NCBI GenBank assembly: GCA_021205755.1
Contig: JAJPWX010000018.1
Location: forward strand, 1-57,306
Source: Lachnospiraceae bacterium
GTDB taxonomy: Bacteria > Bacillota > Clostridia > Lachnospirales > Lachnospiraceae
DNA: 57,306 nt
Reading direction: 5' to 3'
Shown: positions 1-57,306 of the stretch, piece after piece
Numbering within the stretch: the stretch's first letter is position 1
How the letters are laid out: the number at the start of each line of letters is the position of its first letter
Notes under the pieces: generated by a model
The model's database searches: none
Told to the model about the DNA's origin: nothing
The model's input: only the letters and a program-made list of their open reading frames with translations
Position numbers and translations under genes: made by a program

Positions 1-1
1 T

Positions 2-3000
2 TATTACGAGTTTGAGGCAGCGGGAAGCTTTGTGGTGACGGAGAATAATTCGACCCAGTTAACGCCAGGTACCTATCGCATTGTGGAAAGCGGAGCGGAC
101 ATTGAGGGCTATACCTGGACGGCCAGCGTCACGAATACGGTTATAGCAGTGGGAGCTACGGGCGGAACGGAAAACAATGAGATTTTCGTTGAGGATTCGA
201 CTGTAGACGGAACAGGTTATACGGATGCAGCTGTGACAGATAATTACACTACTACGGTGACGATCACAAACGATTATGTTCAGGAAGTTGGAAACCTGAC
301 TCTGGTAAAGACGACGGTAGTTACGGATGCAAATGGTAATGAAGTTATCAATAGTTCGGCAGGAACTCCAAGCGGTACAGTATTTAAACTGATCGGCGAG
401 GATGGCACGACATATGAAATTAAATATTCCGATTTTACTTATGATTCGACGACTGGAACCTATTCTTATACTACAGGGGATCTTCCGGTCGGGAAATATA
501 AGGTTGAGGAAGACGGAGCAGATGTAACTGATTACATTCTTACTCTTGAAATTACCGGAGGATCTACGGCCTCTGTCACGGTGGGGCAGACGACAACAGT
601 GGAGATTACGAATACTTATATCCCTGAGACGGGCGGCCTGAAGATTATGAAAACGACTTCGGGCAATACGACGCCAGAGGATACTGAGTTTGTAGTGGAG
701 CAGCTTCAGACTGATGGAACATGGAAGCAGTATGGCGACATTATTTACTATAAAGACTTCTATGACCTGAACGGAGTAGATACGTATTTATTGCTTAACA
801 TTCCGACCGGTACATACCGTGTGACGGAAAACAGAGATTCCGCGCAGATCGCCAATTATACGTTGAACGTGGTGGAGGATCATACGGCGACAATTGATAC
901 GGCGGATGAATTAGCTGAGGTGGAGATCACGAATATTTATACGAGTGATAGTGGCACTCTGAAAGTCACAAAGGTAACAACCGGCAACGCGACACCGGAT
1001 GACACCGTGTTTACAGTCAGAAATGCGTCGGGAACCGTAGTAGAAACAAAGGTATACAGTGACTTTAAAGATGATGGTTATTTCGAAGTAACCAACCTTC
1101 CAGTAGGTACGTATACAGTTACAGAAAGCACAGCGGATGTTGACCACTTTACTTATACCGTGACTGTAGATTATGGTACAGATGATAATGGTGGGGAGCT
1201 GACATCTGCCGCAATTACAAAGAACGAGACAACTGAGGTTACGATCACAAATACCTATACATCGGAGACAACTTCAGTTTCTGTACAAAAGAAGTGGTCG
1301 GATAGTGACAATATCTACGGAACACGGCCTGCACAAATTACAATTAATCTTCTGGCGGATGGATCTGTATATGAAAGTAAGACAGTAACTGCGAGTGATG
1401 GATGGAGTTATACGTTTACCGGTTTGCCGAAATATGTATATAATGAATCAACCGGTCAGACAGAGGAAGTTCGTTATACGGTATCGGAGAATTCTACAGA
1501 AAATTATTCTTCAAGCGTAGCAGGCTATACCGTGACGAATACTCTTCAGAACGGCAGCCTGACGGTCAGCAAGACACTGGCAGGGAATGCAACAGACAGT
1601 ACGAAAGAATTTACATTTACGATTACGCTGGGAAGTACAGCAGTTAACGGTACATTTGGCGGTGTAACCTTTACAAATGGTGTGGCAACCATCACTCTGA
1701 AAGGCGGCGAGAGCCAGACAATTTCAGGCTTGCCAGCAGGTATCAGCTATGTAGTAGCGGAGGCAGATTACACAGCAGCTGGTTATGTGACGACATCAAC
1801 AGGTGCGACCGGAACAATCAGTGCGGGGACTGCAGCGACAGCAGCGTTTACTAACACGAGAAACGAAGAGGAAACCGAGCCGGTAACTGAGGCGGAAACG
1901 GAAACAGAAACTGAAGAAGAGACGGAAACTGAAGTGGAAACAGAAACAGAATCCACAGTATCTGTCAAGGTGAGCAAGGTAGATGTAACGACTCAGGAAG
2001 AGTTGCCGGGCGCGACAATCCAGATTCTCGATAAGGACGGAAATGTGGTAGATGAGTGGGTATCCACGACGACGCCGCACGAAGTGACCGGATTAACCCC
2101 GGGCGAGACTTACACACTGGTGGAAACCGTAGCGCCGGAAGGTTATGAGATTGCGGCGAGTACAACATTTACCATGAATGCAGACGGAACAGTTGATACG
2201 AGCAAAACCACCACGACGGTCAGTGCAGATGGAGTGCTTCTGGTAGAGGATTCGATGATTACCAGCGAGGAAGCTTCCATTACAGTAACTAAGGCGTTGA
2301 CTTATGATGGGGAGGCGCTGGGAGCGGAAAGCGCGACGTTCTATGTAGCGCTGTATGTAGATGAGGCCTGCACGAATCGTGCATCGGAAGTGCTGGCTCT
2401 GACCTACGCGAACACCGATTCCGCAAGTGTGACTTTCAGCGGACTGGAAGTAGGCAGAACCTATTACATCGCGGAGTGTGATGCTGCCGGAACTGCTCTG
2501 GAGAGCGGTGTAGGAACTTTGAGTGACGGAACCATCTTTGCGTCAGATTTTGAAGGCAGTTCAATAGGAACTGTAGCAGTGGAAGATGTGGATGATCATG
2601 TGACCGTATCCTTCACGAATGAGTTCTATTCGATGCCGAAGGGATATTACATTGAAGGAACGCTGACGATTACCAAGAATCTGCTTGGCGTGGATGGCGC
2701 AGCTCTGAACAGTGACGCGGTATTCTATGCGGGAATCTTTTCAGACGCATCGTATACAACACTGGCGGATAACGTTTCCGAGAACATTGTAGCTTTGAAT
2801 CTGGCGGGCGGCTCTTCTGTCAGCACCTCCGTTCAGGTAGCCATTGATGAAGGCGAGACGGTAACGCTGTACGTGACAGAAGTAGACGCAAATGGCAATC
2901 CGGTAGCGGACGCGACAGATTTCCTTTATACTGTGAGCGTAGATAGCACAATGGTGACCTTGGACGAGAGCAATACGTCGGCAAGTGTGGCGATTACGAA

Positions 3001-3196
3001 CCAGGAAATTGAGATTGTGGAAGAGGAATCTGACGAGACAACGGAGACAGAATCTGAGACGGAGTCAGAGACTGCGACTACGGCGGTTCAGACCGGTGAT
3101 AGCACACCAATTCTTCCTTATCTGGCAGTCATGCTGGCAGCAATGTTGGTAATGGTAGCGGGACTTGTTGAGAGAAAGAGAAAAGCGGGCAGATAA
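2..3196 (+). CDS. SpaA/Cna-B repeat cell-wall surface protein, 5' truncated by window edge
   Basis: The reading frame is already open at base 2, so the true start and N-terminus lie outside the window; 1,064 residues are visible. They form a string of roughly 100-residue beta-sandwich repeats, each ending in a motif like VEITNTY and restarting with a strand like LTVSKT, as in streptococcal pilin/DUF5979-type domains. At about residues 660-730 there is a Cna-B/SpaA-like domain (VSKVD ... LVETVAPEGY) whose Lys and Glu could form an isopeptide bond. Acidic ETE-rich linkers lie around residues 620-650 and near the C-terminus. The protein ends with VQTGD, a hydrophobic helix and a basic tail (ERKRKAGR), a sortase-type sorting signal of the variant common in Clostridia. 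It is therefore probably a wall-anchored adhesin or pilus-like protein; the ligand cannot be read. A strong terminator follows directly. Confidence 0.85.
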   Translation, partial: YYEFEAAGSFVVTENNSTQLTPGTYRIVESGADIEGYTWTASVTNTVIAVGATGGTENNEIFVEDSTVDGTGYTDAAVTDNYTTTVTITNDYVQEVGNLTLVKTTVVTDANGNEVINSSAGTPSGTVFKLIGEDGTTYEIKYSDFTYDSTTGTYSYTTGDLPVGKYKVEEDGADVTDYILTLEITGGSTASVTVGQTTTVEITNTYIPETGGLKIMKTTSGNTTPEDTEFVVEQLQTDGTWKQYGDIIYYKDFYDLNGVDTYLLLNIPTGTYRVTENRDSAQIANYTLNVVEDHTATIDTADELAEVEITNIYTSDSGTLKVTKVTTGNATPDDTVFTVRNASGTVVETKVYSDFKDDGYFEVTNLPVGTYTVTESTADVDHFTYTVTVDYGTDDNGGELTSAAITKNETTEVTITNTYTSETTSVSVQKKWSDSDNIYGTRPAQITINLLADGSVYESKTVTASDGWSYTFTGLPKYVYNESTGQTEEVRYTVSENSTENYSSSVAGYTVTNTLQNGSLTVSKTLAGNATDSTKEFTFTITLGSTAVNGTFGGVTFTNGVATITLKGGESQTISGLPAGISYVVAEADYTAAGYVTTSTGATGTISAGTAATAAFTNTRNEEETEPVTEAETETETEEETETEVETETESTVSVKVSKVDVTTQEELPGATIQILDKDGNVVDEWVSTTTPHEVTGLTPGETYTLVETVAPEGYEIAASTTFTMNADGTVDTSKTTTTVSADGVLLVEDSMITSEEASITVTKALTYDGEALGAESATFYVALYVDEACTNRASEVLALTYANTDSASVTFSGLEVGRTYYIAECDAAGTALESGVGTLSDGTIFASDFEGSSIGTVAVEDVDDHVTVSFTNEFYSMPKGYYIEGTLTITKNLLGVDGAALNSDAVFYAGIFSDASYTTLADNVSENIVALNLAGGSSVSTSVQVAIDEGETVTLYVTEVDANGNPVADATDFLYTVSVDSTMVTLDESNTSASVAITNQEIEIVEEESDETTETESETESETATTAVQTGDSTPILPYLAVMLAAMLVMVAGLVERKRKAGR

Positions 3197-3262
3197 CCAC
3201 AGGAAGTATTGTGAAAAATACAGTAAGGAAATGAACTATTAACAAACTCAATAATAACGAGG

Positions 3263-3298
3263 AAAAACCGGGCTGGCTTGTTACAGCCCGGTTTTTTT
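3263..3298 (+). terminator. Rho-independent terminator after the surface protein
   Basis: An 8-bp GC-rich stem (CCGGGCTG at 3268-3275 with CAGCCCGG at 3284-3291), extended by A-T pairs, has an 8-base loop and is followed by seven T. It ends the transcript of the surface-protein gene. Confidence 0.9.
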
Positions 3299-3429
3299 AG
3301 ACCAGTAGAATGGTTACTGTTTATGAATCTAACAATACAATAAATCAATCAATACAATAAATCAAGGAGAAATATTACATAAAATAAGAGACATAAGAAA
3401 TAATTAATAAAATTTAATTGTATAGGCTG

Positions 3430-3458
3430 TTGCATAATATGAAAGTATGATGTATTAT
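3430..3458 (+). promoter_or_regulatory. Sigma-A-type promoter of the transposase remnant
   Basis: TTGCAT (3430-3435) and TATTAT (3453-3458) are separated by 17 bases. They lie about 35 bases upstream of the pseudogene start and its AGGAG ribosome site (3481-3485). Confidence 0.55.
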
Positions 3459-3493
3459 AGTAGAAAATAATACAACATAAAGGAGATATGCAT

Positions 3494-4144
3494 ATGGCAA
3501 AAACAAATTTGAAACAATATTTTCCAATGATTCGAACAAGACAGGAAATTGTTGCGGAGATAAACAGCAAAACTCATAAAAAATTGTTACTGTATTTTCG
3601 AATGAAAGTCGGATTGCAGCAGAGGATTCCCTTTTAATTATGGATATTCTTGTCAAAATGGAAGATGGAATTTATCTATATTGCACTTGACATTTTTCGG
3701 ATAATTCTGCACAATAGAGGTATAGCAGCAGGCATTAACAATGATTTGGACGCATGGCTGACTTTCCTGTGCGAGGATGACCCGGATACAATCGTAGAAT
3801 TGTTTTTACGATACCCATATTTCAAACCCCTGTACGAGGATCTATACGGCATGTGCGTGGAATTGGAGGAGATTATGGGGTATTTTTCAAAAGAACTGGA
3901 AGAAATCGATAAAAACACAGTGCAGTATATGATTGAAGAAATGCAGCAGGATATTGAGGTACTTCAGAAAAGAATTGATGAGGAACAGATCGAATTAGGT
4001 GAAAAAAATGCGGAAATTAATGAAAAGAATGCGAAAATAAGCGAGAAAGAAGCACAAATAAGTGAAAAAGATGCAATAATATTAGAGAAAATAGCTGAGA
4101 TAGATGAATTGAAGAAAAAACTATCTGAGTTCGCAAATGGATAA
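3494..4144 (+). pseudogene. Decayed PD-(D/E)XK nuclease family transposase (Rpn type)
   Basis: An intact ribosome site and start lead into MAKTNLKQYFPMIRTRQEIV, the typical N-terminus of Lachnospiraceae PD-(D/E)XK family transposases, but this frame stops at 3637. The next conserved piece (VFSNESRIAAEDSLLIMDIL, then VKMEDG) is read in another frame and stops at 3690. The C-terminal part (LDIFRIILHN ... LDAWLTFLCEDDP ... ELEEIDKNTVQYMIEEMQ, then a coiled coil with repeated EKNAEI/EKEAQI units) is open in a third frame from 3650. The central nuclease core, including the usual VEVQK-type motif and about 100 or more residues, is missing. The gene has therefore lost its middle and been frameshifted. 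The open 3650-4144 stretch may still be called as a small coiled-coil ORF, but it has no credible start of its own. Confidence 0.8.
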
Positions 4145-4152
4145 AATACTTC

Positions 4153-4181
4153 TTGACAAAACCAGGCGGATGAGTTAGGAT
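4153..4181 (+). promoter_or_regulatory. recA promoter
   Basis: A consensus -35 TTGACA (4153-4158) and a -10 TAGGAT (4176-4181) have a 17-base spacer. The LexA box begins 12 bases after the -10, so bound repressor would cover the start point. Confidence 0.8.
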
Positions 4182-4192
4182 AAACAAGAATA

Positions 4193-4206
4193 CGAACACA
4201 TGTTCG
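4193..4206 (+). promoter_or_regulatory. LexA (SOS) box of recA
   Basis: CGAACACATGTTCG is a perfect CGAAC-N4-GTTCG palindrome of the Gram-positive LexA/DinR type, placed between the recA -10 and the recA ribosome site. It indicates SOS control of recA and probably recX. Confidence 0.9.
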
Positions 4207-4223
4207 ACATATGGGAGGCTAAT

Positions 4224-5303
4224 ATGGCACAGGATGACAAGTTGAAAGCATTGGATGCTGCATTGACACAGATTGAGAAGCAGTTTGGCAAAGGTGCTGT
4301 GATGAAGCTCGGAGACACGGGCACACGTATGAATATTGAGACTACACCGACCGGCTCATTGAGCCTTGATATCGCATTGGGACTTGGCGGTATACCGAAG
4401 GGACGTATTGTCGAGATTTATGGTCCTGAATCGAGTGGTAAGACAACAGTCGCGCTGCATATGGTGGCTGAGATCCAAAAGCGGGGCGGGATTGCCGGAT
4501 TTATCGATGCGGAACATGCGCTCGACCCAGTGTATGCGAAGAATATTGGGGTAGATATTGATAATCTTTACATATCTCAGCCGGATAATGGTGAGCAGGG
4601 ACTTGAGATTACGGAGACGATGGTTCGTTCCGGTGCAGTTGATATTATTATTGTGGACTCTGTAGCGGCTCTGGTTCCTAAGGCGGAGATTGAGGGCGAT
4701 ATGGGAGATGCACATGTCGGGCTTCAGGCGCGCCTGATGTCGCAGGCACTTCGCAAGCTGACTGGTGTGATCAGCAAATCAAACTGCACGGTGATTTTTA
4801 TCAACCAGCTTCGTGAAAAGGTAGGTGTGATGTATGGTAACCCGGAGACAACGACCGGTGGCCGTGCATTGAAATTTTACTCCTCCATTCGTCTTGATGT
4901 GCGCAGGACAGATTCCCTGAAGCAGAATGGTGAAGTGATTGGAAACCATGTTCGGGTAAGAGTTGTTAAAAATAAGATTGCGCCGCCTTTCAAAGAAGCA
5001 GAATTTGATATCATGTTTGGACAGGGAATTTCACGAGAGGGAGATATCCTTGATTTGGCGGCAAATAATAATATCATTAATAAAAGCGGCGCATGGTATG
5101 CCTATCAGGGGAATAAGATTGGGCAGGGCCGCGAGAATGCCAAGATTTATCTGAAAGAGCATCCGGATGTGATGGAAGAGGTTGATCGTAAAGTACGCCA
5201 GCATTATGGATTGATTGAGGCAGATACTGCTTCAGATAATGCTGCACCAGCTGAGACAATGGATATTGCTGATACCGATGATACGGTCGATGAGATGGAG
5301 TAA
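4224..5303 (+). CDS. recA: Recombinase RecA
   Basis: RecA is the ATP-dependent strand-exchange protein of homologous recombination and the co-protease that triggers LexA self-cleavage. The 359-residue product has Walker A GPESSGKT at residues 67-74, the DAEHALD segment with the catalytic Glu near 97, Walker B IIIVDS near 141-146, the loop-2 region with [12 protein letters not shown], and an acidic C-terminal tail ([13 protein letters not shown]), all as expected. I chose the ATG at 4224 because GGAGG at 4214-4218 is correctly spaced and the protein then begins [14 protein letters not shown]; the in-frame ATG at 4200 lies inside the LexA box. recX follows after 6 bases, so the two are almost certainly cotranscribed. 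Confidence 0.98.
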
Positions 5304-5309
5304 GTCAGT

Positions 5310-5918
5310 ATGGAATGCGTGACTGAGATCAGAAAGCTCTCCGGGGGCAGGTCTCTTGTGCTTCTGGAGAGCGGTCTTCAATTTCCGCTCTATGCCAGAG
5401 AATTGTCTGACTATGGTCTGGAAGAAGGGAATTTTGTTCAGGAAGAGACTGTTTCACGAATTATGGACGAGATTCTTATAAAGCGAGCAAGACTCCGGGC
5501 GATGCATTTGTTGGAGCAGATGAGTCGAACGGAGTTCCAGCTGCGTGAAAAGCTTCGCCAGTCATACTATCCCGATCAGATTATTGAAGATGCTATCCAG
5601 TATGTAAAGGGATATCACTATATTGACGATCTTCGTTATGCGATGAGCTATTTGGAAAATCATGCTTCTGTAAAAAGCCTCCGTCAAATGGAACAGGAGC
5701 TTTACGCAAAAGGTGTAGCGAAAGAACTTGTTGAGCAGGCTGTTTCAGAGAGTGAGCTTCCTGACGAGATGTCGCAGATATTGGCTTTATTAGAAAAGAA
5801 GCACTACGATCTATCCTGTGATGACCGGAAAGAGCAGCAGAGGATGTATGGTTATTTGATGCGCAGAGGATACAGCAGATCTGCTATTTCAAGTGCGCTC
5901 CGTCAAGTAGAAGAATAA
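5310..5918 (+). CDS. recX: Regulatory protein RecX
   Basis: RecX binds RecA filaments and modulates their assembly. The 202-residue product has the RecX core of three-helix repeats: RARLRAMHLLEQMSRTEFQL from about residue 60, then a segment with YIDDLRYAMSYLE near 104-116, then RQMEQELYAKGVAKELVE, and a third repeat ending in YGYLMRRGYSRSAISSAL. Length and motif order fit the long Firmicutes RecX form with an extra N-terminal domain. It starts 6 bases after recA stops, placing it in the SOS-controlled recA operon. The 210 bases after it are AT-rich and hold no gene, only the promoter of the tRNA. Confidence 0.93.
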   Translation: MECVTEIRKLSGGRSLVLLESGLQFPLYARELSDYGLEEGNFVQEETVSRIMDEILIKRARLRAMHLLEQMSRTEFQLREKLRQSYYPDQIIEDAIQYVKGYHYIDDLRYAMSYLENHASVKSLRQMEQELYAKGVAKELVEQAVSESELPDEMSQILALLEKKHYDLSCDDRKEQQRMYGYLMRRGYSRSAISSALRQVEE

Positions 5919-6079
5919 TGCGAATTGAAATAGATGGCTAAAATTAGAAATGATTTCAACATAATATTTTCAAATAAATATAAATACATGTGCATTATTA
6001 TCTGAAAAGCATCCATATGACGAGTAATTGCAAAATAGAAATATGCGCGAAAAGATTTAAAAAAATGCAAAAAAAATGT

Positions 6080-6108
6080 TTGACAAATGAAAGCATTAAG
6101 TATATAAT
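6080..6108 (+). promoter_or_regulatory. tRNA-Arg promoter
   Basis: A perfect TTGACA (6080-6085) and TATAAT (6103-6108) pair with a 17-base spacer lies 20 bases before the mature tRNA. This is a strong constitutive-type promoter, as expected for a stable RNA. Confidence 0.85.
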
Positions 6109-6128
6109 AAGCAATGCTGATGAGGCGT

Positions 6129-6202
6129 GTGCGCATAGCTCAGCTGGATAGAGCGTTTGGCTACGGACCAAAAGGCCGGGGGTTCGAATCCTCTTGCGCA
6201 CG
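6129..6202 (+). tRNA. tRNA-Arg (anticodon ACG)
   Basis: The 74-base cloverleaf has a 7-bp acceptor stem GTGCGCA/TGCGCAC, a D-arm starting GCTC, an anticodon loop CTACGGA giving anticodon ACG (read as ICG, codons CGN), and a T-loop TTCGAAT. No CCA is encoded; a G discriminator ends the gene. A terminator follows at once, so it is a single-gene transcript. Confidence 0.95.
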
Positions 6203-6203
6203 T

Positions 6204-6242
6204 AAAAAGTCGTGATTCAAAATTAGAATCACGGCTTTTTTT
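6204..6242 (+). terminator. Rho-independent terminator of tRNA-Arg
   Basis: The stem AGTCGTGATTC pairs with GAATCACGGCT (one G-T pair), with an AAAATTA-type loop and a run of seven T. Confidence 0.88.
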
Positions 6243-6379
6243 GTGTTTGTGTAAGAATTTTTCAGGCTGACGCCGGACGCTGTCTGCACTGTGAAGGGAA
6301 AACAGGCAGTTCTGCTGATTGTGTCTATTCGATCAGGTCATGGAATGGAATCTGGTGGCAAACGAATGTAAAACATGCA

Positions 6380-6393
6380 CGAACGTGCGTTCG
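6380..6393 (+). promoter_or_regulatory. LexA (SOS) box 1 of the small membrane protein
   Basis: CGAACGTGCGTTCG is a perfect CGAAC-N4-GTTCG box. It sits 9 bases upstream of the -35 of the promoter at 6403-6431, with the same core as the recA box. Confidence 0.88.
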
Positions 6394-6402
6394 AAAAAAT
6401 GC

Positions 6403-6431
6403 TTGCATTGTGAAGCGGTATGTATTATAAT
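6403..6431 (+). promoter_or_regulatory. Promoter of the SOS-linked membrane protein
   Basis: TTGCAT (6403-6408) and a perfect TATAAT (6426-6431) are separated by 17 bases. LexA-type boxes lie on both sides. Confidence 0.82.
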
Positions 6432-6442
6432 ACGCAACAAGG

Positions 6443-6456
6443 AGAACAGATGTTCT
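6443..6456 (+). promoter_or_regulatory. LexA-type box 2, downstream of the promoter
   Basis: AGAACAGATGTTCT has the GAAC-N4-GTTC core, with A/T instead of C/G at its outer edges. It begins 12 bases after the -10, the same place as the recA box. Confidence 0.75.
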
Positions 6457-6487
6457 ACTATAAACCGTGTACATTATGGAGGCATAT

Positions 6488-6787
6488 ATGAAAAGAAAAT
6501 CTGAAAAACAGGAAATTTATCGGACACTGACACAGGCTGGTATTGTGTTGTGCGCTATTTTGGGGCTCGGGTTTGAAATACTGCTATTCTTGGTGATAGG
6601 GATTCATTTCCTTGAAGTCTCAGTGGTTATTCTTGGATTTCTGTGGCTGCTTTCAGGCATTCTGGTTTCCGGTGCGCTTCGCCTGGCAGCGTCGGTTCAG
6701 GATAAAATAAAGAGAAATCGATTATTTCATGTTGTACGATTGGCTCTGGGAACCGAACGACGGGTTATTTGTCGAACTGCTTGTTAA
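6488..6787 (+). CDS. Small two-helix membrane protein, predicted SOS-induced
   Basis: I do not recognise this 99-residue protein. It has a short charged N-terminus (MKRKSEKQEIYRTLTQ), two hydrophobic helices at about 16-38 and 44-66, then a basic tail (QDKIKRNRLFHVVRLALGTERR) ending near two cysteines. Both ends are probably cytoplasmic. The ATG at 6488 is chosen because GGAGG (6478-6482) precedes it at 5 bases; the earlier in-frame ATG at 6467 has no ribosome site. A strong promoter bracketed by two LexA-type boxes lies just upstream and recA-recX is close by, so DNA-damage induction is a firm prediction. The role is open: SOS-induced division inhibitors of other Firmicutes (YneA type) are also small membrane proteins, but those have one helix and often a LysM domain, which is absent here. 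Confidence 0.8.
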   Translation: MKRKSEKQEIYRTLTQAGIVLCAILGLGFEILLFLVIGIHFLEVSVVILGFLWLLSGILVSGALRLAASVQDKIKRNRLFHVVRLALGTERRVICRTAC

Positions 6788-6882
6788 ACAGGGATTGCAG
6801 ATGGAATTTTTCTGTGATAGAATTTGTTTAGATGGCCGGAGGCCATATACTAAAAAAATGTAAGCAGGAAAAGGTGGAGAGT

Positions 6883-7473
6883 ATGCAAAGCACAGTGACA
6901 AGAGATGAAGCGTTTGCGCTTCTGCAGCAATATAATCAAGAGCATTTTCATATTCAGCATGCGTTGACAGTGGAGGGAACGATGCGGTGGTATGCGAAAG
7001 AGCTTGGATATGGTGAAGATGAGGAGTATTGGGGTATTGTCGGACTCCTGCATGATATAGATTTTGAATTGTTTCCGGATCAGCATTGTCAGAAAGCACC
7101 GGAACTCTTGCGGGCAGGCGGAGTGAGTGAAGAGATGATTTACTCTATATGCAGCCATGGTTATGGGATTTGCTGTGACCTTGAGCCCAAGCATGAAATG
7201 GAAAAAGTCTTATTTGCGGCGGATGAACTGACGGGATTGATTGGTGCGGCCGCAAAGATGCGCCCATCTAAGAGCGTGATGGACATGGAAGTATCCAGTC
7301 TGAAAAAGAAGTTTAAGGATAAGAAGTTTGCTGCAGGATGCTCGCGCGATGTGATTCGTACGGGGGCAGAACGCCTGGGATGGTCATTAGAAGAATTGAT
7401 GGAGAAAACGATTCTTGCCATGCGTTCCTGCGAAGCTTCGATCAACGATTATATGAGCACAGCGTTTAGCTGA
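6883..7473 (+). CDS. HD-domain phosphohydrolase-like protein
   Basis: This 196-residue protein belongs to the HD/HDIG metal-dependent hydrolase group. The metal ligands can be read in order: His near 26 (HIQHAL), His-Asp at 57-58 (GLLHDIDFE), a later His (CSHGYG) and Asp (LFAADELTGLI). Such proteins usually hydrolyse phosphomonoesters or phosphodiesters of nucleotides; the substrate here cannot be told. The start at 6883 is preferred because AAGGTGGAG precedes it; the in-frame ATG 51 bases upstream lacks a site. It lies 95 bases after the SOS-linked membrane protein with no clear terminator between, so it may share that transcript. Confidence 0.82.
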   Translation: MQSTVTRDEAFALLQQYNQEHFHIQHALTVEGTMRWYAKELGYGEDEEYWGIVGLLHDIDFELFPDQHCQKAPELLRAGGVSEEMIYSICSHGYGICCDLEPKHEMEKVLFAADELTGLIGAAAKMRPSKSVMDMEVSSLKKKFKDKKFAAGCSRDVIRTGAERLGWSLEELMEKTILAMRSCEASINDYMSTAFS

Positions 7474-7566
7474 CAGAAAGGACCAGCCTGGGACAGTCTG
7501 GGATTCAGAGCAGTTCTTGTTTTAGGACAATAAGGATATTTCTGATAATCTGAGAAAGGAATGTGT

Positions 7567-9225
7567 ATGGCAGGAGAGAAGAGAAAGAGAGTTCTTTCAC
7601 CAGCGAGTATTCTGAGAGGAATGGTTATATTACTGTTTCTTATGCTCATCTTTTTGACTACAGGCTACAGGCAAATTGGAAATGAAACAGAGATTATCAT
7701 CGGAGAGGATGATATTGCTTCAGTTGACCAGAAATCTGAGACGGAGGAGTTGCTCTGTGAAGAGACAGAAATCATATCCGAGAAGCTCACAGTCGCTATT
7801 GATCCTGGACATCAGGGAAGTTGGGTGGATATGACAGACACAGAGCCTCTTGGACCTGGTTCTTCGGAAATGAAAACAAAATCTTCTACTGGGACGCAGG
7901 GAAGTTATAGTGGTCTTGCTGAATATGCGCTGAATCTGGAGATTGCTTTGCTGTTGCGTTCAGAATTGGAGGAACGAGGCTATGAGGTGATCCTGACGCG
8001 GGAGGACAATGATACTGCCATCAGTAATGCAGAGCGTGCAATTTTGGCTTATGAAGAGGGCGGTGATATTTATGTGCGCATTCATGCAAATGGTTCTGAG
8101 GATTCCAGCATAAGCGGCGCACTTGCGATGGTTCCTTCTTCGTCAAACTCTTATGTGGCATATCTTGCGGAGGATTCATATCTGTTAGCGGAGTGTATTC
8201 TGAATTCTTATTGTAACATTGCAGGCTTTTCATCTCTTGGCATTCAGTATACAGATAGTATGACTGGAATAAACTGGAGTCAGATTCCAGTGATGATCCT
8301 GGAGATGGGGTTTATGACAAATGAATCGGATGATCTGCGTATGGCTGATGCTTCCGTACAAGAACTGATGGTACAGGGTATTGCAGATGGGATCGATGAT
8401 TATTTTATTCAGAAGGGGCAAAAGACAGTGGAGGCTGAGGTGCTTATGAATTCTCTGATAGAAATGCTTGGGGAACGCTATATTTATATTTCTGAGACTC
8501 AGGGAGAGAACTGGGCAGTTAGTGTAAAATCTCTAACAGAAAACTCTGCGGGAAACATTAATGGCGATGTGCAAATGAAGTCGGCCAGTGTGCTTAAGAC
8601 TTTTATTATGGCTGCTATTTATGATCGGGTTTATTACCCGTATTCAGAGGAACGACGGATTGTGGTGGAAGAATCCTATGAAGGAGAACTGGCAGATTTA
8701 ATTACTGCGATGATCACAGTCAGCGACAATACAGCGTCTAATACTTTGGTGACTATGTTAGGAGCTGGTGATGTACAGGCCGGAATGGACGTGGTGAATC
8801 AGTTTCTGAAGGAGAATGGTTATACCGGAACTCATATGGGGCGGTTGTTCTTGGAAGAGAATCCTTCCGACGACAATTATACAACTGCGAATGACTGCTG
8901 TGCTTTGTTGGAAAGAATTTATAATGGCACTTGTGTGGGAGTGGCGGCTTCGGCGGAGATGTATGCATATTTAAAACAGCAGACAAACATTACGAAAATT
9001 CCGGCGGCTCTGACGGATACGGATTCTATCGTGGCGAATAAGACGGGTGAGCTTGCTGGGGATTATGGCGATTATGTAGAAAATGACATCGCCATTGTAG
9101 AAAAAGGAGATCAGGCATACTTGCTTTGTATACTCAGTAGCGATCTTCAGGACAATCAGACTGCAGTTGCACAGATTGTTCAGATTTCCAGACTGGTTTA
9201 TGAAGTTTTGATCGAAAAATTTTGA
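7567..9225 (+). CDS. Membrane-anchored N-acetylmuramoyl-L-alanine amidase fused to a serine beta-lactamase-like domain
   Basis: The 552-residue protein has a cytoplasmic basic start, one helix at about 18-33, and two extracellular catalytic domains. The first (about 74-282) is an Amidase_3 zinc amidase, which cuts the bond between MurNAc and the stem peptide: His82 in DPGHQG, Glu119 in LAEYALN, His173 in RIHANG and Glu246 in LEMGFMTN are all present. The second (about 300-552) has the complete penicillin-interacting serine hydrolase set: SVLK (Ser341, Lys344), SDN (386-388) and KTG (492-494), closest to class A beta-lactamases. Both domains look active. The ATG at 7567 is chosen because AGAAAGGA ends 6 bases before it. 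It could combine wall hydrolysis with beta-lactam hydrolysis or sensing; which one is inference. Confidence 0.88.
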   Translation: MAGEKRKRVLSPASILRGMVILLFLMLIFLTTGYRQIGNETEIIIGEDDIASVDQKSETEELLCEETEIISEKLTVAIDPGHQGSWVDMTDTEPLGPGSSEMKTKSSTGTQGSYSGLAEYALNLEIALLLRSELEERGYEVILTREDNDTAISNAERAILAYEEGGDIYVRIHANGSEDSSISGALAMVPSSSNSYVAYLAEDSYLLAECILNSYCNIAGFSSLGIQYTDSMTGINWSQIPVMILEMGFMTNESDDLRMADASVQELMVQGIADGIDDYFIQKGQKTVEAEVLMNSLIEMLGERYIYISETQGENWAVSVKSLTENSAGNINGDVQMKSASVLKTFIMAAIYDRVYYPYSEERRIVVEESYEGELADLITAMITVSDNTASNTLVTMLGAGDVQAGMDVVNQFLKENGYTGTHMGRLFLEENPSDDNYTTANDCCALLERIYNGTCVGVAASAEMYAYLKQQTNITKIPAALTDTDSIVANKTGELAGDYGDYVENDIAIVEKGDQAYLLCILSSDLQDNQTAVAQIVQISRLVYEVLIEKF

Positions 9226-9270
9226 TAAGTTGTATTTTGAGATACTTTGAGTTTTATGAGTTTTGAGTAT

Positions 9271-9320
9271 GAAAGAATCCTGGTGGTTGTTATGCACATA
9301 TGCCGCAGGGTTCTTTTTTT
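9271..9320 (+). terminator. Terminator after the amidase fusion gene
   Basis: AGAATCCTG (9274-9282) pairs with CAGGGTTCT (9306-9314, one G-T pair) around a 23-base loop, followed by a run of T. The following 240 bases to the next gene hold only the promoter at 9336-9364. Confidence 0.7.
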
Positions 9321-9335
9321 ATCACAAAAAATCAC

Positions 9336-9364
9336 TTGACAAGCAACTAAAAATGATGCATAAT
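9336..9364 (+). promoter_or_regulatory. Promoter of the kinase/surface-protein cluster
   Basis: TTGACA (9336-9341) and CATAAT (9359-9364) are 17 bases apart. They leave a 5' leader of about 190 bases before the kinase gene, in which I see no clear riboswitch fold. Confidence 0.65.
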
Positions 9365-9561
9365 ATCACTTACAATAATTAACAATTAATTAAAGCAATT
9401 CTCAAACACATATAACTTCTTGATATTATTTGAAATATTCTTATTGATTTGTATACCAGATTTGATTCGATGTAAAAAATGGTAACAGTTCAGTCTTCTA
9501 TTCGCTTTTTGAAAGCGTAGCTTGCCAGTAATCTACGAAAGTAACAGAAAGAAGGGATGAT

Positions 9562-11352
9562 TTGACTCGAAAAGAATACACTTTGCCAAGAAACAGTGGC
9601 TATCGAATTGTGCGGCGCCTCGGAAGCGGAGGAGAGGGGACGGTTTATTTGGTCTGTCATTTATGTACAGAACAATTGCGGGCTGCGAAGGTTCTGACAA
9701 ATGTCCGCATGGATCGAAAGCATGAGTTGGATATGATGAAACACCTCAATCATCCTTCGCTTCCGAAAATAATGGATGTACTGGAGCAAGATGGATACCT
9801 GTGGCTAATTATGGAATATATCCAGGGGCGTCGCCTGGATCAGATTGTGTCAAAGGGCATGACTCATGAACAATTGTGGTCGGTGGCTTCCCAGTTATCA
9901 CTGGTGCTGATGTATCTTCATAGCAGAAGGGAACCGGTGCTGCATCTGGATATCAAACCGTCCAATATTCTGCTGCGTCCGGATCAGACTCTTGTATTGA
10001 TTGATTTTGGAACTTCGATACGTGGACATTCGATAGAAGAAAACGCTGGAAAATATGGAACCAGAGGCTTCGCTGCACCGGAACAACAGCAAAGAGATGG
10101 GATAGTTGATGTGAGAACGGATCTGTACGGTGCAGGTGCGGTGCTGTATTATTGCTGTTATGGGCATATCCCGGTGGAAGATGAGATTTCTTTTTTAAGG
10201 GCAGGAAAATATTTGCAACACCTAAGGTTTAACCGTATCATAAACAAATGTCTGCAGGAAAATCCGGATAAACGTTATCAGGACAGTCGGCGTCTATATA
10301 ATGCCATTTGTAAAGCGCAGAGAGCGGAAAAGTTCTGGCAGAAGATTAGGAAAACATTTGCCGCAACGCTGCTTTTGCTGTCTGTGATAATCTTGTTTAT
10401 TAATAGTCTGCCGAAGTATTCAGACAATTATTTGGACACAGCAGGGGCTGCTTCGGATCGTGCCTTAGAAGATATATCACAGCGTTTCACAGAAATCAGC
10501 TCGGAAATTGTTTTGGAAACGACTACGGAAAGTGCACAGAATGTGATTCATTTTTATGATACTGAAAGGGAATCTGAGTTGGAATCAGTCAATGAGATAG
10601 AATACCATCGCCTTTTGGATATGGCCGGAGGAATGGGATTTTCGCAGGCGGTAGAATGTTATCAACGAGCGTCGGAGTTGTATCCGGGGGATAGTGAATG
10701 GTTTTTACAAATTCTGGAGCAGGTGACATCGGACGGAATATTTGAAGCAGAGGAAGAGAATGCAGTGAAAGAATTGATCTATGCGACTTCGATGGATTCT
10801 GGGAGCACCGCTCTGGAACAGTTAGCTGTTGATGCGAGAGCTTATGGTCTGTTTACTTATCGTATGGGACTGGCGTATTGGTATTATTATGACGGAACCG
10901 GGGGAAAGAGCGCAGCTGCATGGTGGTTTCGCCTTGCAATGGATTCGCAAGACAAAGAAAGTAATGTAGACTGGCTGGAAAGTGCTGTGGTTCTTTCGAG
11001 AATTGGTTCTTACTATGGAATGCTTGGGAGTACGATTGCGGAAGAGGAACGGGAAACGAAGGAATGGGATTACTGGAACGATTTAAAAGAATTGTGGCAA
11101 TTGTATCAGGAACAGGAGGAAAAAACGGAAATTCGAACACAGACAGCGGAAGAAATGCTCACCTTGATTGTCCTGAAATCTGGCATGCTGCGTGAATATG
11201 GTGCAAGCCGGGAAGATGTGACAGAAGTACTTGATGCAATAGAGGAATTTATAAACAGAACCTTAATAGCAGATGATCAAAAGGAATTTGAAACCCTGGA
11301 AGAACAAAGCAAAGCGGCAAGAACCGCATTGGAACGGGCGTATCAGGAATAA
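9562..11352 (+). CDS. Transmembrane Ser/Thr protein kinase with helical-repeat ectodomain
   Basis: The 596-residue protein starts with a Hanks-type kinase domain (about 14-250): glycine loop GSGGEG at 21-26, ATP-binding Lys43 (AAKVL), HLDIKPSN with catalytic Asp130 and Asn135, DFG at 148-150, and APE at 172-174. The catalytic loop reads HLD rather than HRD, so it is a non-RD kinase that may not need activation-loop phosphorylation. One helix at about 266-282 leads to a 310-residue outside part with no PASTA repeats; it looks all-helical and TPR- or Sel1-like (FSQAVECYQRASELYPGD; AYWYYYDGTGGKSAAAWWFR). The start is TTG, chosen because the nearby ATG at 9557 stops after two codons and GAAGGGATGAT precedes the TTG. 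It heads a set of membrane ectodomain proteins; no PP2C phosphatase or FHA partner is in the window. Confidence 0.9.
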   Translation: MTRKEYTLPRNSGYRIVRRLGSGGEGTVYLVCHLCTEQLRAAKVLTNVRMDRKHELDMMKHLNHPSLPKIMDVLEQDGYLWLIMEYIQGRRLDQIVSKGMTHEQLWSVASQLSLVLMYLHSRREPVLHLDIKPSNILLRPDQTLVLIDFGTSIRGHSIEENAGKYGTRGFAAPEQQQRDGIVDVRTDLYGAGAVLYYCCYGHIPVEDEISFLRAGKYLQHLRFNRIINKCLQENPDKRYQDSRRLYNAICKAQRAEKFWQKIRKTFAATLLLLSVIILFINSLPKYSDNYLDTAGAASDRALEDISQRFTEISSEIVLETTTESAQNVIHFYDTERESELESVNEIEYHRLLDMAGGMGFSQAVECYQRASELYPGDSEWFLQILEQVTSDGIFEAEEENAVKELIYATSMDSGSTALEQLAVDARAYGLFTYRMGLAYWYYYDGTGGKSAAAWWFRLAMDSQDKESNVDWLESAVVLSRIGSYYGMLGSTIAEEERETKEWDYWNDLKELWQLYQEQEEKTEIRTQTAEEMLTLIVLKSGMLREYGASREDVTEVLDAIEEFINRTLIADDQKEFETLEEQSKAARTALERAYQE

Positions 11353-11397
11353 CGGAAATTTTGTAAAAAGTCAGGATCAGGCAGAGGAGGAAGAAAA

Positions 11398-14028
11398 GTG
11401 TCGAAGAAAAGGCTGAGAAAGATAGAGCTGGAGAAGAGAACTGCAAAGAAAAGAAGACGAAGAATTGCTCTGATCACTATGGTTGGAATTCTACTCGCAG
11501 GAGTTGAGAATTGTCTGCTTCTGCCATACGGAAAGGATAATGTTGCAGGAGCGGGGAGATTGTGGAATGTATCTGAGGGACAAGTATGGAGTGAGACAGA
11601 GACAGAATCTGAAAATGAATATTTTTTTGAATATGACGGCGAAACAGAAGGCGAAGCGGGAAAGGAGATGGAATCTGACAGCGAAATAGAAAGTGAATTG
11701 GAGAGCGAGACTGAGACAGAAAGCGAAACAGAGACAGAAAGCGAAACAGAGACAGAAAGCGAGGCAGAGATCGAGACAGAAACAGAGGGTGTGACAGAGA
11801 CGGAAACGGAGACCGAAAGCGAGAGCGAGCCGGAAGTAGAGAGCGAGACAGAGACGGAAAGCGAGAGTGAGACAGAGGCGGGGAGCGAAACAGAGGCAGA
11901 AAGCGAGATGGAGACCGAGAGCGAGGCCGAGACAGAGTGCGAGACAGAGTGCGAGACAGAAAAAGAATCAGAAAATGTTGTAGAAACGGAAACAGATAAT
12001 AAGACAGAAGTAGAATCAAATAGTGAGTCTAAATTGGGAAATGAATCTGAGATTCAGACGGAAACAAATTCTGAGAGTGACATGATAAAAGAAACGGAAT
12101 TACAGGCAGGCTGCGAGACCATAGAGCGTGGGGTGCATTATGAAATAACAGGGGATGCACAGTCCTGGTATCGTGATAACAATGGTTTATTGTGGATTAA
12201 AACGGGGACTGCGGTTTATGCAGAGCCGATTTCAGGCAGTGGTTATAATACAGGAAGCAGCCTGGAAAATCTGACAGTGGATGGTATTTTTTCTTTTCGC
12301 TTAAAGAAGATTAAAAAAGATGGCTCCGTTACAAAAGAGTCATCTCTTCAGGAAGAAAAGTATTACGTTGATGGAGAAGCTCCGTCTGCACGATTTCAGA
12401 CATCCGGAAACCAATTGGGTGAAATAGTATATGCTGCGGGAAGCTGTTCGGTTTCCTTTACTGTAGAGCCAGATGGGAAGAGCGGTCTCAAAGGAACTTT
12501 CTATAAAGTGCTGCCTTGTGACGTAAATGGAAGTGTAATGGAAAACGCGGAAACGGTAGCCTGGACAGACAGCAATTCCATGGCTTCAATTTCGATTTCC
12601 GAGGAAGGGTTGTTCCGGGTTTATGTGAAAACGGTAGATATGGTAGGCAATGTTGCCTATTCTCGAAGCAGCGTAATTTGTGTGGATGGTACCGCACCGG
12701 TTATCACGATTTCAGGAGTAGAGGAACAGACAGCAAATTCGGGCAGCGTATGTCTATTGATAAGCTGTACGGATGCCTGGTATAAGACCGGATCTTTACA
12801 GGTGAGTATTACAGGGGCAAATCAGAGAAATATGCCTGCTCTGAAAGAGAGAGCAGACAGTGATACTGGCGCATGGATAGAATACTATGATTTTCCTCAA
12901 TCTCTGAGTTATGATGATATCTATACGATCTCAGTGACAGCAGAGGATTTGACAGGAAATATTGGTTGTAAAACCATACAGTTTTCTATAAATCGTTTTG
13001 GATCTGCTTATGATTTATCAGAAGAAACCAAGACTATACTGGAACAGTACTTTCTCTCTGAAGCCTGTGATGTGGTGTTTTATGAAACAAATATTGATTA
13101 TGTGGGAGAGTCTTTCATTTACTGCAGACACGATGGAATTCTAAGGGAGCTCACAGCTGGGGTCGAATACCAGGTAACAATGGAAGGCAGTGAATCAACA
13201 TGGAAGCGGTATTGCTATACTGTACCAGCGAGATATTTCTCTCAGGAGGGTGTATATGAACTGTTGCTTGTGTCGCAGGATATGGCGCAGAACCAGAGCG
13301 ATACCGGGATGCAACAGAAAAGAGTCACATTTGTTATAGACTGGAGTGCCCCTACATGTACAATAAGTGGGATAAAAAATGGAGAAATATACGAAGGAGA
13401 GACAGTGACCGCATTTGTGATTCCGAGTGATAATCTGGGACTGAGTTGCCTTCGAATTTATCATAACAGTGAATTGTTTTTTGAAAATAAGAATCAGCCG
13501 GTATCCGGAGAAGCGATAAAAATCATGCTGGAAAACAGCCGGGAGTGGCAGACACTGCAGGTGTGGCTGTGCGATATGGCGGGGAATGAATATTGGAGTG
13601 ACGAAATTCCGGTATTTATCAGCAATGGGGAAGAAAACGTTCCTGCTTATGAAAAGATTCGAAAAAGTGCAATGGAGTTGGCCGAGGAAGCGGCCGCATC
13701 GCAAGACGCAGATGATGTGGAAAAATCTTACAGTGAGCCAAATGAACAGAATGGAGAAGAAACAGAGTCAATGGAGGATAACGACATAATAGGGGAGGAT
13801 ACTTCCTTAGAGAGTGTGTCCGCAGAAGGTTCAGAGAATGGGTTGTCCACTGGGGGTGCCGTTGATACACAGTATTCCGGGGGAGCCAGAACAATGTCAG
13901 ACGGAGAGGGAGTTTTGACAAAAAACAGTGATAAAAGAGCTGGCTGGATTATGCTGGCAATTGGTTTTGTTATATTTACTGCAACGATATTTTCTGTATC
14001 CCCGATTTTCGGAAGAAGATTCAAATAG
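11398..14028 (+). CDS. Large surface protein with Glu/Thr/Ser repeat stalk and Ig-like domains, anchored at both ends
   Basis: I do not recognise a named family. The 876-residue protein has a very basic N-terminus, a helix at about 22-43, then about 170 residues made almost only of Glu, Thr and Ser in units such as ETESETE (about 65-235). The rest is beta-rich with at least two Ig-like modules recognisable by DGTAPVITISG and WSAPTCTISG, typical of bacterial Ig-like repeats. A second acidic stretch precedes a C-terminal helix (GWIMLAIGFVIFTATIF) and basic end. The start is GTG with GGAGGAAG before it. It lies 45 bases after the kinase, so it is probably in the same operon and could be a ligand, partner or substrate of it. 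The acidic repeat is likely an extended stalk and may be O-glycosylated; both are inference. Confidence 0.82.
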   Translation: MSKKRLRKIELEKRTAKKRRRRIALITMVGILLAGVENCLLLPYGKDNVAGAGRLWNVSEGQVWSETETESENEYFFEYDGETEGEAGKEMESDSEIESELESETETESETETESETETESEAEIETETEGVTETETETESESEPEVESETETESESETEAGSETEAESEMETESEAETECETECETEKESENVVETETDNKTEVESNSESKLGNESEIQTETNSESDMIKETELQAGCETIERGVHYEITGDAQSWYRDNNGLLWIKTGTAVYAEPISGSGYNTGSSLENLTVDGIFSFRLKKIKKDGSVTKESSLQEEKYYVDGEAPSARFQTSGNQLGEIVYAAGSCSVSFTVEPDGKSGLKGTFYKVLPCDVNGSVMENAETVAWTDSNSMASISISEEGLFRVYVKTVDMVGNVAYSRSSVICVDGTAPVITISGVEEQTANSGSVCLLISCTDAWYKTGSLQVSITGANQRNMPALKERADSDTGAWIEYYDFPQSLSYDDIYTISVTAEDLTGNIGCKTIQFSINRFGSAYDLSEETKTILEQYFLSEACDVVFYETNIDYVGESFIYCRHDGILRELTAGVEYQVTMEGSESTWKRYCYTVPARYFSQEGVYELLLVSQDMAQNQSDTGMQQKRVTFVIDWSAPTCTISGIKNGEIYEGETVTAFVIPSDNLGLSCLRIYHNSELFFENKNQPVSGEAIKIMLENSREWQTLQVWLCDMAGNEYWSDEIPVFISNGEENVPAYEKIRKSAMELAEEAAASQDADDVEKSYSEPNEQNGEETESMEDNDIIGEDTSLESVSAEGSENGLSTGGAVDTQYSGGARTMSDGEGVLTKNSDKRAGWIMLAIGFVIFTATIFSVSPIFGRRFK
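11702..12000 (+). repeat. Imperfect GA-rich coding repeat (Glu/Thr/Ser codons)
   Basis: Units of 6 to 18 bases built on GAGACAGAAAGCGAA are repeated many times, best preserved at 11707-11762. All units are multiples of three, so gain or loss would change stalk length without a frameshift. Confidence 0.85.
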
Positions 14029-14084
14029 ACATTTTGTCTTAAGTGTGTTATGATGCCCCGTGAAGGGGTGAGATATAAATAATT

Positions 14085-15572
14085 ATGAGGAAGACGAGGA
14101 ATATAATAAAGCGCAACAGTGGATTTGTGGTTGGATGCGTTTTAGTCGCTGGAGCCTCTTTCCTTACGGTAGATTTATTCCTGTCGGATGTTCTGTCGGC
14201 GGAGATGTTTATGGAAAATCCTTCTGAGGAAGAAAATACGGAGGTAGTGTCAGAAGAGTTAATTTCCATTCCGGATGAGACAGAGGACATTCGAACCTAT
14301 CAGACGGATGCTTTTACTGTTACAGCTTCTGGCGAAATCGAAGATGGTATAGAGACAGAAGAAAGCGACGAGGAAGAGACGGAAACAGAGACTGAATTGG
14401 AATCGGAGACAGAGACAGAATCGGAGTCGGAAGAGGAGACGGAACCGGAATCAGAAACTGAGTCAGAAACCATGACGGAAACGGGCGATGAGGCAGAACA
14501 GGAGACAGAAGAACCTGAGACAAAGGGAGCGACGGGGTCTGAGAAAACTACAGTAAAGACAGAAACCAATAATGATACCGAGACGGATTCTCCAGCTAGT
14601 GCAAGTACGGGGAGTACTTTATACTCTACAGAAAGCAGTGAATCAAGTTCCAAAGGAAGCGGCACAAGCACTACAGGAAGTAGTACAAGCACTACAGGAA
14701 GCAGTACGAGCAGCGGAAGCAGTGCAAACACTACAGGAAGTAATTCGAGTTCTGCAAATATAAATGCTGGTAGTACAGCTGGCGTGAGCAGTGGGAAGAA
14801 TACAGGCAGCATCAGTTCTTCAGACAATGGAAACACCGCGAACAGCGGAAGCAGTACGAGTACCGGGAGCAGCACGAACAGCGGAAGCAGCACGAACAGC
14901 GGAAGCAGTACGAGCAGCGGAAGCAGCACGAACAGCGGAAGCAGCACGAACAGCGGAAGCAGCACGAACAGCGGAAGCAGTACGAGCAGCGGAGGCAGCA
15001 CGAGTACCGGGAGCAGCACGAGCACCGCCAGCAGCAGTTCCAGCAGTGTAAACGATGGATGGGTAGTCGTGGATTCGGATGATAATATTACGATCTGGAC
15101 TTATCAGGGTTCGAGCAGTTCTGCTGCAAGCAGCTCAAGTACGGGAAGCTCAAGTACGGGAAGCTCAAGTACGGGAAGCTCCAGTTCGAGCAGCTCAAGT
15201 ACGGGAAGCTCTGGCACGGGCAGTTCCAGTTCAAGCAGCTCCAGTTCAGGAAGTTCCGGTTCGACTTCATCTGCTACGACGGCTAGCGATTCTGATACAA
15301 TTATTTCCGGAATCAGCAGCCGATATATCAGCGAAAGTGAATTATACGGTTATAGTCTGAGTGAGCTTCGCATTATTCGAAATGAAATTTTTGCGCTGCA
15401 CGGAAGAATGTTTGATTCGGAGGATTTACAGGAGTATTTTAACCAGAAGTCCTGGTATACGGCACTTTACACTCCGGAAGAATTTGATGCCAATATGTTC
15501 TCTTATCTGAACGAGTATGAGAAAGCGAATTTGAATGTAATTCTCGCTTATGAAGAATCAATAGGTGGCTGA
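14085..15572 (+). CDS. Membrane-anchored protein with Ser/Thr/Gly stalk and C-terminal YARHG domain
   Basis: The 495-residue protein has a basic start, one helix at about 12-32, an acidic Glu/Thr/Ser tract (about 90-160), then about 250 residues of Ser, Gly, Thr and Asn in short repeats such as GSSTNS and GSSST. The last 80 residues form a YARHG domain (LSELRIIRNEIFALHGRMF, then YFNQKSWYTAL), an extracellular module found on many Firmicutes surface proteins; its binding partner is unknown. The ATG at 14085 is preceded by AAGGGGTG at 14 bases, which is rather far, and that site lies in a small hairpin (CCCC/GGGG, 14056-14068), so translation may be weak or controlled. It lies 56 bases after the previous ectodomain gene. 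Confidence 0.85.
   Translation: MRKTRNIIKRNSGFVVGCVLVAGASFLTVDLFLSDVLSAEMFMENPSEEENTEVVSEELISIPDETEDIRTYQTDAFTVTASGEIEDGIETEESDEEETETETELESETETESESEEETEPESETESETMTETGDEAEQETEEPETKGATGSEKTTVKTETNNDTETDSPASASTGSTLYSTESSESSSKGSGTSTTGSSTSTTGSSTSSGSSANTTGSNSSSANINAGSTAGVSSGKNTGSISSSDNGNTANSGSSTSTGSSTNSGSSTNSGSSTSSGSSTNSGSSTNSGSSTNSGSSTSSGGSTSTGSSTSTASSSSSSVNDGWVVVDSDDNITIWTYQGSSSSAASSSSTGSSSTGSSSTGSSSSSSSSTGSSGTGSSSSSSSSSGSSGSTSSATTASDSDTIISGISSRYISESELYGYSLSELRIIRNEIFALHGRMFDSEDLQEYFNQKSWYTALYTPEEFDANMFSYLNEYEKANLNVILAYEESIGG
14841..15030 (+). repeat. Tandem 18-bp coding repeat (GSSTNS/GSSTSS)
   Basis: About ten near-identical copies of an 18-base unit such as AGCAGCACGAACAGCGGA run head to tail and differ mainly at two codons (AAC/AGC). 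Several neighbouring copies are identical, which suggests recent slippage or conversion. Confidence 0.9.
15129..15260 (+). repeat. Tandem 15-bp coding repeat (GSSST)
   Basis: The unit AGCTCAAGTACGGGA is repeated perfectly about three times from 15135 and then degrades into AGTTCCAGC-type units coding Ser and Gly. Confidence 0.85.
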
Positions 15573-15653
15573 TAGGAGACGAACGAATATACATCGGAAG
15601 CATTTGCCAGGGAAAGCAGGGAAGCAGATGCGGACAGAGGATGGAGGATTGGC

Positions 15654-16895
15654 ATGAAAGTATTTCGAAGGTTAATGATCAAATTTATTATTTTGGTGCT
15701 GGTGGTGGTGGTTTTTGGCGGATTTTCTTACCTGGTTCATTACTATCCGCAGAGTGTACCGGAATCAGCTTTGGAAGAATATCTGAGCCTTCTGGTTGCG
15801 AGCGATACGGAAAAGGCTTATGAACAGCTCGATCAGTCGGAAAATACTCAAATGACACTTGAGGAATATGAGACAGCTGTTTTATCGAAAAAATATGTGC
15901 TCTGTGATTCATATCAGGTAGAGGAAATCTCCAGCAGACAGGGAACGAACGGAGATTCCTACGTGGACTACCATGTCGAATTTCTGGATACGTCCGGAAC
16001 TGTACTGGTGGAGGAGGATTTTACGGTCAAAAAACAGGCTGAAGAGATTTTGGGTCTGATGCCGCAGTGGAAGGTACTTGCGAGTCATTGCATGGTGACG
16101 AATCTTCAGGTGACGGTTCCCGCAGGATCGACGGTATATCTGGATGGCGAGGAGGTTGGGACTTCCTGGCTTGTAGAGGAGGATGTAAGCGCATCGAAGG
16201 ACTGTTATGAGATTCCGAGCTTGCTGGCTGGTACCGTAAATGTGGTGATTCGTAATCCGATTTTGGAGTCTTTCGAGGCAACGCTGGAGACGGCGGATGG
16301 AGATGTGGATTACTGTGAACAGATGACACTCAGGGAGAGCGCGATGTCTGCCTGTGAGGAGCTTGCGGTTGTGGCTCTGAAGCAGATTTATAAGGCAGCC
16401 GTACTGGAAGGAGTGTCAGCAGAGGATACAGAAGACGCAGAACCTGATTCGGAAAGCACAGAAGATACAGATGCATTGGATGAATCAGGGAATACGGAAA
16501 AAATGGAAGACGAACTTGCAACATTATTCGCTTCCTGTCTTGATGATGTGATAGAGATTGTAGAGAATCAATCGGAGGAATTTTATCGGGAAGATACGGT
16601 CTCGCATCCGGAATTTAAGAGCGTTGGTATCTACGATTATGAAGCGGAGTTTGAGGAGCCTTCTTATAGCGACGAGGAAAGTGGTGCGATCACGACAGTC
16701 ATGACCTTTACTTATCGCTATATCGTGCGGAATACCGAGCGGGTTGAGACGGGAGAAATCTGGGCAGACGGTACGAATGCCTGGGAGTATCAGACCGTTC
16801 CGTATACGGGGAAAGCGACGGCTGAGTTTAGCCTGTCCTGGTATGACGAGGAATGGCATATTGACTCTGTGACACTCCCGGTGATTCCTGATTAG
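15654..16895 (+). CDS. Membrane-anchored ectodomain protein, NTF2-like and PEGA-like (TcaA-like layout)
   Basis: The 413-residue protein has an N-terminal helix at about 8-28 followed by an outside part. Residues about 35-135 look like an NTF2-like domain (ESALEEYLSLLVASDTEKAY). Residues about 150-215 resemble a PEGA-type stalk module (PAGSTVYLDGEEVG ... GTVNVVIRNP). An acidic linker (about 255-285) leads to a last domain (about 290-413) with strands such as ISSRQG-like and EIWADGTNAWEYQTV, probably a second NTF2 fold. The order recalls TcaA-type proteins but without their zinc ribbon; that comparison is from memory. GGAGG lies 6 bases before the ATG. It is the last of three ectodomain genes after the kinase and is followed by the CPBP gene after 13 bases. 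Confidence 0.75.
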   Translation: MKVFRRLMIKFIILVLVVVVFGGFSYLVHYYPQSVPESALEEYLSLLVASDTEKAYEQLDQSENTQMTLEEYETAVLSKKYVLCDSYQVEEISSRQGTNGDSYVDYHVEFLDTSGTVLVEEDFTVKKQAEEILGLMPQWKVLASHCMVTNLQVTVPAGSTVYLDGEEVGTSWLVEEDVSASKDCYEIPSLLAGTVNVVIRNPILESFEATLETADGDVDYCEQMTLRESAMSACEELAVVALKQIYKAAVLEGVSAEDTEDAEPDSESTEDTDALDESGNTEKMEDELATLFASCLDDVIEIVENQSEEFYREDTVSHPEFKSVGIYDYEAEFEEPSYSDEESGAITTVMTFTYRYIVRNTERVETGEIWADGTNAWEYQTVPYTGKATAEFSLSWYDEEWHIDSVTLPVIPD

Positions 16896-16908
16896 AATGG
16901 AGAATGTC

Positions 16909-17580
16909 ATGAACTGGGTATTTTATGTTCTTTTACCTGTACTCATTCATCTGATTCTTTCAGAAGGAGTTACTGTTTTGACAGGCAATCTTCTTGACAG
17001 CGCGGCTTGTACCGCGCTGTCTGCTGTTTTGGTTCTGCCTGTGGCTATCTATATGTATCGGCGGGACACTGTCTCACGTTCGATTGATAATTCTGGCGGC
17101 GCAACGAACCGAAAACTGCAGGATGAGGATGGAGTTTTCCAGCATAAGACGAGGAGAAAAATGCAGCGTCTGGGATGCTATATGGTGTATTTCCTAAGCG
17201 GCGGATTGCTGAACCTGCTCTGGAGCGGCATTCTCTATGGCATGGGGATTTCCTCCGCTTTTTCCAATCAGACGCAGGAAGCTTTGCTTAGCAGCCAGAT
17301 GGCGATGCAGCTTTTGGGTCCTGGTTTCCTGGTTCCGATCGCAGAGGAACTGATTTTTCGGGGATTGGTTTATAAAAGAATGAAGACAAGGCTGAGCGTA
17401 GGTCAGGCCGTTTTTTTTTCAGCGCTGCTTTTTGCGCTTTATCACGGAAATCCGATCCAGATGATCTACGCGTTTCCGATGGCTCTGCTTCTTGCCCTGC
17501 TCTATGATCGGGACGGCAGTCTGGCAGTTCCGATCCTGTTTCATATGGGAGCGAATCTGACTGCAATCTTTTTTTCATGA
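16909..17580 (+). CDS. CPBP family intramembrane glutamic protease
   Basis: This multi-helix membrane protein (223 residues) carries the Abi/CPBP signature of intramembrane proteases related to CAAX prenyl endopeptidase Rce1: EELIFRG with the paired Glu and the following Arg, then FALYHGNP with its His, then LFHMGANL with His and Asn. In bacteria such enzymes cleave membrane anchors or act in bacteriocin self-protection; the substrate is unknown. The ATG at 16909 is chosen because GGAG sits 6 bases upstream; the in-frame ATG at 16897 overlaps that site. It starts 13 bases after the NTF2-like ectodomain gene, so it probably belongs to the kinase cluster and could process one of those single-helix proteins. 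Confidence 0.88.
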   Translation: MNWVFYVLLPVLIHLILSEGVTVLTGNLLDSAACTALSAVLVLPVAIYMYRRDTVSRSIDNSGGATNRKLQDEDGVFQHKTRRKMQRLGCYMVYFLSGGLLNLLWSGILYGMGISSAFSNQTQEALLSSQMAMQLLGPGFLVPIAEELIFRGLVYKRMKTRLSVGQAVFFSALLFALYHGNPIQMIYAFPMALLLALLYDRDGSLAVPILFHMGANLTAIFFS

Positions 17581-17626
17581 CATTTGAAAAAACAGCTTTT
17601 ATAAGAACGTAAATTTATACAGGAAT

Positions 17627-17643
17627 TGTTCCAAAATGGAACA
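17627..17643. promoter_or_regulatory. Palindrome upstream of gltB
   Basis: TGTTCC-AAAAT-GGAACA is a perfect 6-bp inverted repeat with a 5-base centre, about 90 bases upstream of the gltB promoter. It has the form of an operator; the regulator is unknown. Confidence 0.45.
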
Positions 17644-17732
17644 CGATAAAGCAGATATCGAATAAAATTCTGATAATAGCGTAAAAATAATGGAAAAATC
17701 GAATTATCTGAAAACTGTTGAAAAAATAGTAC

Positions 17733-17761
17733 TTTACAGATGTGAAAAACAGGTGTATGAT
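17733..17761 (+). promoter_or_regulatory. gltBD promoter
   Basis: TTTACA (17733-17738) and TATGAT (17756-17761) have a 17-base spacer. The roughly 125-base leader to gltB shows no clear riboswitch. The gap 17581-17887 otherwise holds only the palindrome at 17627. Confidence 0.65.
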
Positions 17762-17887
17762 ACTAAAAGCAAATGCGGAACACCTGCAGGATATTCTGAT
17801 TTGACGACGCTATAAGCGGTCGGCTGGGCGATTCGCATTTTGAGAGCATTACAAAATACGAGGAGGAAAATTGAGGAGGGATTTCGG

Positions 17888-20800
17888 ATGGATTCCAGGA
17901 TACATTCTGAATCTGTCTGTAGGGAACCCGGATTGTACCGGCCCGAGTTTGAGCATGATAACTGCGGGATCGGCGCGATCGTAAATATTAAGGGAATTAA
18001 GACCCATCAGACAGTGGCGGACGCGCTTAGTATTGTAGAAAATCTTGAACACAGAGCAGGCAAAGATGCCGAGGGAAAAACGGGTGATGGCGTAGGAATT
18101 ATGCTTCAGATTTCGCATAAATTCTTCTCCAAAGCTTGTTCCGACCTTGGCATTTTTTTAGGCGGAGAGAGAGATTATGGTATCGGTATGTTTTTCTTCC
18201 CGCAGGATGATCTTCAGCGCAATCAGGCGAAGAAGATGTTCGAGAGCATTGTTAAGAAAGAAGGATTAAAATTCCTCGGCTGGAGGAAGGTGCCGACTGT
18301 GCCAGAGGTTCTGGGACATAAGGCGCTGGAGAAGATGCCTTACATCGAGCAGGGCTTTGTAGAGCGGCCGAAGGATGTCAATAAGGGACTCGATTTTGAC
18401 CGCCGGCTCTATATTGTCCGCCGGATTTTTGAACAGTCCAATGAGACAACCTATGTGGTGTCATTTTCCAGCAGGACGATTATCTATAAAGGTATGTTCC
18501 TGGTGGGACAGCTGCGTACCTTCTTTAAGGACTTACAGAGCGAGGATTACGAGTCCGCACTGGCGATCGTACATTCCCGTTTCAGTACGAATACGAATCC
18601 GAGCTGGGAGCGTGCGCACCCGTACCGCCTGATGGTACATAACGGCGAGATCAATACGATCCGCGGCAATGCGGATAAGATGCTCGCACGTGAGGAGACC
18701 ATGTCCTCCAAATATATGGAAGAGGATATGCACAAGGTGCTGCCGGTGATCAACGCGAAAGGTTCCGACTCCGCGATGCTGGATAACACGCTGGAGTTCC
18801 TGACCATGAACGGCATGGATCTGCCGCTGGCCGTCATGATCACCATTCCGGAGCCGTGGGCGAACAATGCGGTGATGACGCAGAAAAAGAAGGATTTCTA
18901 CCATTATTATGCGACGATGATGGAGCCGTGGGACGGCCCAGCGTCAATCCTGTTTTCCGATGGCGATATCATGGGTGCTGTGCTTGACCGTAATGGTCTG
19001 CGCCCGTCCCGCTATTACGTGACGTCGGACGGCTATGTGATCCTTTCCTCTGAGGTTGGCGTACTGGATATTCCGCCGGAAAAGATCGTGCAGAAGGAGC
19101 GCCTGCATCCGGGTAAGATGCTGCTGGTCGATATGGTGGAAGGCCGCCTTGTGGACGATGAGGAATTAAAGAGCCGCTATGCGAACCGGCAGCCGTATGG
19201 AGAATGGCTGGATCGTTATCTGGTGGCATTAAAGGATCTGAAGATACCGAACAAAAAGGTGGAGACGTATTCCGACGAGATGCGGATGCGCCTGATGAAA
19301 GCCTTTGGCTACAGCTATGAGGAGTACCGCACTTCGATCAAAAATATGGCTGAGACGGGCGGTGAGGGTATCAGCGCCATGGGTATTGATACGCCGCTGG
19401 CTGTTCTTTCGAGCAAGCATCAGCCGCTGTTTAACTACTTTAAGCAGCTGTTTGCGCAGGTAACAAACCCGCCAATTGACGCGATCCGTGAGAAGGTCGT
19501 GACGTCCAAGACGGTCTATGTCGGCGTGGAAGGCAACCTGCTGGAGGAGCATCCGGAGAATTGCCAGGTGCTGCAGATTCAGAATCCGATTCTGTCCAAT
19601 ACGGACATGATGAAGATCAAAAATATGAAAGTCCCTGGTTTTAAGGTGGCAGTCGTTTCGATTACCTATTATAAAAATACCGGGCTGGAGAAGGCAATCG
19701 ACCATCTCTATCTGGAAGTAGACCGTGCGTTCCGCGATGGAGCGAATATCCTGGTACTGAGCGATAAAGGCGTAGATGAATTCCGTGTGCCGATCCCGTC
19801 ACTGCTGGCGACTTCGGCGGTGAACCGCTATCTGGTCAGCACCAAGCGTAAGACCTCGATCGCTGTGATTCTGGAGACCGGCGAGCCAAGAGAAGTGCAT
19901 CACTTCGCAACACTGCTCGGCTATGGCGCGAGTGCAATTAACCCGTACCTTGCCCTGGACACGATTCATCAGCTGATTGACACCAATATGCTGGAAAAAG
20001 ACTATTACGCGGCAGTAGAAGATTATACGAATGCGATTATCAACGGTATTGTAAAGATTGCTTCCAAGATGGGAATTTCCACTATCCAGTCCTATCAGGG
20101 TTCGCAGATTTTTGAGGCGATTGGCATCAGCGAGGAAGTGATTGACAAATACTTTACCAATACCGTGAGCCGTATCGGCGGCATTACGCTGAAGGATATT
20201 GAAGACGATATTGATTACCGTCATTCAAAGGCGTTTGACCCGTTAGGACTGAAGGAAGACCTGACACTGGACAGCATGGGCTGGCACAAATCGAGAAGCG
20301 GCGGGGAGCATCACCGCTACAACCCGTGCACCATCCATTTGCTGCAGGAGTCGACCCGTACCGGCAATTATCAGATGTTTAAGGAATTTACCGATCTGGT
20401 CAACCAGGAGGAATCCGGCTGCATCCGCAATACAATGGATTTCATTTATCCGGAGAAAGGGGTACCGATTGATGAGGTCGAGAGTGTTGATTCGATTGTG
20501 ACCCGCTTTAAGACCGGCGCGATGTCTTACGGCTCGATTTCACAGGAGGCGCATGAGACGCTGGCGATTGCCATGAATATGCTTCATGGCAAATCCAACA
20601 CCGGTGAGGGCGGCGAAAGTCTGGACCGCCTGGTGATCGGACCAGACGGAAAGAACCGCTGCTCGGCGATCAAGCAGGTCGCTTCCGGCCGTTTTGGTGT
20701 GACAAGCCGCTATCTGGTCAGCGCAAAGGAAATCCAGATCAAGATGGCGCAGGGCGCGAAGCCGGGTGAGGGCGGTCATCTTCCGGGAAAGAAGGTCTAT

Positions 20801-22453
20801 CCGTGGATTGCCAAGACCAGGCATTCGACTCCGGGCGTCAGCCTGATTTCTCCGCCGCCTCACCATGATATTTATTCGATTGAGGATTTGGCGCAGCTGA
20901 TTTACGATCTGAAAAATGCCAACAACCAGGCGGATATTTCCGTGAAGCTGGTTTCAGAGGCTGGTGTTGGTACGGTCGCGGCCGGCGTGGCAAAGGCAGG
21001 CGCGCAGGTCATTCTGATTTCCGGCTATGACGGAGGCACCGGTGCGGCGCCGCGCAGCTCCATCCATCACGCGGGACTTCCGTGGGAGCTGGGCCTGGCG
21101 GAGACCCACCAGACCCTGCTGATGAACGGTTTGAGAAATAAGGTTCGTATTGAAACCGACGGCAAGCTGATGAGCGGCCGTGATGTGGCGATGGCGATTC
21201 TGCTCGGCGCGGAGGAATTCGGCTTCGCGACCGGACCGCTGGTATCGATGGGCTGCGTGATGATGCGTGTCTGCAACCTGGACACCTGTCCGGTCGGTGT
21301 GGCGACCCAGAATCCGGAGCTGCGCAAGCGTTTCCGCGGCAAGCCGGAATATGTTGTGAACTTCATGCGCTTTATCGCGCAGGATCTGCGGGAATATATG
21401 GCGAAGCTGGGCTTCCGCACCATAGACGAGATGGTTGGCAGAAGCGACCTGCTCAAGAAGAAGGACAACTGCGCAAATCCGCGCGCAGACCGCATTGACC
21501 TGAGCAATATTCTGAATAACCCCTATGCGGGCGGCGGCCAGAAGGTGACCTTCGATCCGGAACAGGTTTTTGACTTTAAGCTGAATCAGACCAAGGACGA
21601 GACGGTGCTGATGGCGAAGCTTGGCAGTGCGCTGGAGCAGGGGCAGAAGCGGAGCGTGGAGCTGGATGTCTCCAACGTGGACCGCGCGTTCGGTACGATT
21701 TTCGGTTCTGAGATTACCCGCCGGTATCCGGAGGGCCTCGATGAGGACACTTATACCATCAAATGCCACGGCGCGGGCGGACAGAGCTTTGGCGCGTTTA
21801 TCCCGAAGGGCCTGACCCTTGAGCTGGTTGGCGACAGCAACGATTACTTTGGAAAAGGACTTTCCGGCGGCAAGCTGATCGTCTATCCGCCGGCGGGCGT
21901 GCCGTTCAAAGAGGATGAAAACATCATCATCGGCAATGTGGCGCTCTACGGTGCGACTAGCGGCAGCGCTTATATCAACGGCGTTGCGGGCGAGCGTTTC
22001 TGCGTGCGTAACTCGGGTGCGGTCACTGTTGTCGAGGGCGTGGGCGACCACGGTTGCGAGTATATGACCGGCGGCCGGGCGGTAATCCTCGGCAGCGTAG
22101 GCAAAAACTTCGCGGCTGGTATGAGCGGCGGTATTGCCTACGTGCTGGATGAGAACAACGATCTCTACACCAAAGTAAATAAAAACATGGTATCCATCGA
22201 GCTGATTACATCCAAATACGATGTGCAGGAGCTCAAGGAGATCATCAATGACCATGTGAAATACACGAACTCTAAGAAGGGCAAGCAGATTCTGGATGAT
22301 TTCGGCACCTATCTTCCGAAATTCAAAAAGATCATCCCGCATGAGTTCAAGCAGATGCAGATGGCGATTGTACAGATGGAGGAGAAGGGCTTAAGCAGCG
22401 AACAGGCGCAGATTGAGGCTTTCTATGCCATCACAGAAGGACAGGATGAGTAA
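17888..22453 (+). CDS. gltB: Glutamate synthase (NADPH) large subunit
   Basis: GltB makes glutamate from 2-oxoglutarate and the amide nitrogen of glutamine. The 1,521-residue product has all parts: a short propeptide ending before the catalytic Cys in DNCGIGAI (class II glutamine amidotransferase), the central domain, the FMN-binding synthase barrel, the 3Fe-4S cluster segment with CNLDTCPVGVAT, and the C-terminal beta-helix domain with GGAGG-like repeats (GAGGQSFGAF, YINGVAGERF, GDHGCEYMTGG). The ATG at 17888 is chosen because GAGGAGGG lies 7 bases before it; an earlier in-frame ATG at 17840 has no such site. gltD follows after 14 bases. Confidence 0.97.
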   Translation: MDSRIHSESVCREPGLYRPEFEHDNCGIGAIVNIKGIKTHQTVADALSIVENLEHRAGKDAEGKTGDGVGIMLQISHKFFSKACSDLGIFLGGERDYGIGMFFFPQDDLQRNQAKKMFESIVKKEGLKFLGWRKVPTVPEVLGHKALEKMPYIEQGFVERPKDVNKGLDFDRRLYIVRRIFEQSNETTYVVSFSSRTIIYKGMFLVGQLRTFFKDLQSEDYESALAIVHSRFSTNTNPSWERAHPYRLMVHNGEINTIRGNADKMLAREETMSSKYMEEDMHKVLPVINAKGSDSAMLDNTLEFLTMNGMDLPLAVMITIPEPWANNAVMTQKKKDFYHYYATMMEPWDGPASILFSDGDIMGAVLDRNGLRPSRYYVTSDGYVILSSEVGVLDIPPEKIVQKERLHPGKMLLVDMVEGRLVDDEELKSRYANRQPYGEWLDRYLVALKDLKIPNKKVETYSDEMRMRLMKAFGYSYEEYRTSIKNMAETGGEGISAMGIDTPLAVLSSKHQPLFNYFKQLFAQVTNPPIDAIREKVVTSKTVYVGVEGNLLEEHPENCQVLQIQNPILSNTDMMKIKNMKVPGFKVAVVSITYYKNTGLEKAIDHLYLEVDRAFRDGANILVLSDKGVDEFRVPIPSLLATSAVNRYLVSTKRKTSIAVILETGEPREVHHFATLLGYGASAINPYLALDTIHQLIDTNMLEKDYYAAVEDYTNAIINGIVKIASKMGISTIQSYQGSQIFEAIGISEEVIDKYFTNTVSRIGGITLKDIEDDIDYRHSKAFDPLGLKEDLTLDSMGWHKSRSGGEHHRYNPCTIHLLQESTRTGNYQMFKEFTDLVNQEESGCIRNTMDFIYPEKGVPIDEVESVDSIVTRFKTGAMSYGSISQEAHETLAIAMNMLHGKSNTGEGGESLDRLVIGPDGKNRCSAIKQVASGRFGVTSRYLVSAKEIQIKMAQGAKPGEGGHLPGKKVYPWIAKTRHSTPGVSLISPPPHHDIYSIEDLAQLIYDLKNANNQADISVKLVSEAGVGTVAAGVAKAGAQVILISGYDGGTGAAPRSSIHHAGLPWELGLAETHQTLLMNGLRNKVRIETDGKLMSGRDVAMAILLGAEEFGFATGPLVSMGCVMMRVCNLDTCPVGVATQNPELRKRFRGKPEYVVNFMRFIAQDLREYMAKLGFRTIDEMVGRSDLLKKKDNCANPRADRIDLSNILNNPYAGGGQKVTFDPEQVFDFKLNQTKDETVLMAKLGSALEQGQKRSVELDVSNVDRAFGTIFGSEITRRYPEGLDEDTYTIKCHGAGGQSFGAFIPKGLTLELVGDSNDYFGKGLSGGKLIVYPPAGVPFKEDENIIIGNVALYGATSGSAYINGVAGERFCVRNSGAVTVVEGVGDHGCEYMTGGRAVILGSVGKNFAAGMSGGIAYVLDENNDLYTKVNKNMVSIELITSKYDVQELKEIINDHVKYTNSKKGKQILDDFGTYLPKFKKIIPHEFKQMQMAIVQMEEKGLSSEQAQIEAFYAITEGQDE

Positions 22454-22467
22454 AGGGGGCGCGAATC

Positions 22468-23952
22468 GTGGGAAAACCAACTGGATTTATGGAGTATAAA
22501 AGGGAAAATGACACAGAAACCGCGCCAAAGGAGCGCATTCTGAATTTTAATGAATTTCACACCCCGCTGCCGCTGGAAAAGCAGAGGCAGCAGGGGGCGC
22601 GATGCATGGCATGCGGCGTACCGTTCTGCCAGGCGGGCATGATGATCGGCGGCATGGCCTCCGGCTGCCCGCTGAACAACCTCGTGCCGGAGTGGAACGA
22701 TCTGGTGTATCACGGCAGTTGGGAGGAGGCGTACGACCGTCTGACCAAGACCAACTGCTTCCCGGAGTTCACCTCCCGGGTATGTCCGGCACTCTGCGAG
22801 GCGGCCTGTACCTGCAACTTGGATACCGAACCGGTGGCGTCAAAGGCGAACGAGCGCGCGATTATTGAGAACGCATTCGCGACCGGCCTGGTAAAGCCAA
22901 ATCCGCCGGAAGTGCGTACCGGAAAGAAGGTAGCGGTCATCGGCAGCGGCCCGTCCGGATTGGCGACGGCGATGCAGCTGAATAAGCGCGGTCATCTGGT
23001 GACGGTTTATGAACGTAATGACCGGATTGGCGGCCTGCTGCGCTACGGCATCCCGAATATGAAGCTGGATAAATCCGTGATCGATCGCCGGATTGCCCTG
23101 ATGGAAGCAGAAGGGATTACTTTTGTGACCAACGCAAACGTTGGGGAAAATGTCAGTGCAGAGGAACTGCAGAAAGAATACGACGCGATTGTGCTCTGCT
23201 GCGGCGCTTCCAACCCGCGTGATATCAGTGCGCCGGGGCGCGAGGCAAAGGGAATTTACTTTGCGGTTGATTTCCTGAAAGCGACGACAAAGAGCCTGCT
23301 GGATTCCAACTTTGCGGACAAAAAATATATTTCGGCAAAGGGCAAGCACGTGATTGTCATCGGCGGCGGCGATACCGGAAACGACTGTGTCGGCACTTCG
23401 ATTCGTTTGGGCGCAGCGTCTGTGACACAGCTGGAAATGATGCCGAAGCTGCCGGATACCCGCGCGGCGAACAACCCGTGGCCGGTATGGCCGCGCGTTT
23501 GCAAGACTGATTATGGCCAGCAGGAGGCGATTGCCGTATATGGTCATGATCCGCGGATCTACACGACGACGGTCAAGGAATTCATCATGAACAAAAAAGG
23601 CGAGCTTGCGAAAGCCGTGCTTGTCAGCCTGGAGAGCAAAAAGGATGAAAAGACCGGGCGCATGATGATGGTGCCGATTGAGGGCAGTGAAAAGACCGTG
23701 AAAGCGGATCTGGTGCTGATCGCGGCTGGCTTCTTAGGGGCGCAGAAATATGTCACCGACGCCTTTAAGGTCGACCTGAATCCGCGCACGAATGTAGCGA
23801 CCGCTCCGGGCAAATACGCATCCAGCGTGCCGAAAGTCTTCACGGCGGGCGATATGCACCGCGGCCAGTCTCTGGTTGTGTGGGCGATCCGCGAGGGGCG
23901 CGAGGCAGCGAAGGAAGTAGATCAGTATCTGATGGGTTATACGAATCTGTAA
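22468..23952 (+). CDS. gltD: Glutamate synthase (NADPH) small subunit
   Basis: GltD passes electrons from NADPH through FAD and iron-sulfur clusters to GltB. The 494-residue product has the N-terminal cysteine-rich cluster domain (CMACGVPFCQ, GCPLNN, CPALCEAACTCNLD), the FAD site GSGPSGLAT, the NADPH site GGGDTGNDC, and the C-terminal GDMHRGQSLVVWAI segment. It starts with GTG behind AAAGGGGG, 14 bases after gltB, and a terminator follows, so gltB-gltD form a two-gene operon. Confidence 0.97.
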   Translation: MGKPTGFMEYKRENDTETAPKERILNFNEFHTPLPLEKQRQQGARCMACGVPFCQAGMMIGGMASGCPLNNLVPEWNDLVYHGSWEEAYDRLTKTNCFPEFTSRVCPALCEAACTCNLDTEPVASKANERAIIENAFATGLVKPNPPEVRTGKKVAVIGSGPSGLATAMQLNKRGHLVTVYERNDRIGGLLRYGIPNMKLDKSVIDRRIALMEAEGITFVTNANVGENVSAEELQKEYDAIVLCCGASNPRDISAPGREAKGIYFAVDFLKATTKSLLDSNFADKKYISAKGKHVIVIGGGDTGNDCVGTSIRLGAASVTQLEMMPKLPDTRAANNPWPVWPRVCKTDYGQQEAIAVYGHDPRIYTTTVKEFIMNKKGELAKAVLVSLESKKDEKTGRMMMVPIEGSEKTVKADLVLIAAGFLGAQKYVTDAFKVDLNPRTNVATAPGKYASSVPKVFTAGDMHRGQSLVVWAIREGREAAKEVDQYLMGYTNL

Positions 23953-23979
23953 AATAGAAACGGAAGAGTAAGTATAGGA

Positions 23980-24005
23980 AGAACGGCGGAAACGCCGTTC
24001 TTTTT
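23980..24005 (+). terminator. gltBD terminator
   Basis: GAACGGCG (23981-23988) and CGCCGTTC (23993-24000) form a perfect stem with a GAAA tetraloop, followed by five T. Confidence 0.93.
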
Positions 24006-24042
24006 ACATATTATGAAGAATTCTCGGCAAACTAATCTCAGC

Positions 24043-24060
24043 TTATAGTGAATGACAAAA
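24043..24060 (+). repeat. Copy of one arm of the inverted repeat found after gpr
   Basis: The 17 bases from 24043 (TTATAGTGAATGACAAA) are identical to the reverse complement of the right arm of the inverted repeat at 25215-25253. They lie in the gpr leader, and TGAATG (24049) could be part of a sporulation-type -35; the -10 (CATCGTT) is a poor match. Confidence 0.7.
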
Positions 24061-24105
24061 TAAAATGACCTACATCGTTTACTAATTACAAAGGAGAGAA
24101 CGATT

Positions 24106-25134
24106 ATGCTGGGAAAATTTCAGATACGGACCGATCTGGCGCTGGAGGCGCGGGAGAGCTATGAGGATCTGGCAACGCCCCCTCATCTGCGTTCAGCGGC
24201 AGACCGCGCGGCGTTTGGCGAATGCGCAAAGCAAATGAATGACACGGACGAACGGATACGTGGCGTGAAGGTAAAAGAAGATGTGGATGAGGCGCGGGAA
24301 ATCTATACGACGACCGTGACAATCGAAACAGAGAACGGAGCGAAAGCAATGGGAAAGCCGGTCGGAACTTATATCACAATCGAAGCGCCAAATATGTCGG
24401 CACCGGATGAGGACTACCATAGAGAGATATCAGAAGTGCTGGCGAAACACCTGGATCATCTGATGAATGGAAGAAAGGATTCTGTGCTGGTGGTCGGACT
24501 TGGTAATCGTGAGGTAACGCCGGATGCGTTAGGGCCAGATGTGGTAAATAATCTCCGCATCACGCGGCATATGATAAAGGAGTATGGGCAGATGCCCAAA
24601 GAGATGGAGACAGCCGGTGAGATCAGCGCCATTGTACCTGGGGTCATGGCACAGACCGGCATGGAGACGCTGGAAATTATCCGCGGGGTAGTCGAAGAGA
24701 CCAGGCCCGGACTGGTGATCGCGATTGACGCGCTTGCCGCGCGCAGCACCAAGCGCCTGAACCGAACCATTCAGGTGACCGATACCGGCATCAATCCGGG
24801 TTCCGGCGTTGGCAATCACCGGGACGCGATTAATGAGGAGACACTTGGGGTACCTGTCATCGCGGTAGGGGTGCCGACGGTTGTAGATGCGGCAACCATC
24901 GTGAACGATACGATGGAAGAGCTGATTGCCGAGATGGACCGCTCAGAACAGATGCAGATGCTCGGCGGTACGCTTGGCACACTCAGCCATGCCGAGAAAC
25001 AGGAAATGATTCATGAACTGATTTCCCCATATCTCAATACCATGTTCGTGACGCCGAAGGATATCGATGAGACGGTAAAATATTTAAGTTATACGATTTC
25101 TGAGGCATTGAATCTTTCATTCACGGCGGGATGA
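24106..25134 (+). CDS. gpr: GPR endopeptidase (spore germination protease)
   Basis: GPR degrades small acid-soluble DNA-protecting proteins when spores germinate. The 342-residue product is full length and has the family start (LGKFQIRTDLALEARE), with the short propeptide normally removed by self-cleavage, and conserved blocks GLGNREVTPDALGP, AIVPGVMAQTGMET and DTGINPGSGVGNHR. It starts at ATG 24106 after AAAGGAGAG. Expression should be forespore-specific, but I cannot confirm a sigma-F or sigma-G promoter. Related arms of one repeat lie on both sides of the gene. Confidence 0.95.
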   Translation: MLGKFQIRTDLALEARESYEDLATPPHLRSAADRAAFGECAKQMNDTDERIRGVKVKEDVDEAREIYTTTVTIETENGAKAMGKPVGTYITIEAPNMSAPDEDYHREISEVLAKHLDHLMNGRKDSVLVVGLGNREVTPDALGPDVVNNLRITRHMIKEYGQMPKEMETAGEISAIVPGVMAQTGMETLEIIRGVVEETRPGLVIAIDALAARSTKRLNRTIQVTDTGINPGSGVGNHRDAINEETLGVPVIAVGVPTVVDAATIVNDTMEELIAEMDRSEQMQMLGGTLGTLSHAEKQEMIHELISPYLNTMFVTPKDIDETVKYLSYTISEALNLSFTAG

Positions 25135-25214
25135 ACTTATCCGTACGGATTTTCCGAAACTGTATTTGTTAAAAGAGAATAAGCTCTGGCTGGATTTGTG
25201 TGCTTACAATCTGT

Positions 25215-25253
25215 TTTATAGTGAACGACAAATTTTTTGTCATTCACTATAAA
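25215..25253. repeat. 18-bp inverted repeat downstream of gpr
   Basis: The arms 25215-25232 and 25236-25253 are reverse complements with a single mismatch and a TTT centre, ending in T- and A-rich edges. It could act as a terminator in both directions or be a minimal mobile or operator element. The rest of 25135-25302 shows nothing else. Confidence 0.85.
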
Positions 25254-25302
25254 TGATGCGCAAAAGAGAATAACGAAAATTTTAAAACAAGGTTATTCGC
25301 TC

Positions 25303-25331
25303 TTTACAATTTCCATGTTTTGCCCTATAAT
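25303..25331 (+). promoter_or_regulatory. Promoter of the coiled-coil gene and probably glgA
   Basis: TTTACA (25303-25308) and a perfect TATAAT (25326-25331) are separated by 17 bases, 36 bases before the start codon. Confidence 0.75.
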
Positions 25332-25367
25332 TTTATTTGTTAAAATAAAAATAAGGAGGGCGTATAA

Positions 25368-25622
25368 ATGGCGCGCGAAAGAAGAAGTAAAAAAGAAATT
25401 ATCACTGCAAAGATTGAAATGATTGATGAGAAAATCACTGGCTATGCAAATAAGATTGCAGCCCTGACGGATGAAAAGGAAGCACTTCAGACAGAACTGG
25501 ATGAGCTTGCATCAGCACAGAAAAAAGCAGAAGAAGAAGCAAAGACAAAAGAACTTCTCAAGATCTTAAAGGACAAAAATATGTCAATTGATGATCTGAA
25601 GAAGATGGTTGAGAACAGCTGA
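25368..25622 (+). CDS. Small coiled-coil protein of unknown function
   Basis: This 84-residue protein has a basic start (MARERRSKKEI) and is then almost one long helix with heptad spacing (KIEMIDEKITGYANKIAALT ... LQTELDEL), a Glu/Lys/Ala stretch, and a short C-terminal helix (MSIDDLKKMVENS). It is slightly reminiscent of DUF4315-type small coiled-coil proteins, but I would not name it. AAGGAGGG lies just before the ATG. It has its own strong promoter and lies 45 bases before glgA with no terminator between. Confidence 0.75.
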   Translation: MARERRSKKEIITAKIEMIDEKITGYANKIAALTDEKEALQTELDELASAQKKAEEEAKTKELLKILKDKNMSIDDLKKMVENS

Positions 25623-25667
25623 TGTATTATCCTGTAAATAGTAAATAATGTTATTGGAGGATCAATT

Positions 25668-27113
25668 ATGAAAAACATTTTATTTGTTACATCAGAAGCG
25701 ACTCCATTTATTAAGACTGGCGGACTTGCTGATGTTGCAGGCTCTCTTCCCAAATGTTTTAATAAAGAAGAGTTTGACTGCCGCGTGATCCTTCCGAAGT
25801 ATCAGTGCATGGCGGAAGAATGGAAGAATAAGCTGGAATATGTCACGCACTTTTACATGAATCTGTCATGGAGATCTCAGTATGTAGGTATTCTTCATAT
25901 GGAGCTGGACGGTGTTCATTTTTATTTTATTGATAATGAATACTATTTTTCCGGACCAAAGCCATATGGGAATATTTATCAGGATATTGAGAAGTTTGCG
26001 TTCTTCTCAAAGGCGGCGCTTTCTGCATTACCGTCGATCGGATTCCGGCCGGATGTGATTCACTGCCATGACTGGCAGACGGGACTGATTCCTGTTATGC
26101 TTAAAGACAGATTCCAGGATGGAGATTTTTACCGCGGAATTAAATCCGTAATCACGATTCACAATCTGAAGTTCCAGGGTGTCTGGGATGTTAAGACAGT
26201 TCGCGATATCACAGGATTATCGGCTGATTATTTTACACCGGATAAGCTTGAGGCGTATGGCGACGCGAACTATCTGAAGGGCGGCATTGTTTACGCGGAC
26301 GCGATTACGACAGTGAGCGACACTTATGCGGAGGAGATTAAGATGCCGTTCTATGGAGAACGTCTGGATGGATTGATGCGGGCACGCTCAAATGACCTTC
26401 GCGGAATTGTGAACGGGATTGATTATGACGTCTGGAATCCGGAAACGGATCCGCTGATTGATTATCATTTTAGCGCCCGTAATTTCCGCAAGGAAAAGAT
26501 TAAAAATAAGCGCGCACTTCAGCGGGAGCTTGGCCTTGAGCAGAATGACTCTGCGTTTATGATCGGCATCGTATCCCGCCTGACGGATCAGAAGGGCTTT
26601 GACCTGATCGAGCATATGATGGATGAGATGTGCCAGAATAATCTCCAGATCGTGGCGCTTGGTACTGGCGAAGAGAGATATGAAAATATGTTCCGCCATT
26701 TCGCGTGGAAATATCAGGGTAAGGTGTCCGCGAATATTTTCTATTCGGAGCAGCTTTCCCATAAGGTATACGCGGCCTGCGACGCATTCCTGATGCCGTC
26801 GCTGTTTGAACCGTGCGGACTTTCTCAGATCATCAGTCTTCGTTACGGTACTGTTCCGATTGTTCGTGAGACGGGTGGACTGAAAGATACCGTGGAACCA
26901 TATAATGAGTATGAAAGTACTGGTACTGGATTCAGTTTCGCGAATTATAACGCGCATGAGATGTACTTCACCGTACAGCGCGCGATGAACCTGTATCACA
27001 ACAAAAAGCGTGAGTGGAATAAGATGATTGACCGAGGCATGGCGAAGGATTTCTCGTGGAACAGTTCTGCGAGAAAATACGAGGAGTTGTATAACTGGCT
27101 GCTCGGCTGCTGA
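25668..27113 (+). CDS. glgA: Glycogen synthase (ADP-glucose type)
   Basis: GlgA is a GT5 glycosyltransferase that adds glucose from ADP-glucose to growing glycogen. The 481-residue product has the substrate-binding KTGGLADV motif near the N-terminus, the HDWQTGL segment, and the C-terminal GT-B donor site (FMIGIVSRLTDQKGFDLIE; LFEPCGLSQ; RETGGLKDTV). Length and motif order are normal. GGAGG precedes the ATG at 7 bases. None of glgB, glgC or glgP is in the window, so this gene is detached from the usual operon. Confidence 0.95.
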   Translation: MKNILFVTSEATPFIKTGGLADVAGSLPKCFNKEEFDCRVILPKYQCMAEEWKNKLEYVTHFYMNLSWRSQYVGILHMELDGVHFYFIDNEYYFSGPKPYGNIYQDIEKFAFFSKAALSALPSIGFRPDVIHCHDWQTGLIPVMLKDRFQDGDFYRGIKSVITIHNLKFQGVWDVKTVRDITGLSADYFTPDKLEAYGDANYLKGGIVYADAITTVSDTYAEEIKMPFYGERLDGLMRARSNDLRGIVNGIDYDVWNPETDPLIDYHFSARNFRKEKIKNKRALQRELGLEQNDSAFMIGIVSRLTDQKGFDLIEHMMDEMCQNNLQIVALGTGEERYENMFRHFAWKYQGKVSANIFYSEQLSHKVYAACDAFLMPSLFEPCGLSQIISLRYGTVPIVRETGGLKDTVEPYNEYESTGTGFSFANYNAHEMYFTVQRAMNLYHNKKREWNKMIDRGMAKDFSWNSSARKYEELYNWLLGC

Positions 27114-27168
27114 ACTTTGTCAGTCAAAGGATAGTAAGCGACGGATGTTGTTTCCTGTTTTTCATGCG

Positions 27169-27190
27169 CAGGGAGAACATCTCCCTGTTT
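27169..27190 (+). terminator. Possible weak terminator after glgA
   Basis: CAGGGAGA and TCTCCCTG form an 8-bp stem with a 3-base loop, but only three T follow. It may be an attenuator rather than a full stop before ackA. Confidence 0.45.
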
Positions 27191-27265
27191 GATTGAGAAT
27201 GAGCGGGGGATTCCGGAGATGAGCGGGATGCCCTGCTTCTTAGTAGAATACCGGAGGATAGAAAA

Positions 27266-28456
27266 ATGAATGTACTGGTAATTAACTGCGGAAGCTCTTC
27301 CCTGAAGTATCAGCTGATCAACTCAGACTCTGAGCAGGTACTTGCAAAAGGACTTTGTGAGAGAATTGGTATTGACGGCAGACTGACCTATCAGAAGGCG
27401 GGCGGAGAGAAAGAGATTACAGAAGCTGCGATGCCGACACACAAAGAGGCGATCCAGATGGTGCTGGATGCCCTGGTAAATGAGAAGACTGGCGCGATCG
27501 CCAGCCTGTCTGAGGTAAACGCGGTTGGACACAGAGTCGTACACGGCGGTGAGAAATTCGCCAGCTCTGTCGTGATCACGGATGAAGTGATTGCTGCGGT
27601 AGAAGAGTGCAATGACCTTGCGCCGCTGCACAACCCGGCAAACCTGATCGGTATCAATGCCTGCAAAGAGCTGATGCCGGGCGTGCCGATGGTCGCTGTG
27701 TTTGACACCGCTTTCCATCAGACCATGCCGGAGAAGGCCTATCTGTATGGACTTCCGTACGAATATTATGAGAAATACAAGGTAAGAAGATATGGCTTCC
27801 ATGGAACCAGCCACAGCTTCGTTTCCAAACACGCAGCCGAGTTCCTTGGCCTTGACCTGGAAGACAGCAAGATCATCGTTGCGCATCTGGGCAACGGCGC
27901 CTCTATTTCCGCAGTGGTTAATGGCAAGTGTGTCGATACCTCCATGGGCCTCACACCTCTCGAGGGCCTGGTGATGGGTACTCGTTCTGGCGATATCGAC
28001 CCGGCTATCATGGAGTTCATCGCCAAGAAAGAAAACCTGGATATCGCGGGCATCATGAATGTCCTCAATAAAAAATCCGGTGTATACGGAATCTCAGGCG
28101 GTCTTTCCAGCGACTTCCGTGACCTCGAAGAAGGCATGAACGCCGGCAACAAAAAAGCTGAAAATGCGATCGAAGTATTCAGCTATCGTGTTGCGAAATA
28201 CATAGGTTCTTATGTCGCTGCCATGAATGGTGTAGACGCCATCGCTTTTACTGCCGGCATTGGCGAGAACGCTCCGATCGTCCGCAAGAAAGTACTCGGC
28301 TACCTCGGCTACCTCGGCATCACCCTCGATGAGGAAGCCAACAAGCAGCGCGGCGAAGACAACGTTATCTCCACCGCTGACTCCAAAGTTAAGGTTGCTG
28401 TCATCCCGACAAACGAGGAACTCGCGATTTGCAGGGAAACGGTAGCACTTGTATAA
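27266..28456 (+). CDS. ackA: Acetate kinase
   Basis: Acetate kinase interconverts acetyl phosphate and acetate, giving ATP in fermentation. The 396-residue product has the acetokinase signatures [10 protein letters not shown] at the N-terminus, HRVVHGGE, the GFHGTSH loop, HLGNGAS and [10 protein letters not shown]. Length is typical. The ATG follows GGAGGA. Phosphotransacetylase is not next to it in this window; a separate promoter for yceD starts 19 bases after the stop. Codon choice becomes more C-rich towards the 3' end (CTCGGCTACCTCGGC at about 28297), which fits high expression. Confidence 0.97.
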
Positions 28457-28474
28457 ATAATGTAAAAAAACCAG

Positions 28475-28503
28475 TTGACAAAACAATATCTGGCAGTTAT
28501 AAT
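28475..28503 (+). promoter_or_regulatory. Promoter of yceD-rpmF
   Basis: A perfect TTGACA (28475-28480) and TATAAT (28498-28503) have a 17-base spacer, one of the strongest promoters in the window. Confidence 0.88.
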
Positions 28504-28547
28504 TTCAAAAGTGCGCAAGAGAGTGGGGTGGTACTATTTTTCTTGAT

Positions 28548-29030
28548 TTGACCGAAGTGATTTTAAATGAGGGAAAAACAGTGCAATACGAGATTCACCC
28601 GGAGCTTACCGTACTCTCTTACCGTTTTGGTGAGTTCCGAATACTGGACAAACAGGTCGGTACACTGCAGGTCGAGAATAAGGGCGAACAGAAGCTTTTC
28701 ATTTGCGGTGAGATAGATCTGGAAGTTGAGTTTCCCTGTGCGCGCTGTCTGGAGAGCGTCAGCCGCAGACTGAATATTCAGCCTGAACTGGAGCTCGATT
28801 TAAAAGAAAATGATTATATTGATGGATATTACCTGGATGTGGATCAGCTAATCCATGATGAGGCATTGCTTGTGTGGCCGGAGCGTGTACTCTGCCGCAG
28901 CGATTGCAGAGGGTTATGCGTGACGTGCGGGCAGAACCTGAATAAGGGGAAATGCTCGTGCCAGGAAGCGAGCCTTGATCCAAGAATGGCAAAAGTCCTT
29001 GATATTTTCAGTAATTATAAGGAGGTGTGA
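28548..29030 (+). CDS. YceD/DUF177 family protein
   Basis: DUF177 proteins are almost always encoded before rpmF and are linked to 23S rRNA or L32 function. The product has the two conserved cysteine pairs CARCLE and CRSDCRGLCVTCGQNLN, and the usual C-terminus (LDPRMAKVLDIFSNYKEV). The start is unclear. No ATG is in frame; the TTG at 28548 (160 residues) is the first standard codon, but relatives usually begin M-hydrophobic-hydrophobic-N/D-L-S/T, which would match the ATT at 28536 (FLDLTEV) and put GTGGGGTGG at a better distance. rpmF follows after 3 bases. Confidence 0.9.
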   Translation: MTEVILNEGKTVQYEIHPELTVLSYRFGEFRILDKQVGTLQVENKGEQKLFICGEIDLEVEFPCARCLESVSRRLNIQPELELDLKENDYIDGYYLDVDQLIHDEALLVWPERVLCRSDCRGLCVTCGQNLNKGKCSCQEASLDPRMAKVLDIFSNYKEV

Positions 29031-29033
29031 TCC

Positions 29034-29216
29034 GTGTCTATCTGTCCGAAAAACAAACATTCCAAGGCGAGAAGAGATAAAAGGAGAGCAAACTGGAAAA
29101 TGAGCGCTCCGACTCTCGTAAAGTGCAGCAAATGTGGCGAGCTGATGCTTCCGCACAGAGTATGCAAGGCCTGTGGAACGTACAATAAAAAAGAGATTAT
29201 CGCTGTTGGCGACTGA
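29034..29216 (+). CDS. rpmF: Large-subunit ribosomal protein L32
   Basis: The 60-residue product is a full L32 with the basic start CPKNKHSKARRDKRRANWK and a zinc ribbon CSKC ... CKAC. The four cysteines mark it as the zinc-binding form, which some bacteria duplicate with a zinc-free copy; no second copy is in the window. The start is GTG, behind AAGGAGG inside the end of yceD, so the two genes are translationally coupled. Confidence 0.96.
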   Translation: MSICPKNKHSKARRDKRRANWKMSAPTLVKCSKCGELMLPHRVCKACGTYNKKEIIAVGD

Positions 29217-29257
29217 TCTTTTGAGTGTATTCGTCAGGGCCGTCGTAAATGAGCCAG

Positions 29258-29290
29258 AAAGGTGGCGCAGTTTGCGGCGGCCTTTTTTTT
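29258..29290 (+). terminator. Probable terminator after rpmF
   Basis: AAAGGTGGCGC and GCGGCGGCCTTT form an imperfect stem (bulge and G-T pairs) with a short loop and eight T. Confidence 0.65.
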
Positions 29291-29303
29291 CGATTTGTAA
29301 CCA

Positions 29304-29360
29304 TTCAGAACAGCAGGTAAACCTGCACAGCCTGTCTTTTCATTTCGATGCTGTTCTGAA
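29304..29360. repeat. Nested inverted repeats between rpmF and plsX
   Basis: An 11-bp perfect outer repeat (TTCAGAACAGC at 29304-29314 and GCTGTTCTGAA at 29350-29360) encloses a 6-bp palindrome GCAGGT-AA-ACCTGC (29313-29326). It lies 9 bases upstream of the plsX -35 and may bind a regulator or fold in read-through RNA. Confidence 0.6.
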
Positions 29361-29368
29361 CTTTTGGG

Positions 29369-29397
29369 TTGCATTTTAGGATGATGTCTAGTATAGT
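29369..29397 (+). promoter_or_regulatory. plsX promoter
   Basis: TTGCAT (29369-29374) and TATAGT (29392-29397) are 17 bases apart. It would drive plsX-acpP and possibly rnc-smc. No FapR-type operator is recognisable. Confidence 0.65.
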
Positions 29398-29484
29398 GTA
29401 TAGCAGTTACGAATTCATGAAGTAACGGATACTTGGACAAAGCCGTGGTTCGGCTTTGCGCAGTAGATAATGGAGGCGTATATT

Positions 29485-30495
29485 ATGAGTGACACGATCC
29501 GCGTTGTGGTCGATGCCATGGGTGGTGATAACGCACCGGGCGAACTGGTCAAAGGCGCTGTGGACGCGGTGAACGGTCGTGAGAGCATTCATGTGATTCT
29601 GACCGGACGGAAGGATGCTATTGAAGGGGAGCTTTCAAAGTATTCTTATCCGAAGGACAGAATAGAGATCGTCCACTGTGAGGATGTGATTGAGACAGCG
29701 GAGCCCCCTGTGAACGCGATCCGGACCAAGAAGGATTCTTCTCTGGTTGTTGGTTTGCAGATGGTAAAACGAGGCGAAGCGGACGCGATTGTCTCCGCAG
29801 GCAATTCTGGAGCGGTTTTGGTCGGCGGACAGGCGATTGTCGGAAGAATCCGCGGCGTTGAACGGCCTGCTCTTGCACCGGTGATCCCGACGGAGAAGGG
29901 GATGTCTCTTCTGATCGACTGTGGTGCAAATGTAGATGCGAGAGCGCCGCATCTCGTTCAGTTTGCGAGGATGGGTTCCATTTATATGGAAAAAGTACTC
30001 CAGGTGAAGAACCCGCGGGTGGGAATTGTGAATATCGGCGCGGAGGAAGAAAAGGGCAATGCTCTTGTAAAGGAAACATTTCCTCTCTTGAAAGCCTGTA
30101 CAGATATCAATTTTATCGGCAGTGTTGAAGCGAGAGATATACCGGCCGGCGTGTGTGATGTGATCGTCTGTGAGGCTTTTGTCGGCAATGTGATTCTGAA
30201 GCTTTATGAGGGAGTTGGCTCTACCCTGATCCATATGGTGAAAGGCGCCCTGATGAAGAATACGAAGACAAAGATTGGCGCGGCGCTGATTCAATCTTCC
30301 CTGAAAGAAACATTGAAATCCTTCGATGGCAGTCAGTACGGCGGCGCACCGCTGCTCGGGCTGAAGGGGCTGGTTGTGAAGACACATGGCAGCTCGAAGG
30401 CACAGGAGGTTACGACCTCGATTTATCAGTGCGAATTATTTAAAAAACAAAATATTAACGAGATCATAAAAGAAAATCTCGGAGAAAACAATTAA
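29485..30495 (+). CDS. plsX: Phosphate acyltransferase PlsX
   Basis: PlsX makes acyl phosphate from acyl-ACP, the first step to phosphatidic acid with PlsY. The 336-residue product has the family start ([20 protein letters not shown]), the [12 protein letters not shown] loop, [13 protein letters not shown] and [17 protein letters not shown] segments ([15 protein letters not shown]). The ATG at 29485 is chosen because GGAGG lies 9 bases upstream; the in-frame ATG at 29470 precedes that site. acpP follows after 16 bases, the usual pairing of acyl donor and enzyme. Confidence 0.97.
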
Positions 30496-30511
30496 AAGGA
30501 GAGTGCAGAGT

Positions 30512-30742
30512 ATGGAATTCGAAAAATTACAGGGTATCATCGCAGAGGTATTAAATGTTGATGCGGATGAAATTACAATGGAAACTACGTTCGTAGATGA
30601 TCTGGGAGCAGATTCTCTGGATGTATTTCAGATTATCATGGGGATCGAAGAAGAATTTGATGTTGAGATTCCGAATGAGAAAGCAGAGACCATTGTTTCT
30701 GTTGGGGATGCGGTAGAGGCGATTAAGGCGGCAATCGGTTGA
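30512..30742 (+). CDS. acpP: Acyl carrier protein
   Basis: This 76-residue acidic helical protein carries growing fatty acyl chains on a 4'-phosphopantetheine. The attachment Ser is in GADSLD (Ser near 37), and helix 2 and 3 motifs ([20 protein letters not shown]) are normal. AAGGAG precedes the ATG at 30512 at about 10 bases. It stands between plsX and rnc, the conserved Firmicutes order. Confidence 0.96.
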
Positions 30743-30751
30743 GGACAGGAA

Positions 30752-30779
30752 AGAGAGGAGGCTGCGAGGCCTCCTCTTT
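30752..30779 (+). other. Strong RNA hairpin between acpP and rnc
   Basis: AGAGGAGGC and GCCTCCTCT form at least 9 perfect pairs with a 6-base loop; only TTTC follows, so it is a poor terminator. The helix sits 72 bases before the rnc start and could be an mRNA-stability or RNase III site. Confidence 0.65.
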
Positions 30780-30850
30780 CCAGGAAATGGATGGTCTGTA
30801 TCGTTTCCGGTTTAGACCGAAACCATACAGTATGCTACAGAGGGAGAGAA

Positions 30851-31555
30851 ATGTTCGAACAAAAAATGAACGGCCTGGAAAAGAAGATTAACTACAGTTT
30901 CCGGGATAGCCGGCTTCTTTTTCAGGCACTGTCGCACAGTTCTTTCGCGAATGAACACCGTGCGGAAGGCTATCAGGATAATGAACGCCTGGAGTTCCTG
31001 GGGGACGCTGTTCTTGAAGTGGTAAGCAGTGATTTTCTATATCATGCGTATCCGGAACTTCAGGAAGGAAAACTGACGAAGCTGCGCGCAAGCCTGGTCT
31101 GTGAACCGACGCTTGCTTTATGCGCGAAAGGATTTGATTTAAGCAGCTATCTTCTGCTTGGAAAAGGAGAGGAGCATACCGGTGGTCGTCTGCGTAATTC
31201 GATCATTTCAGATGCGCTGGAAGCATTGATTGGCGCAATTTACCTGGATGGCGGATTGGAACCGGCGCGGGCTTTTATTGAACAGTTTATTTTGACTGAC
31301 ATTGAACATAAGAAGTTATTTTATGACAGCAAAACTGTGCTGCAGGAGCTGGTTCAGCGAGATCGGCCGCATGACAGTATCCACTACATGATTGTAGGAG
31401 AGGATGGACCGGATCACGCAAAGACTTTTCGGGTAGAGGTGGAGATCGGTGGTACAGTCGCCGGCACAGGAAGCGGCAGTACCAAAAAGGCTGCGGAACA
31501 GGAAGCTGCATATCAGGCGCTCCATGCTTTGATTTCCGATGGGAAGAGAGAATAG
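30851..31555 (+). CDS. rnc: Ribonuclease III
   Basis: RNase III cuts double-stranded RNA in rRNA and mRNA processing. The 234-residue product has the signature NERLEFLGDAVLE near residues 45-57, the second acidic site SDALEALIGAIYLDGG, and a C-terminal double-stranded RNA-binding domain (KTVLQELVQ ... GSGSTKKAAEQEAAYQAL). The ATG at 30851 is chosen because GGGAGAG lies before it; a longer in-frame ATG at 30791 would add 20 unusual residues. smc follows after 3 bases. Confidence 0.97.
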   Translation: MFEQKMNGLEKKINYSFRDSRLLFQALSHSSFANEHRAEGYQDNERLEFLGDAVLEVVSSDFLYHAYPELQEGKLTKLRASLVCEPTLALCAKGFDLSSYLLLGKGEEHTGGRLRNSIISDALEALIGAIYLDGGLEPARAFIEQFILTDIEHKKLFYDSKTVLQELVQRDRPHDSIHYMIVGEDGPDHAKTFRVEVEIGGTVAGTGSGSTKKAAEQEAAYQALHALISDGKRE

Positions 31556-31558
31556 ACG

Positions 31559-34500
31559 ATGTATCTGAAGAGTATCGAAATACAGGGCTTCAAATCATTT
31601 GCCAATAAGATCAATTTCCAGTTTCACAATGGAATTACGGCGATCGTCGGACCGAATGGCAGCGGGAAAAGTAATGTGGCGGATGCGGTGCGCTGGGTGC
31701 TTGGTGAGCAGAGTGCAAAATCGCTTCGCGGCACCAATATGCAGGATATTATATTTGCTGGCACGGAAACGCGCCGGCCGCTTGGATTTGCTTCCGTTTC
31801 TATTACCCTGGATAATGCCGATCACCAGCTGGCGGTGTCGTATGATGAGGTCACTGTGACACGCCGTGTATACCGTTCCGGAGAGAGCGAGTATCTGCTG
31901 AATGGAACACAGGTGCGCCTGAAGGATATCAATGAGCTTTTCTATGACACTGGTATCGGCAAGGAAGGTTATTCAATCATTGGTCAGGGACAGATTGAGA
32001 GAATTTTAAGCGGGAAACCGGAAGAACGCCGGGAGCTCTTTGATGAGGCAGCAGGGATTGTTAAATTCAAACGTCGGAAACAGACGGCAATCAAAAAGCT
32101 GGATGCGGAGCGGCAGAATCTGACACGAGTCAGCGATATCCTCTCCGAATTGACCAGGCAGCTTGGTCCGATGCAAAAGCAGGCGGAGACCGCGAAGGTT
32201 TATCTGCAAAAGAGGGATGAACTGAAAACGTATGATGTGAATCTTTTTTTGCTTGAGACAGAAAAAATTCAGCGGGATCTGGAATCTCTTTCTGAAAAAC
32301 AGCGCGTGACAGAAGAACATCTCGACGCTGCCCGCCTGGATTATGACCGCACCAGGCTTGAGTATGAAGCTGCGGAACAGGAATTGGAGCGTATGGATGC
32401 GCTGCTGCAGAAGAAGCGTGACGAAGCCGCGGAAGGCCGGCTTCGGCGGGGGCAGTTTGAAAATCAGATCCAACTGCTGCAGGAGCAGATTCATACGGCC
32501 GAGGCGAGTGACGAGCATTTGAACGCCAGAATTCGCGCGGTGACGGAACAGAATGCGGACTATGAGGCGCAGGAGACAAAAGCAAGGGAAGAACTGAAAG
32601 CGCAAAAAGGCCAGGTTGCGCAGGTTGATGCAGATGAGCAGAAGCAACAGCAGACCCTGGCGCAGATTCGAAAAGATATTTCCGAACTGGAAGATGGAAT
32701 TGAACAGGATAAAAGTGCAATTATCCGCCTTCTGAACCAGCGGGCAACGGTAAAGGCTCAGACACAGCGTTATGACACCATGGCAGAACAGGCTTCGCTG
32801 CGCAAAGCCCAGCTCTCCCAGGAGGTACTGCGTCTGAAGAGTGAAGAGGCTTCGCAGGAGTCTCTTTGCAAAGAGGCTCAGGAAGAATATGAAGCGATCT
32901 GTGCGCGGCTGGAAGGACTGAATGCAGAAAGTGATTCTGCGAATAATGCACTGGAAAAAACGCAGCGTGAACTGACTGGATATAATCAGAGTATCGAACA
33001 GGATCAGATGCATTATCATCGGGAAGTCTCGCGACTGGAATCCCTGAAAAATATTGCTGAGCGTTATGACGGGTATGGGAACAGCATTCGCCGCGTGATG
33101 GAGCGCAGAGAGCAGGAACCTGGCATTCTCGGAGTTGTGGCGGATATTATCCGGGTAGAAAAGGAATATGAGACAGCAATTGAGACGGCTCTGGGCGGCA
33201 GCATCCAGAACATTGTCACAGATACGGAAGAGACCGCAAAGCGTCAGATCGCTTTTCTGAAACAGAATAAGCTTGGCCGCGCAACGTTTCTTCCTCTTTC
33301 CGGCGTAACCAACCGCGGCGGGTTTTCCAGTCCGCAGGCGCTGAAAGAAGCAGGCGTTCTTGGCCTCGCTTCCTCTCTGGCACAGGCGGATAAAAAATAT
33401 CTTCCTCTGGTAGAATCACTTTTGGGGCGTACGGTGGTCGTAGATGAGATCGATCACGCAATTGCACTGGCGAAAAAATATCGTCATTCTCTTCGAATCG
33501 TAACACTGGAGGGAGAATTGCTAAGCCCAGGTGGTTCCATGACTGGCGGTGCATTCAAAAACTCCGGAAATCTGCTCGGCCGGCGAAGAGAGATTGAGGA
33601 CCTGGAGAAGCGGGTAAAAGAAAGCCGTGACCGCTTAGATCGCCTTCAGGCAAAAATCGACCGGACACGAAGTGAGCGAAACCGTCTGCGGGAAGAGCTT
33701 GTCCGTCTGAACGAGGAGACACAAAGGGAATACCTGGCTCAGAATACGACAAAGATTCGTCTCGATGAGCTGAGTGAGAAGCAGAACAGCACGTCGGAGA
33801 CGTATCAAAGACTGCAAAAAGAGTATGCTCAGCTGGAAATTCAGCTCAGGGAGCTGAATACGAATCTTGCGAATGCACACGAAGAACTCATTGCTTCAGA
33901 GGAAGAAGAAAAACAGATTTCAAAACGTGTCGGTGAAAACCAGGTACGGCTTGAAGAAAAACGCGCCGGGGAACAGGAAGCGCTTGGAGCTGTACAGAAT
34001 ACTGAACTTCTTCTTTCAAAGCTACAGCAGCAGGAGCAGTTCGTCCGTCAGAATCTGGACCGTATTCTGGCTGAGAAAACCAGACTTCGGGAGGAAAAGA
34101 GACAGTATGAGGAAGAACTGAAAAATGCGGCAGGCAATGTCAGGGACAAGGAAGACCAGATTGCGGCGATTCGGGAAACGCTTCTGGCCGCTGATGTCTC
34201 AGAAAAGACGCTTCAGGAAGAGATGACAGAGCTTACCGCGAAGCGGGAGGAATTGAGCCGTACACAGAAACAGTTTTTCACCGCACGGGAAGAACTCTCC
34301 GGACAGATCAATCTGCTGGATAAGGACGCGTTTCGGCTGAAAACGCAGGTCGAGAAGATTACGGAGCAAAAGGACAGCCGTATTAACTATATGTGGGAAG
34401 AATATGCTCTGACCTGGAGCTCGGCGGCTGAACTGCGGGAGGAATCTTTTACATCTGCGGCTCCTCTGAAGAAAAAGATTTCTGAACTGAAAAGTGAGAT

Positions 34501-35119
34501 CAAAGCGCTTGGTTCAGTGAATGTAAATGCGATTGAAGATTTCAAAGAGCTTTCCGAACGGCATACATTTCTGAGCGGTCAGTATGACGATCTGCAAAAA
34601 GCGGAGGCTGCTCTGCTGAAAATTATCGAGGAACTGGATACGGGAATGCGAACCCAGTTCAAAGAGCAGTTTGCGCGGATTCAGGTGGAATTTGACAAGG
34701 CATTTCGGCAATTGTTTGGGGGCGGCCGCGGTACGCTGGAGCTGGTTGAGGATGAGGATATTCTTTCAGCAGGCATTCGTATCATTGCACAGCCGCCTGG
34801 GAAAAAACTTCAGAATATGATGCAGCTTTCCGGCGGAGAAAAATCGCTGACTGCGATAGCGCTGCTGTTTGCGATTCAGAATCTGAAGCCATCGCCATTT
34901 TGTCTGCTGGATGAAATCGAGGCTGCGCTCGATGAGAGCAATGTGGATCGATATGCAAATTATCTGCACCGGTTGACAAAAAATACGCAATTTATTATCA
35001 TAACACATAGAAGAGGCACGATGAATGCAGCCGATCGGCTATATGGAATCACGATGCAGGAGAAAGGAGTTTCTGCTCTGGTTTCCGTCAACCTGATCGA
35101 GGATGAGCTTGATTCATAG
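31559..35119 (+). CDS. smc: Chromosome segregation ATPase SMC
   Basis: SMC, with ScpA and ScpB, loads at parS and compacts and separates replicated chromosomes. The 1,186-residue product has the N-terminal Walker A GPNGSGKSN at about 32-40, a long coiled coil, the hinge at about 510-670 (ILGVVADIIRVEKEYETAIE ... GGSMTGGAF), the returning coiled coil, and the ABC signature LSGGEKSLTAIALLFA with Walker B FCLLDEIEAALDE. Length is typical. It begins 3 bases after rnc, so the two are coupled. Confidence 0.98.
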   Translation: MYLKSIEIQGFKSFANKINFQFHNGITAIVGPNGSGKSNVADAVRWVLGEQSAKSLRGTNMQDIIFAGTETRRPLGFASVSITLDNADHQLAVSYDEVTVTRRVYRSGESEYLLNGTQVRLKDINELFYDTGIGKEGYSIIGQGQIERILSGKPEERRELFDEAAGIVKFKRRKQTAIKKLDAERQNLTRVSDILSELTRQLGPMQKQAETAKVYLQKRDELKTYDVNLFLLETEKIQRDLESLSEKQRVTEEHLDAARLDYDRTRLEYEAAEQELERMDALLQKKRDEAAEGRLRRGQFENQIQLLQEQIHTAEASDEHLNARIRAVTEQNADYEAQETKAREELKAQKGQVAQVDADEQKQQQTLAQIRKDISELEDGIEQDKSAIIRLLNQRATVKAQTQRYDTMAEQASLRKAQLSQEVLRLKSEEASQESLCKEAQEEYEAICARLEGLNAESDSANNALEKTQRELTGYNQSIEQDQMHYHREVSRLESLKNIAERYDGYGNSIRRVMERREQEPGILGVVADIIRVEKEYETAIETALGGSIQNIVTDTEETAKRQIAFLKQNKLGRATFLPLSGVTNRGGFSSPQALKEAGVLGLASSLAQADKKYLPLVESLLGRTVVVDEIDHAIALAKKYRHSLRIVTLEGELLSPGGSMTGGAFKNSGNLLGRRREIEDLEKRVKESRDRLDRLQAKIDRTRSERNRLREELVRLNEETQREYLAQNTTKIRLDELSEKQNSTSETYQRLQKEYAQLEIQLRELNTNLANAHEELIASEEEEKQISKRVGENQVRLEEKRAGEQEALGAVQNTELLLSKLQQQEQFVRQNLDRILAEKTRLREEKRQYEEELKNAAGNVRDKEDQIAAIRETLLAADVSEKTLQEEMTELTAKREELSRTQKQFFTAREELSGQINLLDKDAFRLKTQVEKITEQKDSRINYMWEEYALTWSSAAELREESFTSAAPLKKKISELKSEIKALGSVNVNAIEDFKELSERHTFLSGQYDDLQKAEAALLKIIEELDTGMRTQFKEQFARIQVEFDKAFRQLFGGGRGTLELVEDEDILSAGIRIIAQPPGKKLQNMMQLSGGEKSLTAIALLFAIQNLKPSPFCLLDEIEAALDESNVDRYANYLHRLTKNTQFIIITHRRGTMNAADRLYGITMQEKGVSALVSVNLIEDELDS

Positions 35120-35223
35120 GTGAATCCCGTCTCTGACCTGCTGTTCTGAACAGTTACTGCGTTTGTTTCCATAGCTGCAGAGCTTGCCGATTGCTCTGGC
35201 ATTCGTTTTAGAGAGGAAAACAT

Positions 35224-36171
35224 ATGGAAGAGAAGAAAAAGAAAGGATTTTTCAAACGGCTTGTAGAAGGCCTGTCGAAGACCAGGAACAACATTGTTTC
35301 CGGCATCGACGCGATTTTCAAAGGTTTTTCCAGTATTGACGATGACTTTTATGACGAGATTGAGGAAATTCTTGTAATGGGGGATTTGGGCATTAACGCG
35401 ACAACATCAATTATTGAAGATCTCAAGGAAAAAGTAAAAGAGCGTAATATCAAAGAGCCTTCTGAGTGTAAGCAGCTTTTGATCGACAGTATTAAGGAAG
35501 AGATGGATGTCGGGGAGACTGCCTACGAATTTGAAAATCGAAAATCGGTGATTCTGGTGATTGGCGTAAACGGGGTAGGTAAAACGACGAGCATCGGGAA
35601 GCTGGCGGGTATGCTGAAAGATCAGGGCAAGAAGGTTGTGCTTGCAGCGGCTGACACTTTCCGTGCTGCTGCCGGTGAGCAGCTGATTGAATGGGGCAGC
35701 CGGGCCGGTGTTGACGTCATCAGTGGCCAGGAAGGCTCAGATCCGGGAGCAGTGGTATACGACGCGATTGCTGCGGCAAAGGCCAGGGATGCGGATGTTT
35801 TGATCTGTGATACGGCGGGCCGCTTGCATAATAAGAAAAACCTGATGAGCGAGCTAAGCAAGATCAACCGCATTCTGGAGCGCGAGTATCCCGAAGCCTA
35901 CAAAGAAACGCTGGTTGTACTTGACGGTACGACCGGACAGAATGCGCTGGCGCAGGCACGCGAGTTCAAGGCTGCGGCAGATATTACCGGAATCATTCTC
36001 ACCAAGCTGGACGGCACGGCTAAAGGCGGAATTGCGGTAGCAATTCACTCGGAACTGGGTATCCCGGTGAAATACATCGGTGTTGGTGAAAAGATTGATG
36101 ACCTGCAGAAATTTAATGCGGATGATTTTGTGAATGCATTGTTTGACTATAATGGATCCGGTGCTGCCTGA
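35224..36171 (+). CDS. ftsY: Signal recognition particle receptor FtsY
   Basis: FtsY is the SRP receptor GTPase that docks translating ribosomes at the membrane. The 315-residue product is the short Firmicutes form without the long acidic A domain: a basic start ([20 protein letters not shown]), the N domain, then the G domain with [28 protein letters not shown] and [10 protein letters not shown], and the C-terminal amphipathic stretch [11 protein letters not shown] gap of 104 bases to smc holds a CTGTTC-T-GAACAG palindrome (35141-35153). GAGGA precedes the ATG. Confidence 0.97.
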
Positions 36172-36220
36172 AAAAACTGGTACGCAGGGATTGCATAGAA
36201 GGAAAGTTCAGGTGAATAAA

Positions 36221-37438
36221 ATGGAGATGTTAACTCTGGAAAGCTTTGATGAAGCCTGTGAATGCGTGAAACGTGTCACACAGGATACCAAGCTGATTTA
36301 CAGCGATTATTTCAGCGCTCAGACTGGCAACCGCGTCTATCTGAAGCCGGAAAATATGCAGAAGACGGGTGCTTATAAGATTCGCGGTTCCTATTATAAA
36401 ATCAGCACACTGACCCCGGAAGAGAGGGAAAAGGGGCTGATTACTGCTTCAGCCGGAAATCACGCGCAGGGAGTTGCGTATGCGGCACAGTCATTTGGAT
36501 GCAAGGCTGTGATTGTAATGCCGGCGACGACTCCGCTGATGAAGATAAACCGCACAAAAAGCTATGGCGCGGAGGTAGTGCTTCATGGTGAAGTATACGA
36601 TGAGGCTTGCGAATATGCGTATCAGCTGGCGGAAGAGTATGGATACACCTTTATACATCCGTTTGACGATCTGGCTGTTGCGACCGGCCAGGGAACGATC
36701 GCGATGGAAATCATTCAGGATTTGCCGCTTGTGGATTATATTCTGGTGCCCATCGGCGGCGGCGGGCTGGCGACAGGCGTGGCGACGCTTGCAAAGCTGC
36801 TGAACCCCAAGATCAAGGTCATTGGCGTGGAACCGGAGGGAGCGGCCTGCATGAAAGCCTCTCTGGCAGCGGGGGAAGTCGTGACGCTTCCAGGTGTGAA
36901 CACTATTGCGGACGGTACAGCGGTTAAGACACCCGGAACCAATATTTTTCCATATATTCAGAAAAATCTCGACGGCATCCTCACCGTAAGTGACGACGAG
37001 CTGATCGTGGCGTTTCTGGATATGGTGGAAAATCATAAGATGATTGTAGAAAATTCCGGCCTTCTGACTGTGGCGGCGCTGAAGCACCTGAATGAGAAAA
37101 ATAAGCGTGTCGTATCTATTTTAAGCGGTGGGAATATGGACATTATTACCATGTCTTCTGTGGTGCAGCATGGTCTGATCCAGAGAGACCGTATCTTCAC
37201 AATTTCGGTTCTTCTTCCGGATCGCCCGGGTGAACTGGTACGGGTGGCCTCTGTGATCGCGGAACAGCAGGGAAATGTCATCCGTCTCGATCATAATCAG
37301 TTTGTCAGCACCAATCGCAATGCGGCCGTGGAGCTGCGGATTACGCTGGAGGCCTTTGGTACCGATCATAAGAAAAAGATCATTGACGCTCTCAAGGCGC
37401 AGGGCTATGACCCGAAAGAGCGGGCAGCCACTCTGTGA
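36221..37438 (+). CDS. ilvA: Threonine ammonia-lyase with ACT domain
   Basis: The enzyme deaminates threonine to 2-oxobutyrate, feeding isoleucine synthesis or threonine fermentation to propionate. The 405-residue product has the PLP Lys in ENMQKTGAYKIRG, SAGNHAQG, the phosphate loop PIGGGGLATG, and a C-terminal ACT domain (ISVLLPDRPGELVRVASVIA), the layout of the TIGR01127-type family with one ACT. The start may be ATG 36221 (AGGTGA before it) or GTG 36212 (AAGGAAAG before it), which adds three residues. A longer open frame overlaps the end of ftsY and has no good site. Confidence 0.93.
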   Translation: MEMLTLESFDEACECVKRVTQDTKLIYSDYFSAQTGNRVYLKPENMQKTGAYKIRGSYYKISTLTPEEREKGLITASAGNHAQGVAYAAQSFGCKAVIVMPATTPLMKINRTKSYGAEVVLHGEVYDEACEYAYQLAEEYGYTFIHPFDDLAVATGQGTIAMEIIQDLPLVDYILVPIGGGGLATGVATLAKLLNPKIKVIGVEPEGAACMKASLAAGEVVTLPGVNTIADGTAVKTPGTNIFPYIQKNLDGILTVSDDELIVAFLDMVENHKMIVENSGLLTVAALKHLNEKNKRVVSILSGGNMDIITMSSVVQHGLIQRDRIFTISVLLPDRPGELVRVASVIAEQQGNVIRLDHNQFVSTNRNAAVELRITLEAFGTDHKKKIIDALKAQGYDPKERAATL

Positions 37439-37511
37439 TGCCTGCAGGTGAGGGCTGCACGAAGGAAGCAGCGCCCCTGCGCGATTCAATAGGAAGAAAA
37501 GAGATTGAAAT

Positions 37512-38336
37512 ATGGACAGTGAACCAAGATTTGCCATCCTGATTGATGCGGATAATATTTCCGACCGATATGTAAAAATCATTCTCGATGAGGCCGCGAA
37601 CAGTGGGATTGCTACGTATAAGCGTATTTATGGAGACTGGACGAGCCCGCGTCTGGCGTCGTGGAAAAATGTGCTTCTGGAAAACTCCATTATTCCGATG
37701 CAGCAGTACAGCTACACGATTGGGAAAAACGCGACAGACTCTTCTATTATTATTGATGCGATGGATATTTTGTATTCCGGAAATGTAGATGGGTTTTGCC
37801 TGGTATCGTCGGACAGCGATTTTACGAGGCTGGCGTCCCGGCTGCGGGAATCCGGGATGCAGGTGATTGGCATGGGGGAACAAAAGACGCCAAAGCCCTT
37901 TATCTCCGCCTGCAATCAATTTAAATATCTGGATCTGATTTACTCCAATCAGCAGAAAGAGGAAAAGGAAGAGAAAGAACCAGAACCGCCGAAGCAAAAG
38001 GCAGGAGCGGCCTCTGCAAAACAAAAGGCAGGTACGGCTTCCGCAAAGCAAAAAGAGGCATCTGCTGCGCGAAAAAAATCTTCTTCCTCAAAAGAAAAAG
38101 AACTGAAACAGGTTCGCAAGACGATCAATGCAATTATTGAGAAGTTTTCTGATGAGGATGGATGGCTGTTTTCCGGAAAGCTGGGGGATCAGCTATCCAG
38201 GAGGATGCCGGAATTTGATGTGCGTAATTATGGCTTTACAAAGTTTACCCCATTTATCATGTCGCTGGGAAATTATGAGACGGATAAGCGGCCGGCGAGC
38301 GGCGGCTCTACACAGATTTATTTCCGTATGAAGTGA
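37512..38336 (+). CDS. NYN-domain putative ribonuclease with C-terminal OST-HTH/LOTUS domain
   Basis: The 274-residue protein joins two RNA-related domains. Residues 1-150 form a NYN (PIN-like, LabA/DUF88) domain with the acidic metal sites ILIDADNIS, DSSIIIDAMDIL and VSSDSDFTRLA. A low-complexity Lys/Ala/Ser/Glu linker (about 155-205) contains two copies of KQKAGxASA. The last 70 residues (TINAIIEKFSDEDGWLFSGK ... DVRNYGFTKFTPFI) fit the OST-HTH/LOTUS fold, known in animal germline proteins and in bacterial NYN fusions as an RNA-binding module. It is probably a ribonuclease; the RNA target is unknown. The start follows AGGAAGAAAAGAG, 73 bases after ilvA. Confidence 0.9.
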   Translation: MDSEPRFAILIDADNISDRYVKIILDEAANSGIATYKRIYGDWTSPRLASWKNVLLENSIIPMQQYSYTIGKNATDSSIIIDAMDILYSGNVDGFCLVSSDSDFTRLASRLRESGMQVIGMGEQKTPKPFISACNQFKYLDLIYSNQQKEEKEEKEPEPPKQKAGAASAKQKAGTASAKQKEASAARKKSSSSKEKELKQVRKTINAIIEKFSDEDGWLFSGKLGDQLSRRMPEFDVRNYGFTKFTPFIMSLGNYETDKRPASGGSTQIYFRMK

Positions 38337-38346
38337 GAAAAGCGAA

Positions 38347-38376
38347 AAGCCTTGCCGGTGCAGGCTGGTGTTTTTT
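38347..38376 (+). terminator. Probable terminator after the NYN gene
   Basis: AGCCTTGC and GCAGGCT pair with one bulged T and a CGGT loop; GGTG and six T follow. Confidence 0.55.
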
Positions 38377-38439
38377 GTTCTGAAATAGAATTGAGACGCA
38401 TAAAGTAGCAACAAGAAAAGCAGATGGGAAACGGCGGCT

Positions 38440-38703
38440 TTGCGGGGAAAAGAGAAGATTGTGCGCGCGCTGCAGTTGCCGGAAGATTATCAGAAAGGCC
38501 GCGCACTGGTTCGCATGGAAGGGCGGGAACGTGTCTGTGTTGAGAATTTTAAGGGAATCTGTTCCTGCACGGCAGATGAGATCTCTCTGACTGCTGAGGG
38601 AGAACTGATACATATCATAGGCAAACGCCTGCAGATTGACTGTTATACAAAAGAGGAAATTGAAATATCCGGTTTGATCGAGACAGTGACCTATCTGTCA
38701 TGA
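38440..38703 (+). CDS. yqfC: Sporulation protein YqfC (YabP/YqfC family)
   Basis: The 87-residue product has the YabP/YqfC fold signature: RVCVENFKGICSCTADEISL followed by IHIIGKRLQIDCYTKEEIEI and ending in GLIETVTYL. The family is expressed in the mother cell during spore formation and normally pairs with YqfD. The start is TTG at 38440 (no ATG available in frame), with GGGAAACGG some 8 bases before it, so its exact N-terminus is uncertain. Its stop overlaps or abuts the yqfD region (an ATGA overlap at 38700). Confidence 0.85.
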   Translation: MRGKEKIVRALQLPEDYQKGRALVRMEGRERVCVENFKGICSCTADEISLTAEGELIHIIGKRLQIDCYTKEEIEISGLIETVTYLS

Positions 38704-38732
38704 ATGATTCAGAAAGGGATACAGGAGGCTCT

Positions 38733-39932
38733 ATGGAACAGCGCTTTTTCAATTTTCTCCACGGGTATGTCCGGATTCGGATTAGCGGCGAAGCGTGCGA
38801 ACGTTTTCTGAACCTGTGCGCGTATCACGGGATTCGACTATGGGGTCTTTTTCCTGTGGACGATGTCTGTGAGACTTATGTTTCCAGAAAGGATTTTTTC
38901 AGGCTGAAAACGTTTGTAAGGAAAAGCCATACCAGAATCAGGATTGCCGGTCGGTATGGCTTTCCTTTTTTTATGCATAAATACCGTTCCAGGTGGGCGT
39001 GTGTCTGCGGGGCTCTCGCTGCCGCTGTTTTTATGGCCTGGCTGTCGGCGCATATCTGGAATATCAGTATCGAAGGGAATCTCTCACAGACGGATGATGT
39101 AGTTTTTGAGTATCTGGAAAGCGAGGGAGTCAGCCATGGAATGTGGAAAAATCAGATTGATACGCAGGAGCTTTCGGAACAGCTCCGCTCTTATTTTACA
39201 CAGTTTTCCTGGGTATCTGCGGACCTGAAAGGTACACGTCTGATGATCTATGTCAGGGAAGGAAACATATCCACGCAGTCGGAGGAGGATGGCCAGGAAT
39301 CGGGCATCAGCGATATCGCGGCAGCAAAATCCGGAACTGTGGTTTCCATTTTTGTCCGGAAAGGACTTGCGGCGGTTTCGGCGGGTGATGCGGTTGAAGA
39401 GGGGGACATTCTGGTCTCTGGACAGATTCCGGTTTACAATGACGAAGGAGAGATCGTTTCCTGGCAGTCGATAAAAGCCGATGCGGATATTATTCTTCGA
39501 ACCGAGACAGACTATTATGAAGCGCTTCCCTTTCAGACGATGCGGAAGAATTATACCGGGCGGCAAAAAATCCGGCGTTTTTTCCGTGTCGGTGCTTTCT
39601 CTTTCGTACTGCCCGGCGCATGGGGAACGTATGCTTCTTTTGACCTCACAGGAGAAATTACTCAGGTACAATTGTCGAAAAATTTCTATCTTCCTGTTTA
39701 TTATTATAAATACACGGCGAAAGAATATGAAAGTTTGCAATATAATTACACCGAAGAGCAGGCGAGGCGGATTCTGGAATCAGATTTCTCCGATTTCGTA
39801 GAAAATTTAGAGGAAAAAGGGGTTCAAATATTTCAAAATAATGTTACAATAGTCATGTATGAAAAAGAGGCTGTAGCCAAAGGCACATTGATTACAGATG
39901 AAAATAATGCGGTAGTTCGTGTTGTAGAATAG
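38733..39932 (+). CDS. yqfD: Sporulation protein YqfD
   Basis: YqfD is a mother-cell sporulation membrane protein needed for efficient spore formation. The 399-residue product has an N-terminal part (FFNFLHGYVRIRISGEACER), basic stretch, one helix (WACVCGALAAAVFMAWLSAHI at about 87-107), and a long outside part with NISIEGN, LIVYVREG-like (LMIYVREG) and GTVVSIFVRKGLAAVSAGD motifs typical of the family. The ATG at 38733 has AGGAGG only 4 bases before it; the alternative ATG at 38700 would overlap yqfC by 4 bases. yqfC-yqfD-phoH-ybeY is the conserved Firmicutes order. Confidence 0.92.
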   Translation: MEQRFFNFLHGYVRIRISGEACERFLNLCAYHGIRLWGLFPVDDVCETYVSRKDFFRLKTFVRKSHTRIRIAGRYGFPFFMHKYRSRWACVCGALAAAVFMAWLSAHIWNISIEGNLSQTDDVVFEYLESEGVSHGMWKNQIDTQELSEQLRSYFTQFSWVSADLKGTRLMIYVREGNISTQSEEDGQESGISDIAAAKSGTVVSIFVRKGLAAVSAGDAVEEGDILVSGQIPVYNDEGEIVSWQSIKADADIILRTETDYYEALPFQTMRKNYTGRQKIRRFFRVGAFSFVLPGAWGTYASFDLTGEITQVQLSKNFYLPVYYYKYTAKEYESLQYNYTEEQARRILESDFSDFVENLEEKGVQIFQNNVTIVMYEKEAVAKGTLITDENNAVVRVVE

Positions 39933-39933
39933 G

Positions 39934-39997
39934 CGTTACCGGTCACATTTGTAGTGATTAAGATAACGTAGATTTGGTCATGGTGTGACCTGTAACG
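39934..39997 (+). other. Long hairpin between yqfD and phoH
   Basis: The arms CGTTACCGGTCAC (39934-39946) and GTGACCTGTAACG (39985-39997) pair over 13 positions with one mismatch around a 38-base loop. GGTCA is repeated inside and again at 40002 (CGGTCATACCG). It has no T-run, so it is a leader structure rather than a terminator. Confidence 0.6.
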
Positions 39998-40040
39998 AAG
40001 CGGTCATACCGCAGGAAATCCAGGAGGAAGAACCATCAGG

Positions 40041-41057
40041 ATGAGTATGTCAGAAAGAACTCTCACTGTACCGGCCGGACATGAGACCAATGTCTTCGGC
40101 CAATTTGATAAGAATATCAAAAAAGTAGAGCGGGCGCTTCATGTGACCGTGCTGGTCCGGGATGACGGGATTCGGGTTGTTGGAGGCCCGGATGCGATCA
40201 CGCGTGCCGGTGAGGTATTTGATAATTTGTGTGAACTTTCCCGGCGGGGCAATATCATTACGGAGCAAAATGTTGATTACGCGATCGCACTCTCCATGGA
40301 AGGGAAAACGTCTTCCATGGTGGAAATGGATAATGACTGTATCTGCCACACGATCAATGGAAAGCCGATTAAGCCAAAGACGCTTGGTCAGAAAAACTAT
40401 GTCGATGAGATCCGCAAAAATATGATCGTTTTTGGAATCGGACCTGCCGGTACCGGCAAAACCTATCTGGCGATGGCGATGGCCATTGCCGCTTTCAAGA
40501 GTGAGGAGGTCAGCCGTATCATTCTGACGCGGTCGGCGATTGAAGCAGGAGAGAAACTCGGGTTTTTACCCGGTGACCTGCAAAGCAAGGTCGACCCGTA
40601 TCTCCGCCCGCTGTATGACGCGCTATATCAGATCATGGGGGCGGACAGTTTTACGAAAAATATGGAAAAGGGGCTGATAGAAGTGGCTCCTTTGGCGTAT
40701 ATGCGCGGCCGGACACTCGACAATGCCTACATTATTCTCGATGAGGCGCAAAATACTTCTCCGGCTCAAATGAAAATGTTTCTAACGCGGATTGGCTTTG
40801 GCTCGAAAGTGATTGTGACTGGCGACCGTACGCAGAAGGATCTGCCGCCAGGGGCGCCTTCCGGTTTGGATATTGCTGTCCGGGTGCTGAGCAAGGTGGA
40901 AGGAATCAGCTTTTGTACACTGACCAGTCAGGATGTGGTGCGCCACCCGCTGGTACAGCGTATTGTAAACGCTTATGAGGAGTATGAGGAACGGGAACAG
41001 CGGCGCTCGCAGTCAAAGCCCCGGACGGAAAGCCGGACAGGGCGTGTCAGAGAATGA
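40041..41057 (+). CDS. PhoH family ATPase
   Basis: This is the PhoH/YbeZ type, a P-loop protein linked to RNA metabolism and usually encoded beside ybeY. The 338-residue product has an N-terminal nucleic-acid-binding region (ADVLV-like KVERALHVTVLVRDDGIRVV), Walker A GPAGTGKTYLAMAMA, Walker B AYIILDEAQNTS and the sensor GDRTQKDLP. Its end (EEREQRRSQSKPRTESRTGR) is charged. Start: the ATG at 40041 is 13 bases from AGGAGG; the ATG at 40047 is also possible. ybeY follows after 19 bases. Confidence 0.95.
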   Translation: MSMSERTLTVPAGHETNVFGQFDKNIKKVERALHVTVLVRDDGIRVVGGPDAITRAGEVFDNLCELSRRGNIITEQNVDYAIALSMEGKTSSMVEMDNDCICHTINGKPIKPKTLGQKNYVDEIRKNMIVFGIGPAGTGKTYLAMAMAIAAFKSEEVSRIILTRSAIEAGEKLGFLPGDLQSKVDPYLRPLYDALYQIMGADSFTKNMEKGLIEVAPLAYMRGRTLDNAYIILDEAQNTSPAQMKMFLTRIGFGSKVIVTGDRTQKDLPPGAPSGLDIAVRVLSKVEGISFCTLTSQDVVRHPLVQRIVNAYEEYEEREQRRSQSKPRTESRTGRVRE

Positions 41058-41076
41058 TAAGTTTGAGGAGGTTTCC

Positions 41077-41574
41077 ATGACAATTGATTTTGAAAACGAA
41101 TGCGAAGGGAAGCTCGATATTGATCTGTACGCAATCGCGGAGCGGGTGGTAGAGGGAACCCTGGATTATATGAATTGCCCTTATGAATCCTGTGTGGGTC
41201 TCCTGATTACAGACAATGAAGAAATACATCGGCTGAATCTGGAGCATCGGCAGATTGATCGGCCGACAGATGTTCTTTCTTTTCCGATGGTCGATTTTGA
41301 TACGCCAGGAGAGTTTGACTGGCTGGAGGAAGGCGGAGACGACTACTTTGATCCGGAGAGCGGGGAGCTGCTTTTGGGAGATATCGTGATTTCGGCAGAT
41401 AAGGTGCTGGAGCAGGCGGCGTCATACGGACATTCCGTAACCAGAGAATACGCCTTTCTGATCACGCACAGCATGCTTCATCTTTTTGGCTATGACCACA
41501 TGACGGAGCAAGATGCGGCTCAGATGGAGCAGATGCAGAGAGAAATACTGGATTCTCTGCAGATATTTCGTTAA
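41077..41574 (+). CDS. ybeY: Endoribonuclease YbeY (rRNA maturation)
   Basis: YbeY is a zinc-dependent RNase in 16S rRNA 3' maturation and ribosome quality control. The 165-residue product has the metal motif H-x3-H-x5-H in HSMLHLFGYDH, the conserved RPTDVLSFPM segment and LLGDIVIS. The ATG at 41077 is chosen because GAGGAGG lies 5 bases before it; the longer open frame upstream overlaps phoH and lacks family similarity. Confidence 0.96.
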   Translation: MTIDFENECEGKLDIDLYAIAERVVEGTLDYMNCPYESCVGLLITDNEEIHRLNLEHRQIDRPTDVLSFPMVDFDTPGEFDWLEEGGDDYFDPESGELLLGDIVISADKVLEQAASYGHSVTREYAFLITHSMLHLFGYDHMTEQDAAQMEQMQREILDSLQIFR

Positions 41575-41664
41575 GCGCAGGGCATGAGGAACGGAAGATT
41601 TTACAGCAGATTCTCAACTAATTGAATCTACTGATACCAAAAGAAGGACAGGGGGATATAAATC

Positions 41665-42777
41665 ATGATGAAAAATAAGCTATTTGCGGGTCTTTTGACG
41701 GCAGCGGTACTGATCGGTTCTATGGCAGTTGGAACGCACACGTTTGCAGAAGAAGCTGAGGCTGCCACTGAGAGCATAGAGGAGACGGAAGCTTCCAACG
41801 AAATGGTCAGAAGCTTTCTGACTGGCAAGCTGGTTCCGGAATCCATCGGGCGATCCATTCCGATCGCAGTGATGTTTAATAATATTGAAGAGGCACTCCC
41901 GCAATCAGGCATCAGCAACGCGGAAGTTGTTTATGAGGCGCCGGTGGAAGGCAATATTACCAGACTTCTGGGGATTCTGGAGGACTACCAGGATGTAGAA
42001 CGGATTGGCTCTGTCCGCAGCTGCCGGGAGTATTTCATTTATTTCGCGCGTGAGTTTGAAGCGATTTATATGCATTACGGGGAAGCCGTGTACGCGGTCA
42101 ATTTGCTGAATATGTCTGATACGGTGCGCTTGAGCGGCATGGGTGATAATGGTCTGAATTATTCCGGTGAGGGGGATCTTGTATATTACCGCTCGACCGA
42201 TTTCTCGGCTCCGCACAATGTTTTTACCAATTATGAAATGATTCAGGCAGGCATTGCGTATAAAGGTATTTCGACCGATTATTCGGAGGAATACCTTGCC
42301 AGCGGACATTATCAGTTTGCGGATGACGGGGAGATCATTACGCTGGAGAATGGAGTAGATGCGCTTACGGTGTACCCTGGGTATTCCTATAACAATGCGT
42401 ACTTTGTGTACGATTCTGAGACAGGAAAATATACCAGATATCAGTATGGAGACGTGCAGACGGATTATCTGACCGAAAAGGCCCTTACGTACAGCAATAT
42501 CATTTTCCAGTATTGCTCTTCTTCCGTACTGGATGAGAATGGTTACCTCAGCATCAACACTTATTCCGGCGGTTCCGGAAAATACATTACGCAGGGCAAG
42601 GCAATTGATATCACCTGGTCGAAGGACAACAGCTCTTCCGACCCGTACGCGTCAGGTAATTTTGGCGTGACACATTATTACGATACAGATGGCAATGAAA
42701 TCACTTTAAATCAGGGGAAAACCTGGGTGTGTATTATTTTGAATTCCAATACAGACGCGGTTTCCATCGAGGGATAA
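41665..42777 (+). CDS. Secreted DUF3048 domain protein (YerB-like)
   Basis: The 370-residue protein starts with a signal peptide (KLFAGLLTAAVLIGSMAV, likely cut after HTFA); there is no lipobox Cys. Residues about 50-370 carry DUF3048, an extracytoplasmic domain seen in B. subtilis YerB, with PIAVMFNN, QSGISNAEVVYEAPVEGNIT, RIGSVRSCREYFI and, in the second half, PDYSYNNAYF-like and GKTWVCIIL motifs. Function is unknown; conserved acidic residues suggest carbohydrate or wall binding, which is inference. An ETE-rich segment near the start (EEAEAATESIEETEA) recalls the linkers of the surface proteins. It is followed closely by a lipid flippase. Confidence 0.85.
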   Translation: MMKNKLFAGLLTAAVLIGSMAVGTHTFAEEAEAATESIEETEASNEMVRSFLTGKLVPESIGRSIPIAVMFNNIEEALPQSGISNAEVVYEAPVEGNITRLLGILEDYQDVERIGSVRSCREYFIYFAREFEAIYMHYGEAVYAVNLLNMSDTVRLSGMGDNGLNYSGEGDLVYYRSTDFSAPHNVFTNYEMIQAGIAYKGISTDYSEEYLASGHYQFADDGEIITLENGVDALTVYPGYSYNNAYFVYDSETGKYTRYQYGDVQTDYLTEKALTYSNIIFQYCSSSVLDENGYLSINTYSGGSGKYITQGKAIDITWSKDNSSSDPYASGNFGVTHYYDTDGNEITLNQGKTWVCIILNSNTDAVSIEG

Positions 42778-42788
42778 GAGGTTAGATT

Positions 42789-44447
42789 GTGAAAGAAAAG
42801 AACAAAAGTGGAAATGGTTTCCTGGTGCAGGGATCGATTCTTGCGGGAGCGGCGATTATCGCAAAGGTGATTGGAATGCTTTACCGCGTTCCGCTCCAGA
42901 ACATCCTGGGAAATCAGGGCAACGGGTATTATTCTACCGCAAATGAGGTCTACGCGATTCTTCTGATGGTCTCCTGCTTTAATATGCCCCTGGCGGTGTC
43001 GCGCCTGGTATCTGCCAGAGTCCACAGAGGGGAATACCGAAATGCACACCGCGTCTTTTTGTGCGCGGTGCGGTTTGCCATGGTTCTTGGCGGTGCGATT
43101 GCGCTGGTTACTTATGTGTGCGCCGGGTTTATTACAAAATATATGATGTCAATGGAACTCGCGGTGTATGGCCTGCGTGTCCTTGCCCCGGCAATTTTTA
43201 TCTCTGCGATCCTGGGTACCTTCCGCGGCTATTTTCAGGGGTACGGCACCATGGTTCCGACCGCTTTTTCTCAGGTGATTGAGCAGATTGTAAACGCAAT
43301 TGTCAGTCTGGTATGTGCAAATATCATGTACAGCTATGGTGAAAGTCTGGCAGCTTCACAGGGAAATGCTTCGCTGGCTCCGGCCTGGGGTGCTGCCGGT
43401 GCTACGTTCGGTACGGTGGCCAGTATTACGGTGGCTTTGATTCTTGTGATGCTGATTTATCTGTTACAGGCGAAATCCCTTCGTACGCGAATGCGCAAAG
43501 ATCACACGGGCGTCCGGGAATCCTCCGCAGATATTTACCGGGAACTGATCGTCACGATTCTGCCGGTTATCTTAAGTACTGTTGTTTACAATATCACCAA
43601 TGTTCTGGATCTGGGCGTGTTCAGCAATATTTTGCAGCGTCAGGGGTATACCGAGGAACAGGCGACAACCATCTGGGGCATTTATTCCGGACAGTTCCGT
43701 GTCCTGATGAATGTGCCGTTGGCACTGGCGTCCAGCCTTTCGCCCTCGGTTGTTCCCAGCCTGACCGCAGCAATGGAAAAGCGGGATAAGGCAGATGCAA
43801 GGCGGAAGGTTAGCTCATCCATTCGTTTTACTATGTTTTTAACGATTCCCTGCGCGGTGGGGATGGCAGCGCTTGCGGAACCAATCATTACCATGCTTTT
43901 TACGAATGAGACGGGGACGCCGCTCTCCGTCGGGATCATGCAGGTGGGATCTCTGATGATTATTTTTTATGCGCTCTCTACGCTGTCTACCGGAATCCTG
44001 CAGGGACTTGGACGGATGCGCCAGCCGCTGATTCACTGCTGCATTGCGCTGGTGATTCATCTGGCCGCGCTGTATATTTTGCTGACCACTTTTCGTCTGA
44101 ATATCTATTCGGTAGTAATCGCAAACATTATTTTTGCGTTGATCATCTGCGTTATGAATGCGGTTTCCATTGCAAGGTTTTTGAATTATCGACAGGAGAT
44201 TTACCGCACGTTTGTGGTGCCGGCAGTTGTATCTGTGATTATGGCCGCAGCTGCGTATCTTGTCTATATGGCGGTACACACATTTTTGGGGAATACGGTG
44301 TCTACGTTCATTGCGGTGATCGCCGGAGTACTGGTATACGGGATTGGGATGGTATCGTTCCACGGAGTCACGCAGGAGGAGATTGCGTCCTTGCCTAAGG
44401 GAACAGTACTGATTCGCATCCTCAGGAAGATGGGGCTGCTGCGGTAG
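42789..44447 (+). CDS. MOP-superfamily lipid flippase, SpoVB/YtgP type
   Basis: This 552-residue protein has about 14 helices. It starts FLVQGSILAGAAIIAKVIGMLYRVPLQ-like (GSILAGAAIIAKVIGMLYRVP) and has NEVYAILLMVSCFNMPLAVS and GYTEEQATTIWGIYSGQFRVL, as in the SpoVB/YtgP polysaccharide-transport family, which flips undecaprenyl-linked precursors for peptidoglycan or spore cortex. Whether it is the vegetative or the sporulation member cannot be decided from sequence alone. The start is GTG, 12 bases after the DUF3048 gene, so both probably share one transcript. Confidence 0.9.
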   Translation: MKEKNKSGNGFLVQGSILAGAAIIAKVIGMLYRVPLQNILGNQGNGYYSTANEVYAILLMVSCFNMPLAVSRLVSARVHRGEYRNAHRVFLCAVRFAMVLGGAIALVTYVCAGFITKYMMSMELAVYGLRVLAPAIFISAILGTFRGYFQGYGTMVPTAFSQVIEQIVNAIVSLVCANIMYSYGESLAASQGNASLAPAWGAAGATFGTVASITVALILVMLIYLLQAKSLRTRMRKDHTGVRESSADIYRELIVTILPVILSTVVYNITNVLDLGVFSNILQRQGYTEEQATTIWGIYSGQFRVLMNVPLALASSLSPSVVPSLTAAMEKRDKADARRKVSSSIRFTMFLTIPCAVGMAALAEPIITMLFTNETGTPLSVGIMQVGSLMIIFYALSTLSTGILQGLGRMRQPLIHCCIALVIHLAALYILLTTFRLNIYSVVIANIIFALIICVMNAVSIARFLNYRQEIYRTFVVPAVVSVIMAAAAYLVYMAVHTFLGNTVSTFIAVIAGVLVYGIGMVSFHGVTQEEIASLPKGTVLIRILRKMGLLR

Positions 44448-44463
44448 GAGGAAAAGAAAATAT

Positions 44464-44682
44464 ATGGAAGCGAATAAACTTCAGAGAATTAATGAGCTGG
44501 CCCGGCGGGCGAAAGCGGAGGGGCTGACGGAGGCGGAGCGTAAGGAACAGGCAGAGCTTCGGCGGGAATATATTGAGGCGGTTCGCAGAAATCTGCGGGG
44601 ACAGCTTGACAATATAGACGTTGTAAATCCGGACGGGTCAATTGAGAATCTGGGTGAAAAGTATGGAAAAAAGGGAAATTAG
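44464..44682 (+). CDS. DUF896 (YnzC/UPF0291) small protein
   Basis: The 72-residue product has the family core RINELARRAKAEGLTEAE followed by RREYIEAVRRNLRGQLDNI, a two-helix bundle, and a flexible C-terminus. B. subtilis relatives include SOS-induced YneB-operon-adjacent YnzC, but the function is not established. AGGAGGAAAAG precedes the ATG. Its last 20 bases overlap the start of the next gene, so translation is coupled. Confidence 0.93.
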   Translation: MEANKLQRINELARRAKAEGLTEAERKEQAELRREYIEAVRRNLRGQLDNIDVVNPDGSIENLGEKYGKKGN

Positions 44683-45220
44683 AAGAATGGTAAAGGAACG
44701 GCGTCGGGAATTGTCCGGGGCCGTTTTGAGGGAGAAAAGTGCAGCGATCTGCGCTGCGGTGATGGAACTGCCGGAGTTTCGGGCTGCGGATGAAGTGTTT
44801 GTCTACATGGACTGTAAGGGAGAGGTTTCCACGAAGCCTTTGATTGAGGAAGCCTGGCGTCTGGGGAAGAAGGTGGCTGCTCCGAAGGTGGAGGGAGAGG
44901 ATATGAGTTATTATTATATCTCATCTTACCTTGATGTGGAGGATGGCTATTTTCATGTGCCTGAGCCAAAGACGGACAAGCCGGCTGTAGGAAAATCAGC
45001 AGAGAAGGCGCTTTTGATTGTCCCGGGTGTGGGATTTGACCCGAAGAGGAACCGCTGCGGTTATGGAAAAGGGTTTTATGACCGCTATCTGGCGGCGCAT
45101 CCGGAGCATATGACGGTTGCCCTGGCGTTTGATTTTCAGATTGTGGATGAAGTGCCGACGCGGCCGGAGGATATCCGCCCGATGATGCTGGTGACGGAGA
45201 GCCGCATTTTTATCCAATAG
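44663..45220 (+). CDS. 5-formyltetrahydrofolate cyclo-ligase
   Basis: The enzyme (MTHFS) uses ATP to convert 5-formyl-THF to 5,10-methenyl-THF, returning stored folate to the one-carbon pool. The 185-residue product starts with the basic helix KREIRRMVKERRRELS and has the conserved VPGVGFDPKRNRCGYGKGFYDRYL block carrying the ATP and substrate residues, then LAFDFQIVDEVPTRPEDIRP. The ATG at 44663 (GGGTGA before it) overlaps the DUF896 gene by 20 bases. Its last codons (IFIQ, stop) lie inside a 22-base sequence repeated at 51623. Confidence 0.95.
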   Translation: MEKREIRRMVKERRRELSGAVLREKSAAICAAVMELPEFRAADEVFVYMDCKGEVSTKPLIEEAWRLGKKVAAPKVEGEDMSYYYISSYLDVEDGYFHVPEPKTDKPAVGKSAEKALLIVPGVGFDPKRNRCGYGKGFYDRYLAAHPEHMTVALAFDFQIVDEVPTRPEDIRPMMLVTESRIFIQ

Positions 45221-45226
45221 GAAAGT
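45205..45226 (+). repeat. 22-bp direct repeat, left copy
   Basis: The sequence from CATTTTTATCCAATAGG to AAAGT is identical to 51623-51644. This copy spans the last codons and stop of the cyclo-ligase gene. Confidence 0.9.
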
Positions 45227-45303
45227 TCTATTATTAAGAGAGAATGGTTTACGTAAAAGAGAACGGATCACAGGTGAGTACGAAAGAGAAGGAGGGTGAC
45301 AAC

Positions 45304-47394
45304 ATGGTGAATGACTGCAGAATTCAGAAAATTCCTTATGGCGGCGATTACAATCCAGAGCAGTGGACAGAAGATGTCTGGGCGGAGGATATGCGCCTAT
45401 TTCGTCTGGCCGGGATCGATATTGTGACGCTGAATGTGTTTTCCTGGGCGGCGCTTCAGCCTTCCGAGGAGGTCTATGATTTTTCAAAGCTGGATCGGAT
45501 TATGGATCTGGTGGAGAAAAATGGCCTGAAGGTTTGTTTTGCAACCTCGACGGCAGCACATCCGGCGTGGATGGCGAAGCGGTATCCGGATGTTCTGCGT
45601 GTAGAGTTTGACGGAAAAAAGAGAAAGTTTGGCAGCCGACACAATTCCTGCCCGAACAGTCCGACCTATCAGAAGTATTCGGTGCGACTGGCGGAAGAAC
45701 TGGCAAAACGATACGGCAAGCGTGACAGCATTGTGGCCTGGCATGTATCGAATGAGTACGGAGGCGCGTGTTATTGTGAGAACTGTGAAAAGGCGTTCCG
45801 TGTCTGGCTGAAAAAGAAATACGGTACGATTGAGGAGGTGAATCGCGCCTGGGACACGGCTTTCTGGGGACATACCTTTTACGACTGGGATGAGATCGTA
45901 GCTCCGGATCTGCGCAGTGAGCATTTTGCAGAGACAAGGACGAATTTTCAGGGGATTTCGTTGGATTACAGCCGTTTTAATTCTGACAGTATGCTGGCCT
46001 GCTATGAGGCGGAGGCTGCGGCGGTTCGCGCCTATGTTCCGGACGCGAAGATTACCACAAATCTGATGGGTACCTATAAGCCGCTGGACTATCAGAAGTG
46101 GGCGAAGTCGATGGATTTTGTCTCTTGGGATAATTATCCGGAAAATGGCGCCCCTTATGCACGCACCGCGATGAGCCATGACCTGATGCGCGGTCTGAAG
46201 GGCGGAATGCCGTTTGCGCTGATGGAGCAGACACCCAGCGTTTCAAACTGGCTTTCCTACTGTGCGCTGAAGCGTCCGGGCGTGATGCGCCTCTGGAGTT
46301 ATCAGGCGGTGGCGCATGGGGCGGATACGGTGATGTTTTTCCAGATGCGAAGAAGCATTGGCGCGTGTGAAAAATATCACGGCGCGGTGATTGACCATGT
46401 CGGCAGTGAAAATACACGGGTTTTCCGGGAGATCGCAGCTCTTGGCGAGGAACTGAAAAAGCTGGGAGCGCATACACTCGGCGGCAGAAGCTGCGCAAAG
46501 GCGGCGATTGTATTCGACTGGGACAACTGGTGGGCGTTGGAATATTCGGCTGGACCCAATACGGATCTGCATTATCTGGATGAAGTCTTTCTCTGGTACC
46601 GTGCGCTGGCAGAACAAAATTACGCGGTCGATCTGATCGGTGAAGAAGAGACGCTTTCCAAGTACGAAGTCGTGATTGCCCCGGTACTCTATATGACCAA
46701 GACCGGTTATGATGAAAAAATCCGCGGCTTTGTGCGGGATGGAGGAACATTCATAACGACATTTTTCAGCGGGATTGTGGATGAGCATGACCTGGTGATT
46801 ACGGGAGGCTATCCGGGACGCCTGCGCGATGTCCTTGGCATCTGGGTGGAAGAAATTGATGCCCTGCCTCCGGATGCGAGCAACCAGATTACCTACGAAG
46901 GTGTCCGCTATCCGGCGCGTCTGCTCTGTGATATTTTACATACGGAGGGAGCCGAAACGCTCTCTGTCTATGAGAAAGATTTCTATGCCGGTTTTCCGGC
47001 GCTGACGGTAAACTCGTACGGCGAGGGAAAAGCGTATTATGTCGCAACCAGACTTTCCGATGACTTTTATCGCGCATTCCTGCGGGAGCGCATGGAAGAG
47101 AAAGAGGTGCGTCCGGTGTTGGAGGCGGAGGCAGTTTCCTGGGTTACGGAGAAGAATTACGGCCAGGAGGAGATTTCCGGCCAGGAGACGATTGCCTGGA
47201 AGGCAGGCATCGAGGCTACGGAACGTTTTGCGAATGGTAAAAGCATATTGTATGTGCTGAACCACACGGATGAGACGGCAGAAATTACGCTGCCGTCTGA
47301 GCGGACGGAGCTTTTGAGTGGTCAGATTCTGAAAACCGGGGATAGAATTTCCATAGCACCGAAGGATGTACTGCTTCTGGAGAAAAATCTATGA
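45304..47394 (+). CDS. GH42 beta-galactosidase
   Basis: This 696-residue glycoside hydrolase family 42 enzyme releases beta-galactose from small oligosaccharides in the cytoplasm (no signal peptide). The N-terminal TIM barrel carries YGGDYNPEQW, the acid/base Glu151 in HVSNEYGG, a cysteine cluster (CYCENCEKAF plus an earlier Cys) that can bind zinc, and the nucleophile Glu308 in FALMEQTPS. A trimerisation domain (VIAPVLYMTKTGYDEKIRGF) and a small C-terminal beta domain follow. The ATG at 45304 is chosen because AGGAGGGTGAC precedes it; the longer frame from 45244 lacks a site. No sugar transporter or regulator is next to it. The next gene overlaps it by 4 bases. Confidence 0.95.
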   Translation: MVNDCRIQKIPYGGDYNPEQWTEDVWAEDMRLFRLAGIDIVTLNVFSWAALQPSEEVYDFSKLDRIMDLVEKNGLKVCFATSTAAHPAWMAKRYPDVLRVEFDGKKRKFGSRHNSCPNSPTYQKYSVRLAEELAKRYGKRDSIVAWHVSNEYGGACYCENCEKAFRVWLKKKYGTIEEVNRAWDTAFWGHTFYDWDEIVAPDLRSEHFAETRTNFQGISLDYSRFNSDSMLACYEAEAAAVRAYVPDAKITTNLMGTYKPLDYQKWAKSMDFVSWDNYPENGAPYARTAMSHDLMRGLKGGMPFALMEQTPSVSNWLSYCALKRPGVMRLWSYQAVAHGADTVMFFQMRRSIGACEKYHGAVIDHVGSENTRVFREIAALGEELKKLGAHTLGGRSCAKAAIVFDWDNWWALEYSAGPNTDLHYLDEVFLWYRALAEQNYAVDLIGEEETLSKYEVVIAPVLYMTKTGYDEKIRGFVRDGGTFITTFFSGIVDEHDLVITGGYPGRLRDVLGIWVEEIDALPPDASNQITYEGVRYPARLLCDILHTEGAETLSVYEKDFYAGFPALTVNSYGEGKAYYVATRLSDDFYRAFLRERMEEKEVRPVLEAEAVSWVTEKNYGQEEISGQETIAWKAGIEATERFANGKSILYVLNHTDETAEITLPSERTELLSGQILKTGDRISIAPKDVLLLEKNL

Positions 47395-48125
47395 GAGAAA
47401 AAGGCTTAAACCGGGATGCCATAAAATACATTGCCATGTTTACGATGCTGCTGAACCACATCGCGCATGTATTTCCCCTGCCGGGGACGTTTCTGCGGGA
47501 GCTTTTCATTGACCTGGGATACTTTACGGCGCCGGTTATGTGTTATTTTCTGGTGGAAGGGTATCATTACACACATTCGAAAAAGCAGTACGGGCTGCGG
47601 CTGGCGGTGTTTGCTCTGGTGTCAGAGCTTCCGTTCTGTCTCGCGTTTACGAGCTACGGTCTGATTTCCTTTCAGGGAATGAATATGATTTTTACCCTGC
47701 TGCTCTGTTTTCTGATTGTCCTTGCCATGGATCAGATTGGGAATCCCATTTTGCGCAAACTGGCGGTTTTTGTGCTGATTGCGGCATCCGTCTATTCTGA
47801 CTGGGCGATTCTCGCACCGGTTTTTACCGTACTTTTTGTCCAGGCGGGGCAGGAGAAAGAGAAGATCAGAAAAGCTTATATCATCGCAACGCTGGTATTT
47901 GGTCTGATGAACTTCTACAGTGGGATCGGCTATTATCCGCTGCAGAAAAATCTGTTATTGAGCCTGGGAACGATGATTGGTCCGGCGCTTGCGGGTGCAG
48001 TGATCGTTGCGCTGTATAATGGAAAGCGCATGGAGAAGGGAAAAGCGTTTTCCAAATGGTTTTTCTATCTGTTTTATCCAGTACACCTTCTTATATTGGG
48101 GTTGCTGCGGTTGAATTGTCTTTAA
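47391..48125 (+). CDS. TraX family membrane protein
   Basis: The 244-residue protein has about seven or eight helices and the TraX start: NRDAIKYIAMFTMLLNHIAH, then GYFTAPVMCYFLVEGYHYT and RLAVFALVSELPFCLAF. TraX is an acyltransferase-3-like family; the plasmid F member N-acetylates pilin, whereas chromosomal members in Firmicutes have no known substrate and are usually not conjugation genes. It overlaps the GH42 gene by ATGA, so it is translationally coupled to it, an unusual pairing of a galactosidase with a possible membrane acyltransferase. Confidence 0.9.
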   Translation: MREKGLNRDAIKYIAMFTMLLNHIAHVFPLPGTFLRELFIDLGYFTAPVMCYFLVEGYHYTHSKKQYGLRLAVFALVSELPFCLAFTSYGLISFQGMNMIFTLLLCFLIVLAMDQIGNPILRKLAVFVLIAASVYSDWAILAPVFTVLFVQAGQEKEKIRKAYIIATLVFGLMNFYSGIGYYPLQKNLLLSLGTMIGPALAGAVIVALYNGKRMEKGKAFSKWFFYLFYPVHLLILGLLRLNCL

Positions 48126-48126
48126 A

Positions 48127-48151
48127 GGGGAATGACATAAGTCGTTTCCCC
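48127..48151 (+). other. Hairpin between the TraX gene and pepC
   Basis: GGGGAA and TTCCCC, with an inner GAC/GTC, form a stable hairpin without a T-run, 27 bases before pepC. It may protect the downstream message. Confidence 0.45.
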
Positions 48152-48177
48152 ATTACGAACGAGGAGGAAGAAAAATA

Positions 48178-49512
48178 ATGAACACATCAGTAACAACAGA
48201 GGATATTTTCCATTTTGAGGAGCTTTTTGACGCGGACCGCGCGAACCGGGTCGCGATGTATGCGGTGACTGCGAATGGCGTAAATGCAGCGGCGACGAAT
48301 TACCAGGCGGCACGGGAGGTCACGCATGATTTTTCTATCAGCCTGGAGCATGGAAAAATCACGAACCAGAAGCAGAGCGGACGCTGCTGGATGTTTGCCG
48401 CGCTGAATGTAATGCGCGCGCAGGTGATGAAAAAAACCGGAATGGAGACCTTTGAACTGTCTCAGAATTACACCGTTTTTTATGATAAACTGGAGAAAGC
48501 AAACTATTTTCTGGAGAGCATTCTTTCTACGCTGGATGAGCCGACAGACGGCCGCCTGATGGCACATCTGCTTTCTGAGCCGGAGAATGACGGCGGTCAG
48601 TGGGATATGCTTTGCAGCCTGGTAGAAAAATATGGCCTGGTTCCAAAGTCAGCCATGCCGGAGAGCACGGTTTCTTCCGCGACGCGGGAGCTTGACGCCT
48701 ATCTGACAGAGAAGCTTCGCGAATTCGCCTGTGTATTAAGATGCGGCCACGCGGAAGGAAAATCGGCAGAAGCACTCCGCGGCATGAAGTTTTCAATGAT
48801 GGAGACGGTATACAATATGCTCTGCATCGGGTTCGGCAAGCCGCCAAAGACCTTTGACTTCGAGTATCGGGATAAAGATAAAAACTTCCACCGCGACACG
48901 AACCTGACGCCGAAGACGTTTTATGAGAAATACATAGGCCTTAATCTCAGCGATTACATCAGTCTGATCAATGCGCCGACCGCTGATAAGCCGTATTACA
49001 GAAGCTACGGGGTGGAATACCTCGGAAATGTGTTCGAGGGAAGAGCGGTCCGCTATGTGAATCTGCCGATTGAGGAACTGAAAAAGGCGGCCATCGCGCA
49101 GATGAAGGACGGCGAGCCGGTATGGTTTGGCTGCGATGTCGGCAAGCGTTCGGAGCGAAAGAGCGGCGTGTTGGATACAGAAAACTACGCGCTGGAAGAT
49201 CTGTTCCAGACGGAATTTTCCATGACAAAGGCGGAGCGGCTGGATTATGGCCAGAGTCTGATGACGCACGCAATGGTACTTCAGGGCGTAAACCTGGATG
49301 AGAACGGAAAGCCAAACCGCTGGCAGGTGGAGAACAGCTGGGGCGAAGAGACTGGTAATGAAGGTTATTTTGTCATGAGTGACCGTTGGTTTGATGAGTA
49401 TATGTATCAGGTCGTTGTCAACAGAAAGTATCTCTCAAAGGAGATCCTGGATGCTTATGACAGTGAGCCGATCATGCTCAAGCCATGGGATCCGATGGGC
49501 TCCCTGGCCTGA
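48178..49512 (+). CDS. pepC: Aminopeptidase C / bleomycin hydrolase family peptidase
   Basis: This cytoplasmic C1B cysteine peptidase trims amino acids from peptides and is normally a hexamer with its active sites inside. The 444-residue product has Cys70 in QKQSGRCWMFAALN, His364 in MTHAMVLQGVN and Asn386 in VENSWGEE, all three catalytic residues, and the usual length. The C-terminus (EPIMLKPWDPMGSLA) ends in Ala, which in the yeast and lactococcal enzymes sits in the active site and self-trims. AGGAGGAAG precedes the ATG at 48178. A terminator follows. Confidence 0.95.
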   Translation: MNTSVTTEDIFHFEELFDADRANRVAMYAVTANGVNAAATNYQAAREVTHDFSISLEHGKITNQKQSGRCWMFAALNVMRAQVMKKTGMETFELSQNYTVFYDKLEKANYFLESILSTLDEPTDGRLMAHLLSEPENDGGQWDMLCSLVEKYGLVPKSAMPESTVSSATRELDAYLTEKLREFACVLRCGHAEGKSAEALRGMKFSMMETVYNMLCIGFGKPPKTFDFEYRDKDKNFHRDTNLTPKTFYEKYIGLNLSDYISLINAPTADKPYYRSYGVEYLGNVFEGRAVRYVNLPIEELKKAAIAQMKDGEPVWFGCDVGKRSERKSGVLDTENYALEDLFQTEFSMTKAERLDYGQSLMTHAMVLQGVNLDENGKPNRWQVENSWGEETGNEGYFVMSDRWFDEYMYQVVVNRKYLSKEILDAYDSEPIMLKPWDPMGSLA

Positions 49513-49558
49513 AAATGACGGACACCTTCTATGCGCAGACGAAAATAACCGTTCTTAG

Positions 49559-49584
49559 AAGCAGGCCTCTTATGGCCTGCTTTT
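49559..49584 (+). terminator. pepC terminator
   Basis: AAGCAGGCC (49559-49567) and GGCCTGCTT (49574-49582) form a perfect stem with a 6-base loop, followed by four T. Confidence 0.85.
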
Positions 49585-49640
49585 CTAAAGACGTGATAAG
49601 ATAACTGTTCAGAACTGTGAAAAATACGAGGAGAATGAGG

Positions 49641-51554
49641 ATGAAAAAGAAAGAGAAATGGTATGTAGCCGCAAAAAAAGCAGATTTTTCTGCTATAGCG
49701 GCGAAATTTGGGATTGACCAGGTGACTGCGCGCCTGATCCGGAATCGCGGGATCATAGGAATGGATTCCATTCAGGAATATCTGCATGGAGATCTGTCTT
49801 CCCTGCACGATCCGGAACTGATGAAAGGCTGCCGTGAGGCGGCGGAGCTTTTGGAGAAGAAAATACAGGAAGGAAGGAAAATCCGTATCATTGGCGACTA
49901 TGATATCGACGGGGTCTGCGCTACCTATATTCTTTATCGCGCGATTACTGCCTGTGGGGGCAATGTGGATTATGAGATCCCAGACCGTATGAAGGATGGC
50001 TATGGTTTGAATAAGCGTCTGATCGAATTTGCATGCCAGGAGCAGGTGGATACTATCCTGACCTGTGACAACGGCATCGCCGCGATTGAAGAGATTGCAT
50101 ACGCAAAAGAAAAGGGGATGACGGTGATTGTAACCGACCATCATGAGCCGCTTTTCCTCACAGCTGACGATGCGGAAAACAAACAGGAGAGTGAAGATGC
50201 GGCTGTTCGGATTCCCATGCTTTATGAAAAGCGCATTTATCGCCTGCCGGCGGCGGACATTGTGGTAAACCCGCATCAGCCGGGCTGTCTTTATCCTTAC
50301 AAAAAGCTCTGTGGCGCAGCAGTGGCATGGAAAGTGGTCTGCGCACTTTATCGGCGGATGGGGCATACACAGGCGGAAGCGGACGAATTGCTGGCCTTTG
50401 CCGGGTTCGCGACGGTCGGCGATGTCATGGATCTGGATGGGGAAAACCGGATTCTGGTGAAAGAAGGATTAAAACGTCTGTGCCGTACAAAGAACCTGGG
50501 AATGAATGCATTGATTCGCGCGAACAATCTGGAACCGACTGCGCTGACCTCCTACCATATCGGGTTTGTCCTCGGCCCCTGCATCAACGCAAGCGGCCGT
50601 CTGGATACCGCGAAGCGTTCCCTTCGCCTTCTGCTTTCAGAGACAGAGCAGGAAGCGGAAGAGATCGCCGCGCAGCTGAAGGAACTGAATGATGAGAGAA
50701 AGGCAATGACAGAGGAGGCAGAGAAAGCTGCCTGCGCCCTGATTGAAGCCGATAAGAGATATCAGGAAGAACGGGTGCTGGTTGTCTATCTTCCGGAATG
50801 CCATGAGAGCATCGCCGGAATTGTGGCTGGCCGTCTGCGTGAGCGGTATTACAAGCCGACGTTTGTGCTCACAGACGCCAAAGCACCTGTGGAAGATGCG
50901 GAAAATGAGCCGGCCGAATCCGGTGCTGTTGGATCAGGTGCAGATGAAACCAATGTGGCTGAGTCGGGCATAGCAAAGGGATCCGGCCGTTCAATCGAGG
51001 CCTATTCTATGTTTGAGGAAATGGTGAAATGCCAGGATCTCTTTCTGAAGTTTGGCGGACATCCGATGGCAGCCGGGTTTTCTCTCGAAAAGAATCGTAT
51101 TTCGGATATGCGCCGCCGTCTGAACGAGAACTGTAGGCTGACCGAGGACGAATTGGCGGAAAAGGTCAGCATCGACGTTGCTATGCCGATTAATTACATA
51201 TCCAGCAAGGTGGTAGAAGAGCTTTCTCTTCTGGAGCCGTTCGGGAAAGGAAACGAGAAACCGCTGTTTGCGGACACTTCCCTGTTTGTGGTGTCCGCAC
51301 GCATCCTTGGAAAGAATAAAAACGTAGTGAAAATGCGTGTTCAGAACCGCCAGGGCTATACCATGGATGCTCTGCTTTTCGGCGATCCGGAACCATTTCA
51401 GACGTATCTTCGTCAAAAGTTCGGTGAAAAAGAGGTGCAGAATGTTTTCAGCGGGCGCAGCAACCGCATTCATATGGACTTCACTTACTATCCGTCCATC
51501 GATGAGTATATGGGGCGGACATCGTTGCAGATTATTATAAAGAATTACAGGTAG
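49641..51554 (+). CDS. recJ: Single-stranded-DNA-specific exonuclease RecJ
   Basis: RecJ degrades single-stranded DNA 5' to 3' in recombination and repair. The 637-residue product has the DHH phosphoesterase motifs: GDYDIDGVCATYIL, TCDNGIAA and VTDHHEP; then the GPCINASGRLDTA segment, the DHHA1 domain with SIAGIVAGRL and GGHPMAAGFSL, and a C-terminal OB-like domain. An acidic Ala/Glu/Gly-rich insertion (about residues 410-447, 50871-50985) separates LTDAKAP from GSGRSIEAYSMFEE. The ATG at 49641 is chosen because AGGAG lies 7 bases before it; GTG at 49617 and ATG at 49635 are less likely. Confidence 0.95.
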   Translation: MKKKEKWYVAAKKADFSAIAAKFGIDQVTARLIRNRGIIGMDSIQEYLHGDLSSLHDPELMKGCREAAELLEKKIQEGRKIRIIGDYDIDGVCATYILYRAITACGGNVDYEIPDRMKDGYGLNKRLIEFACQEQVDTILTCDNGIAAIEEIAYAKEKGMTVIVTDHHEPLFLTADDAENKQESEDAAVRIPMLYEKRIYRLPAADIVVNPHQPGCLYPYKKLCGAAVAWKVVCALYRRMGHTQAEADELLAFAGFATVGDVMDLDGENRILVKEGLKRLCRTKNLGMNALIRANNLEPTALTSYHIGFVLGPCINASGRLDTAKRSLRLLLSETEQEAEEIAAQLKELNDERKAMTEEAEKAACALIEADKRYQEERVLVVYLPECHESIAGIVAGRLRERYYKPTFVLTDAKAPVEDAENEPAESGAVGSGADETNVAESGIAKGSGRSIEAYSMFEEMVKCQDLFLKFGGHPMAAGFSLEKNRISDMRRRLNENCRLTEDELAEKVSIDVAMPINYISSKVVEELSLLEPFGKGNEKPLFADTSLFVVSARILGKNKNVVKMRVQNRQGYTMDALLFGDPEPFQTYLRQKFGEKEVQNVFSGRSNRIHMDFTYYPSIDEYMGRTSLQIIIKNYR

Positions 51555-51578
51555 TGCGTGGCCGGTTTGCGGCCGGTA

Positions 51579-51629
51579 ATGGGTACGGTCTTTCTTCGGA
51601 AATATGGAGAGGAGACGGTACCCATTTTT
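51579..51629 (+). terminator. recJ terminator
   Basis: ATGGGTAC (51579-51586) and GTACCCAT (51618-51625), extended by an imperfect GGTCT/AGAC inner helix, form a long stem with five T after it. The second copy of the 22-bp repeat begins inside its 3' arm. Confidence 0.8.
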
Positions 51630-51644
51630 ATCCAATAGGAAAGT
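51623..51644 (+). repeat. 22-bp direct repeat, right copy
   Basis: This copy is identical to 45205-45226 but lies in non-coding DNA just after recJ. The following 157 bases to the next start codon show no clear gene; an open frame through them is in phase with the next gene but has no ribosome site. Confidence 0.9.
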
Positions 51645-51801
51645 AATGCAGAATTTGCTCCAGTCCTTACGAAGTTTGAATGAAAATCCTGTAAAAGGTT
51701 ATGGTAAGCTGTTTGAAACCATTGTTTTCGGTGTGCTGTACGTAAAACAGGTATTAGTATCCGGCAGATTTATCCGCCGCAGAAAAGGAAGGAGAAAGAG
51801 C

Positions 51802-53541
51802 ATGAGAAAGTCAATAAGACAAAGAGCGTTTGCATGGACGCTCACGGCACTGATGACAGTCGCAGCAGTACCAGTCATGGCAAATGCAGAGGAGGCAGTA
51901 TTTGCAAATCCTGGTACTTACACAGCGACGGAGGCTGGTATCAACGGTGACGTTACCCTGACGGTGACGTTTAGTGAGAGTGAGATTACGGATATCCAGG
52001 TGGAGAGCCAGGAGACGGCTACCATCGGCGCAGCGGCGATGGAGACGTTGACGGAGACGGTGCTGGCGAATCAGTCTCTCGCAATTGACACGGTATCCGG
52101 CGCGACAATTTCATCTACGGCTTACATCGCGGCTCTGACGGCCTGTGTAGAGCAGGCGGGCGGCGACGTAGAGGCACTTAGCAGCAGAGAGATTGCGGCT
52201 TCGGATGAGGAGGCGTATCCGGTGACAGAAGCCGATGTGATTGTGATCGGTGCAGGCGGCGCTGGCCTTTCGGCGGCAAAGACAGCGGATGAGAATGGCG
52301 CGTCTGTGATCCTGATTGAAAAATCTTCCAATGTCGGCGGCAACACGCTCTGCGCAACGATGGGTATTAACGCGGCGGAATCTCAGGTACAGACGGATTT
52401 GGGCGTTACCGTGACAGTGGAGGAGCTGATTGAGGCACAGTTAAACAACGAAGATGCCGACGAAGCTCTGGTGACCGCTTTTGCCGAGAACAGCGGTGAG
52501 ACGATTGACTGGCTGGCGTCTCTGGGCGTAGAGTTTAGCGCAGAAGGCGGAAACAGTGATTTTATGCTGATGGCGACTGCGGACGGCAAGACCAGCACGA
52601 CGCTGATCAACGCACTGAATAATTCTCTGACTTCTACGGACATCACGCTGTATCTGAACACAACAGCAACTACGCTGGTGACAGATGAGAATGGCGCCGT
52701 AATTGGTGTGGTCTGCGAGGATGCAGACGGCAATGAAGTGACCTTTACCGGAAAAGCAGTTGTACTGGCGACCGGCGGCTTCGGACAGAACAGCGAGCTG
52801 CTCGCAGAGGTACGTCCGGATCTTGCCAACGCAATCACGGATGAGATCGCTCCGACAACAGGCGATGGTCTTCTGATGGCGCAGGCGCTTGGAGCGGATA
52901 CCGTAAATCTGGAGGACATTCAGCTCTTCCCGCACGTAATTGTCGGTTATGGCCTGCTTACGCCGATGAATCTGCCGGGCGGATTTAATCCGGACGCGAT
53001 TTATGTGAACGAGAACGCAGAGCGTTTTGTAGCGGAAGGATTTGAGGTATCGGATGCAATTCTCGCGCAGCCGGATGGTATGGCGTACTGCATCTTTACA
53101 GAGAACAATCTGAACGAGACACTGGAAGGCCTGATGGAGCTGGGCTATGTGGTATCCGGTGAGACAGTAGAAGAACTGGCGGAAAATCTGGGCCTGGACG
53201 CGGATGCGCTGCAGGCAACGATTGATCAGTGGAATGCAGACTGCGAAGCGGGTGCGGACAGCCAGTTTGGCCGTGAAGAAAACCTGAACAAGCTGGAAGG
53301 AACGCTGTATGGTTATAACTTTGGAGTCGGCGCGCATTACTTCATGGGCGGTATCCTGATCAATGAGTATACACAGGTTGTTGATACCAATGGCGACGCA
53401 ATTGTTGGTCTGTACGCAGCTGGTGAGGTGACCGGAGGGTTCCATGGAAATTACCGTGTGGACGGTTCCGGTACAGCGGATGCGTTTGTGTTTGGACGTC
53501 TGGCAGGAAAATATGCGACCGCGTATGCACTGGAACAGTGA
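51802..53541 (+). CDS. Secreted flavinylated FAD-dependent reductase (FMN-binding plus FAD_binding_2, fumarate-reductase-like)
   Basis: The 579-residue protein has a signal peptide (basic start, helix about 9-26, likely cut after ANA), an FMN-binding domain (about 32-118) with DTVSGAT, the motif at which ApbE links FMN to Thr102, and an FAD domain like those of flavocytochrome c fumarate reductases and UrdA (IGAGGAGLSAA, EKSSNVGGNTLC, HYFMGGILI, AAGEVTGGFHGNYRVDG). No heme domain is present. Conserved His and Arg near the C-terminus remain, but where fumarate reductases have the proton-donor Arg (EAVRGNGAIVVN) this protein reads GGFNPDAIYVN, so fumarate is probably not the substrate. Electrons may come from an extracellular electron-transfer chain. 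GGAAGGAG precedes the ATG; a longer in-frame start at 51604 would hide the signal peptide. Confidence 0.9.
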   Translation: MRKSIRQRAFAWTLTALMTVAAVPVMANAEEAVFANPGTYTATEAGINGDVTLTVTFSESEITDIQVESQETATIGAAAMETLTETVLANQSLAIDTVSGATISSTAYIAALTACVEQAGGDVEALSSREIAASDEEAYPVTEADVIVIGAGGAGLSAAKTADENGASVILIEKSSNVGGNTLCATMGINAAESQVQTDLGVTVTVEELIEAQLNNEDADEALVTAFAENSGETIDWLASLGVEFSAEGGNSDFMLMATADGKTSTTLINALNNSLTSTDITLYLNTTATTLVTDENGAVIGVVCEDADGNEVTFTGKAVVLATGGFGQNSELLAEVRPDLANAITDEIAPTTGDGLLMAQALGADTVNLEDIQLFPHVIVGYGLLTPMNLPGGFNPDAIYVNENAERFVAEGFEVSDAILAQPDGMAYCIFTENNLNETLEGLMELGYVVSGETVEELAENLGLDADALQATIDQWNADCEAGADSQFGREENLNKLEGTLYGYNFGVGAHYFMGGILINEYTQVVDTNGDAIVGLYAAGEVTGGFHGNYRVDGSGTADAFVFGRLAGKYATAYALEQ

Positions 53542-53584
53542 GCAGTTTGTTTGAACGGAAACAGAAGAAGAGAATGTTTTGTGA

Positions 53585-53613
53585 AAAGCCGGGTATCGCG
53601 TACCCGGCTTTGA
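53585..53613 (+). terminator. Terminator or attenuator after the flavin reductase
   Basis: A perfect 11-bp stem AAAGCCGGGTA/TACCCGGCTTT with a TCGCG loop; only TTTGACT follows, so termination may be partial and the next genes may share the transcript. Confidence 0.7.
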
Positions 53614-53652
53614 CTAAAATACAGAAAAATGACAGAAACGAGGACATACTAT

Positions 53653-54657
53653 ATGCAGGAACCAAAACCAGCGGATTACAGTGAGGAACGGTATTTTGGC
53701 GGCCCAGACAGCCCCAGACGGGCGGACGGGCTGCAATTTGGCTACACACCGTATTCCCTGAAATCCGAGAACGATGACTCAAATAAAATCACCAGAGCGT
53801 GCTACGACAGCTATATGATTGAATACCGCTACCTGGATTCCTGGGTGGCGGATACGCATGCCAGCCTGTGGGGAAAGACATTTGATACGCCAATCATGGT
53901 AGGCGGACTGTCTGCGATTGCGCCATTACTGCACAAAAATGGCATGACGGAGATTGCGAAAGGGGCTCTTGCCATGAACACGCCTGCACTGTTTGGTTAT
54001 ATTTCCAATCAGGAGGTGGATGAGCTGGTGGCGACTGGGGCGCAGTGCATCCGTATTGTGAAAATGCAGCGCGACAATGAGGCGGTTCTTTCAGAAATTC
54101 GTCATGACGAGGAATGTGGCTGCTTTGCCGTGGCGATGGATATTGACCATGGCATCGCGCCGGATGGTACACTCTATCATCCGACACCGGATTATGGCCA
54201 GCTTTGTCCGAAGACGACCGAGGAGATTGCGATGTATGTGAAATCCACGAAGCTGCCGTTTATCGCCAAAGGGGTTCTGTCAGTACAGGATGCGGTAAAA
54301 TGCGCGGACGCGGGCGTGGCAGCCATTCTGCTCTCCCATCATAAAGGGGAAATCCCGGATGCGGTGCCGCCGCTGTATGTCCTGCCGGAGATCAAAAGAG
54401 CGGTGGGAGACCGGGTGAAAATTTTTGTGGACTGTGGGATTACAAGCGGAATTGATGCTTACAAGGCACTGGCGCTTGGTGCGGACCGGGTGTGTGTAGC
54501 AAGAAATCTGGTGAAACCGTATATGAAAGAGGGCGCAGTGGGAGTAGAGCGACGGCTTCGGGAACTGACGGCGGAGCTGTCCTGTGTGATGGCGCGGACC
54601 TGCACGCCGGATACGGATCATTTTGATCCGACGACCCTGAGAAAGAAAGACTGGTAA
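53653..54657 (+). CDS. FMN-dependent alpha-hydroxy-acid oxidase/dehydrogenase family protein
   Basis: The 334-residue protein is an FMN-binding TIM barrel of the lactate oxidase/LldD family, which oxidises L-2-hydroxy acids. Visible family parts are TPIMVGGLSAIAPLLHKNGM near the start, the strand with FIAKGVLSVQDAVKCADAG (flavin-binding Lys), a His in LLSHHKGEIPDAVPPLYVLPE where the family has the catalytic SNHGGRQLD, then DCGITSGIDAYKALALGAD with VCVARNL. The catalytic motif is altered (HHKGE rather than NHGGR), losing the substrate-binding Arg, so the substrate is likely not lactate. The ATG at 53653 has GAGGA at 8 bases; ATG 53629 has no site. It sits between a secreted flavin reductase and an NAD(P)-dependent oxidoreductase. 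Confidence 0.85.
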   Translation: MQEPKPADYSEERYFGGPDSPRRADGLQFGYTPYSLKSENDDSNKITRACYDSYMIEYRYLDSWVADTHASLWGKTFDTPIMVGGLSAIAPLLHKNGMTEIAKGALAMNTPALFGYISNQEVDELVATGAQCIRIVKMQRDNEAVLSEIRHDEECGCFAVAMDIDHGIAPDGTLYHPTPDYGQLCPKTTEEIAMYVKSTKLPFIAKGVLSVQDAVKCADAGVAAILLSHHKGEIPDAVPPLYVLPEIKRAVGDRVKIFVDCGITSGIDAYKALALGADRVCVARNLVKPYMKEGAVGVERRLRELTAELSCVMARTCTPDTDHFDPTTLRKKDW

Positions 54658-54675
54658 ACGGAAAGGAAGAAAAGT

Positions 54676-55683
54676 ATGAATATAGGTATTTGCGGTGCTG
54701 GCACAATTGCCAGCTGGATTTCGGATATTTTGGGGCAGCTGAATAGTGAGCGAATCGTAAAATATGGTGTAGCAGGCAGGTCTGCCGATTCCTGTCGTCC
54801 TTTCGCGGAAAAATATGGCTGGCAGAAGGTGTATGACAGCTATGAGGAGCTGATGAGCGACGACGAGGTGGATGTCGTGTATATTGCGGTTCCGAACCAT
54901 GTACATATGGATCTGTGTCTGAAAGCGTTGGAACACGGAAAAAATGTGGTTGTTGAGAAGCCGTTTGCTGTTAATTACACACAGGCAAAAATGATGATTG
55001 ATAAAGCGCAGGAAAAGGGTGTATTTTTATCTGAAGCGCTCTGGCCGGCCTTTCTGCCGTCCCGACATATCATTGACCACATTATCAAAGACGGAAAGAT
55101 TGGCCGCCTGACGGGTGCAAAGATTATCAGCAAAGGCAACGTCATGTTCCTGGAGCGGGTAAAGAAGCTGGAAACAGGCGGCGGTTCTCTTCTGGATATG
55201 GGGCCTTATATCTTAAGCAGGATGACCTGCCATTTTGGAACGGATTACGAGTCTGCCGAAGGGCATTTTGAGATGCTGGAGACGGGTGTAGACGCCAGAG
55301 ATTACTATACAGTGACCTATCCGGGCGGGATAAAGATTGAGTGTGTTTCCACCATCAATACACCGGAAGACGAGCGGGAGGAATACTGCGAGATCTTTGG
55401 CACAGAAGGCAGCATCTACATGGATGTGGTATCGAATCCGGATGTTCTGGAGATCCGCAATCCGGATGGCAGCGTTCGGGAGAAGCCGGAGCTTCCGCCG
55501 CTGATTGTGAATTCGGAAGTGCCGTTCGCGAAAGGCTATGAGCATGAATGGATCAAGATTGAGCAGGCGATCCGGGAAGGCAAAACACAGACGGAGGATG
55601 CTCCATGGGAGCAGACACTGGCCATCTCAAAAATTATGACAGAGCTGCGTGCGCAGGCGGGGATTGTGTTCCCGTTTGAATGA
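54676..55683 (+). CDS. Gfo/Idh/MocA family NAD(P)-dependent oxidoreductase
   Basis: The 335-residue protein has the Rossmann start NIGICGAGTIASWISDIL, the family motif VVEKPFAVNYTQAKMMI near residue 94, and the C-terminal alpha/beta domain (GGGSLLDMGPYILSRM; AEGHFEMLETGVDARDYYTV). It belongs to the dehydrogenases of sugars, inositols and dihydrodiols; the exact substrate cannot be read, though GGGSLLDMGPY is shared with trans-dihydrodiol and deoxyglucosone-type members. AGGAAGAAAAG precedes the ATG, 18 bases after the alpha-hydroxy-acid gene, so both are in one operon. Confidence 0.9.
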   Translation: MNIGICGAGTIASWISDILGQLNSERIVKYGVAGRSADSCRPFAEKYGWQKVYDSYEELMSDDEVDVVYIAVPNHVHMDLCLKALEHGKNVVVEKPFAVNYTQAKMMIDKAQEKGVFLSEALWPAFLPSRHIIDHIIKDGKIGRLTGAKIISKGNVMFLERVKKLETGGGSLLDMGPYILSRMTCHFGTDYESAEGHFEMLETGVDARDYYTVTYPGGIKIECVSTINTPEDEREEYCEIFGTEGSIYMDVVSNPDVLEIRNPDGSVREKPELPPLIVNSEVPFAKGYEHEWIKIEQAIREGKTQTEDAPWEQTLAISKIMTELRAQAGIVFPFE

Positions 55684-55790
55684 TTTCTGCGTAGGAACAG
55701 TGTACGTATTTTATATGGTAAAAAGCGCTAAAAACAGTCAAAAAAAACAATCAAAGATTGTCAAATAAACGGATTCCGGAAAAATGCCGC

Positions 55791-55827
55791 TTGCTTTTTT
55801 GACTAAAATCGAGTAGACTGGACATAT
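55791..55827 (+). promoter_or_regulatory. Probable promoter of the LysR gene
   Basis: Two overlapping candidate pairs are seen: TTGCTT (55791) with TAGACT (55814) and TTGACT (55799) with ACATAT (55822), both with 17-base spacers. Confidence 0.45.
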
Positions 55828-55922
55828 GTTTTGCGGCGATACCAGACAGTGTGACGCAAAAGAACGTACACAGTGGTATTGCCGCATATTCAAATGTAAA
55901 AAACAGGGAGGTATCAAGAAAT

Positions 55923-56819
55923 ATGGAGACAAAAAACATCCAGGAATTCCTTGCTCTGGCAAAGCTGGGAAGCTCCTATGCTGCTGCAGAGAAGCTGTTT
56001 ATTTCGCAGTCCTCTCTTGTCCGTCATATCCAGTCGATCGAAGAAGAGTTTGGAGTACCGCTGTTTGACCGCACCAGGAGAGGATTTTCCCTGAATGAAA
56101 ATGGCAAGCTTTTCCTTCCGTATGCAGAAAAGATCGCCATGCTGCAGTCGCAGTGCTACCAGTCGCTGCATCCGGAGGAGAAGGATCCGGATGTGATCCG
56201 GATAGCGTCGGAAGGGAAGATCATCGACCTGATGATTGCTTTTAAGAAAGAGTATCCGACCTACAATATTGATTATCAGAAATGTTCCAATATCGAGATT
56301 GAGCTGCGTTCCGGGCAGGTTGAAGTAGCGTTTCTTTCTACTATGACATCCTCACACGAGGATTTGAACGCGATCCCATTCTATAACGAAGAAGTACTGG
56401 CCGTCCTCTATGAGGGTCATCCGCTTGCTGACAGAGAGTCAGTTCGCCTGGAGGATCTGCGCGGAGAGCAGTTTGTGGCGCTCTGCGACGATGTGGTTTT
56501 TGACGATACCTTTCTGGAACGTTACCGGAGAGTGGGTTTTGTACGCGAAATATCTGCGTCGGTTCCGGTGGGTACAGATTTGATGCGTCTGGTAAAAGAA
56601 AAAATCGGCATCGCACTGATGCATGGCAACGCGGACACCACGCCGGAATATCCGGGAGTGAAGGTCATTCCGTTGGAGCCGCGGATGCAGTATGAGGTTT
56701 GTATGTGCTACCGCAATGACGTTCCGCTCACGAAAGCCGCTGAAGCATTTGTCAATTTCGCGAAGCGGTGGCATGTGCGCAACGGAGACATCAACCTTTC
56801 CTTTGATGCGATGATCTGA
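55923..56819 (+). CDS. LysR family transcriptional regulator
   Basis: The 298-residue protein has the N-terminal winged helix of LysR regulators (QEFLALAKLGSSYAAAEKLF, then ISQSSLVRHIQSIEEEFGVP, then LFDRTRRGFSLNENGK), a linker helix and a periplasmic-binding-like effector domain (VIRIASEGKIIDLMIAFKKE ... VEVAFLS ... VKEKIGIALMHG). The ATG at 55923 is chosen because the family start (METKNIQEFL) follows; GGGAGG is 12 bases upstream, rather far. It lies downstream of, and on the same strand as, the redox genes, unlike most LysR genes, which are divergent from their targets; its target may be that cluster, itself, or a gene elsewhere. Confidence 0.92.
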   Translation: METKNIQEFLALAKLGSSYAAAEKLFISQSSLVRHIQSIEEEFGVPLFDRTRRGFSLNENGKLFLPYAEKIAMLQSQCYQSLHPEEKDPDVIRIASEGKIIDLMIAFKKEYPTYNIDYQKCSNIEIELRSGQVEVAFLSTMTSSHEDLNAIPFYNEEVLAVLYEGHPLADRESVRLEDLRGEQFVALCDDVVFDDTFLERYRRVGFVREISASVPVGTDLMRLVKEKIGIALMHGNADTTPEYPGVKVIPLEPRMQYEVCMCYRNDVPLTKAAEAFVNFAKRWHVRNGDINLSFDAMI

Positions 56820-56825
56820 TGATAT

Positions 56826-56850
56826 CCCCCGCTGTAAAAGCGGGGGTTTT
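56826..56850 (+). terminator. LysR gene terminator
   Basis: CCCCCGCT (56826-56833) and AGCGGGGG (56839-56846) form a perfect stem with a GTAAA loop and TTTT. The next 300 bases (to 57150) contain no convincing gene or clear promoter. Confidence 0.88.
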
Positions 56851-57166
56851 GTGTTCTATAACGATCCTGTAATTCATGGAGTGACTTACCATGAGTCGAT
56901 AAATATAAAATTTCCTTTCTTATTCCAGTGAAATCCATTCACTAGCTAAAAAAATGACGGAAATGCAGCGCTGAATCAGTGAAAAAGAAGTAAAACTGAC
57001 GATGCATTTTTTGAAGCACCCTCTTTGGTTTGTGGTTTAATGCTAAGCCGCAAAATGTGGTAGAGTATAACCATCAGATAAAAGAAAACAACAGACTCGG
57101 AAACGGAAGCCGGGGAGGCGCGGATGGAAGGCCGCGTGATAGGAACAGCGAAAGGAGGACTTGCCT

Positions 57167-57306
57167 TTGAACAATCTTTACGGACGGGAGAGCAAACAGG
57201 CCAAACGGAACAGGAAGGCCAGGGAGAAGGAAGCAGATTCCCGCTCCTACCGTTACAGGTCACACCCGGGCCAGGGGCAACTAAAAGCCACGACAAGTAG
57301 CTCCTC
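57167..57306 (+). CDS. Unrecognised protein, 3' truncated by window edge
   Basis: A strong AAAGGAGG (57151-57158) lies 8 bases before a TTG that opens a frame reaching the window end. The first residues are rich in Arg, Lys and Glu (NNLYGRESKQAKRNRKAREK), then Ser, Tyr and Gly. I do not recognise it; a basic nucleic-acid-binding or mobile-element protein is possible. An overlapping ATG frame (57124-57300) lacks a ribosome site. Confidence 0.45.
   Translation, partial: MNNLYGRESKQAKRNRKAREKEADSRSYRYRSHPGQGQLKATTSSS

Follow-up and report, generated by a model that had tools for sequence, protein, structure and literature searches.

Between two LexA-type boxes on a contig of a Lachnospiraceae bacterium lies the promoter of a gene encoding a small membrane protein with two predicted helices. 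This arrangement raises two questions: whether LexA controls the gene and, if so, what an SOS-induced protein of this shape would do in the cell. We examined the locus in a window of 57,306 nucleotides (the whole stretch of DNA that was analyzed), in 47 genomes of the same genus, and in a sample of 397 genomes from across the taxonomic family.

Promoter and operators in the window

The gene occupies positions 6488..6787 on the forward strand (start codon ATG at 6488; stop codon included, at 6785-6787). The first LexA-type box (CGAACGTGCGTTCG, 6380..6393) lies 9 bp 5' of a -35 hexamer, TTGCAT (6403..6408, forward strand), the TTGC of which is kept in relatives, and the second (AGAACAGATGTTCT, 6443..6456) lies just 3' of the expected transcription start; neither box is assigned to a strand. 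A 17-bp spacer separates the -35 hexamer from a -10 hexamer, TATAAT (6426..6431, forward strand), and the gene has a ribosome-binding site, GGAGG (6478..6482, forward strand), that reads GGAGGC in close relatives too. The original prediction that two boxes bracket the promoter is borne out, as both are exact and lie where it placed them. Its description of a good promoter holds for the presence of TTGCAT-N17-TATAAT, but TTGCAT matches only three of the six positions of the sigma-70 -35 consensus, and for this reason the promoter was missed by a promoter scan.

Exact GAACN4GTTC sites number three in the window against 0.88 expected, with at least three in 7 of 100 shuffles, and 31 in the genome as a whole against 39 for a reversed control pattern. 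Single sites of this kind mean little; the paired box is the unusual signal. One further exact LexA-type box, again without strand, lies outside the gene, ahead of the neighboring recA (4194..4205; likely recA start, ATG at 4224). The recA-recX neighborhood that had been pointed out is present in the window but is not general, since recX was found at only three of the 29 family loci described below (L005-L007), a count that covers up to 1.5 kb upstream (for L009 and L014, about 0.55 kb). An operon with recX was considered and rejected because a tRNA-Arg (6128-6203) and a terminator-like hairpin after it (6204..6240, forward strand) separate recX from the promoter. Two long frames elsewhere in the window (11398-15572) contain many Glu-Thr and Ser-Gly repeats and probably encode surface or secreted proteins.

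Distribution of the family and conservation of its boxes

A search of a protein database with the single sequence returned two matches, the protein itself and one relative of 88% identity, and profile searches reached 14 and 19 proteins. Six-frame searching of the genus yielded matches at E <= 0.1 in 33 of the 47 genomes, of which 29 were accepted (L005-L033); the search listed 40 places, and 11 of these (L034 and ten without a locus) were discarded by eye as unrelated, mostly long frames. A profile built from 22 rows of the 29 (A1) recovered the same 29 genomes with a single match each at E <= 0.01. Together with a highly divergent copy, L185 in G025, which has no profile match and was accepted for the shape of its promoter and its two-helix appearance, relatives are present in 30 of the 47 genomes. 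For genomes in which the profile had no match, the usual site was inspected in eight stretches and no copy was seen, two of the stretches having little upstream sequence (L236 in G006 and L240 in G045).

Among the 397 genomes, 13 matched at E <= 0.01: two belong to the same genus, four are look-alikes from other genera, and seven seem unrelated (L051-L057, discarded by eye). In this sample, the family is close to genus-restricted. The look-alikes (L047-L050; best match 1.8e-8, in G369) were not counted as members; they lack an exact LexA box, and the only box with one mismatch close to a match is inside the frame of L050. They are short two-helix proteins with a similar GLxxE...P...LW pattern and may be distantly related to the family but differ in role. 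YneA is present in G127 and G161; the remaining two of the four genomes are outside the YneA sample. The genus, whose GTDB label we take to be Clostridium_Q, seems to include Clostridium fessum, as a database protein so named (P0006) is the sequence encoded by L032 (G024); NCBI places C. fessum in Clostridiaceae, and other members are named Lachnospiraceae bacterium.

The expectation that the protein fits no SOS family was upheld by the annotation searches. The protein had no Pfam match at E <= 1 and three NCBIfam matches far below cut-off, and members of the alignments A1 and A5 gave weak Pfam matches only and none in PHROGs or PADLOC. Nothing convincing emerged from the solved structures that were searched, and we recognized no description of the family in the open-access literature.

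Boxes were counted within 250 bp upstream of 28 members, L025 being omitted because its frame reaches the end of the contig. An exact box was found in 22 members, a box with at most one mismatch in 27, two or more boxes with at most one mismatch in 23, and two or more exact boxes in 18. Among 219 control upstream regions, drawn from open reading frames of at least 200 aa with the HAD genes left out, the corresponding figures for the first three classes were 1, 22, and 1. The box-promoter-box layout recurs in 20 of the 28 testable members under a promoter pattern that was written after seeing these promoters, and several members have a third box 13 bp past the second. Two exact boxes in the double arrangement (N{38,60}) occur at 19 places in 16 of the 47 genomes; 16 of the 19 belong to the two-helix gene, one per genome, and the other places are L091 (a radical-SAM gene by eye), L085 (which adjoins an HTH-like gene), and G012:C165. 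A control double-box pattern had no match in any of the 47 genomes. Relatives are thus nearly always, rather than always, behind LexA boxes: over 330 bp, neither L020 nor L025 has a box even when one mismatch is allowed, making them the two of 29 members found outside a LexA context, and L018 has one box only, with a mismatch.

Could these boxes have arisen by chance on an unremarkable membrane gene and been retained by recent common descent alone? The genome-wide count of single sites, no higher than that of the control, is compatible with this, as is the box with at most one mismatch in about one in ten control regions. We nevertheless regard it as very improbable, given that box positions are kept even where protein identity to the window copy drops to 23-55%, that one group carries its third box 13 bp further on, and that the control double-box pattern is unmatched.

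That the boxes are those of LexA is indicated by the genes behind them elsewhere. Across the taxonomic family, the double box occurs in 39 of 397 genomes, compared with 16 genomes with control matches. Inspection of 29 double-box loci from other genera identified five as lexA/yneA, ten as radical-SAM-like, and one as recA (named by eye); the remaining 13 were not recognized as SOS genes. An exact box lies just upstream of recA at six of eight named loci. In the genus, lexA is present in 46 of the 47 genomes, and AAACN4GTTT is found at 30 of 30 inspected lexA promoters compared with 4 of 1,000 random windows. Conservation of the boxes family-wide and the recurrence of the motif at recA, lexA/yneA, and the radical-SAM gene in other genera agree with the predicted regulation, and on these sequence grounds LexA very probably controls the two-helix gene.

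Three further observations concern the LexA boxes of other genes. The genus lexA box, AAACN4GTTT (L130-L159), differs from the GAACN4GTTC of the two-helix gene and is perhaps weaker. The radical-SAM-like protein (about 440-480 aa, with CxxxCxxC, by eye) is a likely SOS gene in its own right, found at L105, L106, L108, L112, L114, L116, L117, L122, L125, and L127 in other genera and at L091 in the genus. In G031, G033, and G036 (L187, L189, and L192), an exact LexA box with AAAA after it precedes a topoisomerase-III-like gene (by eye).

Protein features and genomic neighborhood

The product has the 99 codons, two helices, and basic tail that had been described. Two hydrophobic segments, basic ends, and a nearly uncharged loop predict a topology with both termini inside (mean K+R over 40 sequences: 7.75 in the N-terminal part, 0.68 in the loop, and 6.9 in the tail). 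The AF2 models, of low confidence (pLDDT 66, pTM 0.33-0.34), likewise show two helices. The window protein is marked by a stripe on helix 1 (L14, G18, C22, G26, and E30, spaced four residues apart and hence on one face), by F51-L52-W53 on helix 2, and by a C-terminus of T-A-C. Over 41 sequences, L14 and W53 are invariant (41/41), followed by G26 (39), G18 and C22 (38 each), T15 and L52 (37 each), and F51 (36). Glutamate is at position 30 in 32 of the 41 and, in the rows read, at 29 or 30 in all except L007; proline is at position 45 in 35 of the 41, where the window protein has serine.

The C-terminus ends in A[ACS] in 16 of 28 members and in one of 255 open reading frames of 200 aa or more from the members' genomes, a contrast in which the background proteins are longer and mostly soluble, and in which a binomial comparison is overstated because the members, and some background frames, share ancestry. 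The same ending is found in 8 of 12 further metagenomic members, while 12 of the 28 do not have it. Tags encoded by tmRNA end in LALAA, LAYAA, or LAIAA at all 17 loci scanned (30 fetched; one with an extra doubtful call), and that of G000 is AEDNLALAA. The tail thus resembles the local SsrA tag and may act as a degron.

The family is present as one copy per genome (29/29), mostly at syntenic loci. At 26 of the 29 loci a common neighbor lies downstream, which is HAD-phosphatase-like at 16, an HD-domain gene at five, and Amt-like at five (HD named from Pfam; HAD and Amt by eye); L018 and L020 lack these neighbors, and L025 stops at a contig end that hides the downstream gene. In L016 and L031 the two-helix frame overlaps the HAD-phosphatase-like gene, which suggests co-transcription of the two in those species.

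These neighbors, with an amidase and a beta-lactamase-fold gene nearby, would fit an SOS-induced accessory protein for another envelope process, tied to its neighbors as a peptidoglycan factor, protease adaptor, or transporter partner. Most neighbors, however, appear to have a promoter-like sequence of their own past the stop codon (by eye, unscored), the overlap is confined to L016 and L031, and the HAD and HD genes occur without a two-helix gene between them in G031, G033, G036, and G043. An accessory role of this kind appears rather unlikely.

Another possibility is a membrane toxin. TisB of Escherichia coli is a LexA-controlled small membrane peptide, a 29-residue toxin with antisense RNA control, and a protein acting in the same manner would oligomerize as a hairpin, depolarize the membrane, and slow growth, leading to tolerance with no specific block of division. 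The double operators suggest the tight repression expected of such a toxin, the protein is small and hydrophobic, and the glutamate of helix 1 could line a pore. The family differs from TisB, however, in its length of about 75-190 aa and in its surroundings: Rfam matches at E <= 0.1 in 5900-7000 were to tRNA only, leaving no known antitoxin RNA. The single, mostly syntenic copy and the strong retention of specific residues, foremost W53, also argue against a toxin, as do the searches of mobile elements, in which the window protein alone, a query of limited reach, found nothing among 50,697 records of phages and 72,556 of plasmids and the alignment nothing in PHROGs or PADLOC. We judge a toxin of this type to be unlikely.

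YneA in the genus and the proposed function

A YneA profile (A2) was built from five YneA proteins of other genera. Of the 149 genomes searched from other genera, 123 have full-length YneA at E <= 1.8e-8 (133 match at E <= 0.01), but only one of the 47 genus genomes does, leaving 46 in which it was not found. At E <= 0.01, 41 of the 47 match the profile, and only the match in G045 is strong (2e-19); the others reach 7e-6 at best, cover mainly the LysM part, lie in frames mostly of 200-600 aa, and were set aside as LysM-only. A few short frames among them (95 and 123 aa) may be diverged YneA. The YneA of G045 (G045:C226; L160, L199) shares a 5-kb contig with a second lexA, possibly contamination or an acquired pair. 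Inspection of 30 lexA loci, from the 46 genomes with lexA, revealed no YneA beside lexA at any of them, four having less than 0.6 kb upstream. In the genome of the window itself, lexA (C135:33021-33617) does not adjoin the two-helix gene (C103:6488-6784).

Neither protein was detected in 16 of the 47 genomes, including seven that are more than 95% complete (G007, G008, G010, G014, G017, G020, and G031). The loss of YneA and the gain of the family may each be a single event on the stem of the genus, so that the contrast is one between clades and not a repeated correlation. The two proteins show no sign of homology, with an hhalign probability of 1.2% in a profile-profile comparison and no LysM match in the two-helix protein.

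We propose that the gene encodes a short-lived, LexA-repressed checkpoint effector of the inner membrane, most likely a reversible division inhibitor acting in YneA's stead, and give this reading an even chance. A checkpoint role as such is probable; inhibition of division in particular is evenly balanced. The division-inhibitor reading fits because YneA has apparently been lost and because the tail resembles a degron. LexA dimers on the two operators, one 5' of the -35 hexamer and one at the transcription start, would hold the gene off until RecA-driven cleavage of LexA switched it on. The product would be a small inner-membrane hairpin with a basic N-terminus inside, helix 1, an outside loop of about eight residues, helix 2, and a cytosolic tail. 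The stripe of helix 1 and the F-L-W of helix 2 might bind a partner in the membrane, with a late component of the divisome being most likely, such that division would be held during DNA repair. With its SsrA-like ending (A-A, A-C, or A-S), the protein would be open to degradation by cytosolic AAA+ proteases of the ClpXP or FtsH type, in which case the block would be removed quickly after LexA returns.

According to PMC13396833, small membrane proteins that target FtsW or late division are widespread, and according to PMC3998124, SOS and division control may have become linked on several occasions in Gram-positives. Two points count against a division inhibitor. In the account of PMC13396833, the YneA helix alone does not block division and the outside LysM domain is needed, whereas the two-helix protein has no outside domain. 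The known SOS division inhibitors of Gram-positives have one helix and commonly adjoin lexA (PMC6851548), and the two-helix gene differs in both respects.

Comparison with individual systems shows both likenesses and differences. The yneA genes of Bacillus subtilis and Lachnospiraceae share a promoter flanked by LexA boxes (five double-box loci), and YneA shares small size, a membrane location, and rapid removal after repair, the last being proposed for the two-helix protein. YneA, however, has one helix and an outside LysM domain, and its gene adjoins lexA rather than HAD or HD genes. SosA of Staphylococcus aureus resembles the two-helix protein as a short, LexA-controlled membrane protein without LysM, and its stability is described as governed by its C-terminus, turnover of which controls SosA (PMC6851548). 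It differs in having one helix, an outside C-terminus proposed as a CtpA substrate, and a position beside lexA, whereas the C-terminus of the two-helix protein is predicted to be inside. SidA of Caulobacter is a single helix. SidA and ChiZ of Mycobacterium are described as small, damage-induced membrane inhibitors of division that act on FtsW/FtsN or late division (PMC13396833), and ChiZ as a single helix that also carries LysM (PMC6851548). Both are set apart from the two-helix protein by description. SulA of E. coli inhibits FtsZ polymerization and is not a membrane protein. It resembles the proposed effector in that its SOS division block is ended by cytosolic AAA+ proteolysis, by Lon (PMC13396833).

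Taken further, an undescribed family of two-helix SOS checkpoint proteins may have replaced the function of YneA in one Lachnospiraceae genus, carrying a mimic of the SsrA tag and acting inside the membrane without LysM. The damage-induced block of division would then begin when LexA is cleaved and be ended by the cytosolic proteases that also clear stalled products. We consider this broader scenario plausible, at somewhat less than an even chance. SOS division inhibitors of Gram-positives have often been noticed through their position beside lexA, and searches for double operators bring up candidate SOS effectors that go unnoticed in ordinary homology searches. The family would test whether a helix hairpin alone stops septation. 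If the proposal is true, a division brake can be exchanged for an unrelated protein, and the family would offer a handle on the survival of DNA damage in gut Lachnospiraceae.
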